Shown: positions 1 through 64,000 of the stretch, in pieces | How positions within the stretch are numbered: the first letter of the stretch is position 1 | Layout: the number at the start of each line of letters is the position of its first letter | DNA from: Sideroxydans sp. | GTDB lineage: Bacteria; Pseudomonadota; Gammaproteobacteria; Burkholderiales; Gallionellaceae | DNA: 64,000 bases | Direction: 5' to 3' | NCBI GenBank assembly: GCA_028710605.1 | Contig: JAQTTU010000002.1 | Location: 341,105 to 405,104, forward strand | Notes under the pieces: generated by a model | The model's input: only the letters and a program-made list of their open reading frames with translations | What the model was told of the DNA's origin: nothing | Database searches by the model: none | Made by a program: the position numbers and the translations under genes

Positions 1-3000
1 GGACCGAATGCGGGCGCAAAAACCGATGGCGCAGGCGACGATCAGGCCGAATACATTGCTACCGGTACACCGCGCGTGGTGTTCCGGCTCGGTAGCGGCG
101 CGGATGCTTCCACGGGCGGCGACCTGCCCTTCTACAACCCGCCTCCGGCGCAGACTTCGCTGTCTTTCGATGTGACCATCAACAGCGGTATTCCCAGCGG
201 AACAGCGCTGAGCAACTCGGCCGATATTTCGCTGCAAGGACAAACCCTTCCGGGCAACACTTACACCACCACCAGCTCTGCTGCGGTGGCCTACGTGCTG
301 ACCCCGGCGGAGCTGACCAAGTCTTTCGTGCCTGCGACCATTGAGGCGGGCGCAGTATCTCAATTGCGCATCGTGGTGAGCAACCCGGCGAGCAACCCTG
401 CGAGCATAAACGGCGTGACTTTCAGCGATACTTATCCTGCCGGTTTAATCAACGCCACACCTTCAAATCCCGCCATCAATTGCACCTCCGGTTCGGTCGC
501 GGGCACGCTGTCCGGCGGCGTGGCGGGCGGCAATACCATTGGCTTGGCCACTGGCGCGACACTGGCTGTTGGTGGCAGTTGCACCATCACCGTCAATGTC
601 ACCGCCGCCGCCGCAGGCAACTACAGCAACACCACCAGCGTGCCGACTTCCACCAATGCCGGCAACGGTGCAACATCCAATGCCGTGCTGTCGGTGGGCA
701 AGCCCTCCATCACCAAGGCGTTTGCCACCAATCCGGTGTTGGCCGGAGCCAGTTCCCGCCTGACCCTGACAGTCAACAACGGCCTGGCATCGAACTTGAC
801 CGGCATATCGTTCACCGACACCTATCCGTCCGGGCTGGTAAATGCCGCCGTGCCCAATGCGGCCACAACCTGCGGCGGTTCGGTGACCGCAACAGCGGGT
901 GCGGGGTTCGTGTTTTTGAGCGGCGGCAGTGTGGCTTCGACCAGCACTTGCATCGTCAGCGTGGATGTCACCAGCAACACGGCGGGAATTTACGCCAACA
1001 CCAGCGGCGGAGTATCGTCCAACGAGTCCGGCGCTGCGGGCAGCGGCAGCAACACCGCCAGCCTGACCGTGGTTGGCGCGCCGCAAGCTGCAATATCGTT
1101 CAGCCCGATTTCAACCAGAATCAATCTGGACAGCCAACTGACGATTACGATCAGCAACCCCAACTCGACCACCGCGCTCACCGGCGTGTCGTTCACCGAC
1201 ACCTATCCGTCCGGGCTGCTCAACACCGCCACGCCGAACACGACGCTGAACTGCACATCCGGTTCCACCGCGACGCTGGTCGGCGGCGCGGCGAGCGGCA
1301 ACACGCTGGGGATAAGCGGCGGCAGTCTGGCGGCGGGCGGCAGCTGTACGGTTACCGTGAACGTCAGTAGCGCAACAGCGGGTAGCTATCTCAACAGCAC
1401 CGGCCCCATCGCTTCGGCCAACGGCGGCACGGGCGCGGCGGCAACCTCCACGCTGGTGGTCAGCAACCTGACCGCACCAACTGCCGCCAAAGTTTTTGCT
1501 CCCGCCACAATTGCATCTGGCGGGACATCGGTGTTGACTATTACCCTGAGCAACGCCAATGCGGGTGCAGCCATCACCAATGCCAGTGTCACCGACACGT
1601 ATCCCTTGAACGTGGTGAACGCGGCTTCCCCATCTGCCAGCACCACTTGCGGCGGTTCGCTTACCGCAAACGCGGGGGGCAACTCGGTTGCGCTTTCCGG
1701 CGGCACTATTCCTGCCGGCGGAAACTGCACGGTAACCGTTTCGGTCACCAGCAACTCGCCCGGAACCTATAACAACTCTATCCCGGCAGGGGGCGTGACA
1801 TCGGGTAACGCGGGAAGCAATGCTGCCGCAGTTTCGGCGGTGCTGACCGTGCTGGTTCCGCCCACTATCAGCAAATCGTTCACGCCAAACGCGGTGGCGG
1901 TGAATACCAATTCGCAGCTGACCATTGTAGTGAGCAACCCCAACACGGCGACGGCATTGACCGGAGTCAATTTCACCGACACTTACCCCGCCAACATCAC
2001 CAATAACGGCGGTGTGGTAAGCAGTACCTGTACAACGGGGGGGGCTGTAGGCACGGTAACTGGCACAACGGGCGCAGGGAGCCTTTCCCGTACAGGAACA
2101 ACGATTGCCGCGAATGGCAGTTGTACGATCACCATCAATGTCCGCGCCTCCGCTGCGGGCACTTATGTCAACACCACAGGTGCGGTGGCGGCTACCGGAC
2201 CCATTGCGCTGACCGGCGGTACGGCCAGCGCCACACTGTCGGTCGGAAAGCCCTCCATCACCAAAGCTTTTGCCACCAGCCCCATCAATACCGGCGGCAC
2301 ATCGGTGATGACCATCACCCTGACCAACTCTACCGGAACAGCGATGACTTCGGCGGCGTTTACCGACACATACCCCAGTGGCGTAATGCTGAATGCGGCT
2401 ACCCCCGCTGCAAGCACCACCTGCACCGGCGGTACCGTTACAGCGGTGGCGGGCGGCGGGTCGGTGGCTCTTTCCGGCGGGACAATTCCGGCAAACGGTT
2501 CCTGCACAGTGACTGTCACCGTGACGGCGACAGGTACCAGCGTCAACACCATTCCCGCTGGCGGTTTGACCGTGGCCGGACCGGCCAGCAACGACGTGGC
2601 TGCCACTGCCACGTTAACCGTTAACCCGGCACCTGTTGCAAGCAAGAGTTTTTCGCCGTCCAGCATGGCAAAGGGAGCAATCAGTACCTTGTCCATTACC
2701 GTGCAAAACAACAACAACGCCACCATGACCGGCGTGGTATTCACCGATAACTATCCGAGCGGACTGGTAAACGATGTTACCCCTGCGGTTTCGGTCACTC
2801 CTGCGACCTGCACCGGTACGCTTACCGCTGCGGCGGGCGGCAACTCCTTCGCGCTGACTGGCGGCAGCATTCCGCTGAATACCGCCTGTATCTATTCCGT
2901 GAATGTCACCACACCGACCGAAGGCAGCTACGTGAACAGCACGGGCGCAGTTTCTTCCACCAACTATGGAATTGGTGCAGCAGCCAGCGCAACGCTAACA

Positions 3001-5367
3001 GTGACCCCGTCATCGCCTACCATTCTTAAATCGTTCAGCCCGGCCACCATCAACGCGGGCGATACATCGGTGATGACCATCACCCTGACCAACCCCAATA
3101 CCGCCACGGCGATCACGGGCGCGGCGTTCACCGACGTGTATCCGTCGGGTCTGGTCAACACCAACAACGCCAGCGCGGCCACCACTTGCGTGGGGACGGT
3201 GAGCGCGGCGGACAACGGCAGTTCGCTGCAATTGGCGAACGCGACTATTCCGGCCAACAGCAGTTGCACGGTGACGGTCAATGTCACCTCATCAATCGGC
3301 GGCAGTTACACCAACAGCACCGGCACGGTGACCACCACCAATGCCAACAACGGCACGGCAGCCACCGGTGTCTTGACCGTGATCGGTCCGCCCACCGTGA
3401 CCAAATCGTTCGGTACTACGCCCATTGCCATAGGTGGCAGCAGCCTGATCACCATCACGCTGACCAACCCCAACGCGGGGACGGCGCTGAGTTCCATCGC
3501 GTTCACCGATACTTATCCCACGGGGATGACCAACACCACCGTGGCGGGCGGTACTTGCACGGGAACCAAAACCGCCGCTATCGGCGGTAATACGCTCGCG
3601 CTGTCGGGCGGCTCGCTGGCTCCCGGAGCAAGTTGTACGGTGACCGTGACCGTGACCAGCAACGTTTCGGGCGATTTAACCAACACGCTATCCAGCGTGA
3701 GCAGCAGCGCGGGAACCAGTGGTGCATCAGCTTCAGCGACATTGTCGGTGTTGTATCCGCCGACAGTCACCAAAGCGTTCTCGGTCAGTTCTGCCGCCCT
3801 TAACACCAACGTTACGCTCACTGTCACGTTGACCAACCCCAACTCGACCGCGTTGACCGGGGTGGCGTTTACCGACACGTATCCAACCAATCTGGTGAAT
3901 AACACCGCGACAGCGGCAGGAACTTGCGCCGGAACAAAAACGGCCACGATTGGCGCAACCAGTTCGCTCCGAATTACCGGCGGAACAATTCCGGCCAACA
4001 GCAGTTGTACCGTCACGGCGACAACAGTGCGCTCGGCTACAGCGGGGGGATATACCAACACGCTGGGTGTCGGCAGTGTGACAACAACCAACGGCGGCTC
4101 GAATGATGTGGCGGCCAGCGCTTCGATTTCGGTCGGCGGACTGGGTGTCGCCAAAGCATTCGCGGCGACTTCGGTGAGCGTGAATCAAAGCACCACTCTG
4201 ACGATCACGATTACGAACAATAACGGCATTGCACGCGCCATCGCCTTCACGGATACCTACCCTGCGGGTTTGGTTAATACAAATCCCGCCGTAATAGGCG
4301 GGACTTGTACCGGAACCCGGACGGCAGCCAACGGCGGCAACTCCATTGCGTTTACCTCGACCGCAAACCTCGCGATAAACGGAAGTTGCACCGTGACGAC
4401 AACGGTGACTAGCGCAACCGCAGGCAGCTATGTCAACACTATCCCGGTTGGCGGAGTGACCTCGGCTACCGCACCCGCAATCAGCAACACGGTGGCCGCC
4501 ACTTCCGCGCTGACCGTGATGGCTCCGCCCACGGTCAGCAAATCGTTCAGCCCGGCTTACATCGGATTGGGCGGGTCTTCGACCATGACCATCACGCTGA
4601 CCAACCCGAACGCGACGGACATTACGGGCGCGGCGTTTACCGACACCTATCCGGCGCTGCTCACCAACAACGGCAGTCTGGTCAACAACTGCGGCGGCAC
4701 GGTCACGGCAGGTTCGGGCAGCCCGAATAACCTGGTGTTGGCGGGCGGGACGATTCCGGCCGGCGGCAGTTGCACCATCAGCATCAGCACCACATCTGCC
4801 ACGGCGGGAAATTACGGCAACACGCTGGCGGCGGGCGATGTGACGACCGCCAATGCCGGTTCCAACACTTCCGCCGCAACCGCCAACCTGTCGGTGCAGG
4901 CCGCGCCCAGCATCACCTTCCTGAAGTCGGTGGCCGTCTTCTGGGATCCGGTGAACCTGAGCGTGAACCCGAAAAATATTCCGGGCGCGATTGCGGAATA
5001 CACGCTGTTCGCCAGCAACGCGGGCGGTCCGGCGGACGTGGATACCATTTCCATAACCGATGCCATTCCGGCCAACACGGCGCTGTACGTGAACGACATC
5101 AACGGTGCCGGCAGCGGGCCGGTATTGTTTGTTGACGGAAGCACCAGCAGTACGCTGACCTACACCTTTGGCGCACTGGGCAATATGAGCGACGATCTGG
5201 ATTTCTCCACCAACAACGGCGCAACCTGGACGACAGCAACCCCGGTGCCGGGAGCGGACGGCTGCGACCCGTCCATCAACAAAATCCGCATCAATCCAAA
5301 AGGCACTTTCGTCGGCAACGTGCCGCAGCCCAGCTTCCAGTTGAAATTCAGGGTGTGCGTGCAGTAG
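1..5367 (+). CDS. Giant secreted repeat protein, 12 Ig-like/DUF11-type repeats (5' end outside window)
   Basis: The frame is open from base 1, so the gene begins upstream; 1,788 codons are visible. At least twelve repeats of about 128 residues follow each other, each with a core like FTDTYPSGLVN, followed by a Cys near TTCGG, an SGGTIPA segment and a second Cys in GSCTVTV. The two conserved cysteines per repeat suggest one disulfide per domain. Composition is Thr/Ser/Gly/Asn/Ala-rich with almost no Lys, Trp or His, as in large surface or exported adhesin-like proteins. The last 150 residues form a different DUF11-like domain (ISITDAIPANTALYVND) and end FRVCVQ with no membrane anchor or sorting motif, so a secreted or surface-associated product is likely. 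The repeat fold is inferred from the pattern only; function unknown. Confidence 0.8.
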   Translation, partial: GPNAGAKTDGAGDDQAEYIATGTPRVVFRLGSGADASTGGDLPFYNPPPAQTSLSFDVTINSGIPSGTALSNSADISLQGQTLPGNTYTTTSSAAVAYVLTPAELTKSFVPATIEAGAVSQLRIVVSNPASNPASINGVTFSDTYPAGLINATPSNPAINCTSGSVAGTLSGGVAGGNTIGLATGATLAVGGSCTITVNVTAAAAGNYSNTTSVPTSTNAGNGATSNAVLSVGKPSITKAFATNPVLAGASSRLTLTVNNGLASNLTGISFTDTYPSGLVNAAVPNAATTCGGSVTATAGAGFVFLSGGSVASTSTCIVSVDVTSNTAGIYANTSGGVSSNESGAAGSGSNTASLTVVGAPQAAISFSPISTRINLDSQLTITISNPNSTTALTGVSFTDTYPSGLLNTATPNTTLNCTSGSTATLVGGAASGNTLGISGGSLAAGGSCTVTVNVSSATAGSYLNSTGPIASANGGTGAAATSTLVVSNLTAPTAAKVFAPATIASGGTSVLTITLSNANAGAAITNASVTDTYPLNVVNAASPSASTTCGGSLTANAGGNSVALSGGTIPAGGNCTVTVSVTSNSPGTYNNSIPAGGVTSGNAGSNAAAVSAVLTVLVPPTISKSFTPNAVAVNTNSQLTIVVSNPNTATALTGVNFTDTYPANITNNGGVVSSTCTTGGAVGTVTGTTGAGSLSRTGTTIAANGSCTITINVRASAAGTYVNTTGAVAATGPIALTGGTASATLSVGKPSITKAFATSPINTGGTSVMTITLTNSTGTAMTSAAFTDTYPSGVMLNAATPAASTTCTGGTVTAVAGGGSVALSGGTIPANGSCTVTVTVTATGTSVNTIPAGGLTVAGPASNDVAATATLTVNPAPVASKSFSPSSMAKGAISTLSITVQNNNNATMTGVVFTDNYPSGLVNDVTPAVSVTPATCTGTLTAAAGGNSFALTGGSIPLNTACIYSVNVTTPTEGSYVNSTGAVSSTNYGIGAAASATLTVTPSSPTILKSFSPATINAGDTSVMTITLTNPNTATAITGAAFTDVYPSGLVNTNNASAATTCVGTVSAADNGSSLQLANATIPANSSCTVTVNVTSSIGGSYTNSTGTVTTTNANNGTAATGVLTVIGPPTVTKSFGTTPIAIGGSSLITITLTNPNAGTALSSIAFTDTYPTGMTNTTVAGGTCTGTKTAAIGGNTLALSGGSLAPGASCTVTVTVTSNVSGDLTNTLSSVSSSAGTSGASASATLSVLYPPTVTKAFSVSSAALNTNVTLTVTLTNPNSTALTGVAFTDTYPTNLVNNTATAAGTCAGTKTATIGATSSLRITGGTIPANSSCTVTATTVRSATAGGYTNTLGVGSVTTTNGGSNDVAASASISVGGLGVAKAFAATSVSVNQSTTLTITITNNNGIARAIAFTDTYPAGLVNTNPAVIGGTCTGTRTAANGGNSIAFTSTANLAINGSCTVTTTVTSATAGSYVNTIPVGGVTSATAPAISNTVAATSALTVMAPPTVSKSFSPAYIGLGGSSTMTITLTNPNATDITGAAFTDTYPALLTNNGSLVNNCGGTVTAGSGSPNNLVLAGGTIPAGGSCTISISTTSATAGNYGNTLAAGDVTTANAGSNTSAATANLSVQAAPSITFLKSVAVFWDPVNLSVNPKNIPGAIAEYTLFASNAGGPADVDTISITDAIPANTALYVNDINGAGSGPVLFVDGSTSSTLTYTFGALGNMSDDLDFSTNNGATWTTATPVPGADGCDPSINKIRINPKGTFVGNVPQPSFQLKFRVCVQ

Positions 5368-5397
5368 AGGGGCGGCATTTTTGCAATGCCACTTCGT

Positions 5398-5465
5398 GAA
5401 GATGCCCGTCAATAGGCGTTCTGCGTGATCTGAATCATGTAGATCGCCTATTGACGGGCATCTTC
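5398..5465. repeat. Long inverted repeat, family F (GATGCCCGTCAATAGGCG)
   Basis: Two perfect 21-bp arms (5398-5418 and 5445-5465) flank a 26-bp loop between the convergent ends of the repeat-protein gene and gatB. The arm core GATGCCCGTCAATAGGCG recurs at 17.2 kb and 46.4 kb. There is no T-run, so it is a dispersed repeat that may also act as a bidirectional transcription stop. Confidence 0.85.
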
Positions 5466-5479
5466 GGGCAGTTGATGAA

Positions 5480-6982
5480 TCAGCCTGCCAGTTTTTTCTT
5501 CAAAACCTCATTCAACTGCGCCGGATTGGCCTTGCCCTTGCTGGCTTTCATGGCGAGGCCGACGAAGAAGCCGAACAGCTTGTCTTTACCGCTGCGGTAC
5601 TCGGCAACTTTTTCCGCATTGCCCGCAATGATCTCGTCCACCAGCGCCTCGATCGCGCCGCTGTCGGAAACCTGCTTCAACCCCTTGGCTTCGATGATCG
5701 CGTCCGCCGTGCCGCCTTCCGCCCACAGCGTGCGGAACACTTCTTTCGCGCCGGAGTTGGAGATCGTGCCGTCGCTGATGCGTTGCAACATGCCGCCGAG
5801 CTGCTGCGCGCTGATCGGGCATTGCGTCATATCCAGGCCGTCGCGGTTCAGTTGCGCGCTGACTTCGCCGATGATCCAGTTGGCGCAGAGTTTGGCCGAC
5901 TTTTCATCGTAGGAGCGAGCTTGCTCGCGAATGTCTTTCGCGAGCAAGCTCGCTCCTACAGAGTTCAATGCAGCCTCAAAGAAATCTGCCATCTCGCGCG
6001 AAGCGGTCAGAATGCTGGCATCGTAAGCCGACAATCCAAGTTCGTTCACATAACGCGCCTGTTTGCTTTGCGGCAACTCGGGCATCGTGGCGCGCACCTG
6101 TGCTATCCACTCTTCAGAAATCTCCAACGGCAACAAATCGGGATCGGGGAAATAGCGGTAGTCGTGCGCGTCTTCCTTGCTGCGCATAGCGCGCGTTTCG
6201 CCGGTGTCGGGGTTGAACAGGATGGTGGCTTGTTGCACTTTGCCGCCATTCTCGATGGTGTCGATCTGCCATTGCACTTCGTAGTCGATGGCCTGCTGCA
6301 TGAACTTGAACGAGTTCAGGTTCTTGATCTCGCGCCGCGTGCCCAGCGGCTGTCCGGGTTTGCGCACCGACACGTTCACGTCGCAGCGGAACGAACCTTC
6401 CTGCATGTTGCCGTCGCTGATGCCGATCCAGCGCACCAGCGAATGCAGCGCTTTGGCGTAGGCCACCGCTTCGGCGGCAGAACACATATCGGGCTCGGAC
6501 ACGATCTCAAGCAGCGGCGTACCGGCGCGGTTGAGGTCGATGCCGGTCATGCCGTGGAAGTCGCCGTGCAAGGACTTGCCTGCGTCTTCTTCCAGATGGG
6601 CGCGGGTGATGCGCACGGTCTTTTCATACGGTTTGGCGTTGCCGGATAAAGGTTCGACCTGGATGGTCAGCGCGCCCTGCCCCACCACGGGCAGATCAAA
6701 CTGGCTGATCTGGTAACCCTTGGGCAGGTCTGGGTAGAAATAATTCTTGCGCGCGAACACCGAGCGGTTAGCGATATGTGAGCCGGTGGCCAAGCCGAAC
6801 TTGATCGCGCGTTCCACCGCGCCTTTGTTCAGCACCGGCAACACGCCGGGCAGCGCCAGGCTCACCGCATCGGCCTGCGTGTTCGGCTCCGCGCCGAACG
6901 CGGTCGAAGCGCCGGAAAAGATTTTGCTGTTGGTCGAAAGCTGGGTATGCACCTCCAGCCCGATGACGATTTCCCACTGCAT
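5480..6982 (-). CDS. gatB: Asp-tRNA(Asn)/Glu-tRNA(Gln) amidotransferase subunit B
   Basis: This is the tRNA-binding and kinase/amidase-coupling subunit of GatCAB, which converts misacylated Glu-tRNA(Gln) or Asp-tRNA(Asn) to the cognate form. The N-terminus [13 protein letters not shown] and the body match the GatB core, and the C-terminal GatB/YqeY tail domain ends [15 protein letters not shown]. At 500 residues it is about 20 longer than usual. The excess is a peptide [18 protein letters not shown] encoded by a palindromic repeat (5909-5959) inserted in frame just before [13 protein letters not shown], in the linker to the tail domain. gatA and gatC lie upstream on the same strand, separated from gatB by a DUF3050 gene. 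The reading frame is otherwise intact. Confidence 0.97.
5909..5959. repeat. Palindromic repeat, family A, inserted in frame inside gatB
   Basis: A 51-bp near-perfect palindrome begins GTAGGAGCGAGC and ends with the reverse complement. It has the same sequence as intergenic copies at 17.30, 21.26 and 48.93 kb. Its length is 17 codons exactly, so the gatB frame is kept. Confidence 0.95.
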
Positions 6983-7000
6983 AGTTTTAAACCCCTATTT

Positions 7001-7074
7001 AGCCACAGAGCACACAGAGATCACAGAGAGGTCGGCACAGGGTTTTCTCTGTGTGCTCTGTGATCTCTGTGGCT
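7001..7074. repeat. Imperfect inverted repeat of CACAGAG units between gatB and the DUF3050 gene
   Basis: Arms built of repeated CACAGAG/ATCACAGAG units (7001-7029) face the complementary CTCTGTG units (7046-7074). It fills the gap upstream of gatB and reaches the stop codon of the DUF3050 gene. A fragment of the same unit (CCACAGAGATCACAG) occurs near 44910, so this is another low-complexity dispersed element. It could form a hairpin in the mRNA ahead of gatB. Confidence 0.7.
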
Positions 7075-7876
7075 ATTTGGTTTTAATTGTTTTCTTGCCG
7101 GGTGGCAACGCTGCCTGTACGCCGTCCCAGAACGCGATGCGTGCCGAGATGGCTTCGCGTCCGGCCTTGGCTGCCGCGCGCTGTTTGGCCGCGCTGTCGC
7201 CGCACAGATGGCCGAGCAACTGGATGGACAGCGGGCCGTGCAACTCGTCGTCGAGATGGATGTGGCGTTCGAGGTAGTAGTAGAACAGCGGCGCTTTGCG
7301 CTTGCTGATGTTCATGTCGGCCAGCAGCGCGCGGAACATGCCGGGAATCACTTGCTCGCGTCCCAGGGCGAAAGCGGCGGCGACCAGGTGTGTTTTGCCG
7401 GTGTTGATAAAACCGAAGGTGGTTTGCATGAACTGGCGCGACGGCTCGGGAATCTTCGCGGTCTTCAGCGCCTTCTCGATGCCGTTCTTTTGCACCGACT
7501 TGAGGAAAGCCATCACCGGTTTGGTATCCGCGCCAACCTCTTCCATCGCGCCGATGTACAGGTCGAAGTGGCTGATGAAAGTGGGCTTGCTCTTGGGCTT
7601 TGGCAAGCCGTCATCGGTTTCTTCGCCCAGCACGATCTCGTTGATAAAACGTTGCGCTGCGGTCTCGGTGTCGTTGCCGGTGGGCATCCACGGCACGGCA
7701 GTCGGCGCCACGCCGCGTTGCAGGTATTTCAGCAGCGACATGAAATCCCATACCGAATACACGTGGTGTTCCATGAAAGTGCGCAGGCTGTCCATGTCGC
7801 GCACAGTGCCGTACACAGGATGGTGGTCGAGTTGCTGCTTGAGTTCGGGTACGCCGGAGAAGTCGGAAATTTTCAT
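7073..7876 (-). CDS. DUF3050 domain protein
   Basis: The 267-residue protein starts MKISDFSGVPELKQQLDHHPVY. An upstream in-frame ATG at 7942 would overlap gatA, whereas the ATG at 7876 follows a GAGG ribosome site and lies 7 bp after the gatA stop, so I use 7876. Conserved-looking blocks include FMEHHVYSVWDFMSLLKYLQRG and YYYLERHIHLDDELHG; the His/Glu pattern and all-helical look recall heme-oxygenase-like diiron or cofactor-less folds, which is the general fold class I associate with DUF3050. The biochemical role is unknown. The position inside gatCAB suggests co-transcription, not a shared function. Confidence 0.8.
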   Translation of the reverse strand: MKISDFSGVPELKQQLDHHPVYGTVRDMDSLRTFMEHHVYSVWDFMSLLKYLQRGVAPTAVPWMPTGNDTETAAQRFINEIVLGEETDDGLPKPKSKPTFISHFDLYIGAMEEVGADTKPVMAFLKSVQKNGIEKALKTAKIPEPSRQFMQTTFGFINTGKTHLVAAAFALGREQVIPGMFRALLADMNISKRKAPLFYYYLERHIHLDDELHGPLSIQLLGHLCGDSAAKQRAAAKAGREAISARIAFWDGVQAALPPGKKTIKTK

Positions 7877-7883
7877 GGTTGCC

Positions 7884-9335
7884 TCAGAGTTGCGGCGCGC
7901 GGCTGTGCCAGTCGGTTGCCAGTTGGAATTGATGCGCGACATTCAGCATGCGCGCTTCGTCGAAATAATTGCCGATGATCTGCAAGCCCACCGGCATGTT
8001 GTTGGCACCGAAGCCGCAGGGAATGGACATGCCGGGCAGTCCGGCCAGGTTCACCGCGATGGTGTAGATGTCGGACAGATACATCTGCACCGGATCGTCG
8101 CCTTTTTCGCCCAGCTTGAACGCGGTGGAAGGCGAGGTCGGCCCCATGATGACATCGCATTGCTTGTAGGCTTCGGTGAAGTCCTGCGCGATCAGGCGGC
8201 GTATCTTCTGCGCTTGCAAATAATACGCATCGTAGTAGCCGTGGCTCAGCACGTAAGTGCCGATCATGATGCGGCGTTTTACTTCCGCGCCGAATCCCTG
8301 CGCGCGGCTCTTCTCGTACATGTCGGCGAGATCGTCGTATTGCGGCGCGCGGTAACCGTAGCGCACGCCGTCGAAACGCGACAGGTTGCTCGATGCTTCC
8401 GCCGGAGCCAGCACGTAATACACCGGCACGGACAATTTGGAATTGGGCAGGCTGATGGGCACGATGGTCGCGCCCAGTTTTTTGTATTCGGCAATGGCTT
8501 CTTCGACCGCTTTAGCCACATCACCATCCAAACCTTCGGCGAAAAACTCTTTCGGCAAACCGATGCGCAAGCCGGTTAATGGCTTGTTCAAATCGCGCGT
8601 GTAATCTTCCTTGTCGCGTTGCAGCGAAGTCGAATCGCGCTCGTCGAATCCGGCCATCACATTCAGCATCAAGGCGAGGTCTTCCGCGCTACGTGCCATC
8701 GGTCCAGCCTGATCCAGACTGGAAGCGAAAGCGATCATGCCGTAGCGCGACACCACGCCGTAAGTCGGTTTCAAGCCCGAGATGCCGCACAGCGCGGCGG
8801 GCTGGCGAATCGAACCGCCGGTGTCGGTGCCGGTCGCTGCTGCGCACAGCCGCGCGGCCACCGCCGCCGCCGTGCCGCCGGATGAACCGCCGGGCACGCG
8901 CGCCGTGTCCCACGGGTTTTTCACCGCGCCGTAATGCGAAGTCTCGTTGCTTGAGCCCATGGCGAACTCGTCCATGTTGGTCTTGCCGAGATTCACCGCT
9001 CCCGCGTTGTTGAATTGCAAAATGACGTGCGCATCGTAGGGCGAGACGAAGTTGTGCAACATCTTCGAGCCGCAGGTGGTGAGCCAGCCCTTGGCGCAGA
9101 AAATATCCTTCTGCGCAAAAGGGATGCCGGTCAGCGCGTCGGCATTGCCCGCCGCGATGCGCGCATCAGCGGCACGCGCTTGCGCCAGCGACATCTCGGG
9201 ATTCAGTGTGATAAACGCGTTGAGCTTGGGGTTAAGCTGCGCGATGCGGTCGAGGTAGCTTTGCGTCAGTTCGACGCTGGAGACCTGCTTTGCAGCAAGA
9301 GCCGTGGATAGTTGTTTGAGCGATGCGTTTTTCAT
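7884..9335 (-). CDS. gatA: Asp/Glu-tRNA amidotransferase subunit A (glutaminase)
   Basis: GatA releases ammonia from glutamine for transamidation. It is an amidase-signature enzyme: Lys in PFAQKDIF, the cis-Ser in [11 protein letters not shown] and the nucleophile Ser in [16 protein letters not shown] form the Ser-cisSer-Lys triad. Start MKNASLKQL at 9335 gives 483 residues, the usual length; a further upstream TTG start has no family support. No clear Shine-Dalgarno is seen because the upstream gap is a pyrimidine-rich repeat on this strand. Confidence 0.97.
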
Positions 9336-9423
9336 TTTTTTGAGGGGAAGGGGAAAGGGCAAAGGGGGAAGGGTAAACCCTCCGCGCCGCTGCTACCCTT
9401 CTCCCTTCCCTCTTCTCCCTTCT
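9336..9423. repeat. G/A-rich to C/T-rich inverted element between gatC and gatA
   Basis: The 88-bp spacer runs from GGGGAAGGGG and AAGGGGGAAGGG blocks into CTACCCTTCTCCCTTCC and CTTCTCCCTTCTC blocks, an imperfect inverted repeat that splits the gatC-gatA operon. It resembles the CTCTCCC family (B) in composition but I cannot align it confidently. Confidence 0.55.
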
Positions 9424-9711
9424 CTATTCGATAACCTGCGGAACCAGATACAGGCCTTGTTCCACTTGCGGGGCGATGGCCTGGAAGGCCTCGCGCTGGT
9501 TGGATTCGGAGACGACATCGGGGCGCAGGCGCTGCGCCACGTCCTGCGCGTGCGACATCGGCGCGATACCGGTGGTATCGACTGCCTGCATTTCGGCGAT
9601 AAGACCGAAGATGTTGTTCAGTTGGGCTTGGGCAGCCTGGATTTCCTGCTCGTTCATCGCCAGCCGGGCAAGGCGGGCGACTTTTTCGACATCGGCTAAA
9701 CTCAGGGACAT
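9424..9711 (-). CDS. gatC: Asp/Glu-tRNA amidotransferase subunit C
   Basis: A 95-residue stabilising subunit that wraps around the GatA-GatB interface. The N-terminal [19 protein letters not shown] and the central [23 protein letters not shown] are typical of GatC. It is the first gene of the minus-strand gat operon and is divergent from mreB, with 89 bp between the two start codons. Confidence 0.95.
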
Positions 9712-9727
9712 ATACGGGGCTAAATCT

Positions 9728-9756
9728 TTATCAAATCAGGCGCGATAGGGTATCAT
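9728..9756 (+). promoter_or_regulatory. Candidate sigma-70 promoter for mreB
   Basis: TTATCA and TATCAT are separated by 17 bp in the gatC-mreB divergent gap, 45 bp before the mreB ATG. The match is 4/6 and 5/6 to consensus. The assignment is by eye. Confidence 0.45.
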
Positions 9757-9770
9757 AAAGCGCTTATTAG

Positions 9771-10844
<1,074 letters not shown>

Positions 10845-10918
10845 TTCGAAAACTGCAACTGCGTTTATCCGTGGCCGAGTTCGTCTGCTCTAAGTTAATT
10901 TCTCTCTGCATCCGCTAG

Positions 10919-11842
10919 ATGACTCTGGAAGATACCCGCACTTTACGTTTTTTCAATCGCGGCCCCAGCGGGTGGGCGCGTTTGATCTTCTTTTCCGTGC
11001 TGTCCCTGCTGCTGCTGTTCGTCGATGCGCGTTACCGGTATCTGGAATCAACGCGTCAGGTCATCGCCGTTGTCATCTATCCGTTTCAGCGGCTGACCGC
11101 GTTGCCCGGTGAAATGGCGAGCGACATCGGCGCATATTTTTCGCTGCAACATCACCTGCTTGCCGACAACACGCAACTGCACTTGCAACACGATGCCGAT
11201 GCCGCCCAGTTACAGCAACTGCAAACGCTGCAAGCCGAGAACGCACAGTTGCATGCTTTGCTGGAACTCAAGCAGCGTGCAGGCTATACCATGCAAGCGG
11301 CGCAGATCGCCTATGTCGAACGCGACATTTTCAAACGTAAGTTGTTTGTCGATAAAGGCGCGCAAGCCAATGTGCAAGCGGGGCAGGCGGTGGTGGACAA
11401 CATCGGCGTGGTGGGGCAGGTGACACGTGTCTATCCGTGGCTGTCCGAGGTGACGCTGGTGACCGACAAGGACAACGCGGTGCCTATCCAGGTCGTGCGC
11501 AACGGCCTGCGCGCGGTGATCTTCGGCTCGGGCAACATCAGCGAACTGGAGCTGCGCTACCAGCCGCTCAGCGCGGACATCGAGGTGGGGGACGAGCTGG
11601 TCACTTCCGGTATGGATGGCACTTATCCGCCCGCGCTGCCGGTGGCTAAAGTCATCAAGATCGAACGCGACTCTGCCTATCCTTTTGCGCATATCACCTG
11701 TGTTCCGCTGGCGGGCGTTGACCGTCATCGCACCTTGCTCATCGTGTCCAGCGTGCCGCCGTTGCCCGAGTTGCCGCCGTCTGAAGCGGAAAGCAAAGAA
11801 GCGCCGCGCTCTGGTAAAAATGCAAAACGGGTGAAGCCATGA
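10919..11842 (+). CDS. mreC: Rod shape-determining protein MreC
   Basis: A single-pass periplasmic scaffold that activates the PBP2-RodA synthase. One N-terminal membrane segment (about residues 21-37) is followed by a coiled coil rich in Leu/Gln (LQHDADAAQLQQLQTLQAENAQLHALLELK, split here over two stretches of the helix) and the beta-rich MreC domain with VDKGAQANVQAGQAVVD and TSGMDGTYP. The Lys/Arg-rich tail SGKNAKRVKP overlaps mreD by 4 bp, so translation is coupled. 307 residues, normal length. Confidence 0.96.
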   Translation: MTLEDTRTLRFFNRGPSGWARLIFFSVLSLLLLFVDARYRYLESTRQVIAVVIYPFQRLTALPGEMASDIGAYFSLQHHLLADNTQLHLQHDADAAQLQQLQTLQAENAQLHALLELKQRAGYTMQAAQIAYVERDIFKRKLFVDKGAQANVQAGQAVVDNIGVVGQVTRVYPWLSEVTLVTDKDNAVPIQVVRNGLRAVIFGSGNISELELRYQPLSADIEVGDELVTSGMDGTYPPALPVAKVIKIERDSAYPFAHITCVPLAGVDRHRTLLIVSSVPPLPELPPSEAESKEAPRSGKNAKRVKP

Positions 11843-12357
11843 GATTCGATATGGCCAGAGACCGGGAATTCCTGTTGCCCGCCGGGCGCGTGTTCATCGC
11901 GCTGTCTTTTGTGGCGGCGGTGCTGCTGGAATGGCTGCCGTGGAGCGGCTGGGCGTTGGCGTTGCGCCCCGATTTCGTCGGGCTGGTGCTGCTGTACTGG
12001 TGCACGCACAAGCCGCACCGCGTGGGCATAGGCATCGCCTGGGTGCTGGGCATCCTGGTGGATGTGGCGGATTCCAGCCTGTTCGGTCAGCACGCGCTGG
12101 CTTATGCGGTGCTGGCTTTCGGCGGGCTCACCCTCAACCGCCGCGTGCAAATGTTCAACCTGCGCGAACAATCGGTGCATGTGTTCGGTCTGCTGATGCT
12201 GAGCTACTCGGTGTATGCCATCGTGCACTGGCAAGTGCGCGGCTATGTGGCATGGGAATATTTCCTTGGCGGTATTACCTCCTCCCTGCTGTGGACACCG
12301 CTCACGCTGTTGTTGCAACTATTGCGTCGCCCGCGCCGAAACCCGAACGAACTATGA
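11839..12357 (+). CDS. mreD: Rod shape-determining protein MreD
   Basis: A 172-residue polytopic inner-membrane protein of the elongasome, with five hydrophobic segments (for example VFIALSFVAAVLLEW and PDFVGLVLLYW). It overlaps mreC and mrdA by ATGA on both sides. Such tight coupling is typical of this operon. Confidence 0.94.
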   Translation: MRFDMARDREFLLPAGRVFIALSFVAAVLLEWLPWSGWALALRPDFVGLVLLYWCTHKPHRVGIGIAWVLGILVDVADSSLFGQHALAYAVLAFGGLTLNRRVQMFNLREQSVHVFGLLMLSYSVYAIVHWQVRGYVAWEYFLGGITSSLLWTPLTLLLQLLRRPRRNPNEL

Positions 12358-14249
12358 CGCACAAGATCGAGCTGAAAGACCATCAGCGCGAAATTTATTT
12401 TTTCCGGCTACGGCTTTTTTTGAGCGTAGGGTTCGCGGGCTTGTTGCTGTTCGCCCTGCTGGTGCGCTTCTTCTATCTGCAAGTGCTGCGCAGCGACTAT
12501 TACGAGACAATGGCCGAAAGCAACCGCATCTACGTGGTGCCCATCGTGCCCAATCGCGGCATTATCACCGACCGTTACGGCGTGGTGCTGGCGCGCAACT
12601 ACGCCGGATATACGCTGGAAGTTACGCCGGAGAAAATTGCCGACATGGATCAGGAAATTGCCGAGATCGGCAAACTGGTCGAGATCAAGCCGAAAGATTT
12701 GCGCCGTTTCAAAAAGCTGATGGCCGAGCGCCGCTCCTTGCAAACCCTGCCCATCCGCACGCGATTGACCGACGAGGAAGTGGCGCGCTTCGCCGCGCAA
12801 CGCTACCGTTTTCCCGGAGTCGAGATCAAGGCGCGTTTGTTCCGCGAGTATCCGTTAGCCGATGTCACTTCGCATTTGCTGGGTTACATCGGGCGCATCA
12901 ACCAGCAGGAAATCGATGTGCTGGACAAGGCCGGCATCGCGGAGAATTACCAGGGCTCGGATTACATCGGCAAGACCGGGATCGAACAGAGCTACGAAAA
13001 AGAAATGCACGGCGTGACCGGATTCGAACAGGTCGAAGTGGATGCGGGCGGACGCGCGGTGCGCATGGTGTCGCGCACCGCACCGAAGTCCGGCAGGAAT
13101 CTGATGCTGACGCTGGATGCAAAATTGCAGCAGGTGGCGGTGCAGGCCTTCGGCGATTATCGCGGTGCGCTGATTGCCATAGACCCCAGCAACGGCGAGG
13201 TGCTGGCTTTTGTCAGCAAGCCGGGTTACGACACCAACCAGTTCATTGACGGTATTGATACTGAGAGCTGGGATGCGCTGAATAACTCGCCCGATGTGCC
13301 GCTCAACAATCGCGCCTTGCGCGGTCAATATCCGATGGGCTCCACCATCAAGCCGTTCATGGCGTTGGCGGGGATGTACTACAACGTGCGTTCGCCGACA
13401 TATTCCATTAATGATCCCGGCTATTACACATTGCCCGGCAGCAGCCACTTGTATCGCGACTGGAAAAAAGACGGGCACGGTCGCGTTGATTTGTTCAAAT
13501 CCATCGTGGTGTCGTGCGATACCTACTATTACGGCTTGGCCACCGATCTGGGCATAGATCGCATGCACGACTATTTGCAGCAGTTCGGATTCGGCAAGAA
13601 AACCGGCATTGATCTGGAGGGCGAGGTGTCCGGCCTGTTGCCATCCACCGCGTGGAAAGCGCAGCGCTATAAACAGATTTGGTATCCGGGCGACACGGTG
13701 TCGGCGGGCATCGGGCAGGGCTATCATCTGGTCACGCCCATCCAGTTGGCGTTCGCCACTGCGACGCTGGCCAACGACGGTGTGGCCTATCGCCCGCATC
13801 TGGTGAAAGAAATCCAGCATGCGGCCAACGAGCCGCAGCCTGTCCCGCAACCGCTGTTCGATCTGCGCATTCCGCCGGAGCAACTGGCGCTGGTGAAGAG
13901 CGCCATGGTGGCGGTTACCCAGCCGGGCGGCACGGCCGTGGGGGCGAGTTTGGGCGCGCCCTATTCCATTGCGGGGAAGACCGGCACGGCGCAGGTGATC
14001 GCCATCAAGCAGGGCGAAAAATACGACGCGAAAAAAGTCTCCGAATACAATCGAGACCACGCGTGGTTCATCGCTTTCGCCCCGGCGGACAAGCCGCGCA
14101 TCGCGCTGGCCGTTCTGGCCGAAAACGGCGGCCACGGCGGTGCAACTGCCGCACCGATCGCACGCAAAGTGATGGATTATTATTTGCTGGGTAAACTGCC
14201 GCAGCCCCTTCCCGCCAGCGCGGCCAAGACCGGGACGCAAAGCGACTGA
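12354..14249 (+). CDS. mrdA: Penicillin-binding protein 2 (peptidoglycan transpeptidase)
   Basis: PBP2 is the elongation-specific DD-transpeptidase that works with RodA. I place the start at MTHKIELKDHQREIYFF (12354, ATGA overlap with mreD), giving 631 residues; the reading frame continues upstream only as an artefact. One N-terminal membrane helix (residues about 20-42) is followed by the pedestal domain (NRGIITDRYGVVLARNYAGY) and the transpeptidase domain. The active-site motifs are STIK (nucleophile Ser in PMGSTIKPFMAL), SCD (SxN/SxD position) and KTGTAQ. It overlaps rodA by one base (TGATG). Confidence 0.97.
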   Translation: MTHKIELKDHQREIYFFRLRLFLSVGFAGLLLFALLVRFFYLQVLRSDYYETMAESNRIYVVPIVPNRGIITDRYGVVLARNYAGYTLEVTPEKIADMDQEIAEIGKLVEIKPKDLRRFKKLMAERRSLQTLPIRTRLTDEEVARFAAQRYRFPGVEIKARLFREYPLADVTSHLLGYIGRINQQEIDVLDKAGIAENYQGSDYIGKTGIEQSYEKEMHGVTGFEQVEVDAGGRAVRMVSRTAPKSGRNLMLTLDAKLQQVAVQAFGDYRGALIAIDPSNGEVLAFVSKPGYDTNQFIDGIDTESWDALNNSPDVPLNNRALRGQYPMGSTIKPFMALAGMYYNVRSPTYSINDPGYYTLPGSSHLYRDWKKDGHGRVDLFKSIVVSCDTYYYGLATDLGIDRMHDYLQQFGFGKKTGIDLEGEVSGLLPSTAWKAQRYKQIWYPGDTVSAGIGQGYHLVTPIQLAFATATLANDGVAYRPHLVKEIQHAANEPQPVPQPLFDLRIPPEQLALVKSAMVAVTQPGGTAVGASLGAPYSIAGKTGTAQVIAIKQGEKYDAKKVSEYNRDHAWFIAFAPADKPRIALAVLAENGGHGGATAAPIARKVMDYYLLGKLPQPLPASAAKTGTQSD

Positions 14250-15352
14250 TGATGAACGCAAGACAACTCAAACAACGCATCATGCTGCACATGGATCCGG
14301 TGCTGCTGGCCGGGCTGGGCGGCTTTATGCTGGTCAGTCTGGCCTTGCTGTACAGCGCCAGCGACGGCAGTTGGGGGCGAGTAGCAGCGCAGTTCGGCAA
14401 CTTTATGGTGGGCTTCGCGGCGTTGTGGATAGTCGCCAACATGCCGCTGCACTGGCTGATGCGTATCGCCGTACCGATGTATGTGCTGGGCATGATATTG
14501 CTGCTGGGCGTGCTGACCCCGCTCGGCGTAAACAGCCACGGTGCGACGCGCTGGCTCAACCTCGGTGTGGCGACTGTGCAGCCTTCCGAGCTGATGAAAA
14601 TCGCCGTGCCGCTGATGATGGCCTGGTACTTTGAAAAGAACGAAGCGACCCTCAAGCTGAAAAATTATTTCATAGCCACCGTGCTGTTTTTGATTCCCGT
14701 CGGCTTGATCGTGCGCCAGCCCGATCTGGGCACTTCCATCCTGATCGGTGCCAGCGGTTTCTACGTACTGTTTCTCGCCGGACTGAGCTGGCGCATCATC
14801 ATCGGCGCCGGGCTGGCAGCGCTGGTCAGCGCGCCGTTCCTGTGGACCGCGCTGCACGACTACCAGCGCCACCGCATCCTGATGCTGCTCGATCCTTCGC
14901 AGGACGCGCTGGGCAAGGGTTACCACACCATTCAAGGCATGATCGCGGTGGGATCGGGAGGCGTTCTTGGTAAAGGCTACTTGAGCGGCACACAGACACA
15001 TTTGGATTTTCTGCCCGAGCGCACTACCGACTTCATCTTTGCCGTCTGGTCGGAAGAATTCGGCTTCATCGGCAATTTGCTGCTGCTGGGTTTATACATT
15101 TTTGTCATCGGGCGCGGCTTTATCATCACCGCCAACGCCTCCACCTATTTCACCCGCCTGATGGCGGGCAGCATCACCCTCACATTTTTCACTTATACTT
15201 TCGTCAACATGGGCATGGTCAGCGGCATCCTGCCCGTGGTCGGCGTACCGTTGCCGCTGGTGAGCTATGGCGGAACAGCCATCCTCACCCTGATGCTCGG
15301 TTTCGGCGTGTTGATGAGCATCCATACGCATCAAAGACTGGTTAAAACTTAA
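14249..15352 (+). CDS. rodA: Peptidoglycan glycosyltransferase RodA (SEDS family)
   Basis: A polytopic SEDS polymerase of the elongasome. Of two adjacent ATGs (14249 and 14252) the first overlaps the mrdA stop. The 367-residue protein shows about ten membrane segments and SEDS signatures: HGATRWLNLG, QPSELMKIAVPLMMA, RQPDLGTSILI, GKGYLSGTQTHLDFLPERTTDFIFAVWSEE (the catalytic Asp-containing loop, quoted in part) and VPLPLVSYGGTAILTLMLGFG. All key positions look intact. Confidence 0.97.
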   Translation: MMNARQLKQRIMLHMDPVLLAGLGGFMLVSLALLYSASDGSWGRVAAQFGNFMVGFAALWIVANMPLHWLMRIAVPMYVLGMILLLGVLTPLGVNSHGATRWLNLGVATVQPSELMKIAVPLMMAWYFEKNEATLKLKNYFIATVLFLIPVGLIVRQPDLGTSILIGASGFYVLFLAGLSWRIIIGAGLAALVSAPFLWTALHDYQRHRILMLLDPSQDALGKGYHTIQGMIAVGSGGVLGKGYLSGTQTHLDFLPERTTDFIFAVWSEEFGFIGNLLLLGLYIFVIGRGFIITANASTYFTRLMAGSITLTFFTYTFVNMGMVSGILPVVGVPLPLVSYGGTAILTLMLGFGVLMSIHTHQRLVKT

Positions 15353-15362
15353 GGGGAAAACG

Positions 15363-16310
15363 ATGAACAAGAATATCGTCTGGGTATTGTGCAGCATCGT
15401 GATGTTGGGTGCCTGTTCGACCGCGCCGCAGAAAGCGCAAACCCGCCAAGGTGCACCCGCACCCATCGTTGACCTTCGCTCCGGCGGCTACGTTCCGCCG
15501 CCCGCCAGCGCACCCACTGCTGCCGCAAGCGGCGGCTATCTGGCAGGCGACGGCCCGGGCGCGGATGTCCCGCCCGACCTCGATGCCATACCCGATGCCG
15601 TACCCAAGGCCGAACCGCTGCATCGTTACGCCAACCGCCCGTACTCCGCGCTGGGGCAGACCTACACGCCACTGCTGGTGACCGGAAAATACAAAGAACG
15701 CGGCATCGCCTCCTGGTACGGCAAAAAATTTCACGGCCAGCGCACCTCCATCGGCGAGGTGTATGACATGTACGCCATGACCGCCGCCCACCCCACGCTG
15801 CCCATCCCCAGCTATGCGCGCGTCACCAATCCGGCCAACGGCAAATCCGTCGTCGTGCGCGTCAACGACCGAGGCCCGTTCCTGCATGACCGCATCATGG
15901 ATCTATCCTACGTCGCCGCTTACAAGCTCGGCTATGTCAACAACGGCAGCGCCGAAGTGGAAGTAGAAAGCATCGCCGTCGATGCGAACGCGCCCGTCGC
16001 TGCGGGCGTTCCCACAGTCAAAGCAGAACCTGTAGTTGCCGCACCGGCAATTCCGGTTGAGACTGCGGATGCCCCCACCGGCAAAGTCTTTCTGCAACTC
16101 GGCGCTTTCAAAGCCAAGGAAGGCGCGGAAAGCTTCCTCGCCAAGATGCGGGCAGAAATGGGCGATAGCGGCAAGACGCTGGCGTTGTATGAAAAAAACG
16201 GACTGACCCGCGTCCATTTCGGGCCATTCACCAATGCCGACGAAGCGCGCAAAGAAGCGGCCAAGCTCGCGGAGAAGTTGGGGTTCAAACCGTTTGTCAG
16301 TTTGCATTGA
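15363..16310 (+). CDS. rlpA: Septal ring lytic transglycosylase RlpA-like lipoprotein with SPOR domain
   Basis: The 315-residue precursor has a lipobox LGAC at residues 16-19, so it is lipid-anchored. Then comes a Pro/Ala-rich spacer, a double-psi beta-barrel domain (RGIASWYGKKFHGQRTSIGE ... VVVRVNDRGPFLHDRIMDLS, with the catalytic Asp/His region intact) at about 110-205, an Ala/Val/Pro linker, and a C-terminal SPOR domain (KVFLQLGAFKAKEGAESF) that binds denuded glycan. It lies 10 bp after rodA and closes the cell-wall elongation operon. Confidence 0.93.
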   Translation: MNKNIVWVLCSIVMLGACSTAPQKAQTRQGAPAPIVDLRSGGYVPPPASAPTAAASGGYLAGDGPGADVPPDLDAIPDAVPKAEPLHRYANRPYSALGQTYTPLLVTGKYKERGIASWYGKKFHGQRTSIGEVYDMYAMTAAHPTLPIPSYARVTNPANGKSVVVRVNDRGPFLHDRIMDLSYVAAYKLGYVNNGSAEVEVESIAVDANAPVAAGVPTVKAEPVVAAPAIPVETADAPTGKVFLQLGAFKAKEGAESFLAKMRAEMGDSGKTLALYEKNGLTRVHFGPFTNADEARKEAAKLAEKLGFKPFVSLH

Positions 16311-16414
16311 TTCTTCAGGCACGGCGATAGCTGCTCTCGCCATGCCATATTCTCCCTCTTGCCTCAATATTAGATTATGCTAATATGCAAACATTGTTAA
16401 CTGAGGAGAAGAAT

Positions 16415-16750
16415 ATGTTCGGCAGATCAATCAAGGAAGTCGATGCGTCCGAGTTCGCCCGCTGGGTGAATGAGGCCGACCACGAAATGCGCGTGATCGA
16501 CGTGCGCCAGATGGAAGAGATCGTGGCGGGCACGGTGCCCAGGGCGGAGGCGCTGCCGCTGCACACGCTGCCGGTCAAGGTGCACGACTTGTCCAAAGAG
16601 GAAAAGCTGGTCATGGTGTGCCGCAGCGGCGCGCGTTCGGCGCAGGCTTGCATGTTCCTGCAACAGCAAGGTTTTTCCAATGTGTACAACCTGCGCGGCG
16701 GCATGATGGGCTGGATGCAGAGCGGTTTTCCGGCTTACCGGTTGGCTTGA
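16415..16750 (+). CDS. Cytoplasmic single-domain rhodanese
   Basis: A 111-residue rhodanese-like sulfurtransferase without signal peptide. I choose the ATG at 16415 because GAGGAG lies 6 bp upstream; the ATG at 16385 has no ribosome site. The active-site loop is VMVCRSGARSAQ with the persulfide Cys; IDVRQMEEIVAGTVPRAE is the family N-terminal block. A periplasmic rhodanese follows 16 bp downstream, so the two form a pair handling sulfane sulfur on both sides of the membrane (inferred). Confidence 0.92.
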   Translation: MFGRSIKEVDASEFARWVNEADHEMRVIDVRQMEEIVAGTVPRAEALPLHTLPVKVHDLSKEEKLVMVCRSGARSAQACMFLQQQGFSNVYNLRGGMMGWMQSGFPAYRLA

Positions 16751-16766
16751 GTTAAGGGAGTTCGGC

Positions 16767-17156
16767 ATGAAATCACTAAAAGTAATTCTGGGGCTGGCGA
16801 TTGCGCTGGGCATGGTGTTTGGCGTGCAGCAATTGCAGGCGGCGGACGGCGTGGATGTGAAGCAGGCGCAGAGCATGAACCGGCAGGGCGCGCTGCTGAT
16901 CGATGTGCGCGAACCCGATGAGTTCGCCGCCGGTCACGCGCCGAACGCGAAGCTGATCCCGCTGGGTCAGTTGAGTTCGCGCTTGCAGGAAATCGCTTCC
17001 TACAAAGACAAACCCATCGTGGTGATGTGCCGCTCCGGTCGCCGCTCGGCCATCGCGGTCGCGCAATTGCAGGAAGCGGGCTTCAAGCAGGTGAGCAATG
17101 TGAAAGGCGGCATCCAGGCTTGGCAAAATGACGGGCTGGAAGTGGTGAAGATGTAG
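16767..17156 (+). CDS. Periplasmic rhodanese
   Basis: 129 residues with a cleavable signal peptide (MKSLKVILGLAIALGMVFG...LQAADG, cleavage near residue 28) and one rhodanese domain. The catalytic loop is VVMCRSGRRSAIAV and the N-terminal block LIDVREPDEFAAGHAPNAKL. It resembles small exported rhodaneses that sit beside thiosulfate or sulfide oxidation genes, but no such enzymes are in this window, so the substrate is unknown. Confidence 0.9.
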   Translation: MKSLKVILGLAIALGMVFGVQQLQAADGVDVKQAQSMNRQGALLIDVREPDEFAAGHAPNAKLIPLGQLSSRLQEIASYKDKPIVVMCRSGRRSAIAVAQLQEAGFKQVSNVKGGIQAWQNDGLEVVKM

Positions 17157-17189
17157 TCGTTGTAGGGGTGGTTTAAAAACGCCACCTCA

Positions 17190-17262
17190 TGGGAACGCCC
17201 GTCAATAGGCGATCTGCGCAATGCGCATGATGGAGATGCCCGTGCTTTCTGGCTTGCGGGCA
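17190..17262. repeat. Dispersed repeat, family F
   Basis: Contains GCCCGTCAATAGGCGATCT and, downstream, GATGGAGATGCCCGT...GGCTTGCGGGC. It aligns over about 73 bp with the element at 46417-46489. The copy at 5398-5465 shares only the GATGCCCGTCAATAGGCG core. Confidence 0.8.
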
Positions 17263-17298
17263 ATCTCATTAAACCCGGATAGTTCGTGGGCCGCGAGT

Positions 17299-17351
17299 TG
17301 TAGGAGCGAGCTTGCTCGCGAAAGCACTTCGCGAGCAAGCTCGCTCCTACA
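17299..17351. repeat. Palindromic repeat, family A
   Basis: TGTAGGAGCGAGCTTGCTCG arm, loop GAAAGCACTTC, complementary arm ending CTCCTACA. Outside it lie inverted TTAAACCCGGATA / ATACTCCGGGTTAAA flanks (17263-17276 and 17370-17385), so the full element may be about 120 bp. Confidence 0.9.
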
Positions 17352-17390
17352 GAGGCAGTATGGCTTGTGGATACTCCGGGTTAAACAATC

Positions 17391-18746
17391 TCACTCTACC
17401 CGCAACACCAACCCCTTCAAATACGCGCCCTCGGGAAAACTCAGCAGCACCGGGTGATCCGCCGCCGCGTGCAGTTTGTTGACGATCTGCGCATCCACCC
17501 CCGCGTCCAGCGCCGCACCGGCGATGATCTTCTGAAACAAGTCGTCGCTGATGCCGCCGGAGCAGGAGTAGGTGAACAGCAGTCCGCCCGGACGCAGCAG
17601 CTTGAAACCCAGCAGGTTGATGTCTTTGTAAGCGCGCGAAGCCTTTTCGGCGAAGGCGGCGGTGGGCGCGAACTTGGGCGGATCGAGCACGATCAGGTCG
17701 AACCGGCGAGCCTGGTCACGTAGTTTGCGCAGCGCTTCGAACACATCGGCGCATTGCCATTCCGCTTTGGATGAGTCGAGTCCGTTCAATTCCACATTGG
17801 CTTGCGCCAGTTGAATGGCTTCCTGCGACGAGTCGATTGACAGCACCGATTTTGCTCCGCCGCGTAGCGCGTACAGCGAGAAACCGCCGGTGTAGCAGAA
17901 GCAGTTGAGCACATCCTTGTCCTGCGCCAGCGTGCCGGTCAGCGCGCGGTTGTTGCGCTGGTCGAGGTAGAAGCCGGTCTTTTGTCCGGCGGCCACGTCC
18001 ACCGCGAAGTGCACACCGTTTTCGATGACTTCCACTTTTTCCGGTAACGTTCCGCGCAGTACGCCGCAGCGCTTGGGCAATCCCTCCAGTTCGCGTCCGT
18101 CGGAATCGGAGCGTTCGTAGATGCATGCCGGGGCACACAGTTCTTGCAGAATATCGGCGAACGTTTCGCGCCAGTGTTCCGCGCCCGCGCTGCCCAGTTG
18201 CATCACCAGCACATCGCCGTATTGATCGACGATGAGGCCGGGCAGGCCATCGGACTCGGCGTGGATCAGGCGAGCGCCCTCTCCCCCAACCCCTCTCCCG
18301 CCAGCGGGAGAGGGGAGCAAACCCAATGCGCGGCGTGCCGAAATAGCACTGGTGATGCGACTGCGGAAGAACACTTTGTCGATGACATCCTGCTCATGCC
18401 ACGACCACACCCGCGCGGAAATTTGCGAGTCGGCGTTATACGCTGCCCACGCCAGAAACTTGCCATCGGCATCGCGCACCGGCACGGTGTCGCCGCTTTT
18501 CGGCGCGCCGTCTATGCAATCGACCGCGCCGGAGAATATCCACGGGTGACGGCGCTGCAACGATTTCTCGCGGCCAGTCTTGAGCGTGATGCAAGGCTTG
18601 GCTGCGGCAGAGCCGACGCGCGCCACGCTTTGCGCTGCGGGCTTGTCTGTATGCTGTTTGTCGCGCTGCACGCGCTTGCGGAAATCCTTGCCGCCTTGCG
18701 ATTGGCGGTGCGGGGTGGAAGGGGCTCTGGGTTTGGCTTGGCTCAT
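17391..18746 (-). CDS. rlmI: 23S rRNA (cytosine-C5) methyltransferase, RlmI family
   Basis: A SAM-dependent methyltransferase predicted to modify C1962-type sites of 23S rRNA. The start MSQAKPRAPSTP at 18746 overlaps the xerC stop by ATGA and gives 451 residues. A basic N-terminal tail precedes a PUA domain (GREKSLQRRHPWIFSGAV) and the Rossmann methyltransferase: DVLNCFCYTGGFSLYAL, VLSIDSSQEAIQLA, LIVLDPPKFAP and the catalytic SCSGG. Before the conserved ARLIHAESDGLPGLIVDQYG the protein carries an extra LLPSPAGGRGVGGEG encoded by a family-B palindromic repeat (18278-18319). E. coli RlmI is about 396 residues; the tail and insert explain the difference. Confidence 0.88.
   Translation of the reverse strand: MSQAKPRAPSTPHRQSQGGKDFRKRVQRDKQHTDKPAAQSVARVGSAAAKPCITLKTGREKSLQRRHPWIFSGAVDCIDGAPKSGDTVPVRDADGKFLAWAAYNADSQISARVWSWHEQDVIDKVFFRSRITSAISARRALGLLPSPAGGRGVGGEGARLIHAESDGLPGLIVDQYGDVLVMQLGSAGAEHWRETFADILQELCAPACIYERSDSDGRELEGLPKRCGVLRGTLPEKVEVIENGVHFAVDVAAGQKTGFYLDQRNNRALTGTLAQDKDVLNCFCYTGGFSLYALRGGAKSVLSIDSSQEAIQLAQANVELNGLDSSKAEWQCADVFEALRKLRDQARRFDLIVLDPPKFAPTAAFAEKASRAYKDINLLGFKLLRPGGLLFTYSCSGGISDDLFQKIIAGAALDAGVDAQIVNKLHAAADHPVLLSFPEGAYLKGLVLRVE
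18278..18319. repeat. CTCTCCC-family palindrome (family B) inserted in frame inside rlmI
   Basis: CCCTCTCCCCCAACCCCTCT leads into a CTCTCCCGC/GCGGGAGAG hairpin. Similar units lie at 44936-45050 and inside moeA at 45966-46003. It is translated as LLPSPAGGRGVGGEG. Confidence 0.85.
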
Positions 18747-19648
18747 GGTTTTTTCTTGGCACGCGGGTGCGCGCTGTCGTAGATTTTGGAAAGGTATTGG
18801 AAATCGAGGTGGGTATAAACCTGCGTGGTGGAGATGCTGGCGTGACCCAGCATTTCCTGCACCGCGCGCAGGTCGCCCGAAGATTGCAGCACATGCGTGG
18901 CGAACGAATGGCGCAGCAAATGCGGGTGCACGCCGCTGGCAATGCCTTGCTTGGTGCCGCATTTGCGCAGTTGCGTTTGCACGGTGCGCGGCGAAATGCG
19001 CTCGCCCTTTTTTCCGACGAACAGCGCCGTCTCGTCCGGCTTGGCGAGCTGGTCGCGCACTTCCAGCCACGCTTGCAGCGCCGCGACGGCATGGCTGCCC
19101 AGCGGCACGACTCTATCCTTGCGGCCTTTGCCGGTGACGCGCACTTCGCCGGATTGCAGGAAGCTTTTCATTTCTTCGCACTCAAGACTAATCAATTCCG
19201 CCAGACGTAAACCGGACGAGTAAAGCAATTCGAACATCGCCTTGTCGCGCGCGTCCAGCGGCGTTACGACTTTCATCTCCACCAGTTGCACTGCCTCGTC
19301 CGGCGACAGCGCATGCGGCAAAGTCTTGGGCGCTTTCGGCGCGCGCAGGCCGACGCAGGGATTGGTTTTGCAGCCGTGATCGCGCATCAGGTAGGAAAAA
19401 AATCCGCGCCACGCCGACAGCATGCGCGCCAGCGAACGTCCGCCCAGCCCGGTGCCGTGCAATTGCGCGATGTAGCGGCGGATGTGGTGAGCCTTCAGCT
19501 CGGGCAGCGGCGTGGTTCCGGCGAGTTCCAGCAAATGGCGAATGTCGCGCGCGTAGTTCTCGGCAGTCAGCGGCGAATAGCCGCGCTCGTTGTTCAGGTA
19601 GGCGAGGTAGCCTTGCAGTGTGGCGGGAACGGGCTCAGCGGCGGGCAT
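18743..19648 (-). CDS. xerC: Tyrosine recombinase XerC
   Basis: A site-specific recombinase that resolves chromosome dimers at dif with XerD. The start MPAAEPVPATLQGYLAYL at 19648 overlaps the DUF484 stop (TGATG) and gives 301 residues. The SAM-like N-terminal DNA-binding domain (residues 1-95) precedes the catalytic domain with Arg in SSGLRLAELISL, HLLRHSFATHVL (HxxR), HASISTTQVYTH with the nucleophile Tyr. The DUF484-xerC order is conserved in many proteobacteria. Confidence 0.96.
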   Translation of the reverse strand: MPAAEPVPATLQGYLAYLNNERGYSPLTAENYARDIRHLLELAGTTPLPELKAHHIRRYIAQLHGTGLGGRSLARMLSAWRGFFSYLMRDHGCKTNPCVGLRAPKAPKTLPHALSPDEAVQLVEMKVVTPLDARDKAMFELLYSSGLRLAELISLECEEMKSFLQSGEVRVTGKGRKDRVVPLGSHAVAALQAWLEVRDQLAKPDETALFVGKKGERISPRTVQTQLRKCGTKQGIASGVHPHLLRHSFATHVLQSSGDLRAVQEMLGHASISTTQVYTHLDFQYLSKIYDSAHPRAKKKP

Positions 19649-20268
19649 CAGACATGCGGGCGAAACGCGCTGCCCAGCATCTCCGCGATGCGTTGCAGAA
19701 ACAGCGTACCCATCTCGGGATAGAAGCGTTGCTTGTCTTCGCTGGCGAGGATGAGCATGCCTATGGTCTGGCCGTTGGCGCGCAAGGGCAGGTAAGCGAA
19801 CGAGCGCAGATGTTCGGCAGCTTCGCCGAACCACGGCAGCGTGTCGTGCACCGCGTGATGCGCGCACACCGGAAGCGGATGTTCGTCGGCAAAAGACAAC
19901 ACTTCGGGACTGGGCGCATCGTCTTTCCACAGTTGCAAAGCCACATGCGGCACGGTGAAAATGTCGCGCAGGTTTTGTACGGCCAGTCCCCGCAGTGCGG
20001 CGCGGTCTTGCGCGCCGAACAGCGCGCAGTTGAACTGGTGCACCTTCAGTTGCAGCGCGTCATTATCTTTGGCGAACTCCAGCAACTCGTGAAGTTTTTT
20101 CTCCAGCTCTTTCACGCGATCACGCAACGTGAGCAACTGGCGCTCGCTCAGCGAAATGGTGCGTCCGCCGTGCGGGTGCGGCAAGGTGATTTGCGACAAC
20201 ATCTCGGCGTTGGCTTCAAAAAATTGTGGGTTGTCCAACAAATATTGCGCTACGTCTTCTGCTCTCAT
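19648..20268 (-). CDS. DUF484 family (GAF-like) protein
   Basis: 206 residues: an N-terminal motif MRAEDVAQYLLDNPQFFEAN, a coiled coil (SERQLLTLRDRVKELEKKLH), then a GAF-like domain ending with YPEMGTLFLQRIAEMLG. DUF484 genes regularly lie between dapF and xerC, as here. Function is not established; a GAF-type ligand or partner sensor is likely. Confidence 0.92.
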   Translation of the reverse strand: MRAEDVAQYLLDNPQFFEANAEMLSQITLPHPHGGRTISLSERQLLTLRDRVKELEKKLHELLEFAKDNDALQLKVHQFNCALFGAQDRAALRGLAVQNLRDIFTVPHVALQLWKDDAPSPEVLSFADEHPLPVCAHHAVHDTLPWFGEAAEHLRSFAYLPLRANGQTIGMLILASEDKQRFYPEMGTLFLQRIAEMLGSAFRPHV

Positions 20269-20297
20269 TTTTTTGCCTTTATTTCAAATTCAGCTTT

Positions 20298-20345
20298 TGT
20301 AGGTCGGGCTTTAGCCCGACTTGTCGGGTTAAAACCCGACCTACA
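20298..20345. repeat. Palindromic repeat, family C (TGTAGGTCGGGCTTTAGCCCGAC)
   Basis: Two tandem hairpins (TCGGGCT/AGCCCGA and TCGGGTT/AACCCGA) lie inside TGTAGG...CCTACA ends. It sits between DUF484 and dapF. Other copies: 33425, 41504 and 63333. Confidence 0.9.
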
Positions 20346-20359
20346 AATTCGGTTGTTTT

Positions 20360-21190
20360 TTACAAATCAATCTCGCCCTCAAACACCGTGATCGCCGGGC
20401 CGGTCATCAACACTGGCGAACCGTCGCCATGCCAGGTGATGGAAAGCGTGCCGCCGCGCGTGACGACATGCACCGTGGCATCCAGCAGCCCGCGCCGGAT
20501 ACCGGCGACCACAGCGGCGCACGCGCCCGTGCCGCAGGACAGTGTTTCGCCCGCGCCGCGTTCGAACACGCGCAAACGGATGTTCGCTCTATCCACGATC
20601 TGCATGTAGCCCGCGTTCACCCGATTGGGGAAACGCGGGTGATGTTCGATCAGCGGGCCTTGCGCGATGACGGGCGCAGTTTCCACATCGTCCACCACCT
20701 GCACCGCATGCGGGTTGCCCATGGACACGGCGGTGATTTGCACGACGACATCGCCCAGCTGCAAGGGCTGGATCACGTCGCGGCTATCGCTCGCGAAAGG
20801 AATTTGCGCGGGATCCAAAATCGGTGCACCCATGTTGACGGTGACGCGCCCGTCTTCTTCCAGACGCGGCGAAATCAGGCCGCTCTTGGTTTCCACCACG
20901 ATCTCGCGCTTGTGCGAGAGCTTCTTGTCATGCACGAAACGCACGAAACAGCGCGCGCCGTTGCCGCACTGTTCCACCTCGCCGCCGTCGGCGTTGAAAA
21001 TGCGATAACGGAAATCCGCGTCGTCGCGCTGCGATTTTTCCACCAGCAAAATCTGGTCGCAACCGATGCCGAAATGGCGGTCGGCGATGAAGCGCAATTG
21101 CTCGGGCGACAACGCGATGGCCTGGCGCACGCCGTCCAGCACCACGAAATCGTTGCCTGCGCCGTGCATTTTGGTGAATTTGAGGAGCAT
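20360..21190 (-). CDS. dapF: Diaminopimelate epimerase
   Basis: Converts LL- to meso-diaminopimelate for lysine and peptidoglycan synthesis. It has 276 residues. N-terminal [19 protein letters not shown] is the family signature; the two catalytic cysteines lie in QCGNGARCF and [13 protein letters not shown]. It heads the dapF-DUF484-xerC-rlmI group, though a family-C repeat separates it from DUF484. Confidence 0.97.
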
Positions 21191-21258
21191 GGTTTTTTTA
21201 TTTATAAATCAGTCTGGAGATTATACGTGCATGTATTCAACTCGGAGTCGAGAGTTCT

Positions 21259-21311
21259 TGTAGGAGCGAGCTTGCTCGCGAAAGCACTTCGCGAGCAAGC
21301 TCGCTCCTACA
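21259..21311. repeat. Palindromic repeat, family A
   Basis: TGTAGGAGCGAGCTTGCTCG arm, loop GAAAGCACTTC and complementary arm; the palindrome is identical to the copy at 17299. A TATCCGGGTTCAA flank follows at 21331. It lies in the gap upstream of dapF and downstream of the CoA-binding gene. Confidence 0.9.
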
Positions 21312-21340
21312 GGATTCCCGGCCAAATGAATTATCCGGGT

Positions 21341-21760
21341 TCAATCAACGCATAGCTGAGTGTGGTCGCGGAACATGCACCTGTCCATCACCACCGTGAT
21401 GCCCGCCTGCTGCGCGCGCAGCGCCGCTTCTTCGTTGACTACGCCGTCCTGCAACCACAGATTCTTGATGCCCAGTTTGATGCAGCTCTCGACGATGGCG
21501 GGCACATGCTCCGGCGCGCGGAACACATCCACGATGTCCGGCACTTCGGGCAGGTTTTCCAGATTGTCATACGCCTTTTCGCCCAGCACTTCTTCCTGCA
21601 ACGGCCGCACTGGAAAAATGCGGTAGCCGAAACTCTGCAAGGCTTGCGCCACGCGGAAACTGGGGCGCTGGGTGTTGGAAGACAAGCCGACGACGGCCAC
21701 GGTTTTAACCTGGCGCAGCAGGGCACAAATTTGTTCGGGAGACGGGTTGGTAAAGGTCAT
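21341..21760 (-). CDS. CoA-binding domain protein (YccU-like)
   Basis: 139 residues starting MTFTNPSPEQICALLRQV. The Rossmann CoA-binding core shows VAVVGLSSNTQRPSFRVAQALQSFGY, RIFPVRP and NLWLQDGVVNEEAAL, and ends VMDRCMFRDHTQLCVD. These small proteins are common and poorly characterised. It is divergent from the DUF294 gene with 66 bp between starts. The longer open frame further upstream on this strand is the shadow of the DUF294 gene. Confidence 0.9.
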   Translation of the reverse strand: MTFTNPSPEQICALLRQVKTVAVVGLSSNTQRPSFRVAQALQSFGYRIFPVRPLQEEVLGEKAYDNLENLPEVPDIVDVFRAPEHVPAIVESCIKLGIKNLWLQDGVVNEEAALRAQQAGITVVMDRCMFRDHTQLCVD

Positions 21761-21826
21761 GTCAGTTTGATGTAAAGAAGCTGTGGCTATAATAAACCAT
21801 CGCCACCCGAACAAAGAGGCCAAGTT

Positions 21827-23728
21827 GTGAGCGCCATCCATCCTTCCGAATTGTCTTTCATCACCAAGCACGCGCCGTTCGATCGCATGGAACTGGCGCA
21901 TGTCATGTGGATGCTGGAGCGCATGAGTCTGGGTTATTACGCCGAGGGCGAGGTGATCGTGTCGCCGGAGCAGGGGGCGGTGGATCGTTTTCTGGTCATC
22001 AAGCAGGGCATGGTGCACGGCGAACAGAATGTGGCGCACGCATCCGAGGCGGATACCTGGCTGGAACTGGCCGAGGGCGAATGCTTTCCGCTGGGTGCGC
22101 TGTTGGCGAATCGTCCGGTTGCCAGCATCTATCGCGCGGGCAGCGATACATTCTGTTACGAACTGGGCGCGGCGGATTTCGGCGAGCTGATCGGCAAGAG
22201 CGCCGCCTTCCGCGATTTCTGCACGCGGCGCATCGCCAATCTGCTGGAGCATTCCAAGCAAGTCATCCAGGCGCAGTACAGCCATTCCAGCGCCGAACAA
22301 CAATCGCTGGCCAGTCCTATGTCGGCGATTATCCGGCGCGCACCTGTGACCTGCACGTCCGAAACCACGGTGCGACAGGCGCTGGAAGTGATGCGCGAAC
22401 AGCGCATCGGCTCGATGATTGCGGTGGATGCGCAAGGGCGGCCGCTGGGCATCATGACGCTGCACGATGTGCTGGAACGTATCGCCATCCCGCAGATCGA
22501 TCTCGACCAGCCGGTCATCAATGTGATGAGCGCGCAACTGTCCAGCCTGCCGCCGCAGGCGCTGGCGCACGAGGCGGCGCTGATGATGGCCAAGCACGGT
22601 TTCCGTCATGTGCTGGTGGTGGAAAACGAAAAACTGGTGGGGCTGGTTTCGGAAAAAGATTTGTTCGCTTTGCAGCGCGTCGGCCTGCGCCAGATCGGCT
22701 CGACCATTCGCCACGCGGAAACGCCCGAGGTGTTGCAACAGGGCGCTGCCGACATCCGGCGCATGGCGCACAGCATGATGGCGCAGGGCGTGGCGCCGGA
22801 ACAGCTGACCCAGTTCATTTCGGCATTCAACGATCTGCTCACCGCGCGCGTGGTGGAGCTGGAATGCAAGGCCAGCGGGCTGTTAGGCACTGCGCTGCAT
22901 GACGGCCTGTGCTGGATGGCGCTGGGTTCGGAAGGGCGCTTCGAACAGACGCTGAACACCGATCAGGACAACGCGATTATTTTCACCGTGCCCGAAGGTA
23001 TGGATGCGGACCAGGTGCGCGCAATCCTGTTGCCGCTGGCAAAACGCATCAACGAAACGCTGGCGCTGTGCGGCTTCCCGCTGTGCAAAGGCGAGATCAT
23101 GGCGAGCAATCCCAAATGGTGTCTGTCGCTGGAAGAATGGAAGCGCACGTTCAACGCCTGGATCAGCGGCGGCTCGCCGGAATCCCTGTTGCACGCTTCC
23201 ATCTTTTTTGATTTCCGTTCGCTCTATGGCGAGCATTATTTGGCCGATGACCTGCATCAATGGCTGGCGCGCGTGGCCAGCGACAACAGCCGTTTCCTGC
23301 ACATGATGGCGGGAAACGCTTTGCGCAATCGTCCGCCGCTGGGCGTGGTGCGCGATTTCGTGCTGGGCAAGGAAAACAAACTCGATCTCAAATTGAACGG
23401 CATCACGCCGTTCGTGGATGCGGCGCGTATTTTCAGTCTGGCCGCCGGGGTGACGCATACCAACACCATACAACGCTTGCGGTTGAGCGCGGCCAAAATG
23501 AATCTGCACGAGTCGGAAATCGAGGCATGGATCAATGCGCTGCTGTTTATTCAGGTGCTGCGTTTGCGCCACCACGATCAGGCCAGCTCGCAAGGCTCGT
23601 GCGATAGTGCGCTGGACAATTTGATCGATCCTGAAAAGCTAAACGAGCTGGACCGGCGCATTCTGAAAGAGGCATTCCGTCAGGCGCGCAAGTTGCAGGC
23701 CCGTCTGGCGCTGGAGTATCAGCTTTGA
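21827..23728 (+). CDS. cNMP-binding / CBS pair / DUF294 nucleotidyltransferase-like regulator
   Basis: 633 residues, GTG start with AGAGG upstream. Domain order: cyclic-nucleotide-binding fold (about 10-140; EGECFPLGALLANRPV), two CBS motifs (about 165-290; SEKDLFALQRVGLRQ), a DUF294 nucleotidyltransferase-like domain with GSEGRFEQTLNTDQDNAIIF (about 365-385), and a DUF294_C helical domain. This architecture recalls GlnD-like regulatory enzymes and is often found next to DUF4212/Na+-solute symporters, as here. Substrate of the transferase is unknown. The stop overlaps the TTG start of the exonuclease. Confidence 0.92.
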   Translation: MSAIHPSELSFITKHAPFDRMELAHVMWMLERMSLGYYAEGEVIVSPEQGAVDRFLVIKQGMVHGEQNVAHASEADTWLELAEGECFPLGALLANRPVASIYRAGSDTFCYELGAADFGELIGKSAAFRDFCTRRIANLLEHSKQVIQAQYSHSSAEQQSLASPMSAIIRRAPVTCTSETTVRQALEVMREQRIGSMIAVDAQGRPLGIMTLHDVLERIAIPQIDLDQPVINVMSAQLSSLPPQALAHEAALMMAKHGFRHVLVVENEKLVGLVSEKDLFALQRVGLRQIGSTIRHAETPEVLQQGAADIRRMAHSMMAQGVAPEQLTQFISAFNDLLTARVVELECKASGLLGTALHDGLCWMALGSEGRFEQTLNTDQDNAIIFTVPEGMDADQVRAILLPLAKRINETLALCGFPLCKGEIMASNPKWCLSLEEWKRTFNAWISGGSPESLLHASIFFDFRSLYGEHYLADDLHQWLARVASDNSRFLHMMAGNALRNRPPLGVVRDFVLGKENKLDLKLNGITPFVDAARIFSLAAGVTHTNTIQRLRLSAAKMNLHESEIEAWINALLFIQVLRLRHHDQASSQGSCDSALDNLIDPEKLNELDRRILKEAFRQARKLQARLALEYQL

Positions 23729-24438
23729 GAAACCTGTTGCAGCGCTGGTTCACCCCGCGACCGAATCTGACGGAACAGCAGGCGGCGCGTCTGGCGGCGT
23801 GGCAGGCGATCCCGGAGGAGGCGCAGAATTCGGACTTCAACCAATTGCGCTGCGTGGTGGTGGATGTCGAAACAACCGGGCTGAACCTGATGACCGATAC
23901 GCTCATTTCCATCGGTGCGGTGGCAGTAGTGAATGGCCGCATTGCGCTGGGCGACAGTTATTACGTGGTGTTGCAGCAGCGCGAAAGCAGCCGCAAGGAA
24001 AATATTCTGGTGCACGGTATTTCGGGAAGCGTGCAACGCGAAGGCAAAGATCCGGTTGATGCCTTGCTGGATTTTCTCGAATATCTGGGCAAATCCCCAC
24101 TGGTGGCATTTCATGTCACGTTCGACGAAACCATGATACGGAGAGCTTTGCGCCAATATCTGGGGCTGTCGTTCAAGCATCCGTGGCTGGATTTGGCCTA
24201 TGTCATGCCCGCCCTGTATCCGCCCCTAGCGCACAGCCATCGCGTGCTGGATGACTGGATAGGGCGTTTCAACATACGCATTGAAGTCAGGCACAACGCG
24301 CTGGCGGATGCGCTGGCTACCGCACAATTGTTGCAGGTAGCCAATGCCCGGGCACGCAAAAAAGGCAATGTCGGTTTTGCCGGATTGCGCGATCTGGAAA
24401 GGGCGCAACGCTGGGTCAGTGGCGCAAGTTATATGTAA
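23725..24438 (+). CDS. DEDDh 3'-5' exonuclease (DnaQ/PolC-like)
   Basis: 237 residues with a TTG start overlapping the DUF294 stop (TTGA), so it is translationally coupled. Exo I VVVDVETTGLNLMTDTLISIG gives the DxE pair, Exo II lies in LVAFHVTFDETMIRRAL, and Exo III HNALADALATAQLL supplies the His and last Asp. It is a stand-alone epsilon-like nuclease; its pairing with DUF294 and a symporter is a recurrent neighbourhood with unexplained logic. Confidence 0.92.
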   Translation: MRNLLQRWFTPRPNLTEQQAARLAAWQAIPEEAQNSDFNQLRCVVVDVETTGLNLMTDTLISIGAVAVVNGRIALGDSYYVVLQQRESSRKENILVHGISGSVQREGKDPVDALLDFLEYLGKSPLVAFHVTFDETMIRRALRQYLGLSFKHPWLDLAYVMPALYPPLAHSHRVLDDWIGRFNIRIEVRHNALADALATAQLLQVANARARKKGNVGFAGLRDLERAQRWVSGASYM

Positions 24439-24450
24439 GTCTAATGTAAG
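24434..24450 (+). promoter_or_regulatory. TGTAAG-N5-TGTAAG direct repeat (candidate OmpR-family operator)
   Basis: Two exact TGTAAG hexamers 11 bp apart, overlapping the exonuclease stop codon, 167 bp before the DUF4212 start. The reverse complement CTTACA-N5-CTTACA has the layout of PmrA/QseB-type boxes. The same arrangement occurs at 35877-35893 and in variant form at 30017-30070, always ahead of a symporter module. Confidence 0.6.
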
Positions 24451-24616
24451 CTTCCTCAAGTAATCTGAAAATCAGCAGCACATGGGGGTCGGGACACATA
24501 ATCCGACTAAGCCGATTATATTGAGGAAGTGAAAAATATCACTAGCCGTTCCTTCGTCGCATTCGAGGGGTGGCATCTCGATCCGATCACATCATAATTT
24601 TCATGAGGAGAACGCA

Positions 24617-24871
24617 ATGGACAAAAGCGGCGAGGCTTATTGGAAAGCCACGTTGGGTTTGCTGACCAAGATCCTGACAGTCTGGTTTCTGGTCTCATTC
24701 GGTGCAGGAATATTGTTTGCAGACCTGCTCAATAACATTCACTTGGGCGGCTATCCGCTGGGCTTCTGGTTCGCCCAGCAGGGGTCGATGTACATTTTCG
24801 TAGCGTTGATCTTCATCTACGGCAAGAAAATGGGCGAAATCGACCGCAAGTTCGACGTGCACGAAGACTAA
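24617..24871 (+). CDS. DUF4212 small membrane subunit of a Na+/solute symporter
   Basis: 84 residues with two membrane segments (LTKILTVWFLVSFGAGILF and LGFWFAQQGSMYIFVALIFIYG) and an acidic cytoplasmic tail. DUF4212 proteins are the small partner of the VC_2705-type sodium:solute symporter encoded 9 bp downstream. The ATG follows AGGAG. The 24439-24616 gap holds the TGTAAG box and a loose CTTCCTCAA/TTGAGGAAG inverted pair. Confidence 0.92.
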   Translation: MDKSGEAYWKATLGLLTKILTVWFLVSFGAGILFADLLNNIHLGGYPLGFWFAQQGSMYIFVALIFIYGKKMGEIDRKFDVHED

Positions 24872-24880
24872 GGGGATAAC

Positions 24881-26689
24881 ATGGATCTGCAAACTACGAT
24901 TTATCTGGTGGTGGGTGCGAGCTTCGCGCTCTACATCGGTATTGCCTTCTGGGCGAAAGCCGGCAGCACCAGCGAGTTCTACGTCGCCGGCGGCGGTATC
25001 GGCCCGCGCATGAACGGTATGGCGACAGCGGCGGACTGGATGTCTGCCGCTTCCTTCATTTCCATGGCGGGTATGATCTCCAACATGGGTTATGGCGGCG
25101 GTCTGTTCCTGATGGGCTGGACCGGCGGTTACGTGCTGCTGGCGCTGTTGCTGGCTCCGTACTTGCGCAAGTTCGGCAAGTTCACCGTGCCGCAATTCAT
25201 CGGTGACCGTTACTACTCGAAATCCGCCTCCACAGTGGCGGTGCTGTGTCTGCTGACAGCTTCGCTGACTTACGTGATCGGTCAGATGACCGGTGTCGGC
25301 GTTGCGTTCTCGCGCTTCCTGGGTGTTTCCAGCGAAACCGGCATTTATGTGGGCATGGGCATCGTGTTCGTTTACGCAGTGCTGGGCGGCATGAAAGGCA
25401 TCACCTATACCCAAGTGGCCCAATACTGGGTGCTGGTCATTGCCTATACCATCCCGGCGATCTTCATTTCCATCCAATTGACCGGCAATCCGATCCCGCA
25501 ACTGGGTCTCGGTTCCAACCTGGTCGGTAGCGATATTTCCCTGCTGCAGAAGCTGGATCAGATCGTGGTCGAGCTGGGCTTTGGGCAATACACCACCACC
25601 ACGGCGGGCAGTACGCTGAACATGTTCCTGTACACCCTGTCGCTGATGATCGGTACTGCCGGTCTGCCGCACGTCATCATGAGATTCTTCACGGTGAAAA
25701 CGGTTGCCGATGCGCGTTCTTCCGCCGGTTGGGCGCTGGTGTTCATCGCCATTTTGTACACCACCGCTCCGGCAGTGGGTGCCATGGCCAAAGTGAACTT
25801 GCTGCGCACGATCACTCCGGGTGTGGTGATGCAGAATGCCGACATCTACGCCAAGGATGCTGCGATCGAGTATGCAAAGCGTCCTGACTGGATGGCTCGT
25901 TGGGAAAAGACCGGCCTGTTGAAGTTTGAAGACAAGAACGGCGATGGTCGTATCCAGTATTACAACGACAAGACCAAGAATGAAGCGGCCAAAGCCAAGT
26001 TCGATGAAGCCGGTTGGAAGGGCAACGAGTTGACGGTGAATGCCGACATCATCGTGCTGGCCAACCCGGAAATCGCATTGCTGCCGAACTGGGTGATCGC
26101 ACTGGTGGCTGCCGGTGGTCTGGCTGCCGCGTTGTCAACGGCTGCGGGTCTGCTGTTGGCGATTTCTTCAGCCATCTCGCATGATCTGGTGAAAGGCGTG
26201 TTCAATCCCAAGATCAGCGAAAGAGGTGAACTCATGGCAGGCAAGGTTGCCATGGCGTGTGCCATCGTCGTCGCCGGTTATCTTGGTTTGAACCCGCCCG
26301 GCTTCGCGGCGGGAACGGTGGCCTTGGCCTTCGGTATCGCGGCCAGCTCGCTGTTCCCGGCTATCATGATGGGTATCTTCAGCAAGAAGATGAACAAGGA
26401 AGGTGCAATTGCCGGTATGTTGGCCGGTCTGTTCATCACCCTGTTCTACGTGTTCGCGCACAAGGGTATCTTCTTCATCAAGGGTACCGACTTCGTGGAT
26501 ATGATAGGCGGACCGAACCCGTTCTTCGGCGTATCGCCGGAAGCCTTCGGTGCGGTAGGTGCGATGGTCAACTTCATCGTTGCCTTCCTGGTGGACAAGG
26601 TGACTGCCGAGCCTCCTGAACATATTCAGCACTTGGTGGAAAGCGTCCGTACACCGCGCGGTGCAAAAGCGGTAGATGGTGCGCACTAA
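24881..26689 (+). CDS. Sodium:solute symporter, VC_2705/acetate-type
   Basis: 602 residues, about 13 membrane helices, SSS family (LeuT fold), probably taking up acetate or another short carboxylate. The family blocks GGIGPRMNGMATAADWMSAASFI, PQFIGDRYYSKSA, GTAGLPHVIMRFFTV and AAGGLAAALSTAAGLLLAISS are present. Between two late helices there is a hydrophilic stretch of about 75 residues that contains an EF-hand-like loop DKNGDGRIQYYN (25931-25966). A rho-independent terminator follows. Confidence 0.92.
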   Translation: MDLQTTIYLVVGASFALYIGIAFWAKAGSTSEFYVAGGGIGPRMNGMATAADWMSAASFISMAGMISNMGYGGGLFLMGWTGGYVLLALLLAPYLRKFGKFTVPQFIGDRYYSKSASTVAVLCLLTASLTYVIGQMTGVGVAFSRFLGVSSETGIYVGMGIVFVYAVLGGMKGITYTQVAQYWVLVIAYTIPAIFISIQLTGNPIPQLGLGSNLVGSDISLLQKLDQIVVELGFGQYTTTTAGSTLNMFLYTLSLMIGTAGLPHVIMRFFTVKTVADARSSAGWALVFIAILYTTAPAVGAMAKVNLLRTITPGVVMQNADIYAKDAAIEYAKRPDWMARWEKTGLLKFEDKNGDGRIQYYNDKTKNEAAKAKFDEAGWKGNELTVNADIIVLANPEIALLPNWVIALVAAGGLAAALSTAAGLLLAISSAISHDLVKGVFNPKISERGELMAGKVAMACAIVVAGYLGLNPPGFAAGTVALAFGIAASSLFPAIMMGIFSKKMNKEGAIAGMLAGLFITLFYVFAHKGIFFIKGTDFVDMIGGPNPFFGVSPEAFGAVGAMVNFIVAFLVDKVTAEPPEHIQHLVESVRTPRGAKAVDGAH

Positions 26690-26714
26690 AGCAGTTTGAT
26701 TTGCCTGTAACATA

Positions 26715-26743
26715 GACCCCGCCGCAATCCGGCGGGGTTTTTT
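26715..26743 (+). terminator. Rho-independent terminator after the first symporter
   Basis: CCCCGCCG-CAATC-CGGCGGGG stem-loop followed by six T, 28 bp after the stop codon. Confidence 0.95.
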
Positions 26744-26755
26744 CTTGGAGAAGTT

Positions 26756-27100
26756 ATGTCGTATGTCAGTTTGGCGGTTAATTGGATAATGTTCCTGGCA
26801 TTGTTTCCCATGGCCTTTATCTGGCTGCGCCGCGCCTGGCGCATCGCGGTGAAGCGGGATTTTTCGGAGGTGGCGCTCAAGCGCGGCCAGTCGCCGCAGA
26901 ATCCGGTGAAATATGCGCCCTATGCTGCGGCCGTCAATTTGCTGGCGGGTGTGGTGGTGGTCTCCGTTATCGTCGGGGTGCTAACAGCCGCTTATGATTA
27001 CGCGACATGGAGCGCGATGGCCGGAGTCACCATCTGGTTGAAGCTCATTGCCGATTTTATTTTGGGTCGGCAGGCGCATCTGTTCGCCGACAAGAAATAA
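26756..27100 (+). CDS. Small conserved-looking membrane protein
   Basis: 114 residues with three hydrophobic segments (VNWIMFLALFPMAFIWL, AAVNLLAGVVVVSVIVGVLTA, WSAMAGVTIWLKLIADFIL). The ATG follows GGAG (TTGGAGAAGTT), directly after the terminator, so expression needs readthrough or a promoter within the stem region. I do not recognise the family. Its place between a symporter and a sensory gene cluster suggests a transport or signalling accessory role at most. Confidence 0.7.
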   Translation: MSYVSLAVNWIMFLALFPMAFIWLRRAWRIAVKRDFSEVALKRGQSPQNPVKYAPYAAAVNLLAGVVVVSVIVGVLTAAYDYATWSAMAGVTIWLKLIADFILGRQAHLFADKK

Positions 27101-27127
27101 ATCAGACCGGGTTGCCAATATGATCCG

Positions 27128-27799
27128 TCATGAATATTCGAGGACGTAGCCGGAACTGCGGTAAACGCGGATATTCATCCCCCACTGTATCGCTTTGGCG
27201 CGCAAGCGGTAGATTACGACTTCAAGGGCGTTGTCCGATACGCTTTTGCCATCGGCAATCGCATTTTTTAGTTGGCTTTTGGGAGTCGGCTGGTCTCCGT
27301 ATTCGAGCAACAAGGAAAATGCCTGCCGTTCCTTCGGGCTCAGTGTGATCCATTTTTTTCCATCGCCGAGGTAGCCGGTTTCCATATCCAGTTTCAATCC
27401 GCCGCGCAACGTGATCCGCCCTGACAAAGCGGTGCGGCGGCGCAGTACGGTGGATACGCGCGTCACAAGCTCGTTCATGTCAAAAGGCTTAATCAGATAA
27501 TCGGCTGCGCCTCGCTCAAGGCCAAGTATTCGCGCTTCGATTGCCTTGCCCGGCGTGGCGATGAGAATGGGGATGTTGCAACCTGTCTTGTCTATCCGGT
27601 CGAACACTTCAAGCTGCGATCCGTCGCCACTAAGACAGACTACTGCGGCATCAATATCCCCGTTATCCAGCAATAAGAGGGATTCCTCGATGCTGCTGCA
27701 CCAGACGAACTCGTGGGGACTCGCACCAAAGCCCGCTTCCAGTGTCTGGCGCGATCTCGCATCGGTTTCGCAAATCAAGATACGATAACCAGTTTCCAT
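27128..27799 (-). CDS. OmpR-family response regulator with a non-canonical receiver (Asp55 replaced by Cys)
   Basis: 223 residues from METGYRILICETDARS; the ATG at 27799 follows AGGTGA, better than an upstream ATG at 27832. Receiver domain residues 5-117, winged-helix DNA-binding domain 130-223 (LSPKERQAFSLLLEYGDQPTPKS ... VYRLRAKAIQWGMNIRVYRSSGYVLEY, quoted in parts). The phospho-acceptor position, expected as Asp in a DLVILD-type strand, reads DAAVVC, and the acidic pair is E-T-D, while Thr82 and Lys104 are kept. It is divergent from a sensor kinase gene. It probably works independently of Asp phosphorylation. Confidence 0.88.
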   Translation of the reverse strand: METGYRILICETDARSRQTLEAGFGASPHEFVWCSSIEESLLLLDNGDIDAAVVCLSGDGSQLEVFDRIDKTGCNIPILIATPGKAIEARILGLERGAADYLIKPFDMNELVTRVSTVLRRRTALSGRITLRGGLKLDMETGYLGDGKKWITLSPKERQAFSLLLEYGDQPTPKSQLKNAIADGKSVSDNALEVVIYRLRAKAIQWGMNIRVYRSSGYVLEYS

Positions 27800-27950
27800 G
27801 TCACCTGTTCCAATAAACGCAAGCCTGTACATTTGCTTGAGTATAATTTTCCATAGCTTGCCGACATACTGGGGTTACCCCTAGTTCTGCTGGAAGGAAC
27901 ACCTTGGTTTGAAAGGAAGCGCAACATCCCACTTTTGGTAAGGCGGTATC

Positions 27951-29384
27951 TTGGCTTATATAACCCCCGGATTATTTATTGACCGGCTCGGTCGGCAGCG
28001 CGGATTGTTGGTGGCGGCATCGCTGATCGCCATCATCGCCGTGGCGGACTATGCGACCGGTTACGCTGTGCGTCTGTCCATCCTTTATCTGGTGCCCATC
28101 GCCATGACTGCTTGGTTGGCTGGCGCGACCATGGGGATTGCGGCGGCAGCGCTGACCAGCATGCTTTGGATGCTCAGCTTCCAATCGGAAAATTTCTACC
28201 TGAATCAGGGTTACTACTTTTGGGAAGCGGGGGTGAAGCTGTGCAGCAATCTTGCATTCGCTTGGTTGATCGCGCGTCTGCGATTGGCTTTGAGTCAGGC
28301 GGACGAGCGATTTTTGCGCGTGCTGGAAGAAATGCGGGCGGCGGTCTATGTCGCCGACGAGCGGCGCGACCAGATCGTGTATGCCAATCCCGAGATGCTG
28401 CGCATTGTCGGAGATACTCGCGCTATCGCACCGAGCGATTTTCAAAAACAGTTTGCGAAAGAACAGGCACATGCCGAAATCCTGTTTGCTACGCAAACCG
28501 GAGAGAACTTTGCTTTAGATACTTTCAAAAACAAGCGCAATGGTCGCTGGTATTTGATGAGAGAAGGAACGATACCCTGGGGTTCTAATCCTGACGTGAA
28601 ACTGCGGGTACTTACCGACATCACCGAACGAATTAATGCCGAACAACTGCGCGAGAAGCATCTTGCAGTTATGCACCAAGCCGCGCAACTGGCGACGCTG
28701 GCAGAGATCGCCACCACGCTGGCGCACGAGATCAATCAGCCGCTGATGGTCATCGCCACCTATACCGAGGCTTGCCAGAATTTGCTGGGTATGCCTGAGA
28801 TAGACCGCGATGAAATATCCATGGCGCTGGTTAAATGCCATAACCAGGCAGTCAGGGCGGCATCCATCATCGAAAGGTTGCGCGAATTCATACGTCAGCG
28901 CCAGCACCGGCCTTCGTTGTGCGATGCGCATGCGATGGTGGAAGAAGCGCTCGGCATCATGCGCTCGTCACTCGATGAGGCGCGCATCACTGTCAATGCT
29001 GACGGAGTAATGCCCGCAATCGCCTTCATGGCGGACAAGCTCCTGATCGTTCAAGTGCTGACCAATTTGATCCGCAACGCGATCGAGGCTATGCGCGGTA
29101 TGGAGCCGGAGCGGCGCGAGCTAAGTGTCGGCATCTCCTTGGCTTCGCGCGAAATTCTGTTTGTGGTCGCGGATCGGGGCTCCGGCTTGGATGCCTCCTC
29201 CAGAGAGTTGGCTTTTGCGCCGTTCTATTCCACCAAACCGAGTGGACTGGGGCTCGGGCTCTCAATTTGCCGTTCGGTGGCCGAAGCTCATGGCGGTCGG
29301 CTTTGGGCAACGGACAATCCCGGCGGCGGCACAATTTTTAATCTATCCCTTCCTATCGACACTAGGGCAGACGATGCAAACTAA
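27951..29384 (+). CDS. Membrane sensor histidine kinase (PAS, FixL/DctS-like)
   Basis: 477 residues, TTG start after an AAGG. An N-terminal block of four to five membrane helices (residues 18-115) is followed by a PAS domain (about 120-225; RVLEEMRAAVYVADERRDQIVYAN), a HisKA helix with the phospho-His in TLAHEINQPLMVIATYTEA and an HATPase_c domain with NLIRNAIEAM, ADRGSGLD and KPSGLGLGLSICRSV. Its 3' end overlaps the FixJ-like regulator by 11 bp, defining its partner. The signal is unknown; neighbours hint at carboxylate or redox sensing. Confidence 0.92.
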   Translation: MAYITPGLFIDRLGRQRGLLVAASLIAIIAVADYATGYAVRLSILYLVPIAMTAWLAGATMGIAAAALTSMLWMLSFQSENFYLNQGYYFWEAGVKLCSNLAFAWLIARLRLALSQADERFLRVLEEMRAAVYVADERRDQIVYANPEMLRIVGDTRAIAPSDFQKQFAKEQAHAEILFATQTGENFALDTFKNKRNGRWYLMREGTIPWGSNPDVKLRVLTDITERINAEQLREKHLAVMHQAAQLATLAEIATTLAHEINQPLMVIATYTEACQNLLGMPEIDRDEISMALVKCHNQAVRAASIIERLREFIRQRQHRPSLCDAHAMVEEALGIMRSSLDEARITVNADGVMPAIAFMADKLLIVQVLTNLIRNAIEAMRGMEPERRELSVGISLASREILFVVADRGSGLDASSRELAFAPFYSTKPSGLGLGLSICRSVAEAHGGRLWATDNPGGGTIFNLSLPIDTRADDAN

Positions 29385-29985
29385 ACAGCAAACGGTGTTC
29401 ATCGTTGATGATGATGAAGATTTGCGAGAAGCGCTTTCCCTGCTCATGCGTTCCGTGGGTTTACGCTCGGAGACTTTTGCTTCGGCCAAGGAATTTCTGC
29501 ATCGGCTCGATCCGAGTGTTTCCGGTTGTCTGGTACTGGACATCCGCATGCCGGGTATGAGCGGCATGGAATTGCAAGCTGAACTGCATAATCGACACAT
29601 CAGGTTGCCTATCGTATTTCTTACTGGCCACGGTGACGTACCTCGGGCTGTCGCGGCGATGAAGGCGGGCGCTTTCGATTTCATCCAGAAACCGCTGGAA
29701 GCGCACAGGCTGGTGATTTCGGTCATGAATGCGTTCAGAGTCGAGAGGGGGGCGGGAAGCCAGCCGGAAGTGGCCGCCGGAAATGCCGAGAAACTGGCCT
29801 TGTTATCAGAACGGCAAATGGGCGTGATGCGGCTACTGCTCGAAGGAAAACAGAACAGCGAAATCGCCGATGCGCTTTGCATCAGCATCAAGACAGTCGA
29901 ATATCACCGCGCGGCTATTCGCAAAAAGCTCGGTGTCGGCAATCTTTCCGAACTCTTCAGGGTTGTGTTCGCGAATCAGAAATAG
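29374..29985 (+). CDS. FixJ/NarL-family response regulator
   Basis: 203 residues from MQTKQQTVFIVDDDEDLRE; the start lies inside the kinase gene (11-bp overlap). The receiver (1-120) has the acidic DDD, phospho-Asp in LVLDIRMPGMSG, Thr in FLTGHGDV and Lys in FIQKPLEAH. The LuxR-type helix-turn-helix (about 138-200) reads LSERQMGVMRLLLEGKQN and IADALCISIKTVEYHRAAI. All phosphorylation residues are intact, in contrast to the divergent OmpR-type gene. Confidence 0.94.
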   Translation: MQTKQQTVFIVDDDEDLREALSLLMRSVGLRSETFASAKEFLHRLDPSVSGCLVLDIRMPGMSGMELQAELHNRHIRLPIVFLTGHGDVPRAVAAMKAGAFDFIQKPLEAHRLVISVMNAFRVERGAGSQPEVAAGNAEKLALLSERQMGVMRLLLEGKQNSEIADALCISIKTVEYHRAAIRKKLGVGNLSELFRVVFANQK

Positions 29986-30016
29986 CGGGCAGGATCGCGC
30001 GTGTCCCAAATCGGCG

Positions 30017-30070
30017 CATAAGCAAAATGTAAGTTAAAAATCAGATAGATGTAAGTCAGTTGGCTGTAAG
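30017..30070 (+). promoter_or_regulatory. Cluster of TGTAAG hexamers upstream of the DUF485-actP operon
   Basis: CATAAG (30017), TGTAAG (30028) and TGTAAG (30050) fall on an 11-bp phase with one degenerate position between; a further TGTAAG is at 30065. They end 85 bp before the DUF485 start. This is the third symporter module with this hexamer in the same orientation. Confidence 0.55.
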
Positions 30071-30154
30071 AATGGGCGCGTAATGTCGCTTCCCGCTGTT
30101 ATAGGGGATCGGGAAAACATCCCTGATCCGTTGTTAATTTATCGGGAGAGAGTT

Positions 30155-30472
30155 ATGTCCAGTAAAAATTTCAATTGGGCGGCGATTGATGCCAACCCAA
30201 AGTTCCAGACACTGCACCGCAAGAAAACCATGTTCCTGTGGGGCTTGATGATCTTCTCGACCATCTTTTATTTCTTGCTGCCGATAGGCGCGGCTTACTA
30301 CCAGGATCTGTTCAAGATCAAGGTGTGGGGCGTGGTCAACTTCGGCATCATGTTTGCGCTGTCTGAGTTCGTCGTGGCATGGGTAATCGCTTTCGTGTAT
30401 TCGAAGAAGGCCAATGCCGAATTCGACGCGATGGCGCTAGAGATCATCAACAACTTGAAAGCGGGAGCATAA
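30155..30472 (+). CDS. DUF485 small inner-membrane protein (YjcH-like, ActP partner)
   Basis: 105 residues from MSSKNFNWAAIDANPKF; the ATG at 30155 follows GGGAGAG, whereas the ATG at 30083 has no ribosome site. Two membrane segments (TMFLWGLMIFSTIFYFLLPIG and GVVNFGIMFALSEFVVAWVIAFVY) match DUF485. In enterobacteria yjcH precedes actP in the acs operon; the same order is seen here, with a 2-bp gap. Confidence 0.93.
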   Translation: MSSKNFNWAAIDANPKFQTLHRKKTMFLWGLMIFSTIFYFLLPIGAAYYQDLFKIKVWGVVNFGIMFALSEFVVAWVIAFVYSKKANAEFDAMALEIINNLKAGA

Positions 30473-30474
30473 CG

Positions 30475-32556
30475 ATGAAATCGATGCTAAATAAATTAGT
30501 TTTTTCCGCAGCGGCGCTGGGTGTCAGCGGCTCTGCCTTCGCGGCAGGCGCGGTTGCCGATGAGTGGAAGTGGCTGACCTTCGCCGTGTTCGGCGTGATC
30601 ATCGCCGTCACGATGGCCATCACCTACTGGGCGGCACGCACCACACACACCACGTCCGAGTTCTATGCGGCGGGTCGTTCGGTGAGCGGTATCCAGAACG
30701 GCTGGGCGATTGCGGGCGACTATCTATCCGCCGCGTCTTTCCTCGGTATCGCCGGTCTGATCTCGCTGTACGGTTATGACGGCTTCATGTATTCCGTGGG
30801 TTGGCTGGTGGCTTACATCACCGTGTTGCTGGTGATCGCCGAACCTTGCCGCAACATCGGCAAATACACCATGGGCGACATCCTGGCCTTCCGTAACGAT
30901 CCGAAGAAGACCAAGACCGTGGCGGCGCTTTCCACCATCACCGTTTCGACGTTCTACCTGACCGCGCAAATGGTCGGCGGCGGCGTGCTGATCAAGACCC
31001 TGATCGGTATCGACTATGAAACCTCGATCATCGGTGTCGGCATCCTGATGCTGGCCTATGTGGTGTTCGGCGGCATGAAGGCAACCACCTGGGTGCAGAT
31101 CACCAAAGCGGTACTGCTGGTGATCGCTTCCCTGATCCTCGTGTTGCTGGTGTGGATGCCTTACGGTTTCAGCTTGCCGGCTTATCTGCAAGCCGTGATC
31201 GGTGACGATAAAGTTATCGCACAAGTGGCCAAGCTGCTGGGCGATTCCGCATCCAGCATGAGCAAAGAAGAGCTCGGCCAGCGCTTCCTTGAGCCGGGTC
31301 TGTTCCTGAAGAACCCGATTGACCAGATTTCTCTGGGCATGGCGCTGGTGTTCGGTACAGCCGGTATGCCGCACATCCTGATGCGTTTCTTCACTGTGCC
31401 GACCGCACAAGCAGCGCGCACCTCGGTGATCTGGGCGATGGCGATCATCGGCGGTTTCTACGTGCTGACTCTGTTCCTCGGTACCGGTGCTGCAATGCTG
31501 GTTGGCCCTGCCAAGATCGCTTCGGTTGACGCGGGCGGCAATATGGCCGGTCCGTTGCTGGCGCAATACTTGGGCGGCGGTGCGGATTCCCTGATGGGTA
31601 ACTTCATGTTGGCCTTCGTGGCGGCGGTCGCTTTCGCCACCATCGTTGCCGTGGTTGCCGGTCTGGTGTTGGCTGCCGCTTCCGCGATGGCGCACGACAT
31701 CTACGTCGGCGTTATCCGTGGCGACCATGCCACACCGAAAGAGCAAGTGGTCGCCGCACGTGTCGCATCCGTACTCGTCGGCATCATCGCCATCACCGTC
31801 GGCATCATGGCCAAAGGCCAGAACGTGGCGCACCTTGTGGCACTGGCTTTCGCCGTGGCCGCATCGAGCAACTTGCCCGCCGTGTTCCTCACGCTGTACT
31901 GGAAGAAGTGCAACACTACCGGCATCATGCTGGGCATGATCGTTGGTGCAGTGACCGCGATCGGACTGGTGATGATTTCGCCCAACATGACTTATCCGAA
32001 GGCGGTGATCTCCGGCGCGAACAAGGTGTTGAACGGTGAACCGGCAGTACCGGCCAAGGAAGCCAAGCCCGCTGTTGAGCGCTCCAGCTTCATGTGCGAG
32101 CTGTTTGCCTTGGACGGTTGCGTGCTGGCAAAACCGGCACAACCCGCGACTCCCGAGAAGCCCGCCAAACCGGGGGTCATCGAGAAGCTGGCTGGCCTGA
32201 ACGCCAAGCTGCCAGCGATGGAAACTGCTTTGCCAACGATCACCGATGCTGCTGCGAAAGCTGCGGCCGAGGCTGACATCGCCAAGGTGAAAAAGGACAT
32301 CGCAACAGCAGAAGCGGCCAAGGCCAAAGCTGAGGGTGACCTGAAGAAGGTTGAAGGTCAGACCACCAGCATGATGGGCTTGGAAAAGCCGTTCTTTCTG
32401 TTGAAGAACCCCGGCTTGATCTCCATCCCGCTGGGCTTCCTGATGGTGATTTTGGGTTCTCTGTTTACCCGCGATAAGCGTGCGGAAGAAATGTGGGACG
32501 AACTCTACGTGCGCCAGAACACCGGCATCAACGCAGAAGCTGCAACAGCACACTAA
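30475..32556 (+). CDS. actP: Cation/acetate symporter ActP with a C-terminal helical insert
   Basis: 693 residues from MKSMLNKLVFSAAALG; GGGAG upstream. SSS family with about 13-14 helices; ActP-like blocks: TSEFYAAGRSVSGIQNGWAIAGDYLSAASFLGI (in part), MVGGGVLIKTLIGI, GTAGMPHILMRFFTVP, FATIVAVVAGLVLAAASAMAHD. E. coli ActP has about 549 residues; the excess is an Ala/Lys/Pro-rich hydrophilic stretch of about 110 residues (approximately 520-640) before the last helix, containing CELFALDGC with two Cys and a coiled-coil-like AAKAAAEADIAKVKKDIATA. Takes up acetate or related carboxylates with Na+ or H+. Confidence 0.93.
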   Translation: MKSMLNKLVFSAAALGVSGSAFAAGAVADEWKWLTFAVFGVIIAVTMAITYWAARTTHTTSEFYAAGRSVSGIQNGWAIAGDYLSAASFLGIAGLISLYGYDGFMYSVGWLVAYITVLLVIAEPCRNIGKYTMGDILAFRNDPKKTKTVAALSTITVSTFYLTAQMVGGGVLIKTLIGIDYETSIIGVGILMLAYVVFGGMKATTWVQITKAVLLVIASLILVLLVWMPYGFSLPAYLQAVIGDDKVIAQVAKLLGDSASSMSKEELGQRFLEPGLFLKNPIDQISLGMALVFGTAGMPHILMRFFTVPTAQAARTSVIWAMAIIGGFYVLTLFLGTGAAMLVGPAKIASVDAGGNMAGPLLAQYLGGGADSLMGNFMLAFVAAVAFATIVAVVAGLVLAAASAMAHDIYVGVIRGDHATPKEQVVAARVASVLVGIIAITVGIMAKGQNVAHLVALAFAVAASSNLPAVFLTLYWKKCNTTGIMLGMIVGAVTAIGLVMISPNMTYPKAVISGANKVLNGEPAVPAKEAKPAVERSSFMCELFALDGCVLAKPAQPATPEKPAKPGVIEKLAGLNAKLPAMETALPTITDAAAKAAAEADIAKVKKDIATAEAAKAKAEGDLKKVEGQTTSMMGLEKPFFLLKNPGLISIPLGFLMVILGSLFTRDKRAEEMWDELYVRQNTGINAEAATAH

Positions 32557-32584
32557 TAATTACTACAGCACAGTATCAATTAAA

Positions 32585-32611
32585 CCCCGCCCTTACCGGC
32601 GGGGTTTTTTT
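32585..32611 (+). terminator. Rho-independent terminator after actP
   Basis: CCCCGCC-CTTACC-GGCGGGG followed by seven T, 28 bp after the actP stop. The remaining 180 bp to the NapC gene show no feature I can support. Confidence 0.95.
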
Positions 32612-32793
32612 ATGCAAACTAAATATGCTGGTAAGCTGTGATAACGCGCAGACGCGTTGAACTGGTCCGTTTGAGGCATTGACGATGCCGGTTAGTCTGG
32701 TAGGGTGACATTCTGAGTGGTACTAGGAAAAAGGGGGCGGCATGGGGGAAATCAGTTTTGTTTTGATTCCGATGGTTTTCTGTGGAGAAATTC

Positions 32794-33390
32794 ATGGATA
32801 AAAACCTGGGAATGATTGAGCGTACACGGAATTTTCTCTGCAAACCGAGCGCCAAATATTCGGTATTGGCGATTGCTGTCGTGAGCATATTTCTGGGGGT
32901 AATTCTTTGGGGCGGCTTCAACACCGGCATGGAAGCGACCAACGAAATGGCATTCTGCATTTCCTGCCATGAGATGAGCGATAACATCTACCCGGAATAC
33001 AAAAAAACCGTCCACTTCTCGAACCGGGTCGGCGTGCGCGCGATCTGCTCCGATTGTCATGTACCCAAATCTTGGGGCTACAAGCTGTTGCGCAAAATTG
33101 AAGCCAGCCGCGAACTGTGGGGCAAGGTGGTCGGGCATGTATCAACCAAGGAAAAATTTGAGTCGCATCGCATGGAGATGGCGACCCGCGAATGGGCGCG
33201 CATGAAAGCGTCGGACTCGCGCGAATGCCGCAACTGCCACACTTTCGATGCCATGCGCGTGTCCGTGGACAAACAGGCCGTGTACGCAAAACACATGAAG
33301 GCGAAAGATGCAGGCAAGACCTGCATCGACTGCCACAAAGGTATCGCCCACCTGTTGCCGCGCGAGTATGTGGATCCCGATGAGGAGTAA
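32794..33390 (+). CDS. NapC/NirT-family tetraheme cytochrome c (CymA-like paralogue)
   Basis: 198 residues from MDKNLGMIERTRN, the ATG preceded by GGAG. One N-terminal anchor helix (YSVLAIAVVSIFLGVILWGG) and four heme motifs CISCH, CSDCH, CRNCH and CIDCH. Family members oxidise menaquinol/ubiquinol, or run in reverse, and pass electrons to periplasmic cytochromes. It is clearly paralogous to the gene at 50491-51087: they share PSAKYSVLAI, GCHEM/SCHEM, DCHVPK, KHMKAK and EYVDP. It stands alone between actP and a two-component pair, with no partner reductase nearby. Confidence 0.93.
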   Translation: MDKNLGMIERTRNFLCKPSAKYSVLAIAVVSIFLGVILWGGFNTGMEATNEMAFCISCHEMSDNIYPEYKKTVHFSNRVGVRAICSDCHVPKSWGYKLLRKIEASRELWGKVVGHVSTKEKFESHRMEMATREWARMKASDSRECRNCHTFDAMRVSVDKQAVYAKHMKAKDAGKTCIDCHKGIAHLLPREYVDPDEE

Positions 33391-33424
33391 TGCTGCATTG
33401 AAACCCGTGAACTGCGCTGACTTT

Positions 33425-33477
33425 TGTAGGTCGGGTTTCAACCCGACAAGTTGTGTCGGGATAAATCCCGACCTACA
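33425..33477. repeat. Palindromic repeat, family C
   Basis: TGTAGGTCGGGTTTCAACCCGAC, a TTGTG spacer, TCGGGATAAATCCCGA and CCTACA (two tandem hairpins). It lies between the convergent NapC and sensor kinase genes. Confidence 0.88.
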
Positions 33478-33501
33478 AATGCGTAAGGATCATGGGGCGG
33501 A

Positions 33502-34881
33502 TTAAGGAAGCAGCGGGAAGCGCACGCTGATGCGCGTTCCCACCCCGTCTTTTCCGGCATCCAGAAGCAATTCGGCGTTATGGCGTTTGGCGACTTCGGC
33601 CACGATGGACAGGCCCAGTCCGCTGCCGCTCTGGCCGCTGCCGAGGATGCGGTAGAACCGCTCAAATACGCGCTCGCGGTGTTGCGGGTCGATGCCGGGG
33701 CCGTTGTCTTCCACGCTCAATTCGATGCAACTCAGCGCGACTTTGACACTGACGGTGATGTGCCCGCTTTCGGGGGTATAGCGGATGGCGTTGTCGATCA
33801 GGTTGTTGAGCATCTCCGTCAGGCTGCCGGCATCCCCCCGCACCAATGCCGCAACGCTTGCTCCTTCGTAGCCCAGATCAATGTTTTTCTCCAGCGCAAT
33901 CGGCACCCAGTTGACGGTGCATTCCTGTGCCAGTTGGTTGAGGTTCAGCGCCACAAAACTTTCGGTGCTTTGTCCGCCCGGTTCGTTGCGCGCCAGTGCC
34001 AGCAACTGGTTGACCAGACGGATGCCGTGGCGGGTGCTGGTGAGGATGTAGTTAAGTGATTGTTGTTTGCGTTGCGGGTCGGTTTCGCGCAAGGCCAGTT
34101 CGGATTGCGTCTTCAGTCCGGCGAACGGGGTGCGCAGCTGGTGTGCGGCATCGGCCACGAAGCGTTGCTGCGCCGCCATCACCTGTTTCAGCCGTTCCAG
34201 CAAATCGTTCACCGCGTCGATCAGCGGGCGTACTTCGGCGGGTGCTTTGCTGCCGTCGAGCTGGCTCAAGTCATCGCGTTTGCGGTTCACCACTTCGCGC
34301 CGCAGGCGTTCCAGCGGCCGCAATCCTTGCTTCAAACCATACCAGACCACGGCCAGCGCGATCAGCGTCAGCAGTAATTGCGGGATCACGATGTTGGCCA
34401 GAATGCCGCGAATCAATGCCTGCCGCTGCTGCGTGGTTTCGGACACATGCAATTGCAGCGTTTTGCCGTTGGAGTTGAAGGTCAGGCTGACCATGCGCGT
34501 TTTCTGCCCTTCGCGTTCGCCGTTGCTGAACAGCGGCCCGGTTCTGCCGCGCCGGTAGGAAAGCGGGCGCAAGGTGTTGCCGTTGCCCGCCAGTTTTCTG
34601 CCTTCGCCATCGGTCACGGTATAGACCACGCTGTCCGGCATGCCCAGATCGGAGCCGTCGGGCAGGAGCGGAATTACATCCAGCTGTTCGTGCCCGCTGC
34701 CCAGCTTGAGCAGATCGGCCACCGCGTTGGCGCGTTGCAGCAGTACCAGATCGTAGGGCTGGTTGGCGTAGTTGATGGTGGCGAAGTATCCCACCACGGT
34801 ACTGACCAGCCACAGCAGGTAAAGGGAGATCAACAACCTCTGCATCAGGTAGCTGCGCAGAGAACGGATGTTGGTTTCCAT
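33502..34881 (-). CDS. Two-component sensor histidine kinase (TctE/QseC-like)
   Basis: 459 residues. Two membrane helices (about 12-34 and 165-188) enclose a periplasmic sensor domain of about 130 residues. A linker (LRPLERLRREVVNRK) leads to HisKA with the phospho-His in DAAHQLRTPFAGLKTQSE and an HATPase_c domain (NNLIDNAIRYTPE, DNGPGID, GSGLGLSIVAEVAKRH). It is downstream of, and co-directional with, the response regulator at 35188-35871. TctE-type kinases often sense tricarboxylates; here the flanking symporters suggest a carboxylate signal (inferred). Confidence 0.93.
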   Translation of the reverse strand: METNIRSLRSYLMQRLLISLYLLWLVSTVVGYFATINYANQPYDLVLLQRANAVADLLKLGSGHEQLDVIPLLPDGSDLGMPDSVVYTVTDGEGRKLAGNGNTLRPLSYRRGRTGPLFSNGEREGQKTRMVSLTFNSNGKTLQLHVSETTQQRQALIRGILANIVIPQLLLTLIALAVVWYGLKQGLRPLERLRREVVNRKRDDLSQLDGSKAPAEVRPLIDAVNDLLERLKQVMAAQQRFVADAAHQLRTPFAGLKTQSELALRETDPQRKQQSLNYILTSTRHGIRLVNQLLALARNEPGGQSTESFVALNLNQLAQECTVNWVPIALEKNIDLGYEGASVAALVRGDAGSLTEMLNNLIDNAIRYTPESGHITVSVKVALSCIELSVEDNGPGIDPQHRERVFERFYRILGSGQSGSGLGLSIVAEVAKRHNAELLLDAGKDGVGTRISVRFPLLP

Positions 34882-34966
34882 GAAACTCCTTCTGATGGGT
34901 GAGGCCGATTATTTGTGCCGCGAGCGACTTATCCTAAGCCGGACAAGCCGGAACCAAAATGATTTG

Positions 34967-35046
34967 CACGCGGAGGCGCGGAGGTCGCGGAGAAACACTA
35001 TTCACTTCCGCATTGTTTTTCTCCGTGCCCTCCGCGCCTCCGCGTG
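34967..35046. repeat. Inverted repeat of CGCGGAGG units within the regulator-kinase operon
   Basis: The left arm starting CACGCGGAGGCGCGGAGG and ending GCGGAGAAA pairs with a right arm TTTCTCCGTGCCCTCCGCG...CGCGTG around a 22-bp loop. Together with a family-D repeat it fills the 306-bp gap between the response regulator and kinase genes. The rest of that gap shows nothing I can identify. Confidence 0.75.
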
Positions 35047-35111
35047 AGAAATTCTTGTCCTGTTTTGACATCATTGAACCGGTAAGTAACTAAAACGGCA
35101 GCTGAGGTATT

Positions 35112-35171
35112 TGTAGGTGCGAATTTATTCGCACATAACTCGACAAACGTGCGAATGAATTCGCACCTACA
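35112..35171. repeat. Palindromic repeat, family D (TGTAGGTGCGAATTTATTCGCAC)
   Basis: Two hairpins GTGCGAAT-TTATTCGCAC and GTGCGAAT-GAATTCGCAC lie between TGTAGG and CCTACA ends. Other copies: 44228, 47095, 49258 and 60743. Confidence 0.9.
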
Positions 35172-35187
35172 TGAGTCGCACTTATCA

Positions 35188-35871
35188 TCACGCCGACTTG
35201 GAGGCCATGTTGTCGATCACATAACCCAGTCCGCGAATGGTGCGTATGGTCACCCCGGCGGGTTCGATCTTTTTGCGCAGGCGGTGGATATAGACTTCGA
35301 TGGCATTGTTGCTGGCCTCTTCCGAATAGCTGTACAGCCGTTCCAGCAATTGCTCCTTGCTCACTACCCAGCCGGTGCGCAGCATCAGCGCTTCGAGCAC
35401 GCTCAACTCGCGCGTGGTCAGTTCCAGATTGGCTCCGTTGATCGTGGCGCGCCGCCCGACGCTGTCGAAGGTCAGCGTGCCGCAACTGTAAACCGGATTC
35501 ACGCCGCACTGTCCGCGCCGCATCAAGGCGCGTACCCGCGCTTCCAGTTCCGGCAGACTGAACGGTTTAATCATGTAGTCGTCCGCACCCAGATCCAGAC
35601 CTTTGACGCGGTCGCCTTCGGCATCGCGCGCGGTGAGAATAATCACCGGCACCTGCTTGTTTTTTTCGCGCAGGCCGCGCAGCACACTGAAGCCGTCCAC
35701 TTTGGGCAACCCCAGATCGAGGATCACCAGATCGAACGGCTGCTCGCCGCTGAGAATCAAGCGGGCGGCCAAGCCGTCTTTGACGCAATCGACGGCATAG
35801 CCGGACTGACGCATAGAGTGGCACAAACCGTCGGCCAAAACTTCATCGTCTTCGGCAATCAAAATACGCAT
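35188..35871 (-). CDS. OmpR-family response regulator (TctD/QseB-like)
   Basis: 227 residues, MRILIAEDDEVLADGL. Receiver with acidic pair, phospho-Asp in LVILDLGLPKVDG, Thr in IILTARDAEG and Lys in YMIKPFSLPE; winged-helix domain with ELSVLEALMLRTGWVVSKEQ and YIHRLRKKIEPAGVTIRTIRG. It has 6 bp between its start codon and a TGTAAG-N5-TGTAAG box, and no Shine-Dalgarno, so it may be autoregulated and translated from a very short leader. It is the best candidate for the protein that binds the TGTAAG boxes of the three symporter modules. Confidence 0.94.
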   Translation of the reverse strand: MRILIAEDDEVLADGLCHSMRQSGYAVDCVKDGLAARLILSGEQPFDLVILDLGLPKVDGFSVLRGLREKNKQVPVIILTARDAEGDRVKGLDLGADDYMIKPFSLPELEARVRALMRRGQCGVNPVYSCGTLTFDSVGRRATINGANLELTTRELSVLEALMLRTGWVVSKEQLLERLYSYSEEASNNAIEVYIHRLRKKIEPAGVTIRTIRGLGYVIDNMASKSA

Positions 35872-35876
35872 CGGAA

Positions 35877-35893
35877 TGTAAGTGGCTTGTAAG
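35877..35893. promoter_or_regulatory. TGTAAG-N5-TGTAAG direct repeat in the divergent regulator-symporter gap
   Basis: Two exact hexamers 11 bp apart, read on the plus strand towards the DUF4212/symporter genes (134 bp away) and touching the start of the minus-strand response regulator gene. Confidence 0.65.
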
Positions 35894-36026
35894 AATTGAG
35901 GGTTAACTTCCTGCTACGCTGTGGCAAAATCACACCATCCATCGCGGGGCTATTCTAAGTGGAAGAGGCTAATTGTCCAAGCCGCTCCTGCAATGGGCGA
36001 ATGGGCTATCCGGGGTAAAGAAAACC

Positions 36027-36290
36027 ATGCAACTCACCGAGCAGCACAAACACTATTGGCGCAGGAATCTGCGCTTGACCGGTTCGCTGCTGGCAATCTG
36101 GTTCGGGGTCACTTTCGTGGTCGGCTGGTTTGCGCGGGATTTGCAGCACATCACCTTTCTCGGCTTTCCGCTCCCGTTCTATATGGCAGCACAGGGCGCG
36201 CTGCTGGTTTATGTCGGTCTGGTCGGATACTACGCGTACTGCATGGGCAAGCTGGATATTGAATACGGCGTGCAGGAAGGCGATCAGTAA
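36027..36290 (+). CDS. DUF4212 small symporter subunit (second copy)
   Basis: 87 residues from MQLTEQHKHYWRRNLRLTG. Two helices (LTGSLLAIWFGVTFVVGWFA and LPFYMAAQGALLVYVGLVGYY) and the tail GKLDIEYGVQEGDQ match the copy at 24617. The TAATG overlap with the next gene couples the two subunits. An upstream in-frame ATG at 35973 adds residues without family support. Confidence 0.9.
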   Translation: MQLTEQHKHYWRRNLRLTGSLLAIWFGVTFVVGWFARDLQHITFLGFPLPFYMAAQGALLVYVGLVGYYAYCMGKLDIEYGVQEGDQ

Positions 36291-38377
36291 TGGCCGCCCC
36301 TATCCAATCCGGCTTTGTTTCGCAACTCAAACGCTATTACGCGCTTTACACCGGCGGGTTCATCGGTTTCGTGGTCATGCTGTCCATCCTCGAACAGATG
36401 GGCGTGCCGAACAAAATACTGGGTTACATCTTTCTCGGCGTAACCGTAATGCTATATGCGGGAATCGGCATTCTTTCGCGCACTTCCGATGTCGCGGAAT
36501 ACTATGTGGCGGGCCGTCGCGTTCCGGCGTTTTTCAACGGCATGGCCATCGGTGCGGACTGGATGTCGGCGGCAAGTTATATCGGGTTGGCGGGTACGCT
36601 TTATCTGTCCGGTTACGACGGCCTGGCCTTCGTGCTGGGTTGGACAGGCGGCTTCGTGCTGGTGGCCCTGTTGCTCGCGCCCTATCTGCGCAAGTTCGGC
36701 CAATTCACCATCCCGGATTTCCTCGGCGCGCGCTACGGCGGCAGCATCCCGCGCTCCATCGGCGTGTTCGCCGCCATCCTGTGTTCGTTCACTTATGTGA
36801 TCGCGCAAATCTACGGCGTGGGGCTGATTACCAGCCGCTTCACCGGACTGGATTTTGGGATGGGAGTTTTTGTCGGCTTGGGCAGCATTCTGGTGTGTTC
36901 ATTTCTGGGCGGCATGCGCGCCGTCACCTGGACGCAGGTGGCGCAATACGTCATTCTGATTGTGGCCTACATGATTCCGGTGATCTGGCTATCGGTGAAG
37001 CACACCGGCAACCCGGTACCGCAAATTGCCTACGGTTATGTGCTGGAAAAAGTCACCGCGCGCGAACAGGTGCTGAACGACCCGGACACGCCGGAAGGTG
37101 CGCGCGAAGCCGAAGTGCGCGCCATCTTCAAGCAGCGGCAAGCGGCGGAAGAATCCAAACTGCAAGCCCTGGAAAACGGCGGCAATGCCTATCTGGTTGC
37201 GGAAAAAAATAAATTGGCTCAAACGGCTGCCGGGCTGAAAGCCAGTGCTGATGCCGATCCGCAGACGCTTGCGGATGCCGATCAAGCCGTGGCCGATTTC
37301 CCCGCCGATGTTGCTGCGGCACACAGCGCGTGGAAGGCGGCAGCCGAATCCGACAAAAGCAAAGCCGCGCCCATCATCGCGCACGCCGAACCGTTCGCCG
37401 GGCCAGACGAAGCAACGCGCAACAAAAAGCGCAAAAATTTTCTGGCGCTGGTGCTGTGCCTGATGGTGGGCACTGCCGCGCTGCCGCACATCCTGATGCG
37501 CTTCTACACCACGCCCTCGGTGAAGGAGGCCAGAGAATCGGTGTTCTGGTCGCTGCTGTTCATCTCGTTGCTCTACATCACCGCACCCGCCTTGGCCGTG
37601 CTGGCCAAATACGATGTCTATACCTTGCTGGTAGGGTCGAGTTTTTCCGAACTGCCGAGCTGGGTTCACGCCTGGGCCTCGGTGGATAAATCGCTGATGA
37701 GCGTCACCGACATCAACCGCGACGGCATTGTGCAACTGGCCGAAGTCACCATAGGCGGCGACCTGATCGTGCTGGCCACGCCGGAAATCGCCGGCCTGCC
37801 GTATGTGGTCACCGCGCTGGTGGCGGCGGGCGGACTGGCCGCCGCGCTCTCCACCGCCGACGGCCTGATGTTGACCATCTCCAATTCGCTGTCGCACGAT
37901 GTGTATTACAAAATGATAGACCCGAAAGCGCCGACCTCGCGCCGCCTGTTTATCGCCAAGGCGCTGCTGCTGGGCGTGGCCGTGTTCGCGGCCTACATCA
38001 CCTCGCTCAAACCCGGCGACATTTTATTTCTGGTCGGCGCGGCGTTTTCGCTGGCCTCTTCCGCATTTTTTCCCGCGCTGGCGCTGGGTGTGTTCTGGAA
38101 ACGCGCCAACAAAGCCGGAGCCATCCTCGGTATGGTCGGCGGCTTGGCCGTGTGCATGTACTACATGTACATCACCTATCCGTTCTTCGGCGTGAACGCG
38201 CCGTTGTGGTGGGACATCAACCCGATCTCCGCCGGAATATTCGGCATGCTGACCGGCTTCATCGGCGTGATTGTCGGCAGCCTGCTGACTCCCGCACCGG
38301 ACAAGAGCATTCAGGACATGATCGACAACGTGCGCTATCCGAACTTGAAAAACACAATCAGGAACGAAGCCGCTTAA
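36290..38377 (+). CDS. Sodium:solute symporter with a cytoplasmic helical insert and an EF-hand-like loop
   Basis: 695 residues; SSS family, closest in plan to the gene at 24881 (GMAIGADWMSAASYIGLAG, PDFLGARYGGSIPRS, GTAALPHILMRFYTT, AAGGLAAALSTADGLMLTISN). Two inserts: residues about 260-380, hydrophilic and helical (EAEVRAIFKQRQAAEESK ... LADADQAVADFPADVAAAH), and a later loop DINRDGIVQLAE (37709-37744) that fits all EF-hand positions 1, 3, 5, 6 and 12. Likely a carboxylate transporter, possibly gated or stabilised by Ca2+ (inferred). Confidence 0.91.
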   Translation: MAAPIQSGFVSQLKRYYALYTGGFIGFVVMLSILEQMGVPNKILGYIFLGVTVMLYAGIGILSRTSDVAEYYVAGRRVPAFFNGMAIGADWMSAASYIGLAGTLYLSGYDGLAFVLGWTGGFVLVALLLAPYLRKFGQFTIPDFLGARYGGSIPRSIGVFAAILCSFTYVIAQIYGVGLITSRFTGLDFGMGVFVGLGSILVCSFLGGMRAVTWTQVAQYVILIVAYMIPVIWLSVKHTGNPVPQIAYGYVLEKVTAREQVLNDPDTPEGAREAEVRAIFKQRQAAEESKLQALENGGNAYLVAEKNKLAQTAAGLKASADADPQTLADADQAVADFPADVAAAHSAWKAAAESDKSKAAPIIAHAEPFAGPDEATRNKKRKNFLALVLCLMVGTAALPHILMRFYTTPSVKEARESVFWSLLFISLLYITAPALAVLAKYDVYTLLVGSSFSELPSWVHAWASVDKSLMSVTDINRDGIVQLAEVTIGGDLIVLATPEIAGLPYVVTALVAAGGLAAALSTADGLMLTISNSLSHDVYYKMIDPKAPTSRRLFIAKALLLGVAVFAAYITSLKPGDILFLVGAAFSLASSAFFPALALGVFWKRANKAGAILGMVGGLAVCMYYMYITYPFFGVNAPLWWDINPISAGIFGMLTGFIGVIVGSLLTPAPDKSIQDMIDNVRYPNLKNTIRNEAA

Positions 38378-38378
38378 C

Positions 38379-38696
38379 ATGACCTCGCCCGAATTTATTC
38401 TGGTCAGCGCGCTGAAAGCGCTGGTCGAAATTGCCGCCATGGCGTTGCTGGCGCAAGCACTGGTCGGACTGCTATCCGGCAAAGCGAAACAGGAAAATTT
38501 CTTCTATCGCCTGTTGCAGGTCGTCACCGCCCCGGCCATCAAAATTGCGCGTGCCATCACCCCGCGCATCATCGCCGACCGGCATATCGGTCTGGTCAGC
38601 TTCATCATCCTGTTCTGGCTATGGATCGCGCTGATCTACGCCAAAGGTTACCTCTGTCACGCGCAACACTTGGCCTGCTTCGCCAACCAATCGTAG
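38379..38696 (+). CDS. Small membrane protein following the third symporter
   Basis: 105 residues with two hydrophobic segments (VEIAAMALLAQALVGLL and LVSFIILFWLWIALIYAKGYL). The start lies one base after the symporter stop, so it is probably coupled. It occupies the position that the 114-residue membrane protein has after the first symporter, though I see no clear sequence similarity. Family not recognised. Confidence 0.75.
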   Translation: MTSPEFILVSALKALVEIAAMALLAQALVGLLSGKAKQENFFYRLLQVVTAPAIKIARAITPRIIADRHIGLVSFIILFWLWIALIYAKGYLCHAQHLACFANQS

Positions 38697-38726
38697 TTGG
38701 ACTGCACAGGCAAAAGCCGCTATCCT
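38697..38726 (+). promoter_or_regulatory. Candidate sigma-70 promoter for tRNA-Arg
   Basis: TTGGAC and TATCCT with 18-bp spacing, the -10 ending 19 bp before the tRNA 5' end. Assigned by eye. Confidence 0.5.
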
Positions 38727-38744
38727 CCGCACCTCTCAAAAAAC

Positions 38745-38821
38745 GCGCTCGTAGCTCAGCTGGATAGAGTATTGGTTTCCGAAGCCAAGGGTCGTGGGTT
38801 CGACTCCCGCCGAGCGCACCA
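38745..38821 (+). tRNA. tRNA-Arg (anticodon CCG)
   Basis: 77 nt cloverleaf: acceptor GCGCTCG/CGAGCGC, D-arm GCTC...GAGT, anticodon stem TTGGT/GCCAA around loop TTCCGAA (anticodon CCG, reading CGG), T-arm with GTTCGACTC, and encoded ACCA end. A single gene, followed by a terminator. Confidence 0.97.
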
Positions 38822-38830
38822 GTCATGGAT

Positions 38831-38865
38831 AAAATGGGCAACTTGATCCAAGTTGCCCATTTTTA
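38831..38865 (+). terminator. Rho-independent terminator after tRNA-Arg
   Basis: AATGGGCAACTT-GATCC-AAGTTGCCCATT stem of 12 bp followed by TTTATTTT. Confidence 0.93.
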
Positions 38866-39044
38866 TTTTCCGTATGAAATTATCGCAGTCATTAATTCTG
38901 GTGATATACAGGTGTCGGCAACTTCATTACTATCCGCCGGGCAAGTTCTCGGTTGTTGCAGGTGCGCAAGATCAGGCTGAAAGCGAATTCAAACAGGTCA
39001 TGTTCGAAGTGTTTAATCGCGGATTATTGAAGAGATAACCACGG

Positions 39045-41438
39045 ATGGAAATTGAGTCTTTCAAAGTAGCGATTATCGGTGCCGGTCCGGGCGGTTTGTC
39101 GGCCGCCATGCGTGCGGCAGAGCTCGGGGTGTCCCACGTGTTGCTGGAAGGCTCTTCCCATTTGGCGAACACGATCCATCATTTCCAAAAGGGCAAACTG
39201 GTGATGGCGGAGCCGTCGCAGTTGCCTTTGCGCAGTGCGCTGTCTTTCGGTGCGGGTTCGCGCGAACACATTCTGCAACAGTGGCGCGATGAGGTGGCCG
39301 CCGGGGCTGTGAATGTGCGCGTCGATGCGAATGTGACGGGCATTGCGGGCGGGCGCGGCAATTTCCGTATTTCTCTGGCGAGCGGCGATACGGTTGCGGC
39401 GGAGTGCGTGGTGCTTGCCATCGGCGTGCAGGGAAATATTCTCAAGCTGGGGGTGCCGGGCGAGGATCTGCCCGGAGTGCAATACCAGTTGGACGATCCC
39501 GACGAGATCAGCAATGAAACCATCGTGGTGGTGGGCGCAGGCGATACGGGCATCGAGAATGCATTGGCATTGGCCGACAAGAATCGCGTCATCGTGATGA
39601 ACCGTCAGGATGAGTTTAGCGTCTGCAAGGAAGCCAACTTTGATCTGCTGATGGCGGCGGTGACCGAGGGCAGAATCGAAACCCGCGTCAGCACATTGAC
39701 CGAGCGAGTGGAGGCGCAGGAAACGGGAAATTACCCGCTGCTGTATGTCGCGCAAACTCCCCAGGGCCAGGAAAAATTTGAATGCCATCGCGTCATTGCC
39801 CGTCTCGGGGCGATGCCTCCGCGCAAGCTGGTGGAGAGCTTCGGCGTGAGTTTCCACAACGATGATTTGAGCGCGGTGCCGCGACTCTCCGAGCAATACG
39901 AATCCAACATTCCCGGTCTGTATGTCGTCGGCTCGCTCGCGGGCTATCCTCTGATAAAGCAGGCGCTCAACCAGGGCTACGAGGTCGTCGAACACATTCT
40001 GGGACGCGAGGTCGAGCCTGCGGATGAAGCTCTGCTGCGGGATAAGTTCGCGCGCGTGCGCAAGCCGGGTTCGGTGAAAGAAGGCCTTGCCATGGTCAAG
40101 GAAAATGCCGCGCTGTTCGAGTCGCTGAACTCGCTCCAGTTGCGCGAGCTGGTGCAGAACAGCCAGGTGTGGGATTTGGCTGCGGGCGAAATCGTTTTCA
40201 AACGCAACGATTACAGCAACAGTTTTTTTTCCATTCTGTCCGGTCGGGTGCGTATCGAGACTGAAAACAAGGATGGCGACCTGACTCACTTCACTTTATC
40301 TGCGGGCAATTTTTTCGGCGAGATGGGGTTGCTGTCCGGTCGTCGCAGATCCGGTACCGCCAGCGCGGACGGCGATTGCATTCTGCTGGAGACACCGCGC
40401 CGTTATATGCTCAGCCTGCTGAACTCGGCGCGGGGGGTGCAGCGCAAGCTGGACGAGGTGGCGCTGAAACGCATTGTATTGACGTATCTGGATGCCGGGC
40501 TGTCGGCCAGCGAGCTGGAGCATCTGGTGCAGGAAGCCAAACTCAAACGCTACTCGGTTGACGAAGTGTTGTTCAGCGAGGGAGACGAGGCGGATGGTTT
40601 GTACATGATACGTCGCGGCTCGGTGACGGTTTCCCGGCTGGTTGCGGGCAAGGAAGTTGTGTTGGCTTACGTGTCTGCGGGAAATTATGTGGGCGAAATG
40701 GCGCTGGTGTCTAACAACCTCCGTTCGGCCACGGTGAAAGCCGCTTCACCCACGGAAGTGGTGCTGCTGGAAGCCAACCGCGTGCGCTCCGTGCTTGAGC
40801 GCAACTCGTCCATTCGCGGCAAAGTCGATAGCCGCTATCTGGAGCGCGTGCATTCCGAAGAAATGAATCCGCACCACGAACACAGCAGCATGGTGAAGTT
40901 CCTGCTGGAACAGGGCGTGGGGGAAGCCACCGATTTTTTGCTGATCGACTATTCGCGCTGCATACGCTGCAACAACTGCGAAACAGCCTGCGCCAATGTG
41001 CATAACGGAACATCGCGCCTGAACCGGGAAGCGGGCGCGACTTTCGAATACATTCACCTGCCCGCTTCATGCCGCCACTGCGAACATCCGCACTGCATGA
41101 AAGATTGTCCGCCCGATGCCATCCACCGTTCGGTGAACGGCGAAGTGTTTATCAACGACAGTTGCATCGGCTGCGGCAATTGCCAGCGCAACTGCCCCTA
41201 CGACGTGATTCAGATGGCATCCGTATCGAATCATCCGAGATGCACATGGTGGCAAATGTTGCTGGGGAAGCCCGGCCATCCTGCCCCGAAGGAAAGCGGG
41301 AACGAGCAGAAAATAGCGGTGAAGTGCGATATGTGCAAAGAGATCATCGCGGGTCCCGCATGCGTCCGGCTGTGCCCGACGGGCGCGGCATTCCGCGTCA
41401 GCCCGGAAGTGTTTCTGGGTTACGTGAACCAATCCTGA
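39045..41438 (+). CDS. FAD/NAD(P) oxidoreductase fused to two cNMP-binding domains and a four-cluster ferredoxin domain
   Basis: 797 residues, no signal peptide. Residues 1-330: thioredoxin-reductase/YpdA-like flavoprotein with FAD motif VAIIGAGPGGLSAAM, NAD(P) motif VVVGAGDTGIENALAL and the C-terminal FAD motif IPGLYVVGSLAGYPL; the CxxC disulfide of true thioredoxin reductases is absent. Residues 345-465 and 500-605: two cyclic-nucleotide-binding folds, each with a phosphate-binding-cassette-like segment (FGEMGLLSGRRRSGTA; VGEMALVSNNLRSATV). Residues 635-797: DmsB/NrfC-like iron-sulfur region with sixteen Cys in four groups (CIRCNNCETAC, CRHCEHPHCMKDC, CIGCGNCQRNC, CDMCKEIIAGPACVRLC), predicting four [4Fe-4S] clusters. 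Likely moves electrons between NAD(P)H and a membrane partner under nucleotide control. First gene of a three-gene set. Confidence 0.9.
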   Translation: MEIESFKVAIIGAGPGGLSAAMRAAELGVSHVLLEGSSHLANTIHHFQKGKLVMAEPSQLPLRSALSFGAGSREHILQQWRDEVAAGAVNVRVDANVTGIAGGRGNFRISLASGDTVAAECVVLAIGVQGNILKLGVPGEDLPGVQYQLDDPDEISNETIVVVGAGDTGIENALALADKNRVIVMNRQDEFSVCKEANFDLLMAAVTEGRIETRVSTLTERVEAQETGNYPLLYVAQTPQGQEKFECHRVIARLGAMPPRKLVESFGVSFHNDDLSAVPRLSEQYESNIPGLYVVGSLAGYPLIKQALNQGYEVVEHILGREVEPADEALLRDKFARVRKPGSVKEGLAMVKENAALFESLNSLQLRELVQNSQVWDLAAGEIVFKRNDYSNSFFSILSGRVRIETENKDGDLTHFTLSAGNFFGEMGLLSGRRRSGTASADGDCILLETPRRYMLSLLNSARGVQRKLDEVALKRIVLTYLDAGLSASELEHLVQEAKLKRYSVDEVLFSEGDEADGLYMIRRGSVTVSRLVAGKEVVLAYVSAGNYVGEMALVSNNLRSATVKAASPTEVVLLEANRVRSVLERNSSIRGKVDSRYLERVHSEEMNPHHEHSSMVKFLLEQGVGEATDFLLIDYSRCIRCNNCETACANVHNGTSRLNREAGATFEYIHLPASCRHCEHPHCMKDCPPDAIHRSVNGEVFINDSCIGCGNCQRNCPYDVIQMASVSNHPRCTWWQMLLGKPGHPAPKESGNEQKIAVKCDMCKEIIAGPACVRLCPTGAAFRVSPEVFLGYVNQS

Positions 41439-41503
41439 GCAACGGGTGGCTATTTGAACCCGGGTTATCAATTGGACTATTGGGTGGCGCAAAATCAGGG
41501 TGT

Positions 41504-41550
41504 TGTAGGTCGGGTTTTAACCCGACATGTCGGGCTGAAGCCCGACCTGC
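41504..41550. repeat. Palindromic repeat, family C
   Basis: TGTAGGTCGGGTTTTAACCCGAC with a second TCGGGCT/AGCCCGA hairpin, ending CCTGC instead of CCTACA. It separates the flavoprotein gene from the membrane gene. Confidence 0.85.
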
Positions 41551-41586
41551 GTTCAAATTAACAGTCTGTGTTGAATCGAGGTAAAA

Positions 41587-42525
41587 ATGGATCTGGCGCA
41601 CCGCCCGAATATATTGAGATACAACCACGACCGCTATGTCAGGCTGGGTCTGTGGTTGGTGTTGCTGGCCGTTGCGGGCTATGTGCTGTTTGAGCCGGCG
41701 GCGACAGAACCCTACGGCGGCACGCCGGTGGGTTATGTGCTGGGTATTCTTTCATTATTGATCGTGTTGTTGCTGTTCTGGTACGGCATCTATAAACGCT
41801 GTCCGACTTCCGACCGCGACAGGCGGTTTGAAGAAAGAAGAACGCCCGAAGCGCAAGGCAAGGCGGATCGCAGAAACAAGTCTCCGGCGCAAAGCTGGCG
41901 TTACGGCCAGACCCTGCAAGGATGGCTCGCGTTGCACATCAATCTCGGCGCTGCGCTGATCGTACTGGCCACGCTGCATACCGGGTTCGAGTTCGGCTGG
42001 AATGTCCACACGCTGGGTTACGGCTTGATGCTGGTTGTGATTGCCAGCGGATTTTACGGGCTGTATGCCTACCTCAACTATCCGCGCCGGATTACCGACA
42101 ATTTGCAGGAAGACACGCTGGAAGGCTTGCTGCTCAAGATTGACGAGCTGGACGAGATGGCAAGAGTCAAGGCGCTTTATCTGGCCGACGAGGTGAACGA
42201 GCTGGTGCTCAACGCGCGGCAGGAGACAGTGATAGGCGGCAGCCTCATGCAGCAACTGAACTGGAAACAAGCGCCGTGCCCGACCCGAATCGCCGTCCGG
42301 CAGCTTCAAAAGCTGGGCAAAAAATACATCGCCGACGATCAGCCGAAATACATGCGCGATTTGTATTCGCTGATGCTGCGCAAACAAAGGCTGGTCGAAA
42401 GAGCGCGCAATGTCGTCAAATGTAAATCCCGGATGGATGCCTGGTTGTATCTGCATGTGCCCTTGTCGGCGGCCATGCTGGCGGCCTTGTCGGTGCATGT
42501 TTTATCCGTTTTATTTTATTGGTAG
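41587..42525 (+). CDS. Membrane protein, probable diheme cytochrome b
   Basis: 312 residues, five predicted membrane helices (about 20-40, 47-68, 113-136, 142-162, 286-310). Helix 3 holds His117 and His131 and helix 5 holds His290 and His304, both H-X13-H, the spacing by which two facing helices coordinate two b hemes across a membrane, as in NarI/FdnI-type subunits. Between helices 4 and 5 is a 115-residue Leu/Glu/Lys-rich cytoplasmic region. I do not recognise a named family. It sits between an Fe-S flavoprotein gene and a decaheme gene, ending 5 bp before the latter, so a quinone-reactive or transmembrane electron-transfer role is inferred. Confidence 0.82.
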   Translation: MDLAHRPNILRYNHDRYVRLGLWLVLLAVAGYVLFEPAATEPYGGTPVGYVLGILSLLIVLLLFWYGIYKRCPTSDRDRRFEERRTPEAQGKADRRNKSPAQSWRYGQTLQGWLALHINLGAALIVLATLHTGFEFGWNVHTLGYGLMLVVIASGFYGLYAYLNYPRRITDNLQEDTLEGLLLKIDELDEMARVKALYLADEVNELVLNARQETVIGGSLMQQLNWKQAPCPTRIAVRQLQKLGKKYIADDQPKYMRDLYSLMLRKQRLVERARNVVKCKSRMDAWLYLHVPLSAAMLAALSVHVLSVLFYW

Positions 42526-42530
42526 CGGCC

Positions 42531-44207
42531 ATGATCTCCTGCTTGCTGATTCACATTTCGCGCAATGCGCAAGGCATAGAGGTTCGCAAGGAAACCGTTG
42601 TTTCGGGCGCGACGCTTTCGGTTGGCCGGGGTGCCGAATGCGAGATCCATTTGCAGGATCATCAGGTGTATTTGCATCACGCGACGGTGAAGCGTTCCGA
42701 AGACGGGAAACTCTATCTGGAAAGCGAAAAAAATGCGGACATCAACATCAATGGCGCAATCGAACAGAGCATGGCGCTTTCGCCGGGCACGCGTGTTGAA
42801 ATAGGCCCGTATCTGCTCGAAGTCATTCCGCATTCGGGCGAACACGACATTGCCTTGTCCGTCGAACTGATGCTGTCACACCTGATTGAACAGGAAGCGG
42901 CAAAGAAACGCCGCAAGGGCGTGGCGTTAACGGTCGCAGCGCTGGGAATCAGCAAGCGCAAAATCAGTGCCGCATTGGCATTGCTCATCCTGTTTGTATT
43001 TCTGTTGATGCCGCTGCTGCCCCATTTTTTTCCGAAAATTGATCGCTGGCAATCCACTTCGCATACCAGCCTCGCCGCATCATGGAGTGCGGGCGACCTG
43101 TCGGGCGACCACGCCGTGTTCGGCGCACAATGCTCCGTCTGCCACCAGCGCGCTTTCCGCGAAGTCGGGGATGCCGTCTGCACCGGATGCCACAAAAATA
43201 TCTCCGGCGATACGCAAAACAATGCGGGCCATTTCAATATTCCAGACAAGATGCGCTGCACGCATTGCCACCAGGATCACAAAGGCGCGGACGGCCTGGC
43301 CATGCGCGGTTCCACCCGATGCGTGGCATGCCACGCCAAGCTCAAGAAGTGGAAGGCCGACACGCAGTACGCCGATGTATCGGACTTCGGTTCGGCGCAT
43401 CCCGAGTTCAATCTTGCCCCGGCGGGAGCGCCACGGACAGGCGCTAAAGAATTGGCGGTCGAACAGAACGGACTCAAGTTTCCCCACCAGCTTCACATGG
43501 CGAAAGAAGGCGTAGCCACCCTGCGCGGCGACATGGTGATGGTCTGTCAGGACTGCCACCATCTCGAAGAATCCGGCAGACATTTTGCCCCCGTAAAGAT
43601 GGCGCAGGACTGCCAGCAATCCGGTTGCCACCGCATCAAATTCAGCGCGCCGCTGGAAGGCAAAGTGCCGCACGGCTCGGTGAGCGAAGTGGCGCAATAC
43701 GTTAGGGAATATTTTTTTTACAAAATGTCGGGGCAGCCCCCGGCACGCTTCCCGGAATGCGGACAGGGCAAAGGCAGCGCGGCGAAAAAAATGCTGGATT
43801 GCGCGGATCAACTCACGCAGCAGACATTGGAATCCACCCTGTTAAATAAAAACAAAGTCTGTAGCGATTGCCACCAAATCACCAAAACGGGAGACACCGT
43901 TGCCGACTGGGAAGTTGCTCCGGTAAAAATCAGGCGGGACTGGTTCCGGTCTTCGGTTTTCTCGCATGCCAAACATAGCGCCGCAGAGTGCACCACATGC
44001 CATAACAAGTTGAGCTCGAAATTGAGCGCGGATGTCGCTATGCCCGGCATCAACATCTGCCGCGAGTGCCATACCGGCGACCGCAAAGTGAAGTACAAGA
44101 TTTCCAGCGGCTGTGCGACCTGCCACAAATTCCACGGCGGGGAAACGCATGTGTGGAAGAAGCGCGCGGGAAATTCTGTCACGCAGGAAATAGAACCCAC
44201 CAAATGA
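42531..44207 (+). CDS. FHA-domain / transmembrane / decaheme c-type cytochrome fusion
   Basis: 558 residues. Residues 1-100: forkhead-associated domain (LSVGRGAECEIHLQDHQVYLHHATV, with the Arg, Ser/His-type binding loop and GAxxxN-like INGAIEQS), facing the cytoplasm. One membrane helix at about 144-166. Residues 200-535: periplasmic heme domain with nine CXXCH motifs (CSVCH, CTGCH, CTHCH, CVACH, CQDCH, CSDCH, CTTCH, CRECH, CATCH) and one CX4CH (CQQSGCH, residues 361-367), ten predicted hemes. No signal peptidase site; the helix acts as signal-anchor. A phosphothreonine-binding domain on an electron-transfer protein implies control by a Ser/Thr kinase, none of which is in the window. Confidence 0.9.
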   Translation: MISCLLIHISRNAQGIEVRKETVVSGATLSVGRGAECEIHLQDHQVYLHHATVKRSEDGKLYLESEKNADININGAIEQSMALSPGTRVEIGPYLLEVIPHSGEHDIALSVELMLSHLIEQEAAKKRRKGVALTVAALGISKRKISAALALLILFVFLLMPLLPHFFPKIDRWQSTSHTSLAASWSAGDLSGDHAVFGAQCSVCHQRAFREVGDAVCTGCHKNISGDTQNNAGHFNIPDKMRCTHCHQDHKGADGLAMRGSTRCVACHAKLKKWKADTQYADVSDFGSAHPEFNLAPAGAPRTGAKELAVEQNGLKFPHQLHMAKEGVATLRGDMVMVCQDCHHLEESGRHFAPVKMAQDCQQSGCHRIKFSAPLEGKVPHGSVSEVAQYVREYFFYKMSGQPPARFPECGQGKGSAAKKMLDCADQLTQQTLESTLLNKNKVCSDCHQITKTGDTVADWEVAPVKIRRDWFRSSVFSHAKHSAAECTTCHNKLSSKLSADVAMPGINICRECHTGDRKVKYKISSGCATCHKFHGGETHVWKKRAGNSVTQEIEPTK

Positions 44208-44227
44208 AAAACTGCAGCTGAGGTGTT

Positions 44228-44287
44228 TGTAGGTGCGAATTCATTCGCACGCCCACTGAGTTATGTGCGAATGAATTCGCACCTATA
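44228..44287. repeat. Palindromic repeat, family D
   Basis: TGTAGGTGCGAATTCATTCGCAC hairpin and a second GTGCGAATGAATTCGCAC, ending CCTATA. It lies between the convergent decaheme and mogA genes. Confidence 0.9.
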
Positions 44288-44339
44288 AAAGCAGCGCAGC
44301 GTATCCGTCATCAACTGCATTTTTCAGGATGAAGCCTAT

Positions 44340-44885
44340 TCACATTTTCGGCTTGGCGTGCGCCGGACGGAAGGCTTCGCATTGCGCCGCATCCGATTCC
44401 AGATACGCACCCTCTATCAGGTCGATGCAATAGGGAATCGCGGGGAACACCGCGTTCAGGCAATCGACTATCGCGGAAGGTTTGCCGGGCAGATTCACGA
44501 TTAAACTCTTGCCGCGCACGCCTGCGGTCTGCCGCGACAATATCGCGGTGGGCACGAATTTGAGCGAGGCCGCGCGCATCAATTCGCCGAAACCCGGCAA
44601 CATTTTTTCGCACACCGCTTCGGTGGCTTCCGGTGTCACATCGCGCAACGCCGGGCCGGTGCCGCCGGTGGTCACCACCAGCGAACAGCCTTCCACATCG
44701 CACAATTCGATCAGCGTTTTTTCGATCAGCGCCTGCTCGTCCGGGATCACCCGTGTTACCGCCTGCCATTCGCAAGTCAGCACGCGCGCGAACCACGCCC
44801 GCATCGCCGGGCCGCCTTTGTCTTCATATTCGCCGCTGCTGGCGCGGTCGGAAATGGTTATGAAACCGATTAGAGCTTTAGTCAT
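44340..44885 (-). CDS. mogA: Molybdopterin adenylyltransferase
   Basis: Adenylates molybdopterin before metal insertion by MoeA. 181 residues; MoCF motifs FITISDRASSGEYEDKGGPA, SLVVTTGGTGPALRDVTPEA and VNLPGKPSAIVDCLNAVFPA are typical of MogA. Last gene of the minus-strand Moco group; a pair of family-B repeats lies between it and moeA. Confidence 0.95.
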   Translation of the reverse strand: MTKALIGFITISDRASSGEYEDKGGPAMRAWFARVLTCEWQAVTRVIPDEQALIEKTLIELCDVEGCSLVVTTGGTGPALRDVTPEATEAVCEKMLPGFGELMRAASLKFVPTAILSRQTAGVRGKSLIVNLPGKPSAIVDCLNAVFPAIPYCIDLIEGAYLESDAAQCEAFRPAHAKPKM

Positions 44886-44935
44886 TTTTACCTTTTGAAA
44901 AATAATTTGCCACAGAGATCACAGCGAAGGATTTT

Positions 44936-45050
44936 CTCCCTTCTCCCGCAGGCGGGAGAAGGGCTGGGGATGAGGGTCTGTGCGATGCAACGAATCTTTT
45001 TACGACTCTGCAACCCTCACCCTAACCCTCTCCCGCCTGCGGGAGAGGGA
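44936..45050. repeat. Two inverted CTCTCCC-family repeats (family B) between moeA and mogA
   Basis: A CTCCCTTCTCCCGC/GCGGGAGAAGGG hairpin with GGGGATGAGGGT tail (44936-44977) faces an ACCCTCACCCTAACCCTCTC copy with CTCTCCCGCCTGCGGGAGAG hairpin (45012-45050). The pair forms a larger inverted repeat. Just upstream (44909) is a CCACAGAGATCACAG fragment. Confidence 0.85.
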
Positions 45051-45063
45051 ACGAAGAGCTACT

Positions 45064-46365
45064 TCACCATTCTCCTCCCGCCTCATTCTGATACGCCGTG
45101 CCATCCAGCAACTGCACTGTCACCATGCTGCCCGCCGCCAAGCCTTTGCAATCCGCAGGCACGATCATCAAGCCTTCCGCTTTGGACATGGAAGCCAGAA
45201 TGCCGCTGCCTTGCGCACCGGTCGAGGTCGCGGTGTAACCGCCTTCTTCCCGACCCAACATCACGCGCACGAATTCGGTACGGCTATGTTTGTGTTTCAC
45301 TTCATGCGTCAGCCGCGCTTCGATTGTGCGGCGATAGATGCGCGCGAAGCCCGTCATGCGGCGCAGCGCGGGCAGCACGAATTGCTCGAAGCACACCATG
45401 CTCGAAACCGGATTGCCGGGCAGTCCGAACACGCATGAATTTTCAGTCGTGCCGAACGCCATCGGATGCCCCGGCTTCATTTCCACGCGCCAGAATTTCA
45501 TCTGCACGCCCAAGGCTTCCAGTGTCGGGCGCACGTAGTCGTGCACGCCGACCGACGTGCCGCCGGAAACCAGCAGCACATCGAACTGCAAGCCTTGCTG
45601 CAAATAGCGGCGCAACTCATCGGGATCGTCGCGCGCGATGCCGAGCAACACCGGCTGCATGCCCAGCGCCTGCACTTGCGCCATCAGCGCGTAGCTGTTG
45701 GCATCGGGAATTTTGTTGGCATCGAACGGGTCGTGCAGCCCTTCCAGCTCGTCGCCGGTGGAAAGGATCGCCACGCGCGGCTGGCGAACCACTTGCACCG
45801 TGGCGCGCTTCACCATCGCCAGCATGCCCACCGCACCCGGCGTAAGCTCCGTGCCGGACGGCAACACCACCTCGCCCTCGCGCATGCCTTCGCCGCGCGG
45901 ACGGATGTCGTTGTTAATCTTCACGGCCACATTAATTTGTACTTTCTCGCGAAGCGAGACGTTTGCTCCCTCTCCCGCCGGGGGAGGGTTAGGGTGGGGG
46001 AAGCCTTCATCCGCCAACACATCTTGCGTGTCCTCCACGCGGATCACCGTATCCGCGCCCGGCGGCACCGGCGCGCCGGTCATGATGCGCGCGCACTGTC
46101 CGGCTTGCACCGTCTTGCGCGGCATGTCGCCCGCCTTGATGTCCTCGATGATTTCAAGCACGGCAGGCGCACCCGCCACATCCGCACTGCGCAAGGCAAA
46201 GCCGTCCATCGCCGACACGTCGTATGGCGGCTGGTCGCGGTTGGCGAGTATGTCTTGCGCCAACACGCGCCCCAATGAGTGTTCGAGCGCGACGCTTTCC
46301 ACACCCAGCAATTGCACCGAACGAAGAACGATTTCCTGCGCCGCGTTAACCGATAAATGTTCCAT
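45064..46365 (-). CDS. moeA: Molybdopterin molybdenumtransferase
   Basis: Inserts molybdate into adenylylated molybdopterin. 433 residues; domains: MoeA N-terminal (MEHLSVNAAQEIVL ... DRDQPPYDVSAMDGFALR region), MoCF-like core (ILSTGDEL, VSGGTSVGVHDYV, VFGLPGNPVSSMVCFEQFVLP in part) and C-terminal beta domain. Between VEDTQDVLADEG and REKVQINVAVK there is an extra FPHPNPPPAGEGANVSL coded by a family-B repeat (45966-46003), placed in a surface segment ahead of NDIRPRGEGMREGE. Function is probably retained. Confidence 0.94.
   Translation of the reverse strand: MEHLSVNAAQEIVLRSVQLLGVESVALEHSLGRVLAQDILANRDQPPYDVSAMDGFALRSADVAGAPAVLEIIEDIKAGDMPRKTVQAGQCARIMTGAPVPPGADTVIRVEDTQDVLADEGFPHPNPPPAGEGANVSLREKVQINVAVKINNDIRPRGEGMREGEVVLPSGTELTPGAVGMLAMVKRATVQVVRQPRVAILSTGDELEGLHDPFDANKIPDANSYALMAQVQALGMQPVLLGIARDDPDELRRYLQQGLQFDVLLVSGGTSVGVHDYVRPTLEALGVQMKFWRVEMKPGHPMAFGTTENSCVFGLPGNPVSSMVCFEQFVLPALRRMTGFARIYRRTIEARLTHEVKHKHSRTEFVRVMLGREEGGYTATSTGAQGSGILASMSKAEGLMIVPADCKGLAAGSMVTVQLLDGTAYQNEAGGEW
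45966..46003. repeat. CTCTCCC-family repeat (family B) inserted in frame inside moeA
   Basis: CTCCCTCTCCCGCCGGGGGA followed by GGGTTAGGGTGGGGGAAG; the same order as the intergenic copies 0.9 kb away, but reversed. It is translated as FPHPNPPPAGEG. Confidence 0.85.
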
Positions 46366-46416
46366 AGTTTTTCAGAATTCTTTTTCAAAAAATTAAATTC
46401 AAAACAGCCAACCTCT

Positions 46417-46489
46417 TGGAGATGCCCGTCAATAGGCGATCTCCGTAATGCGATTGATGGAGATGGCCGAATCTATTGGCTTGCGGGCT
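46417..46489. repeat. Dispersed repeat, family F
   Basis: GGAGATGCCCGTCAATAGGC at the left, GATGGAGATGGCCG and TTGGCTTGCGGGCT at the right; aligned with the 17190-17262 copy over its length. It fills most of the gap between mobA and moeA. Confidence 0.85.
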
Positions 46490-46500
46490 TATGCAGCATT

Positions 46501-47079
46501 TCAATTCCGCTGCGCTGCTGCCAAATCTTCCGGCGTATCCAGATCGAAAAAACTGCGCAGTTGCGGGTCGTATTCGCGCAGCTCATCTTCGCTCACATAA
46601 CGCACGTCCAGATTTTTCAGCACGCCGCGCAGGCTCTTGTCGCCCGCAGCCAGACTCGCGCGCATCGCATCCAAGGCACTGTTTGTGTAGAACGCGGCGA
46701 GCGGTTGCGCGTAGCCGCCTACCATCGGCACGACAGCTTGATGCGCGTCACGCAACGTGGCGAGTTGCTTCACAACTGCGTGCGACACAAACGGCATATC
46801 GCACGCCACCGCAAACACCCACGGCGTATCGGCTTGTGCCATCCCCGCAATCAACCCCGCCAGCGGCCCGATTGAATCCTGTTCATCGCAAACCTGCATC
46901 ACATCCACACCGCTGCGCGGTTGGCGCACGCTGACAATCACCTTCGGAAAAATTTGTTGCATGGTGGCGGTGACACGTTCCAGTAGCGTCGCTCCGTCCA
47001 GCACCAGCGCCGCCTTGTCCCGCCCCATGCGGCGCGAATCGCCGCCCGCCAGAATCAGCGCGGTGCAGTCGTCTAGCAT
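46501..47079 (-). CDS. mobA: Molybdenum cofactor guanylyltransferase
   Basis: Adds GMP to Mo-molybdopterin to form the MGD cofactor of DMSO-reductase family enzymes. 192 residues; nucleotidyltransferase motif LILAGGDSRRMGRDKAAL, VFAVACDMPFVSHAVVKQL and the C-terminal FFDLDTPEDLAAAQRN are diagnostic. Its presence implies bis-MGD enzymes elsewhere in the genome. Confidence 0.95.
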   Translation of the reverse strand: MLDDCTALILAGGDSRRMGRDKAALVLDGATLLERVTATMQQIFPKVIVSVRQPRSGVDVMQVCDEQDSIGPLAGLIAGMAQADTPWVFAVACDMPFVSHAVVKQLATLRDAHQAVVPMVGGYAQPLAAFYTNSALDAMRASLAAGDKSLRGVLKNLDVRYVSEDELREYDPQLRSFFDLDTPEDLAAAQRN

Positions 47080-47094
47080 GAGAACAACGCCAGT

Positions 47095-47154
47095 TGTAGG
47101 TGCGAATTCATTCGCACTAATCGCAATGCCAGTGCGAATAAATTCGCACCTACA
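47095..47154. repeat. Palindromic repeat, family D
   Basis: TGTAGGTGCGAATTCATTCGCAC, spacer, GTGCGAATAAATTCGCACCTACA. Lies between mobB and mobA. Confidence 0.92.
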
Positions 47155-47179
47155 ACTATTTCAAAAGCAGTTTTTGAAA

Positions 47180-47671
47180 TCATCGCGCTGCGTGTAGCAA
47201 AATGAAATCAACAATGCCGTTCACATCCTCCAGCGCAAAATGCGGCAACTGCGGATACACCTCATCCATGTCGCTGACCATGGCGATCAGCCCATCTTCA
47301 ATCGCGCAACGCGCGGGTTTGCCGCACTCGCGGCGCAGCACTTCGATCTTCGCGCCGGGCGCGTGCGAAAAACCTTCGGCCAACACCAACTCTGCTTCGC
47401 CCAAAAAACGCTGCGCAATTTGCTGCGGCTCGCGTTCCGTTTTGGCATCCGCCACCAGTTGCAGCGCATCGCGCGTGAGCAATACGCTCATCACCGCGCC
47501 CGCATCCTTGTAGCGGTAACTGTCCTTGCCCGGCGTGTCCAGTTCCACTTTGTGATGCGCGTGTTTGATGGTGGCGACCTTCACTCCGCGCACGCACAAT
47601 TCACGAATAAGCTTTTCCACCAGCGTGGTTTTACCCGCGCCCGAATGACCGACGATAGAGATGACCTTCAT
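47180..47671 (-). CDS. mobB: Molybdopterin-guanine dinucleotide biosynthesis adaptor (GTP-binding)
   Basis: 163 residues; P-loop VGHSGAGKTTLVEKLI near the N-terminus, then VATIKHAHHKVELDTPGKDSYRY, the MobB signature. It assists MobA. The start codon overlaps the higA stop (ATGA), so its translation is coupled to the antitoxin gene. Confidence 0.94.
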   Translation of the reverse strand: MKVISIVGHSGAGKTTLVEKLIRELCVRGVKVATIKHAHHKVELDTPGKDSYRYKDAGAVMSVLLTRDALQLVADAKTEREPQQIAQRFLGEAELVLAEGFSHAPGAKIEVLRRECGKPARCAIEDGLIAMVSDMDEVYPQLPHFALEDVNGIVDFILLHAAR

Positions 47672-48105
47672 TTTGGGGAAGCGGGAATAAAAACCGCCGG
47701 GCTGATGCCAAAAAACGTGCCCAACTTGCCCGCCAAGGTCGCGCTGATTTTTCTCTTGCCCGACAAGATTGCCGACAGATTACTTTGCGGCACGATGGTG
47801 GACAAGTCTTCCTGTTTCAAGCCGCGTGCCTCCATCAGAAAACGCAGAGCATCTTTGGGCGAGGCCTTCTCGATGGCGTAGTGCTCTTGCTCATAGTTGG
47901 CCACCATATCGCTCACCAAATCGAGCAAGCCTGCGAGCGGATGGTCTTCATCGTCGCCCGCGACATCCAGCAACGAATTCATCAGCGCCAACATGCGCTC
48001 GTAGCCCGCCACATCCTGGATGGGGCGCAGATGCGCGTTCGCATCAAATGCCTGCCAAGAGGTTTGAATGGCCCGAATGTCGAATTTACTTTGAGAGGTG
48101 CGCAT
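47668..48105 (-). CDS. higA: HigA-type antitoxin (HTH)
   Basis: 145 residues. The C-terminal half is a lambda-Cro/Xre helix-turn-helix (LRFLMEARGLKQEDLSTIVP, SNLSAILSGKRKISATLAGK) of the YddM/HigA type; the N-terminal 80 residues, with an acidic DVAGDDEDHPLAGLLDL segment, probably bind the toxin. It follows the toxin gene by 2 bp, the order usual for higBA. Its stop overlaps the mobB start. Confidence 0.93.
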   Translation of the reverse strand: MRTSQSKFDIRAIQTSWQAFDANAHLRPIQDVAGYERMLALMNSLLDVAGDDEDHPLAGLLDLVSDMVANYEQEHYAIEKASPKDALRFLMEARGLKQEDLSTIVPQSNLSAILSGKRKISATLAGKLGTFFGISPAVFIPASPK

Positions 48106-48107
48106 GA

Positions 48108-48410
48108 TTATCCTTTGCCTTTCCGGTAGAGCTTGTTCCAGTTATCGTATTCGCGGTGCGTCATCACTTTATGCACAAAAACCTTTTTGAACCGGTAGCG
48201 GACGATCACCACCAAGCGGTAGTTGTTGCCGCCTATATCGAAGATCGTAAAGGGAGGAACATAGTCTGCTGAGTTGAAAAATTCTCGTACATGATTGAAA
48301 TCCCTGAACTCGATATGCTCCACAACCGAGTGCCACTCACGCAACACGCTTTCCGCCTCTGGATGAATTTTCCAGAACTCGCGCAGCATTTTGATGGAGA
48401 TGATGTGCAT
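48108..48410 (-). CDS. higB: HigB-family mRNA interferase toxin
   Basis: 100 residues of RelE/HigB fold: SIKMLREFWKIHPEAESVLREWH, FNSADYVPPFTIFDIGGNNYRLVV and FVHKVMTHREYDNWNKLYRKGKG with the conserved C-terminal basic/His-Tyr region. It probably cleaves translated mRNA. Its ATG lies only 6 bp after the -10 box of a strong promoter, pointing to a leaderless message. Confidence 0.94.
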   Translation of the reverse strand: MHIISIKMLREFWKIHPEAESVLREWHSVVEHIEFRDFNHVREFFNSADYVPPFTIFDIGGNNYRLVVIVRYRFKKVFVHKVMTHREYDNWNKLYRKGKG

Positions 48411-48416
48411 GGCTTG

Positions 48417-48444
48417 AGTATATCGCTTTGATATATTTGGTCAA
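48417..48444 (-). promoter_or_regulatory. higBA promoter with an embedded palindromic operator
   Basis: On the minus strand TTGACC, a 16-bp spacer and TATACT precede higB. A TATATC-N5-GATATA inverted repeat (48419-48435) lies in the spacer and -10 box, a likely HigA binding site for autorepression. Confidence 0.75.
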
Positions 48445-48462
48445 GATAAAGACATCAACTGA

Positions 48463-48888
48463 CTATGGATGCGGTGTAACCCAAGCTTCGCCTTGCGGCG
48501 TGATTTCTTTTTTCCAGATCGGCACGCGCTGTTTCAGCTCGTCTATCAGCCAGCGGCAAGCGTCGAACGCGGCGGCGCGGTGTTCGGCGGCGGCGGCGAT
48601 GAACACGATGTTGTCGCCCGCGCGCACGGTGGTGACCCGGTGCACGATGCGCGCATCCAGCAGAGAAAATTTTGCGATAGCTTCGTTGCGCAGCTTGTTC
48701 ATTTCGGCCAGCGCCATGCTGCCGTAGGCTTCAAAGCTGATCTCGCTCACGTCGCGCCCTTCGGAAAAATCGCGCGCGCAGCCGAGAAAAGTGGCGATGC
48801 CGCCAATGCGTTTTGAGCTGGATTTCAGCGCGGCGATTTCTGCGTCTTGCGAGAAGTCAGCTTGCTGGATACGGACAGGTTCGCTCAT
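48463..48888 (-). CDS. moaE: Molybdopterin synthase catalytic subunit
   Basis: 141 residues from MSEPVRIQQADFSQ with GAGGAA upstream; the frame extends further 5' only because it reads through a repeat. MoaE blocks: GGIATFLGCARDFSEGRDV, FEAYGSMALAEMNKL, RIVHRVTTVRAGDNIVFIA and the Lys-containing VPIWKKEITPQGEAWV. It transfers sulfur from MoaD thiocarboxylate to cyclic pyranopterin. Confidence 0.95.
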   Translation of the reverse strand: MSEPVRIQQADFSQDAEIAALKSSSKRIGGIATFLGCARDFSEGRDVSEISFEAYGSMALAEMNKLRNEAIAKFSLLDARIVHRVTTVRAGDNIVFIAAAAEHRAAAFDACRWLIDELKQRVPIWKKEITPQGEAWVTPHP

Positions 48889-48924
48889 TTCAATTCCTCG
48901 TCGTTTATAACGTCGCGCGCAATG

Positions 48925-48978
48925 TGTAGGAGCGAGCTTGCTCGCGAAAACGCTTTCGCGAGCAAGCTCGCTCCTACA
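48925..48978. repeat. Palindromic repeat, family A
   Basis: TGTAGGAGCGAGCTTGCTCG arm and its complement around a GAAAACGCTTTC loop, between moaE and moaD. Confidence 0.92.
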
Positions 48979-48997
48979 ACGGCATCCTGTCCCATTT

Positions 48998-49237
48998 CTA
49001 GCCCCCCGAAAACTTCGCCATGAACGCGATCTCGTCGTTGTCGTGCAGCGCCATTTGCTTGTCGTGCACCTGGTTCTGGTTGACGGCGATGAAGCTGACG
49101 ATGCTGAATGCGCCGGGATGTTGCATGCCGAGGTGGACGATGACATCGTGCAGCGTCATGCCATCGACGAATTCTATTTGCATCTCGCGTTGCTGCACGC
49201 GGTCGGCCACCGGGCCGAAGAACAGGATGCGAATCAT
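48998..49237 (-). CDS. moaD: Molybdopterin synthase sulfur carrier subunit
   Basis: 79-residue ubiquitin-like protein, MIRILFFGPVADRV, ending in the required Gly-Gly (FMAKFSGG) that MoeB adenylates and that carries the thiocarboxylate. Confidence 0.95.
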   Translation of the reverse strand: MIRILFFGPVADRVQQREMQIEFVDGMTLHDVIVHLGMQHPGAFSIVSFIAVNQNQVHDKQMALHDNDEIAFMAKFSGG

Positions 49238-49257
49238 CCTAAATTCCCTCGCGGGTT

Positions 49258-49317
49258 TGCAGGTGCGAATTCATTCGCACGAATTTCACGTTTTGTGCGA
49301 ATGAATTCGCACCTACA
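49258..49317. repeat. Palindromic repeat, family D
   Basis: TGCAGGTGCGAATTCATTCGCAC and GTGCGAATGAATTCGCACCTACA with one base change in the left end. Lies between moaD and moaC. Confidence 0.9.
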
Positions 49318-49327
49318 AAATCAGAAC

Positions 49328-49828
49328 TCATTTTTCCTCCCCGCGTTTCCACACGCCGCTTTTCCCGCCGCGCTTTTCTTCCAGTTGCACACACTCGATG
49401 CGCATGCCTCTATCTACCGCTTTGCACATATCGTAAATGGTGAGCAGCGCCACGTTGGCCGCGCACAGCGCTTCCATTTCCACCCCGGTTTGCCCCACGC
49501 AACTGGCCGTGGTCACCACCTTGATGCCGACGCAACCCTGCGCGTCCGCCTCGTTGATTTCGCTGAACTCAACTTCCACGCCGGACAGCGCGATGGAATG
49601 GCACATCGGGATCATGTCCGGCGTGCGCTTGGCCGCCATCACGGCTGCGACATCGGCCACGGTCAACACATCGCCCTTGGCGATCTTTCCATCGCGTATG
49701 CGTTCCAGCGTGGCGGGCTGCATGCGCAACACACCGCTGGCGATAGCGACGCGCTGCGTGCTGGTTTTTTCCGAAACATCCACCATGCGCGCGCGGCCGG
49801 AGTCGGAGAAATGGGTCAGTTCATTCAT
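49328..49828 (-). CDS. moaC: Cyclic pyranopterin monophosphate synthase
   Basis: Completes the MoaA reaction to cPMP. 166 residues; signature blocks [53 protein letters not shown] and [19 protein letters not shown] are intact. First gene of the minus-strand Moco group. Confidence 0.96.
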
Positions 49829-49910
49829 TGCGGGAATCCAGAATTTTGGTTCAACGGGTATTTGCCGCTGCTGCGGCTTCCGTTGTGCGGGCGGGATAGT
49901 AAACCGAACT

Positions 49911-49947
49911 GGTGCAGTGCACCAAACCCGGCGCGTTACGCGCCGGG
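49911..49947. other. Two short perfect hairpins downstream of the 122-residue gene
   Basis: TGGTGCAGTGCACCA (49911-49925) and CCCGGCGCG-TTA-CGCGCCGGG (49927-49947) lie in the 174-bp gap between moaC and the next gene. The second hairpin is strong but lacks a T-run on the minus strand, so terminator function is uncertain. Confidence 0.5.
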
Positions 49948-50002
49948 AGATTTTCGTGCCGATTGCGCACCGGCGAGCACAGGTGCGCGCTCAAATGCTT
50001 GG

Positions 50003-50371
50003 CTATTTCCCCGGGTTGCTTTGTCGCGGCAGCGTTAAATTTACGGCCGTCACGACATCCACAAAAGTGATGGTGTCGAACGTGCGGTTCAAGGATTTGC
50101 TGTAAAAGTTTTTCATTTCCACGCCGTCCGAATAACGCACGGTATTGCCTTTGGCGACATCGGTTTTATTGGTGGCGAGCCATAGCTTGCCTTTGTCGCC
50201 GGAGACTTGCAGGAAAGTGTACATCGAAGATTTGTCTATCACCTCCAGCACGGTGCCGGTGTTGGTCACTTTACTCACGTGAGGATTGAAGACGTGAGTC
50301 TGGCGTTTGGATTCGGCGGCAGCGGTTCCGGCAAGCATCGCCAGTACCAGCAAAGCAATCATGTTTTTCAT
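50003..50371 (-). CDS. Small periplasmic protein of unknown function
   Basis: 122 residues with a signal peptide (MKNMIALLVLAMLAGTAAAES, cleavage near 19). The mature part is beta-rich with TFLQVSGDKGKLWLATN, which recalls the OB-fold-like NrfJ/DUF family near cytochrome genes, but the match is by feel only. No Cys, no heme motif. It is downstream of the cymA-like gene on the same strand, separated by a terminator, so readthrough or its own promoter is needed. Confidence 0.7.
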   Translation of the reverse strand: MKNMIALLVLAMLAGTAAAESKRQTHVFNPHVSKVTNTGTVLEVIDKSSMYTFLQVSGDKGKLWLATNKTDVAKGNTVRYSDGVEMKNFYSKSLNRTFDTITFVDVVTAVNLTLPRQSNPGK

Positions 50372-50423
50372 CGTAATTTCCTTAACAGGTGATTAGAAAA
50401 AAACCTCCCCTTGATGCGCCTGC

Positions 50424-50468
50424 AAAAAAGCCTTATCCGCGAATTGAACTCCACGCAGATAAGGCTTC
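50424..50468 (-). terminator. Rho-independent terminator after the cymA-like gene
   Basis: On the minus strand AAGCCTTATCTGCG pairs with CGCGGATAAGGCTT around a loop, followed by TTTT. It ends the electron-transfer cluster. Confidence 0.8.
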
Positions 50469-50490
50469 AAATATTTTCAGCAGCTAAACA

Positions 50491-51087
50491 TTACATCTCG
50501 TTCGGATCGACATATTCCTTCGGCAGTCTGTGCGCGATGCCCTGATGGCATTCGATGCAAGTCTGTCCGTCGGTCTTCGCCTTCATGTGCTTGCTGTACA
50601 CCGTCGGCTTCTGGATAGTGCCGCTCATGTTGTCGAAGTTGTGGCAGTTGCGGCATTCCTGCGAGCCGGTCGCCTTCATCCGGTTCCATTCGTTGGTCGC
50701 CAATACCATGCGGCGGGCTTCGAATTTCTCGGGCGTGCTAACCCAGCCCATCAGCTTGCTCCAGATTTCCTTGCTTGCCTGAATCTTGCGTATTGTCTTG
50801 TGGGCAAAATCCTTGGGCACGTGGCAATCCGGGCAGGCGGCGCGCACGCCGGTGCGGTTCTGGTAGTGGATGGTCTTTTTGTATTCCTGGAACACCGTGT
50901 CGTTCATCTCGTGGCAGCCGATACAGAATTCCAGCCGGTTCGTCGCATCCATGGCCGTGCCGAAACCGCTCTGAAAAATGAGGCCGGCCACGAGTGTTAC
51001 GCCCACAATCGCCAGCACGGAATACTTGGCACTGGGCTGCTTGAAAAAACTCCAGGTGCGCTTCAGGAAGTTGGGTTTGTTTTCCAT
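50491..51087 (-). CDS. cymA: NapC/NirT-family tetraheme cytochrome c, CymA-like quinone-interacting protein of the mto cluster
   Basis: 198 residues from MENKPNFLKRTWSFF, with GGAGAG before the ATG. One anchor helix (YSVLAIVGVTLVAGLIFQSG) and four hemes: CIGCH, CPDCH, CRNCH and CIECH. In iron oxidisers with MtoAB this protein is proposed to pass electrons from periplasmic cytochromes to the quinone pool. It follows mtoB by 114 bp, but an intrinsic terminator lies in the gap. Paralogue of the gene at 32794. Confidence 0.92.
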   Translation of the reverse strand: MENKPNFLKRTWSFFKQPSAKYSVLAIVGVTLVAGLIFQSGFGTAMDATNRLEFCIGCHEMNDTVFQEYKKTIHYQNRTGVRAACPDCHVPKDFAHKTIRKIQASKEIWSKLMGWVSTPEKFEARRMVLATNEWNRMKATGSQECRNCHNFDNMSGTIQKPTVYSKHMKAKTDGQTCIECHQGIAHRLPKEYVDPNEM

Positions 51088-51142
51088 AAATCTCTCCGCT
51101 AAAAAATAGGTAAATTTTTTGAATCGATCTGCGTCAAGCCCG

Positions 51143-51178
51143 AAAAAAATGCGGTGCACAAAATTACCGTGCACCGCC
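51143..51178 (-). terminator. Rho-independent terminator between mtoB and the cymA-like gene
   Basis: Minus strand: GGCGGTGCAC, loop GGTAATTTT, GTGCACCGC, then ATTTTTTT, 24 bp after the mtoB stop. It would uncouple or reduce cymA transcription from the mto operon. A TTGACG on the minus strand (51137-51132) might be the -35 of a separate cymA promoter. Confidence 0.85.
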
Positions 51179-51201
51179 AATCGTTGCCTCGCAGGAATCG
51201 T

Positions 51202-53547
51202 TTAGAAGGTGTAGATGTAAGTCGCTGTCAACAAACTGACCGAATAGTTGGGCGCTTGCTCGTTGGTCGGCAGCAACGTGTTGGGTGTGGCACCGTATTG
51301 CAGGCCGTTGTAGTAGTAATCGCTGCTCTTCAGTTTCTGGTAGATGTAACCCAGCGCAACTTTGGCACTCTTGTCGAGCTGGTAGTTGCCGGAGAGCTTC
51401 AGCTGGATCAGCGTGTTGCTGATGTCCGGTAGCTGGCCGCACGACAGGATAGTGGGGTCGCTACAGGTCAAGCCGCCCGTGGTAGTACCGGCGTAGTTGA
51501 GTTGCGTGTTATAGATGGTCTTGGCCATCGAATAGGTCAAATCACCGGCAAGTTCCAGCTTGTTACCCATCAAGCCGCCATGCTTGACGCTGAGTCCGAC
51601 GGTGGTGTCATCGTCCTTCAGGTCGTTGCTCCAGGTGGCATTAACCGGGGTGCTGATCGCGTTGACACTGGCAGCCGTAACCGCGACTTTTTGGAAATCA
51701 GTCAAGGTTCGCTCTCTGTGCTGCTTGGTCAGATAAGCGGACACCGAACTGTTGTCGTGGTAGCTATAAGTGGCATCCAGATTCAGGCTGGACGATTTGC
51801 CGTTTTGCACGCCGTAGGTGGAGTCGTACTTGTCGTTGGTGTAGCGGCCAAGCAGACCGAGCGACAACTTTTCCAGCGCCTGCCAGTTGACACCGGCCTT
51901 CAACATTTGTTGCTTGCGCGACGCATCGAAGTAGGGATAGAAGCCCAGGAAGTCGCCGGCATTGATGCCCGTGACTGCACCGGGAGCGACATTGCCGTTT
52001 TTGCTGATGAACGATGCGATCGCATTCGGATCGGAATCCGTTTTGCGCTTGCTGTAAGAATAGCCCACGTTCATGCCGACGGCATCGGTTGCCTTGAGCC
52101 TGTAGGTGGCGCTGAGCCGGTCGTCCTTGCTGGCGGTGGCCACGACGCAATTGGTTCCTGCCGGATAATTGGCATTGACTGCATACTGGTCGCACCAGCG
52201 TTTTACATCTTCGCGGTTGTAGGCCAGACGAACATTCTGGCTTTTGGCCAGACGGTAATCGCCCGCCAATTCCAATTGCGTCTTTTTGTTGCTGAGCGGC
52301 GTATTCGGATAATTGGCGTAGTGCGCAGTGTTACCGCTGAGCGCATTGAAGTTGTAAATATTCGATGCGGTGCGGTTGTTGCGCTGGTCGTATTTGATCC
52401 CGGCGGAAAGCGCCAGATTATCAATCGTCTGATTGGTCAACTTCAAATCGCCGTGGGTGTTCACCACCAGCCCGTTGAGCGAAGTGTTGGTGATCGGGGT
52501 GACCATCATGTACGAATCATAAACGAACGCGTCGTTCTGGGTATTGCGCCCGTAAGACACACCGCCGGTCAGCTTGGTTTTTGCCGCCAACGCATAACCG
52601 CCGCTCAAATTCAATTGATGGAAAGTATTGCTGGGCGCGGTGCTCATCGTTTGCATGTAGCTATTCGTGCTCGTACCCGTGGCGGCAAAGGTTTGGAAGG
52701 TCACGCGGTCATAGCCTTCATGGAAGAATGAGCCGAAATAGGAAGTGGTCAAATGTCCCTGCTCGCCGACCCAGTTCAACGCCAGATTGACGGTGTCCGT
52801 CTTGTAGTTGGTGGGATTCGGCAGGATGGCGACCGCCTCGCCAGCCGCGCCGGGGAGGGTGGTTGCCAACCCCGTTCCGCCGCCCACCGCGCCAAACGCC
52901 ATCAGCTTCGCCCCCGACTGATCCATGCGGTTGAAGTCGAAGGTGGCGTTCAACTGTTTGGATAAATTGATGCCGGCAGTGATCGTTTTATTCTTTCGGG
53001 TCGTGCCGACTTCGACACTGTGCATGGCCGCTTGCTGGGCGGCGTTCAGCGTGCGCGTTCCCGGTGCTGTCGAGCTGACTACGCCAAAGCTGGCGGGCAG
53101 GGTGAAGGTATTGCCGCCCATGTCGCCCAGATAGGGAGTTTGGTAGCTGTCAGAAACGTTGTGGCGCAACTCGTCGAAGAGGATGCCGATGTTCCACTGC
53201 CCCTGATTGCTCAGCGACGCACCCAGCGTGCGCGAAGTCGTGCCCAGATCGCTACCCGTGACAGCCCAGCGCTTCGTGCCGTTACTGTCGCCGTAGGCAT
53301 CGCCGCCACGCACGCTGAAGTTGCCGACCAGATCGGCCCCGGAATTGTTCAGACCGGTGTATTCGCCGAACTTGGCCGAACTTTTCGAGGTGTTCGACGC
53401 GCCGACTTCCAGATAATTGGTCGGTATCGTCAATGCAGTGATTTCATCTTCTTCCGCATGGACGGGCATTGCGAACATGGCGACCAGGGCGCTTTGCACC
53501 GCCAGTGCCAGCAGACTAACGCTCATTTTTTCACTATGAATTTTCAT
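51202..53547 (-). CDS. mtoB: Outer-membrane beta-barrel porin of the porin-cytochrome conduit (MtrB/PioB family)
   Basis: 781 residues from MKIHSEKMSVSLLALAVQSA with GGAG upstream; signal peptide to about residue 31 (MPVHAEEDE). The mature protein alternates short polar and aromatic strands across its whole length, with repeated Y/N/D-rich turns, and ends LLTATYIYTF, the terminal Phe typical of barrels inserted by BAM. MtrB-type barrels sheath a decaheme cytochrome; the partner gene mtoA is 22 bp upstream. It completes the trans-outer-membrane wire for extracellular Fe(II) oxidation (known role of MtoAB in Sideroxydans). Confidence 0.93.
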   Translation of the reverse strand: MKIHSEKMSVSLLALAVQSALVAMFAMPVHAEEDEITALTIPTNYLEVGASNTSKSSAKFGEYTGLNNSGADLVGNFSVRGGDAYGDSNGTKRWAVTGSDLGTTSRTLGASLSNQGQWNIGILFDELRHNVSDSYQTPYLGDMGGNTFTLPASFGVVSSTAPGTRTLNAAQQAAMHSVEVGTTRKNKTITAGINLSKQLNATFDFNRMDQSGAKLMAFGAVGGGTGLATTLPGAAGEAVAILPNPTNYKTDTVNLALNWVGEQGHLTTSYFGSFFHEGYDRVTFQTFAATGTSTNSYMQTMSTAPSNTFHQLNLSGGYALAAKTKLTGGVSYGRNTQNDAFVYDSYMMVTPITNTSLNGLVVNTHGDLKLTNQTIDNLALSAGIKYDQRNNRTASNIYNFNALSGNTAHYANYPNTPLSNKKTQLELAGDYRLAKSQNVRLAYNREDVKRWCDQYAVNANYPAGTNCVVATASKDDRLSATYRLKATDAVGMNVGYSYSKRKTDSDPNAIASFISKNGNVAPGAVTGINAGDFLGFYPYFDASRKQQMLKAGVNWQALEKLSLGLLGRYTNDKYDSTYGVQNGKSSSLNLDATYSYHDNSSVSAYLTKQHRERTLTDFQKVAVTAASVNAISTPVNATWSNDLKDDDTTVGLSVKHGGLMGNKLELAGDLTYSMAKTIYNTQLNYAGTTTGGLTCSDPTILSCGQLPDISNTLIQLKLSGNYQLDKSAKVALGYIYQKLKSSDYYYNGLQYGATPNTLLPTNEQAPNYSVSLLTATYIYTF

Positions 53548-53569
53548 TTCAATCTCCAATATTCAAGAA

Positions 53570-54577
53570 TTAGCGCTGCAAGTAGCCGCCTGCGGGGCTG
53601 TTAGAGCCGTGTACTTGCCTGTGGCAATTCATACATGCACGCCCGGTAACATTGGCGCTCGGCGCATTTACTGTTGTTCCGTCCGCTTTTATCGGGGCGA
53701 GGCCGCCTGGGTAGCTCCCGGCATTCGGTCCGGTCGGCGTTCCGCTGGCATGCGTACCGTCATGACACTCCGAACACAGGAAGGGAGCGCGCGACTTCAG
53801 CAACGGGAAGATGTTGGAACCGTGCGGTGTATGGCAATTCGCGCAGTCTTCGGTGACCGGTTGATGCTCGAACAGGAAGGGACCGCGTTTTTCCGCATGG
53901 CAGGTGTAGCAGGTCTCGGTTACGGTGGCTTTCTTGAGCAGCTTGGGGCCGGCTGAACCGTGCGGATTGTGGCAGTCGGAGCACACGACCTTGTTCGCAT
54001 TGATCGGGTGGGTCGATGCCTTCAGGCTGTCCGCGCGCTGTTCCTTGTGGCAGGTGAAGCACACTTCGGTCTGCGTTTTCTTGGATAGAACTTTGTCGGC
54101 TTTGGTGTGCACTTTGTGGCAGTCGTTGCAGGCCACTTGATTGTTGTCATGCTGGCCGCCGTCCCAGTTGCCGCGACGGTTATCCTTGTGGCAGCTCAGA
54201 CACTGACCCGCGCGCACTTTGCTGTCGGAAGCCTCGAACGTGCCTTTCTTGAAAAGAATATCGGGCGCGGCGCGACCCTTGACGTTGGGGTCGCCCTTTA
54301 AGTGTTTTTCACTTTCGCCGTGGCAGGTTTGACAGTTCGGGGTGCGAATATCACCCCTGACTCCGTGTTTATTTTGATACAGGGCAAGAATCGGCGTTGG
54401 CTCGCTTTCGTCGTGGCAGCGCGTACACAGCGCATCTTTTTGGCGCGACTTTTCTGCCGACCAGCCGGCGCTTGCTCCCATATCCGGCAGCTTGTCATCG
54501 GCTGCCAGCAGGCCTGTCGTCGATCCCATCCCGCAGATGAACGCGCACAAGGCCAGTAATTTTGTAAAATTTTTCAT
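53570..54577 (-). CDS. mtoA: Decaheme c-type cytochrome, MtoA/DmsE (MtrA) family
   Basis: 335 residues; signal peptide to about residue 25 (TTGLLAADDK). Ten heme motifs are readable: CTRCH, CQTCH, CLSCH, CNDCH, CFTCH, CSDCH, CYTCH, CANCH, CSECH and CMNCH. The blocks CFTCHKEQRADSLKAST and DCHNPHGSAGPKLL are typical of DmsE-type decahemes. It fits inside the MtoB barrel and moves electrons from surface-oxidised Fe(II) into the periplasm. Preceded by two monoheme cytochrome genes in the same operon. Confidence 0.95.
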   Translation of the reverse strand: MKNFTKLLALCAFICGMGSTTGLLAADDKLPDMGASAGWSAEKSRQKDALCTRCHDESEPTPILALYQNKHGVRGDIRTPNCQTCHGESEKHLKGDPNVKGRAAPDILFKKGTFEASDSKVRAGQCLSCHKDNRRGNWDGGQHDNNQVACNDCHKVHTKADKVLSKKTQTEVCFTCHKEQRADSLKASTHPINANKVVCSDCHNPHGSAGPKLLKKATVTETCYTCHAEKRGPFLFEHQPVTEDCANCHTPHGSNIFPLLKSRAPFLCSECHDGTHASGTPTGPNAGSYPGGLAPIKADGTTVNAPSANVTGRACMNCHRQVHGSNSPAGGYLQR

Positions 54578-54643
54578 CGTTGCTCCCTCTCCTTATTTTG
54601 GAAATCTCTTTGGCACTAGCGAATTGCCTAACCGAGCCCGGAT

Positions 54644-55027
54644 TTACTGCTCAAGAATCCAGCGCACCAGATTCCTGATCTGTTCAGGATCTGTTTTGGT
54701 ATCGAATTTGTGCGTTTCTTCATGCCCATCGGTCAGCTTGACCCGATCCTCGCCGGAGGTGATGTGCTTGATCAGTTTTTCCTCCGCATCGGCGCGCCCC
54801 TGGTATTTGTAGGCAATGGCGTGATAGGTCGGCCCTTCTTTCTTTTTGTTGACTGCATGGCAGCGCAGGCAGTGATCCTCGCGGGCAAGCTTTTTTGCGG
54901 CCTCGGCATCCGCTTTCACCGCAACTGCTTCTTCGGCCAGCACTGCAGTCGAGCAACACAGAACAAAGGCACCGGCAATCATGGTGGCAAGAACACGGCT
55001 TCGCGGGGTGCGCGCTTGATGGTTCAT
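54644..55027 (-). CDS. Periplasmic monoheme cytochrome c, MtoD-like
   Basis: 127 residues with signal peptide (cleavage near AVLAEEA). One heme motif CLRCH early in the mature protein, and a C-terminal class-I-like helix (DPEQIRNLVRWILEQ). There is no Met after the heme motif; instead a DGHEETH segment at about residue 97 offers His ligands. In Sideroxydans the monoheme cytochrome MtoD next to MtoA is proposed as the periplasmic shuttle; I infer the same role but do not fix the symbol because a second similar gene lies upstream. Confidence 0.88.
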   Translation of the reverse strand: MNHQARTPRSRVLATMIAGAFVLCCSTAVLAEEAVAVKADAEAAKKLAREDHCLRCHAVNKKKEGPTYHAIAYKYQGRADAEEKLIKHITSGEDRVKLTDGHEETHKFDTKTDPEQIRNLVRWILEQ

Positions 55028-55066
55028 TTGTTTCTCCCTGAAAAATTGTTGTTCTAAAAACGCGGA

Positions 55067-55423
55067 TTAGAGCGAAAGAATCCAGCCGACCAGATTCTTG
55101 ATCGCCTCGGGCGATGCCTTGCCCTGGATATTCTTGTGCTCTTCTTCATGACCATCCGGGAACTTGGCTTTTTCGCCCGAAGTGACGTGGGTGAACAGTC
55201 TTTCTTCGGCTCCGGCTTTGCCGCGATATTTCTCGGCTACCTTCTTGTAGGCTGGGCCGTCTTTTTCTTTCTCTACGCCGTGGCACTTGAAGCAGTTGTT
55301 CTCGCGCGCCAGCATCTTGGCGGCTTCGACATCGACGGCGGCGGAGGCGTTGATGGAAAAAGTCAGCGCGATGGTGGCGGCTGCGACGCTGATAAGACTG
55401 GCGGAACGAAATTGGTTACTCAT
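55067..55423 (-). CDS. Periplasmic monoheme cytochrome c, first gene of the mto cluster
   Basis: 118 residues from MSNQFRSASLISVAAATI (AGGAG upstream; an upstream in-frame start is not supported). Signal peptide to about residue 29, heme motif CFKCH, and C-terminal SPEAIKNLVGWILSL. The mature protein has one Met, before the heme (AAKMLAR), none after it, and a DGHEEEH motif like that of its neighbour. The two genes are tandem paralogues 39 bp apart. Likely periplasmic electron shuttle between MtoA and oxidases or CymA. Confidence 0.88.
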   Translation of the reverse strand: MSNQFRSASLISVAAATIALTFSINASAAVDVEAAKMLARENNCFKCHGVEKEKDGPAYKKVAEKYRGKAGAEERLFTHVTSGEKAKFPDGHEEEHKNIQGKASPEAIKNLVGWILSL

Positions 55424-55496
55424 GTTTATCTCCTTTATTCCTTTATCCCAAGAACAAAAATATTGAACCCGAAGAATATTCTTCAGTGCTGTGTTC

Positions 55497-55513
55497 AGCA
55501 GATTGCATGCCAA
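55497..55513 (-). promoter_or_regulatory. Candidate sigma-54 promoter of the mto cluster
   Basis: Minus strand TTGGCATGCAATCTGCT: -24 TTGGCAT and -12 CTGCT with GG and GC separated by exactly 10 bp. The expected transcription start is near 55486, 63 bp before the first cytochrome gene. Confidence 0.6.
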
Positions 55514-55596
55514 GTCGTGTTGGCGCTGTTTGCGAGCGCGGTTTGTTTGCGCGAGTCAGTCTGGAAATAATTGAAGGAACAGAGTGTTATGGAGCA

Positions 55597-55614
55597 CAAC
55601 ACAAACTTGTGTTG
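55597..55614. promoter_or_regulatory. Palindrome CAACACAA-AC-TTGTGTTG, candidate enhancer site
   Basis: Perfect 8-bp arms with a 2-bp centre, located about 110-128 bp upstream of the predicted mto start, the position expected for an upstream activator site of a sigma-54 enhancer-binding protein. Confidence 0.55.
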
Positions 55615-56019
55615 CGCGATGTCGGCGAGTGTTGTGGCGATAATATTTCAGGCAAATTTCCTGCCTTTAGATTTGGCGTTACCGAAAGGGAACGCACTTT
55701 TAAGCTGGAATTTTTGTTTTGTTTCGGTTTCGTAACATGTGGCGAGTTGTGCGGGAAAATTCCTTAAGCCATGACGAATCACTTCTTGTGATGGACAACT
55801 ATTTCAGGCAAAACAAAGTGAGTTTCGATCATCTGCCATTACCTGAAAGGCATAATTTCATGGCAAATTCAGCGTTCAACAAAATTGTTCTCGCCATCCA
55901 TTCAGCAAGTTGGTTCGGTTTTCATTTTGACGCAACACAATTACCGTTTGGAAAAGTGTCGCGAGTTCACGCCCGCCTTCCAACTAACGTCAAGGTGCAA
56001 TTGCCTGCGAACCTCGTGA
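55615..56019. other. AT-richer intergenic stretch without a supportable gene
   Basis: The full gap between the first mto gene and moeB is 692 bp (55424-56115). This part is visibly richer in A/T than its surroundings. A 102-codon plus-strand frame (55719-56027) has no ribosome site and no recognisable similarity. A second CAACACAA octamer stands alone at 55933-55940, about 110 bp before the predicted moeB start. Nothing else identified. Confidence 0.6.
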
Positions 56020-56035
56020 TGGTATAGTTATTGCA
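56020..56035 (+). promoter_or_regulatory. Candidate sigma-54 promoter for moeB
   Basis: TGGTATAGTTATTGCA: GG and GC separated by 10 bp and a full TTGCA -12 box, but a weak -24 element (TGGTAT instead of TGGCAC). Predicted start near 56046, 70 bp before moeB. Confidence 0.4.
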
Positions 56036-56115
56036 AATAGCTACGGGGCACGGCAAAGCGCGTCCACTCCGCCGCAACCGTCACCGGATATGTACAAGAA
56101 GGCAGGCACCCCGTT

Positions 56116-56898
56116 ATGAACGACCAGCAACTACTACGTTATAGCCGCCACATTTTGTTGAATGAAATCGGCATCGAAGGACAGCAACGTCTGATGAACG
56201 GGCGCGCGCTCATTATCGGCATGGGCGGTCTGGGTTCGCCGGTCGCGCTGTATCTGGCCGCCAGCGGGGTCGGTCATCTCACCTTGTGCGACCACGACAC
56301 GGTGGACTTCAGCAACCTGCAACGCCAGATCATCCATCGCAATTCCACGGTAGGCCAGCCCAAAGTTTTTTCTGCCAAAACCGCGCTGCATGACATTAAC
56401 CCCGAGGTCGAATGCCTCGCGTTGCCGTTGCGCGCCGATGAGGCGAAATTGAACGAGTTGATCGCGCGGGCCGATGTGGTGATGGATTGCAGCGACAACT
56501 TCGACACGCGCTACGCCGTTAACCGCGCCTGTCTGGCGCAACGCAAGCCGCTGGTGTCGGGTGCGGCGATCCAATTTTACGGCCAGGTATCGCTGTTTGA
56601 TTTTCGCCGTGAGGATGCGCCCTGCTACAACTGCCTGTTCCCCGAAGACAGCGTGGAGGAAGAGCTGCGTTGCGCGACGACCGGCGTGTTCGCGCCGCTG
56701 GTCGGCATCATCGGCACGCTGCAGGCGGCGGAGGCGCTCAAGCTGCTGATGGGCATTGAACACGGACTGAGCGGCAAACTGCTTTCAGTCAACGCGCTGG
56801 ACATGAATATCCTGCGCAGCAATCTGAGCAAGGACGCAGCTTGCCGTGTCTGCGGCGAAAAGCATGCAGCGGTGGAAAAACAGGCGTTGGATAGTTAG
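56116..56898 (+). CDS. moeB: Molybdopterin-synthase adenylyltransferase (ThiF/HesA family)
   Basis: 260 residues. E1-like: RYSRHILLNEIGIEGQQRL, the nucleotide-binding GMGGLGSPVALYLAASG, DHDTVDFSNLQRQIIH and DCSDNFDTRYAVN. Two CXXC pairs (CYNC and CRVC) bind structural zinc. It activates the MoaD C-terminus; the two genes are 7 kb apart. The closely related ThiF is the alternative, but the Moco neighbourhood favours MoeB. Divergent from the mto cluster. Confidence 0.92.
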   Translation: MNDQQLLRYSRHILLNEIGIEGQQRLMNGRALIIGMGGLGSPVALYLAASGVGHLTLCDHDTVDFSNLQRQIIHRNSTVGQPKVFSAKTALHDINPEVECLALPLRADEAKLNELIARADVVMDCSDNFDTRYAVNRACLAQRKPLVSGAAIQFYGQVSLFDFRREDAPCYNCLFPEDSVEEELRCATTGVFAPLVGIIGTLQAAEALKLLMGIEHGLSGKLLSVNALDMNILRSNLSKDAACRVCGEKHAAVEKQALDS

Positions 56899-56966
56899 AT
56901 GTTGTATTGCATCAACGGTGAAGGTTTTGGCTGATCCTTTGAATTTCGCACGATCATCTTGGGGTT

Positions 56967-57842
56967 ATGACGGTGAAAAAATATTGGTATCGCTTGGTTT
57001 GTCTGTGCTTGCTGGCCTTGCCGTTGGCGGCAACGTTGCACGCGGAGGAGCAGCGCGCCGGGATGCCGGTTCGCATTGGCCTGACCCCGGTGTTTCTGGA
57101 TCATCAGGTCGCTTTTAACAATGAATGGAAGCTTTATCTGGAGAAGCATTTGGGGCACCCCGTCATTTTCATTCAGCGCGGCAGCTACCGTGAAATCGCC
57201 GAGCTGCTGCATGACGGGAAGCTGGATTTTGCCTGGTTGAGCGGCTATCCCTATGTGCGCAACAAGGACGATCTGCAACTGGTGGCAGTGCCGCTGTACA
57301 AGAGAAAGCCGCTCTACCAGTCATACATTATTGTGCCCGCAAGCGACAAAAAGACCCGGACGATCCAGGATTTGCGCGGCAAAAGTTTCGCCTTCGCCGA
57401 TCCCGATTCCAATTCCGGCTATCTGTATATTGTGTATCTGCTGTCCAAGCAGGGTGAGAACCCGTCCACTTTTTTCAGCAGAACATTTTTTGCATGGAGC
57501 CATGTCAACGTGATCGAGGCGGTCGCTTCCGGCTTGGCGCAGGGCGGCGCGGTGGATGGCTATGTGTGGGACACGCTGGTGCTGACGCACCCTGAATTGA
57601 CCGCGCGCAACCGCATTCTGAACCGTTCGCCGCAGTTCGGCAGCGCGCCCTTCGTGGCCGGGCGTGCAGTCTCGAAAGCGCAGCTCACCCAATTTCAGCA
57701 AGTGCTGGTTGATATGTTGCACGACAAAAACGGACACAACCTGTTGGAACAACTCAATCTGAACGGGTTCGTGTATGCCGATGAGCATCTTTACGATGCC
57801 ATCGAGCAGATGTCGCGCTTTGTCGAAGAACGGAAGCAATGA
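56967..57842 (+). CDS. PhnD-like periplasmic binding protein of a three-component signalling system
   Basis: 291 residues; signal peptide to about residue 27 (LHAEEQR). PhnD/phosphate-phosphonate type 2 binding fold: VRIGLTPVFLDHQVAFNNEW, FAWLSGYPYV, IQDLRGKSFAFADPDSNSGYL and VDGYVWDTLVLTHPEL. No ABC permease or ATPase follows; the next gene is a kinase overlapping by 4 bp. AioX (As(III) sensing beside AioSR) and similar PhnD-type proteins have this arrangement, so it likely presents a ligand to the kinase. The ligand is unknown. 68 bp after moeB. Confidence 0.9.
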   Translation: MTVKKYWYRLVCLCLLALPLAATLHAEEQRAGMPVRIGLTPVFLDHQVAFNNEWKLYLEKHLGHPVIFIQRGSYREIAELLHDGKLDFAWLSGYPYVRNKDDLQLVAVPLYKRKPLYQSYIIVPASDKKTRTIQDLRGKSFAFADPDSNSGYLYIVYLLSKQGENPSTFFSRTFFAWSHVNVIEAVASGLAQGGAVDGYVWDTLVLTHPELTARNRILNRSPQFGSAPFVAGRAVSKAQLTQFQQVLVDMLHDKNGHNLLEQLNLNGFVYADEHLYDAIEQMSRFVEERKQ

Positions 57843-59293
57843 TGTTTTTCAAAGACCTCAGCCTGCGCTACAAGATACCGTTGCGCATTGCCGCGCTGGC
57901 AACCGGTACGGCGTTTTTGCTGGCCTCGACGCTGGTCTATCGCGACAGCAAGGATTTGCGCAACAACCTGATCGAAAATGCCGAAAAAATGGGGCGGGTG
58001 ATCGCGGGCATGCTGGTCGAGCCCATGCTGCACGACGACGTGTGGCGCGTGTTTGAAATTATCAGCACCCCGTTCAAGTATCCCGAAACCAATTCCAAAG
58101 ATTTGAACGACGAGTACATTCTGGTGCTGAATGCGTCGAACACCGTGTATGCCTCGACCAAGCCGGAACTTTTTCCGATGCAGAAAGACCCGGCAAGCAT
58201 TGATCCGCGTTATGCCGACGTATTGAAAGCGCTGGCGGATGAATCGAGTTCGCTAACCAGGATAGTAGAGCCGCGCCAATACGAAAATATTTTTCTGCTG
58301 ATCCCAATCCATTCGGACGGACATCGTATCGGCACGCTGGTGATGAGCTATTCCAACTTTCCTTTCATCGAACATTTTCTCACCCTGACCCGGGATGCCG
58401 CCATCATCACTTTGCTGGTGCTCGCATTTCTGCTGCCGCTGGGCGTGTATTGGGGGCACAAAATGGCGGTGCCTTTGGTGCAACTTTCCGACGTGATGCG
58501 CAATATCACGCCCACCCTGCCCGAGTCCGACGAAATCAAAATTTACGAATCCGGCGACGAGATCGGCCAGCTGGGCAAAGCGTTCAAACGCATGCTGGTC
58601 GAGCTGAAAGAGAAGGAGCAACTGCAACAGCATGTCATCGCTTCGGACCGGCTGGCCGCTATCGGACGGCTGACTGCGGGCATCGCGCACGAAATTAACA
58701 ATCCGCTGGGCGGCATGCTGAATGCCATCAGCACTTTCAAGAAGCACGGCGTGCAGGATCCGTTTACCCTGAAAACTTTTTCGATACTGGAGCGCGGCCT
58801 GATCCAGATCAAGGAAACCGTGGCGGCCTTGTTGGTGGAAGCCAAGGCGCGCAGTCGACCGTTCGACCACAACGACATCGAAGACATCTGCACGCTGATG
58901 CAGTCCGGTGTGCAAGCGAAGCTGGTCAATTTCACCCGCGATTGCGAGTTTGTCGATACGCAATCCATCCCTTCCACGCTGGCGCGCCAGGTCATCATCA
59001 ATTTGCTGCTGAATGCCATTCATGCCACGCAGCAATACGGCCATGTCAACCTGCGTATCCGGCGCGAAGGCGACGCTCTGATGATCGTTGTAAGTAACGA
59101 CGGCTCCTATATTCCGCCGGAAAAAATTGCCTATCTGTTCGAGCCGTTCACTTCGCTGGGCGAGAACGGCAGCGGACTTGGGCTGTGGGTGGTTTACCAG
59201 ATCGTGCAGCAGTTGGGTGGCTCCATCAACGTGCACAGCGAGCTGAATGAAACGATGTTTACGGTGCAAATACCTTTGCAGGAAACGACATGA
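57839..59293 (+). CDS. Sensor histidine kinase of the PhnD-like triad
   Basis: 484 residues. Two membrane helices (about 17-36 and 182-203) bracket a periplasmic domain of about 145 residues, then a HAMP linker (VPLVQLSDVMRNI), a short coil, HisKA with the phospho-His in GIAHEINNPLGGMLNA and HATPase_c (IINLLLNAIHAT, SNDGSYIP, GSGLGLWVVYQIV). The N box reads NAIHA, and the DxGxG motif is DGSYI, somewhat divergent. It is expected to phosphorylate the sigma-54 activator encoded 7 bp downstream. Confidence 0.93.
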   Translation: MMFFKDLSLRYKIPLRIAALATGTAFLLASTLVYRDSKDLRNNLIENAEKMGRVIAGMLVEPMLHDDVWRVFEIISTPFKYPETNSKDLNDEYILVLNASNTVYASTKPELFPMQKDPASIDPRYADVLKALADESSSLTRIVEPRQYENIFLLIPIHSDGHRIGTLVMSYSNFPFIEHFLTLTRDAAIITLLVLAFLLPLGVYWGHKMAVPLVQLSDVMRNITPTLPESDEIKIYESGDEIGQLGKAFKRMLVELKEKEQLQQHVIASDRLAAIGRLTAGIAHEINNPLGGMLNAISTFKKHGVQDPFTLKTFSILERGLIQIKETVAALLVEAKARSRPFDHNDIEDICTLMQSGVQAKLVNFTRDCEFVDTQSIPSTLARQVIINLLLNAIHATQQYGHVNLRIRREGDALMIVVSNDGSYIPPEKIAYLFEPFTSLGENGSGLGLWVVYQIVQQLGGSINVHSELNETMFTVQIPLQETT

Positions 59294-59300
59294 GGCAGCC

Positions 59301-60692
59301 ATGAAAGATGATGTAATACCGCTGGTTTGTTTGATCGAAGACGACGAGATCATGGGCGAGTCGTTATACGACCGCTTCTCGCTGGAAGGCTTCAGGATCG
59401 AATGGCAGCGCACCGGCAAGGACGGCTTGCGCGCGATCCGCAGCAAAAACTACGACCTGATTATCAGCGACATCCATTTGCCCGACGTGAGCGGCGAAGA
59501 AGTGTTTATGCAGTTGCTGGCCGAAAAGCGCCTGCTGCCGCCGTTCATTTTCATCACCGGCTACGGTTCGATTGATCGCGCGGTGCGCTTGCTCAAACTG
59601 GGCGCAACCGACTACATCAGCAAACCTTTCGATCTGGATCAATTGGTCGAAAAGGCTCACATGCTGTGCCCGATGCAAATGGGCGATGTCGCTCCAGGGG
59701 AGGCGATTGTTGATGCGCTGGGCATTTCCCCGGCCATCCGCGCCATCGAGCATTCCATTCCGCGCCTCGCCAAACTCGCCAGCACCATTCTCATCACCGG
59801 CGAATCCGGGGTCGGCAAAGAACATGTGGCGCAGCTCATTCACCGTCATGCGCGCACCACGCCCGAAGCGCCGTTTGTCGCGGTCAGCGGCGGCGCGATC
59901 ACGGAAAGCCTGCTCGAATCCGAGCTGTTCGGGCACGAGAAAGGCTCGTTCACCGGCGCGGCCAAAGCGCGCAAAGGCGTGTTCGAACAGGCGCACGGCG
60001 GCACGCTGTTCCTCGATGAGATCGGCGAAATGTCGCTGGCCATGCAGGTCAAACTGCTGCGCGTGATCCAGGAGCGCAGCATCGTCCGCGTCGGCGGCGA
60101 AACGCCCATTCCGGTGGACGTGCGGCTGATTTGCGCCACCAACCGCGACTTGAAAAAAATGGTCGAGGAAGGCACTTTCCGCGAAGACTTGTATTACCGC
60201 ATTCACGTGATCCGGCTGCGCATCCCGCCGCTGCGCGAACGCAAGGAAGACATTCTGTGGTTCGCCAACCTGTTCCTGAAGCAATGCGCGCAACTGAGCA
60301 AGGAAACCCATCTCATTTCGCCCGCTGCCGAACGCGCGCTGCTCGAATACGACTGGCCGGGAAACTTGCGCGAACTCAAGCACAGCGTGGAGCGTGCCTG
60401 CATTCTTTCCAATAACCAGATGCTTGAAAACGATGCGTTCTTCGATGAAGGCTTCATGAATTCCGCCCACGCGCAGGAAGCTGCCGACATGTCGCCGGGC
60501 GACGGTACGCTGAACCATTACCTGCGCGATTGCGAGCGCAAATTTATCGTGCAGGCGCTGGAAAACAATCACTGGCATTTCGGCAATACCGCAACTGCGC
60601 TCGGCATCAGCCGCAAGAATCTGTGGGAGAAAATGAAGAAGCTCGACATCCATGCGGACAAACATGTCGTCGATTCGTTGAATAAACCTTGA
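59301..60692 (+). CDS. NtrC-family sigma-54-dependent response regulator
   Basis: 463 residues from MKDDVIPLVCLIEDDE with GAGG upstream. Receiver (phospho-Asp in LIISDIHLPDVSG, Lys in YISKPFDLDQ), central AAA+ domain with Walker A GESGVGKE, the sigma-54 contact loop GSFTGA (GAFTGA variant), Walker B GGTLFLDEIGEM and R-finger region, and a C-terminal Fis-type helix (NTATALGISRKNLWEKMKKL). As an enhancer-binding protein it needs sigma-54 promoters; two candidates lie at 55.5 and 56.0 kb. Confidence 0.95.
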   Translation: MKDDVIPLVCLIEDDEIMGESLYDRFSLEGFRIEWQRTGKDGLRAIRSKNYDLIISDIHLPDVSGEEVFMQLLAEKRLLPPFIFITGYGSIDRAVRLLKLGATDYISKPFDLDQLVEKAHMLCPMQMGDVAPGEAIVDALGISPAIRAIEHSIPRLAKLASTILITGESGVGKEHVAQLIHRHARTTPEAPFVAVSGGAITESLLESELFGHEKGSFTGAAKARKGVFEQAHGGTLFLDEIGEMSLAMQVKLLRVIQERSIVRVGGETPIPVDVRLICATNRDLKKMVEEGTFREDLYYRIHVIRLRIPPLRERKEDILWFANLFLKQCAQLSKETHLISPAAERALLEYDWPGNLRELKHSVERACILSNNQMLENDAFFDEGFMNSAHAQEAADMSPGDGTLNHYLRDCERKFIVQALENNHWHFGNTATALGISRKNLWEKMKKLDIHADKHVVDSLNKP

Positions 60693-60742
60693 AACGGCAG
60701 TGAAGATGAATACGCTGCTGCTTCATAACGTTGTGCTGTCTT

Positions 60743-60797
60743 TGTAGGTGCGAATTTATTCGCACTCGTTGGGCGTGCGAATAAATTCGCACCTACA
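60743..60797. repeat. Palindromic repeat, family D
   Basis: TGTAGGTGCGAATTTATTCGCAC, spacer, GTGCGAATAAATTCGCACCTACA between the convergent regulator and moaA genes. Confidence 0.92.
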
Positions 60798-60858
60798 AAT
60801 ACTCCAACTGCGGTTTTTGGGATCAATGAAGGGTGCGGGGCGCGCGCCCGGCGGCAGT

Positions 60859-61923
60859 TCAACCGCCGATATAAAACATTTCCACTTTGCTGTGCGTGCC
60901 GGCGCTTGCCGTATGGCGCAACTGCGAATAGCGGTCATCGCGTTTGCTCCAGCTATCGGCAATCAGGTTGGCGAGTGTGCCGTCACCTGCGCCATCCCGC
61001 AACGGGCCGCGCAAATCCAGACCATCGCTTGCGAACAGGCAGTTGTGCAGTTTGCCGTCGGTGGACAAGCGGGCGCGGCTGCATGCGTGACAGAACGCCT
61101 GTGTGACCGAAGCGATCACGCCGATCTCGCCGCCGCCGTCGGCGTAACGCCAGCGTTCCGCCACTTCGCCGCTGTAATTCGCATCGAGCTGTTGCAGCGG
61201 AAAACTTTTTGCGATGCGGTCGAGGATTTCGCGCGCCGGGACGACATCGTCCATGCGCCAGCCGTTGCTGCTGCCGACATCCATGTATTCGATAAAGCGC
61301 AGCACGATGCCGCTGTGGCGGAAGTGTGCGGCCATCGCCGCGATCTCGTGCTCGTTCACGCCGCGCTTGACCACCATGTTGACCTTGACCGGCTTCAAGC
61401 CTGCGGCCTGCGCGGCTTCTATGCCCGCCAGCACGGCGGACACGGGCACATCGGAATCGCTCATGCGGCGGAAAGTGGCATCGCTCAAGCCGTCCAGGCT
61501 GACCGTCACGCGATTCAGACCGGCATCTTTTAGCGCTTGCGCCTTGCGCGCCAGCAGCACGGCGTTGGTGGTCAGCGCGATCTCGGGCGCTGCACCATCC
61601 GGCGTTTGCAGGCGGGCGAGTTTTTCGACGAGGCGTTCGATGCCGCGCCGCAACAACGGCTCGCCCCCGGTCAGGCGGATCTTGTTCACGCCGAGGCTGA
61701 CGAACAGGCGCGCGAGGCGCTCGATTTCCTCGAAGGTGAGCAATGCGTTTCGTGCGAGGTGGGGGTGGTTGTCGTCGAATACTTCGCGCGGCATGCAATA
61801 GGTGCAGCGCAGGTTGCAGCGGTCGGTGACCGAGATGCGCAAGTCGCGCAGCGGGCGCTGCAAGCGGTCTTGCAGCGGCAACGCGTAGTCGCGCGGCACT
61901 TCAAAATTACGGTGGTCCGCCAT
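60859..61923 (-). CDS. moaA: GTP 3',8-cyclase (radical SAM)
   Basis: First enzyme of Moco synthesis. 354 residues; the radical-SAM [10 protein letters not shown] motif near residue 35, GGEPLLRRG, and the C-terminal second cluster ([21 protein letters not shown]) with the Gly-Gly end needed for activity (FYIGG). It starts 6 bp after tatC, so it is probably co-transcribed with tatABC, away from the other Moco genes. Confidence 0.96.
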
Positions 61924-61929
61924 CGGGCG

Positions 61930-62655
61930 CTACTTGGCGGCTGATGGCCGCATCCGGCTGCCGACGACGACTCCGGCCTCGTACAGCAGCCACATCGGGA
62001 TCGCCAGCATGCATTGCGAGATGACATCCGGCGGAGTCAGCACCGCACCGACGATGAACGCGCCGACGATGACGTAGGGGCGCGCTTCGCGCAATTTTTC
62101 GACGCTGACCACGCCCATGCGCACCAGCACCACGACCACCACCGGCACTTGGAACGACACGCCGAAGGCCATGAACATGCCCATCACGAAGCCGAGATAT
62201 TTTTCGATGTCGGTCATCACCGCCACCCCTGCGGGCGCTGCGGCGATCACAAAACCGAACACCGCCGGGAACACTAGGAAATAGGCGAAGGCCATACCCG
62301 CCAGAAACAGCAGCACGCTGGACAGGATGACCGGGAACAGGAATTTCTTTTCGTGCGCATATAAACCCGGCGCGACGAACTTCCACATTTGCAGCAGGAT
62401 GTAGGGCAGGGTAATCAGGAACGCGGCCATCATCGCCACCTTGAGCGGCACGAAGAACGGCGTGGTCACGTCGGTGGCGATCATCTGCGTGCCGTGCGGC
62501 AGCTTGGCCAGCAGCGGGCGCGCCAGCAGCGTATATAAATCCGAAGCCCACGGAAACAGGCCGAGAAACACCAGCAGAAACGCGACCAGAGAATGGGTGA
62601 TGCGGGTGCGCAGCTCGATCAGATGCGTGATGAGGGTTTGATGTTGGGCGTTCAC
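61930..62655 (-). CDS. tatC: Sec-independent (Tat) translocase subunit TatC
   Basis: 241 residues, six membrane helices. The N-terminal THLIELRTRITHSLVAFLLVF, containing the HLxELRxR-type signal-peptide docking region, and VTTPFFVPLKVAMMAAFLITLP are diagnostic. Starts within tatB (ATGA overlap). Tat exports folded cofactor proteins, including molybdoenzymes. Confidence 0.96.
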   Translation of the reverse strand: MNAQHQTLITHLIELRTRITHSLVAFLLVFLGLFPWASDLYTLLARPLLAKLPHGTQMIATDVTTPFFVPLKVAMMAAFLITLPYILLQMWKFVAPGLYAHEKKFLFPVILSSVLLFLAGMAFAYFLVFPAVFGFVIAAAPAGVAVMTDIEKYLGFVMGMFMAFGVSFQVPVVVVVLVRMGVVSVEKLREARPYVIVGAFIVGAVLTPPDVISQCMLAIPMWLLYEAGVVVGSRMRPSAAK

Positions 62656-63014
62656 GGTTGGGCGGGCGGCAAGGGAGGATTGACGGGCGTTGCGACGGAG
62701 GGGGCGGCTTCAGGCTGCGGCTTGTCCGGCGCATGTTCCATTTGTCGCACTTCGCGGTTGATGTCGGTATCGACCTGCTGCATGGAACGCTCCAGCGCAT
62801 CGGCCTCGGCCTTGATCTTGCGCTCCATCGCGCGCAGCTCTTCCACTTCCATGCTGCTGTTCACTTCCTGCTTGATCTGGTTGACGTAGCGTTGCAGCTT
62901 GCCCCACATCCGGCCCAGCGTGCGCGCCACCTGCGGCAAACGCTCGGGGCCGATGACCACCAGCGCCACCACCATGATGACCAGTATTTCCGAAAAATTG
63001 ACTTCGAACATCAA
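62652..63014 (-). CDS. tatB: Sec-independent (Tat) translocase subunit TatB
   Basis: 120 residues: one N-terminal helix (FSEILVIMVVALVVIGPERLP with the Glu and GP hinge), a charged amphipathic stretch and a Pro/Ala-rich tail. Second gene of tatABC. Confidence 0.94.
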   Translation of the reverse strand: MMFEVNFSEILVIMVVALVVIGPERLPQVARTLGRMWGKLQRYVNQIKQEVNSSMEVEELRAMERKIKAEADALERSMQQVDTDINREVRQMEHAPDKPQPEAAPSVATPVNPPLPPAQP

Positions 63015-63039
63015 TCAACCTCTGTTGTCAGCAAACCCA

Positions 63040-63258
63040 TCAGGCTTTGCTATGCGTGTGGCTTTTGACTTCGCCTTCGACCACTTGCCCGTCGTCGCGC
63101 AACTGCTTGGGGGAAGCGTCATCGCCTTTCATGCCGTCCTTGAAGCCTTTGACCGCCGCGCCCAGATCGCTGCCGATACCGCGCAGTTTGCTCGTGCCGA
63201 ACACCAGCACCACCACCAGCAACACGATCAACCAATGCCAAATACTGAACGAACCCAT
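63040..63258 (-). CDS. tatA: Sec-independent (Tat) translocase subunit TatA
   Basis: 72 residues: short helix [20 protein letters not shown] followed by the FG hinge, amphipathic helix ([16 protein letters not shown]) and acidic tail ending HTHSKA. 25 bp before tatB. Confidence 0.94.
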
Positions 63259-63332
63259 TGCTCTCTCCTGTAAATATATTTTTTAAAAACCTCAAAACAG
63301 CATGCGAGTCATCAGCAAATATTGAGCCAGAT

Positions 63333-63380
63333 TGTAGGTCGGGCTTTAGCCCGACGTGTCGGGTTAAAACCCGACCTACA
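63333..63380. repeat. Palindromic repeat, family C
   Basis: TGTAGGTCGGGCTTTAGCCCGAC, GTG spacer, then TCGGGTTAAAACCCGACCTACA; nearly identical to 20298-20345. Lies upstream of tatA and just downstream of the Mrp gene. Confidence 0.92.
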
Positions 63381-63392
63381 TGTTTCGGCACA

Positions 63393-64000
63393 TCAAGTGT
63401 TCTGCACCACGATCTTGGGGAACGCCGCGCTGTGATCCTGCGCCATGTCGGCAATCTTCACTGCAATGCGCCGTGCCATTTGTTTGTACACTTTGGCAAG
63501 CTTGCCATCGGGGTCGGCCACCACGGTCGGCGTGCCGGAGTCGGCCTGTTCGCGGATGCGGATGTCCAGCGGCAAGCCGCCGAGGAATTCGGTGTTGTAA
63601 TCCGCGCACATTTTCGCGCCGCCGCCCGCGCCGAAGATATGTTCTTCGTGGCCGCAGTTGGAACAGATGTGGGTGCTCATGTTTTCCACGACACCGACGA
63701 TCTTGATGCCGACCTTCTCGAACATTTTGAGTCCCTTGCGCGCATCCAGCAGCGCGATGTCTTGCGGCGTGGTGACGATGACCGCACCGGTCACCGGCAC
63801 TTTTTGCGCCAGCGTCAGTTGCACATCGCCGGTGCCCGGCGGCAAATCCACCACCAGATAATCGAGGTTGTCCCAGTTGGTCTGGTGCAGCAATTGTTCC
63901 AACGCCTGCGTCACCATCGGGCCGCGCCACACCATGGGCGTGTCGATGTCGTTGATGAGGAAGCCGATGGACATGGCCTGCAAACCGTGGCTCAGCATCG
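63393..64000 (-). CDS. apbC: Mrp/ApbC/NBP35-type Fe-S cluster carrier ATPase (5' part outside window)
   Basis: At least 202 C-terminal residues. SIGFLINDIDTPMVWRGPMV, YLVVDLPPGTGDVQLTL (Walker B/switch) and IVTTPQDIALLDARKGL identify the Mrp P-loop family; CSNC in STHICSNCGHEEHIFG, of the usual CxxC bridging-cluster motif, is kept. The Walker A region lies beyond base 64000. The protein loads iron-sulfur clusters, fitting a genome rich in redox enzymes. Confidence 0.93.
   Translation of the reverse strand, partial: MLSHGLQAMSIGFLINDIDTPMVWRGPMVTQALEQLLHQTNWDNLDYLVVDLPPGTGDVQLTLAQKVPVTGAVIVTTPQDIALLDARKGLKMFEKVGIKIVGVVENMSTHICSNCGHEEHIFGAGGGAKMCADYNTEFLGGLPLDIRIREQADSGTPTVVADPDGKLAKVYKQMARRIAVKIADMAQDHSAAFPKIVVQNT

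Follow-up and report, generated by a model that had tools for sequence, protein, structure and literature searches.

A conserved three-gene unit predicted to export electrons from NAD(P)H in a relative of Gallionella

Three neighbouring genes of the same direction, coding for the proteins P1, P2 and P3, were confirmed in a stretch of 64,000 nucleotides from Sideroxydans sp. (the window), which is related to the iron bacterium Gallionella. On balance, the three products probably form an inner-membrane electron unit, which is fed by NAD(P)H, works outward and is gated by a ligand of the cAMP type; our confidence in this reading is moderate. The following features were assigned.

39045..41438, + strand: P1, 797 amino acids, NAD(P)H-type flavoprotein with two cNMP-binding domains and a four-cluster ferredoxin
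39060..39977, + strand: flavin/pyridine-nucleotide domain of P1, residues 6-311, Pyr_redox_2/3
40314..40352, + strand: first cNMP pocket of P1, residues 424-436 (FGEMGLLSGRRRS)
40692..40727, + strand: second cNMP pocket of P1, residues 550-561 (GEMALVSNNLRS)
40935..41402, + strand: ferredoxin region of P1, residues 631-786, 16 invariant Cys, HycB/HydN/DmsB-like
41507..41548, no strand: inverted repeat in the gap from P1 to P2; members of its family recur in the window
41587..42525, + strand: P2, 312 amino acids, five helices, two WX3HX13H motifs and SGXXG
41935..41979, + strand: His117 (41935-41937) to His131 (41977-41979) of P2, helix 3, His in 88/88 P2
42454..42498, + strand: His290 (42454-42456) to His304 (42496-42498) of P2, helix 5, His in 83/88 P2
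42531..44207, + strand: P3, FHA at residues about 20-110, membrane helix 142-166 (model), decaheme domain 201-532
43131..44126, + strand: ten heme motifs of P3, nine CXXCH and one CX4CH

The distance from P1 to P2 is 148 bases in the window and less than 30 bases in some relatives (L106, L109). The inverted repeat between them is probably not involved in the function of the unit. For P3 a TTG start at 42519 is listed; judged by the aligned P3 family, the ATG downstream of it (42531) is the better fit. Seven neighbours were scanned. Upstream an SSF symporter and one ORF without match were found, downstream molybdenum-cofactor genes; neither a porin gene nor a cyclase or phosphodiesterase was detected among the seven. 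Some 6 kb upstream there is a gene of the tetraheme NapC type, and the 10-heme P3 is the sole multiheme cytochrome at the locus itself. Elsewhere, two small opposite-strand ORFs stand between P2 and P3 (L085), one genome (G200) holds a solitary second copy of P1 (L094), and the P1 of L032 and L108 are identical.

The conservation of the unit was investigated in a sample of 398 genomes of the phylum. P1 and close relatives of P2 occurred in an identical set of 15 genomes, and P3 was found downstream of P2 in each of them. Wherever both genes were present, P1 and P2 (76/76 loci) as well as P2 and P3 (81/81 loci) lay on the same strand, two contigs being counted twice in both numbers. The pairwise divergence of the three proteins correlated with 0.87-0.89, compared to a maximum of 0.145 after shuffling. 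Furthermore, P1 and P2 are naturally fused to a single protein in two genomes. On a positive-inside reading the end of P1 and the start of P2 would both be cytosolic, as a fusion needs. Because of the co-occurrence, the constant order, the two fusions and the correlated divergence, P1, P2 and P3 are regarded as one unit. On this point the preliminary description is supported; it had named a lack of co-occurrence outside this locus as a refutation, and the opposite was found.

P2 is presumably a diheme b-type membrane protein. The model contains five long helices (residues 16-34, 47-71, 110-132, 140-173 and 253-311), and the two WX3HX13H motifs are formed by W113/H117/H131 and W286/H290/H304. 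Both motifs are present in 83 of 88 P2 rows and one in the remaining five, which are gapped at helix 5 and hence at His290 and His304. The two H-X13-H pairs described before lie on helices 3 and 5 and are conserved; a lack of conservation had been named as a second refutation. SGXXG corresponds to S154-G155-G158, with Ser at position 154 in 82/88. With Foldseek no PDB match to the model was obtained at E <= 0.001, and a profile search gave no match below 0.4; thus, the diheme fold rests on the motifs. The match to PF01794 (E 0.26) is below the cut-off, with agreeing motif spacing. P2 gave 8 Pfam and 2 NCBIfam hits at E <= 1, none of them to an NrfD or DmsC family. The suggested pairing with an NrfD or b-type subunit is thus imprecise; the motifs of P2 are those of an inner-membrane class described by He et al. 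(2017, PMC5566968, available text).

In the available text of the same study a quinone-active cytochrome b is proposed for this class (He et al. 2017, PMC5566968). P2 might accordingly exchange electrons with the quinone pool, so that P1 and P2 would pass electrons from NAD(P)H to quinone or from quinol to P3, as in the model for PCC3/PCC4. His141 at the start of helix 4, outside the four presumed ligands, is invariant in 88/88 P2 and would agree with this. However, the quinone site is only putative, and a quinone would be dispensable, given an NAD(P)H input encoded next to P2 or fused with it. We regard this branch as possible but rather unlikely.

For P1, the composition given in the preliminary description was found again in the domain matches. 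The closest NCBIfam model for the flavin domain is YpdA (TIGR04018), with a score below the cut-off of the model. CxxC is absent from residues 1-330 in 99/99 aligned P1; a thioredoxin reductase does not fit, as the redox CxxC beside the flavin is missing. Fer4 families match between residues 608 and 781, and PF13247 matches with E 2.3e-9. Of the 17 Cys in the C-terminal region, 16 do not vary in 99/99. No DNA-binding, kinase or catalytic output domain was among the best 25 of 34 Pfam hits.

In the first cNMP pocket Glu426 and Arg435 are kept in 99/99 P1; in the second, Glu551 is kept in 99/99 and Arg560 in 98/99. By comparison with CRP, we take these to be the residues of the phosphate-binding cassette, and ligand binding is predicted for both pockets. 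Some cNMP domains bind no ligand or something else. Hence, the domains could be mere structural spacers of an unregulated unit, and the FHA domain of P3, already partly degenerate in look, points in the same direction. This explanation is unlikely, since Glu and Arg are essentially invariant in both domains, beyond the need of a spacer.

FHA domain, single membrane helix and ten heme motifs were likewise verified for P3 by Pfam, model and motif count. Ten motifs are present in 80 of 82 aligned rows and seven in the other two. The FHA match of the window has an E of 2e-6 (Pfam), and the domain was found in 43/48 P3. In residues 1-110 the mean pLDDT exceeds 90 in every block, and with Foldseek this region resembles the FHA domains of GarA and OdhI; the fold is therefore considered real. 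FHA domains bind phosphothreonine with Arg, Ser and Asn. At these positions Arg33 is found in 76 and Asn74 in 57 of 82 rows, but Ser at position 47 in just 5; the window has Tyr there, and 6 rows are gapped. From the two signal inputs proposed before, the cyclic nucleotide is supported by the kept pocket residues, while phosphorylation is doubtful, because most P3 have another residue in place of the usual binding Ser and the region is missing from six rows. Nine His outside the heme motifs are kept in 80-82 of 82 rows. A tenth, H227, is kept in more than 90% of 48 rows and of 15 rows, and misses the cut-off, set at 60 His, when 82 rows are aligned. With nearly one spare His per heme, P3 would be a wire with no open catalytic site.

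The gene unit, its domains, the conserved residues, the fusions and the link to a larger locus in relatives are shown by the data. For the favoured reading, a gated outward unit, we infer how the hemes are bound and paired, which path and direction the electrons take, how the flow is gated and what accepts it. Cytosolic NAD(P)H would reduce the FAD of P1, from which electrons would move along four [4Fe-4S] clusters and reach two b hemes that span the membrane within P2. His117 and His290 would hold the heme on the cytosolic side, His131 and His304 the one on the periplasmic side. The ten hemes of P3, anchored by one helix, would accept the electrons. Binding of a cyclic nucleotide, most likely cAMP, would open or close the step from flavin to ferredoxin, since the cNMP domains stand between these two in sequence. 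The FHA domain may serve mainly for docking or as a structural element. P3 would deliver in many relatives to an outer-membrane module (P4-P6), and in Gallionella-type and Magnetococcales loci to periplasmic cytochromes, with a cytochrome c''-like protein as candidate.

The preliminary description had suggested that the unit could drive or tap reverse electron flow; electrons would then run from periplasmic cytochromes reduced by Fe(II) to NAD(P)+. The window and a record named Gallionella sp. (G115) fall into one family, and every redox part is in principle reversible. However, electrons moving inward would have to overcome both the membrane potential and an uphill step to about -320 mV, with no visible coupling to protons or a quinone, and on these bioenergetic grounds the outward direction is expected. 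In addition, records named Lysobacter, Solimonas and Alcanivorax contain P1-P2-P3. In Duganella and Limnobacter P1 was found together with P4-P7, P2-P3 being beyond the fetched stretch. We know of no iron oxidisers in these five genera. The suggestion is thus unsupported and very improbable.

In many relatives the unit is part of a larger locus that also encodes a barrel-like protein (P5), a strongly conserved decaheme-LVIVD protein (P6) and an HbpS-like protein. P6 was detected in 10/398 genomes, all within the 15 with the core unit; a search of the window's own genome did not find it. The module P4-P6 was not found in Gallionella-type and Magnetococcales loci. At L038/L039 P3 is accompanied by two further multiheme cytochromes, and in several relatives a cytochrome c''-like protein is encoded beside the unit. 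Some neighbours point to a link with cAMP. A phosphodiesterase-like gene, assigned from one scanned member that matched the SpdA and CpdA models below their cut-offs, lies at most 220 bases from P3 in 7 of 8 loci having such a gene. A CHASE2-cyclase, also assigned from one member, is at most 30 bases from P1 in 3 of 8 loci with a cyclase and 1.5-4 kb away in the other 5. Both are minority neighbours; the window's genome has seven class III cyclase matches. That P1-P2-P3 signal the periplasmic redox state inward, with the cNMP and FHA domains as outputs, is most improbable: both cytosolic parts carry signal domains and the FHA fold is near GarA/OdhI, but the Pfam hits (for P1 the best 25 of 34) include no catalytic output or DNA-binding domain, and the unit is associated with the barrel-decaheme module in relatives.

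The wider reading of the gated outward unit is tentative: a widespread, cyclic-nucleotide-gated export from NAD(P)H to the exterior, with outer-membrane barrel, decaheme-LVIVD and HbpS-like protein in its full form, and the Gallionella form as its inner half only. If true, many bacteria not known for metal respiration, the records named Lysobacter, Solimonas and Alcanivorax included, would hold an NAD(P)H-fed outlet whose electron path itself contains a second-messenger switch, and cAMP-type signalling would be tied directly to redox balance. To our knowledge, this would be the first conduit of the respiratory type in which a second messenger, bound directly to the electron-input subunit, acts as the switch. 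The PCC3/PCC4 membrane-protein class would be extended from predicted electron uptake to export.

NAD(P)H oxidases and ferric reductases (PF01794) have a cytosolic NAD(P)H flavin and outward flow. P1-P2-P3 would work alike, but an Fe-S relay and a decaheme replace the direct flavin contact. The parts of P1 resemble flavoproteins of the YpdA/TrxR type and cNMP domains of the CRP/PKA type; in contrast to these, a four-cluster ferredoxin is fused, CxxC is absent and no DNA-binding or kinase match was obtained. For the ferric reductase type, helices 3 and 5 are given as the site of two b hemes (PMC5566968).

As far as the available texts describe PCC3 (PMC5566968, PMC10734462), its membrane protein has the motifs of P2. 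The PCC3 loci L100-L103 showed weak matches to the P2 profile and both WX3HX13H motifs. Their cytochromes are far larger: each of the four loci has one of 21 or 24 hemes, and three have a further one of 8 to 34 hemes. No flavin-cNMP-ferredoxin fusion was seen in L100-L103; L102 encodes an Fe-S protein of 449 amino acids with a partial match to P1 (136 bits).

PCC4 is described, in the available text, with a five-helix inner-membrane protein bearing WX3HX13H on helices 3 and 5 and SGXXG on helix 4, a porin and 4-, 5- and 10-heme cytochromes (He et al. 2017, PMC5566968). In Subgroup II an Fe-S gene (PF13247) is upstream of the membrane-protein gene, and in one species both were annotated as one gene, which in the authors' view might be divided into two (PMC5566968). 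P1 and P2 share the helices, the motifs and the upstream PF13247 gene, whereas the window unit has no porin among its seven neighbours and no 4- and 5-heme cytochromes at the locus. FHA, flavoprotein fusion and cyclic-nucleotide domain, found in P1-P3, are not named for PCC4 there; 'fha' and 'cyclic' occur 0 times each in the main text (PMC5566968). L099, taken as a PCC4 relative, has an Fe-S protein with three cNMP stretches and no flavin match, and a separate NAD-binding/Fer2 protein upstream.

The earlier statement that no system of this composition is described thus needs restriction, as PCC4 has a similar membrane protein, Fe-S protein and 10-heme cytochrome, and an FHA-named decaheme was tabulated in 2023. 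In the Gallionellaceae pangenome a 'Forkhead-associated protein' (cluster 403) with 10 hemes is listed for 27 of 87 FeOB genomes (2023, PMC10734462). It is filed under 'Other'; the main text uses the word a single time and leaves the neighbours of the protein undescribed (PMC10734462). By name and heme count, cluster 403 is probably P3. If our reading is true, this decaheme of 27/87 iron-oxidiser genomes, undiscussed in the available text of that study (PMC10734462), gains a place.

Open reading frames and domain scans confirmed the positions and products given in the preliminary description for the three genes, called P1, P2 and P3 here and together the core. The following features of the window are referred to:

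39045-41438, plus strand: P1, flavoprotein with two cNMP-binding domains and a 16-Cys ferredoxin region, 797 aa
41587-42525, plus strand: P2, five-helix, presumably diheme b membrane protein
42531-44207, plus strand: P3, protein with FHA domain, membrane helix and decaheme part
44340-49828, minus strand: molybdenum-cofactor genes (MoCF_biosynth, MoeA, MobA-like, MobB, MoaC), directly after P3
32782-33390: NapC/NirT-type cytochrome gene, about 6 kb upstream of P1
35115-35168, 44226-44289, 47098-47151, 49261-49314, 60746-60794: REP-like hairpin (GTGCGAATGAATTCGCACCT and complement)
20301-20323, 33428-33450, 41507-41548, 63336-63358: second palindromic repeat family (around GTCGGGCTGAAGCCCGAC)

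P1 starts with a pyridine-nucleotide flavoprotein part (residues 6-311), followed by the two cNMP-binding domains and the ferredoxin region. Its NCBIfam matches were all below the model cut-offs, with YpdA as top match of the flavin part (4.3e-31), CRP as top match of the second cNMP domain (8.2e-24) and AegA, HydN, ArrB and DmsB-like for the ferredoxin part. With P2 only sub-threshold Pfam matches were obtained, including DUF4405, b561 and ferric reductase. An NrfD/DmsC-type partner for the ferredoxin, as considered in the preliminary description, was rejected, since P2 matched no such family in Pfam or NCBIfam. P3 combines an FHA domain with c7/c3-type heme families and carries ten heme motifs, nine CXXCH and one CX4CH. 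Genes for a sodium:solute symporter and for tRNA-Arg were found upstream, and there is no obvious partner of the core among the scanned neighbours in the window. The REP-like hairpin GTGCGAATGAATTCGCACCT gave 13 matches with up to three mismatches at five places (0.01 expected). The palindrome around GTCGGGCTGAAGCCCGAC was matched five times, at four different places, against an expectation of none; one copy (41507-41548) is located between P1 and P2.

When 200 genomes of the order were searched, P2 was matched in 15 of them including the own genome, and P3 adjoins P2 in all 14 others. P1 could be located in ten of these 14, three times in the first stretches and seven times in longer ones; one of the ten is truncated by the contig end. 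For three further genomes (G174, G051, G096) the contig or examined stretch stops short of the site of P1 in relatives. In the remaining genome (G003) P1 was not found in two overlapping stretches, and its locus L207 contains P2, P3 and a partial P4 only. The assumption that P1 is mostly missing from P2-P3 loci was therefore rejected as an artefact of short flanks, because the longer stretches reveal it. Seven of the eight longer stretches show the order P2-P3-P4-P5-P6-P7-P1 (beta-type loci), in which P4 to P7 encode an HbpS-like, a barrel-like, a decaheme-LVIVD and a c554-like protein.

The same association was seen in a phylum sample of 398 genomes, the own genome included. P1 was detected in 15 genomes (E <= 1e-100) and P2 in 22 (E <= 1e-8). 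Those 15 P2 genomes with E < 1e-70 are exactly the 15 P1 genomes, and in each of them (14 relatives and the window) P3 lies downstream of P2 on the same strand. Thus, the three genes, described as one conduit from the window alone, do occur together elsewhere: P1, a close P2 and P3 were found jointly in 15 of the 398 genomes, the own genome being one of these. Among the weak P2 matches, five of seven were examined (G239 and G392 were left out); four loci resemble PCC3 and one PCC4, gene clusters of He et al. 2017 (PMC5566968). In one genome (G200) a second, solitary copy of P1 (L094) was observed, with no P2-P3 within the examined stretch.

In a collection of named genomes at least 430 relatives of P1 were confirmed, of which the best 80 were kept. 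Among these best 80 of at least 430, P2 is located downstream of P1 in 59 and all three genes are present in 53. In the six loci with P2 and without P3, the sequence stops no more than 850 bases from P1. Of the 21 loci without P2, 18 have P7 upstream in the same direction and 16 of these also P6, which is the order of beta-type loci; of the three without P7, L118 and L146 border a contig end, and L150 is a genuine exception within the examined sequence. Names of organisms were used as labels only, because several environmental MAGs bear record titles (Bordetella parapertussis, Klebsiella pneumoniae, Mycobacteriaceae, Thermoflexus) that are hardly plausible as origin of their contigs.

Both locus collections were pooled. 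They overlap (identical P1 in L032/L108 and in L084/L105; L037 and L200 are one contig; L123 is also counted among the overlaps), so the pooled numbers count some genomes twice; 96 of 98 P1 are distinct. P2 and P3 are on one strand in all 81 pooled loci holding both, the named part being the best 80 of at least 430, and their gap is 250 bases or less in 79. The other two gaps are 578 and 798 bases, the latter (L085) with two small ORFs on the opposite strand. P1 and P2 share the strand in 76 of 76 pooled loci, including three fused loci from two genomes. Furthermore, the pairwise divergences of the three proteins are correlated over 69 rows (P1-P2 0.87, P1-P3 0.89, P2-P3 0.87; maximum of shuffled data 0.145).

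The presumed ligand and pocket residues are almost invariant. All 16 cysteines of the P1 ferredoxin are invariant in 99 aligned P1, and the CxxC motif is absent from the flavin part in all 99. In the cNMP pockets Glu426, Arg435 and Glu551 are invariant and Arg560 is kept in 98 of 99. Conservation of the two P2 histidine pairs, on which the proposed diheme assignment depended, could be confirmed: Trp113, His117, His131, His141, Gly155 and Gly158 are invariant in 88 rows, and 83 rows retain Trp286, His290 and His304, the other five having a gap there. The P2 model, calculated with 47 of 60 sequences (window and 59 named), contains five long helices (mean pLDDT 87.9, pTM 0.81) and gave no match at E <= 0.001 in PDB or BFVD with Foldseek. 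Helix 5 (253-311) is far longer than a membrane span, and shorter helices are found within 178-247. By the positive-inside rule, we read the N-terminus, the 2-3 loop and the segment between helices 4 and 5 as cytosolic; this topology would place His117 and His290 on the cytosolic side and His131 and His304 on the periplasmic side.

All ten motif histidines of P3 are kept in 80-82 of 82 rows, and so are the non-motif residues H194, H250, H290, H319, H322, H381, H479, H482 and H535. A tenth, H227, is conserved to more than 90% in alignments of 48 and of 15 rows and is below the cut-off of 60 in the 82-row alignment. Nearly one non-motif histidine per heme would fit a wire with bis-His ligation. 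The P3 model (48 of 54 sequences, window and 53; mean pLDDT 79.3, pTM 0.57) has a helix at 142-166 and a less certain heme part, for which the top solved match in a sequence search was 3ov0, a cytochrome c family protein (E 6e-14).

Two signal inputs, cyclic nucleotides and protein phosphorylation, had been suggested. For the second, the FHA fold of P3 is modelled confidently and matches GarA and OdhI, and Pfam FHA was matched in 43 of 48 P3. The Arg, Ser and Asn residues of FHA domains bind phosphothreonine. In 82 rows, six of them gapped in this region, Arg33 is kept in 76 and Asn74 in 57, but Ser at position 47, which is Tyr in the window, in only five. In all five P3 of genus g3 (L040-L044) the start lies after the FHA domain, and the domain is likewise missing in the alignment for L045 from another family. 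The fold stands, and phosphorylation as a firm input was rejected because the usual serine is lost in most rows.

Regarding cyclic nucleotides, two gene families were considered in addition to the conserved pockets of P1. A phosphodiesterase-like family (one member scanned) matched the SpdA and CpdA models below cut-off. This gene is at most 220 bases from P3 in seven of the eight loci having the family, all in genomes of families f84 and f85 outside the class of the window. For a CHASE2-cyclase family, of which one member was scanned, the distance to P1 is at most 30 bases in three of its eight loci and 1.5-4 kb in the other five. With seven class III cyclase matches in the own genome, the presence of a cyclase close to a gene may carry little weight. 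As minority neighbours, these genes point to cAMP and are no proof. On contig C15 of the own genome (275856-298262) a class III cyclase, an FHA match and a DUF1924 cytochrome were observed within about 22 kb. In the Gallionella-type locus L032, the gene after P3 (6092-6916) encodes a metallophosphatase (YaeI-like, below cut-off) whose family differs from that adjoining P3 in the f84 and f85 genomes.

The neighbouring genes were clustered for 114 loci (34 and 80, some overlapping), limited by flank length and gene calling. The gene caller, which was home-made, missed P3 of L098 (recovered by ORF search) and placed P1 of L124 on the wrong strand, so the counts are lower bounds: P1 at least 92, P2 83, P3 74, P5 60, P4 58, P6 55 and P7 26. 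P4 (one scanned) is HbpS-like (PF03928, 2.1e-26). Of two scanned P5, one had weak barrel matches only and that of L133 no Pfam match at E <= 0.01. In 58 of 60 cases P5 ends with Tyr or Phe, a feature of outer-membrane barrels. P6 (one scanned) contains LVIVD repeats and c7/c3 matches, with ten CXXCH motifs counted on the alignment; one example is the large decaheme protein at L107 (3837-7655). The mean column identity of 66% over seven P6 is high for a wire and hints at an enzyme instead. P7 (one scanned) is c554-like. The order P1-P2-P3-P4-P5-P6 is found in L129 (titled Lysobacter) and many other loci.

P6 was detected in 10 of the 398 genomes, every one among the 15 core genomes, and nowhere in this sample without the core. 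In five core genomes, the own genome among them, it was not found; the core can thus occur by itself. Within the best 80 of at least 430 named loci, P4-P6 genes are present in 54 and absent in 12 whose sequence continues for over 6 kb downstream of P1, 14 being undecidable. Eight of the 12 (L104-L106, L108, L109, L111, L122, L183) are titled Gallionella, Gallionellales, Gallionellaceae or Magnetococcales. The others are L145 and L160, which have a P7-like gene inside the stretch, L148, a beta-type locus with P7 and a short upstream part, and L139.

A DUF1924 monoheme cytochrome is located 96 to 1365 bases from the unit in 11 loci (nine distinct); those from named genomes carry the titles Gallionella, Gallionellaceae, Magnetococcales or Methylophilaceae. 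For one of these cytochromes, the closest solved structures were cytochrome c'' (1e8e, 6.6e-29) and SHP (1dw0, 3.2e-11). None was seen beside the unit of the window; two are present elsewhere in its genome.

The likeliest role of the unit is an electron outlet opened or closed by cyclic nucleotide. It resembles NADPH oxidases in having an NAD(P)H module, fused to the membrane protein or encoded next to it, to which a four-cluster relay is joined, and in the presumed ligands on helices 3 and 5. NADPH oxidases send electrons outward. Starting from NAD(P)H at about -320 mV, electrons would run downhill on their way outward and be aided by the membrane potential. Reverse electron flow, which the preliminary description proposed that the unit could drive, was rejected on bioenergetic grounds, as electrons moving inward to NAD+ would have to work against both the potential difference and the membrane potential. 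As an outlet, the full form would deliver electrons to the outer membrane and the Gallionella form to periplasmic cytochromes.

The claim that no system of such composition is described holds in part. No paper joining these parts was found in searches of the open-licence PMC literature. A 10-heme "Forkhead-associated protein" is listed without comment for 27 of 87 FeOB in the Gallionellaceae pangenome paper (PMC10734462). The membrane-protein class and PCC4, on the other hand, are known. In He et al. 2017 (PMC5566968), a class with two WX3HX13H motifs and SGXXG was described and compared with ferric reductase and cytochrome b, together with PCC3 and PCC4; in PCC4 Subgroup II an Fe-S gene is located upstream of this membrane protein. 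P2 has the motifs of the class in common. The locus of the window was not filed as PCC4, since there is no porin among its scanned neighbours and 4- and 5-heme cytochromes are missing. In L038 and L039, P1-P2-P3 precede two multiheme cytochromes and another protein of about 520 aa (that of L038, 528 aa, without Pfam match at E <= 0.01), and we read a gene nearby as NADP-glutamate dehydrogenase. This cluster is an intermediate between the P1-P2-P3 unit and PCC4; members of its neighbour families were also observed in L145. The word "cyclic" does not occur in the main text of He et al. In L099 (3790-5544), an apparent relative of PCC4, an Fe-S protein with three cNMP-binding stretches is preceded by a separate NAD-binding/Fer2 protein. 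Thus, cNMP control may extend to PCC4.
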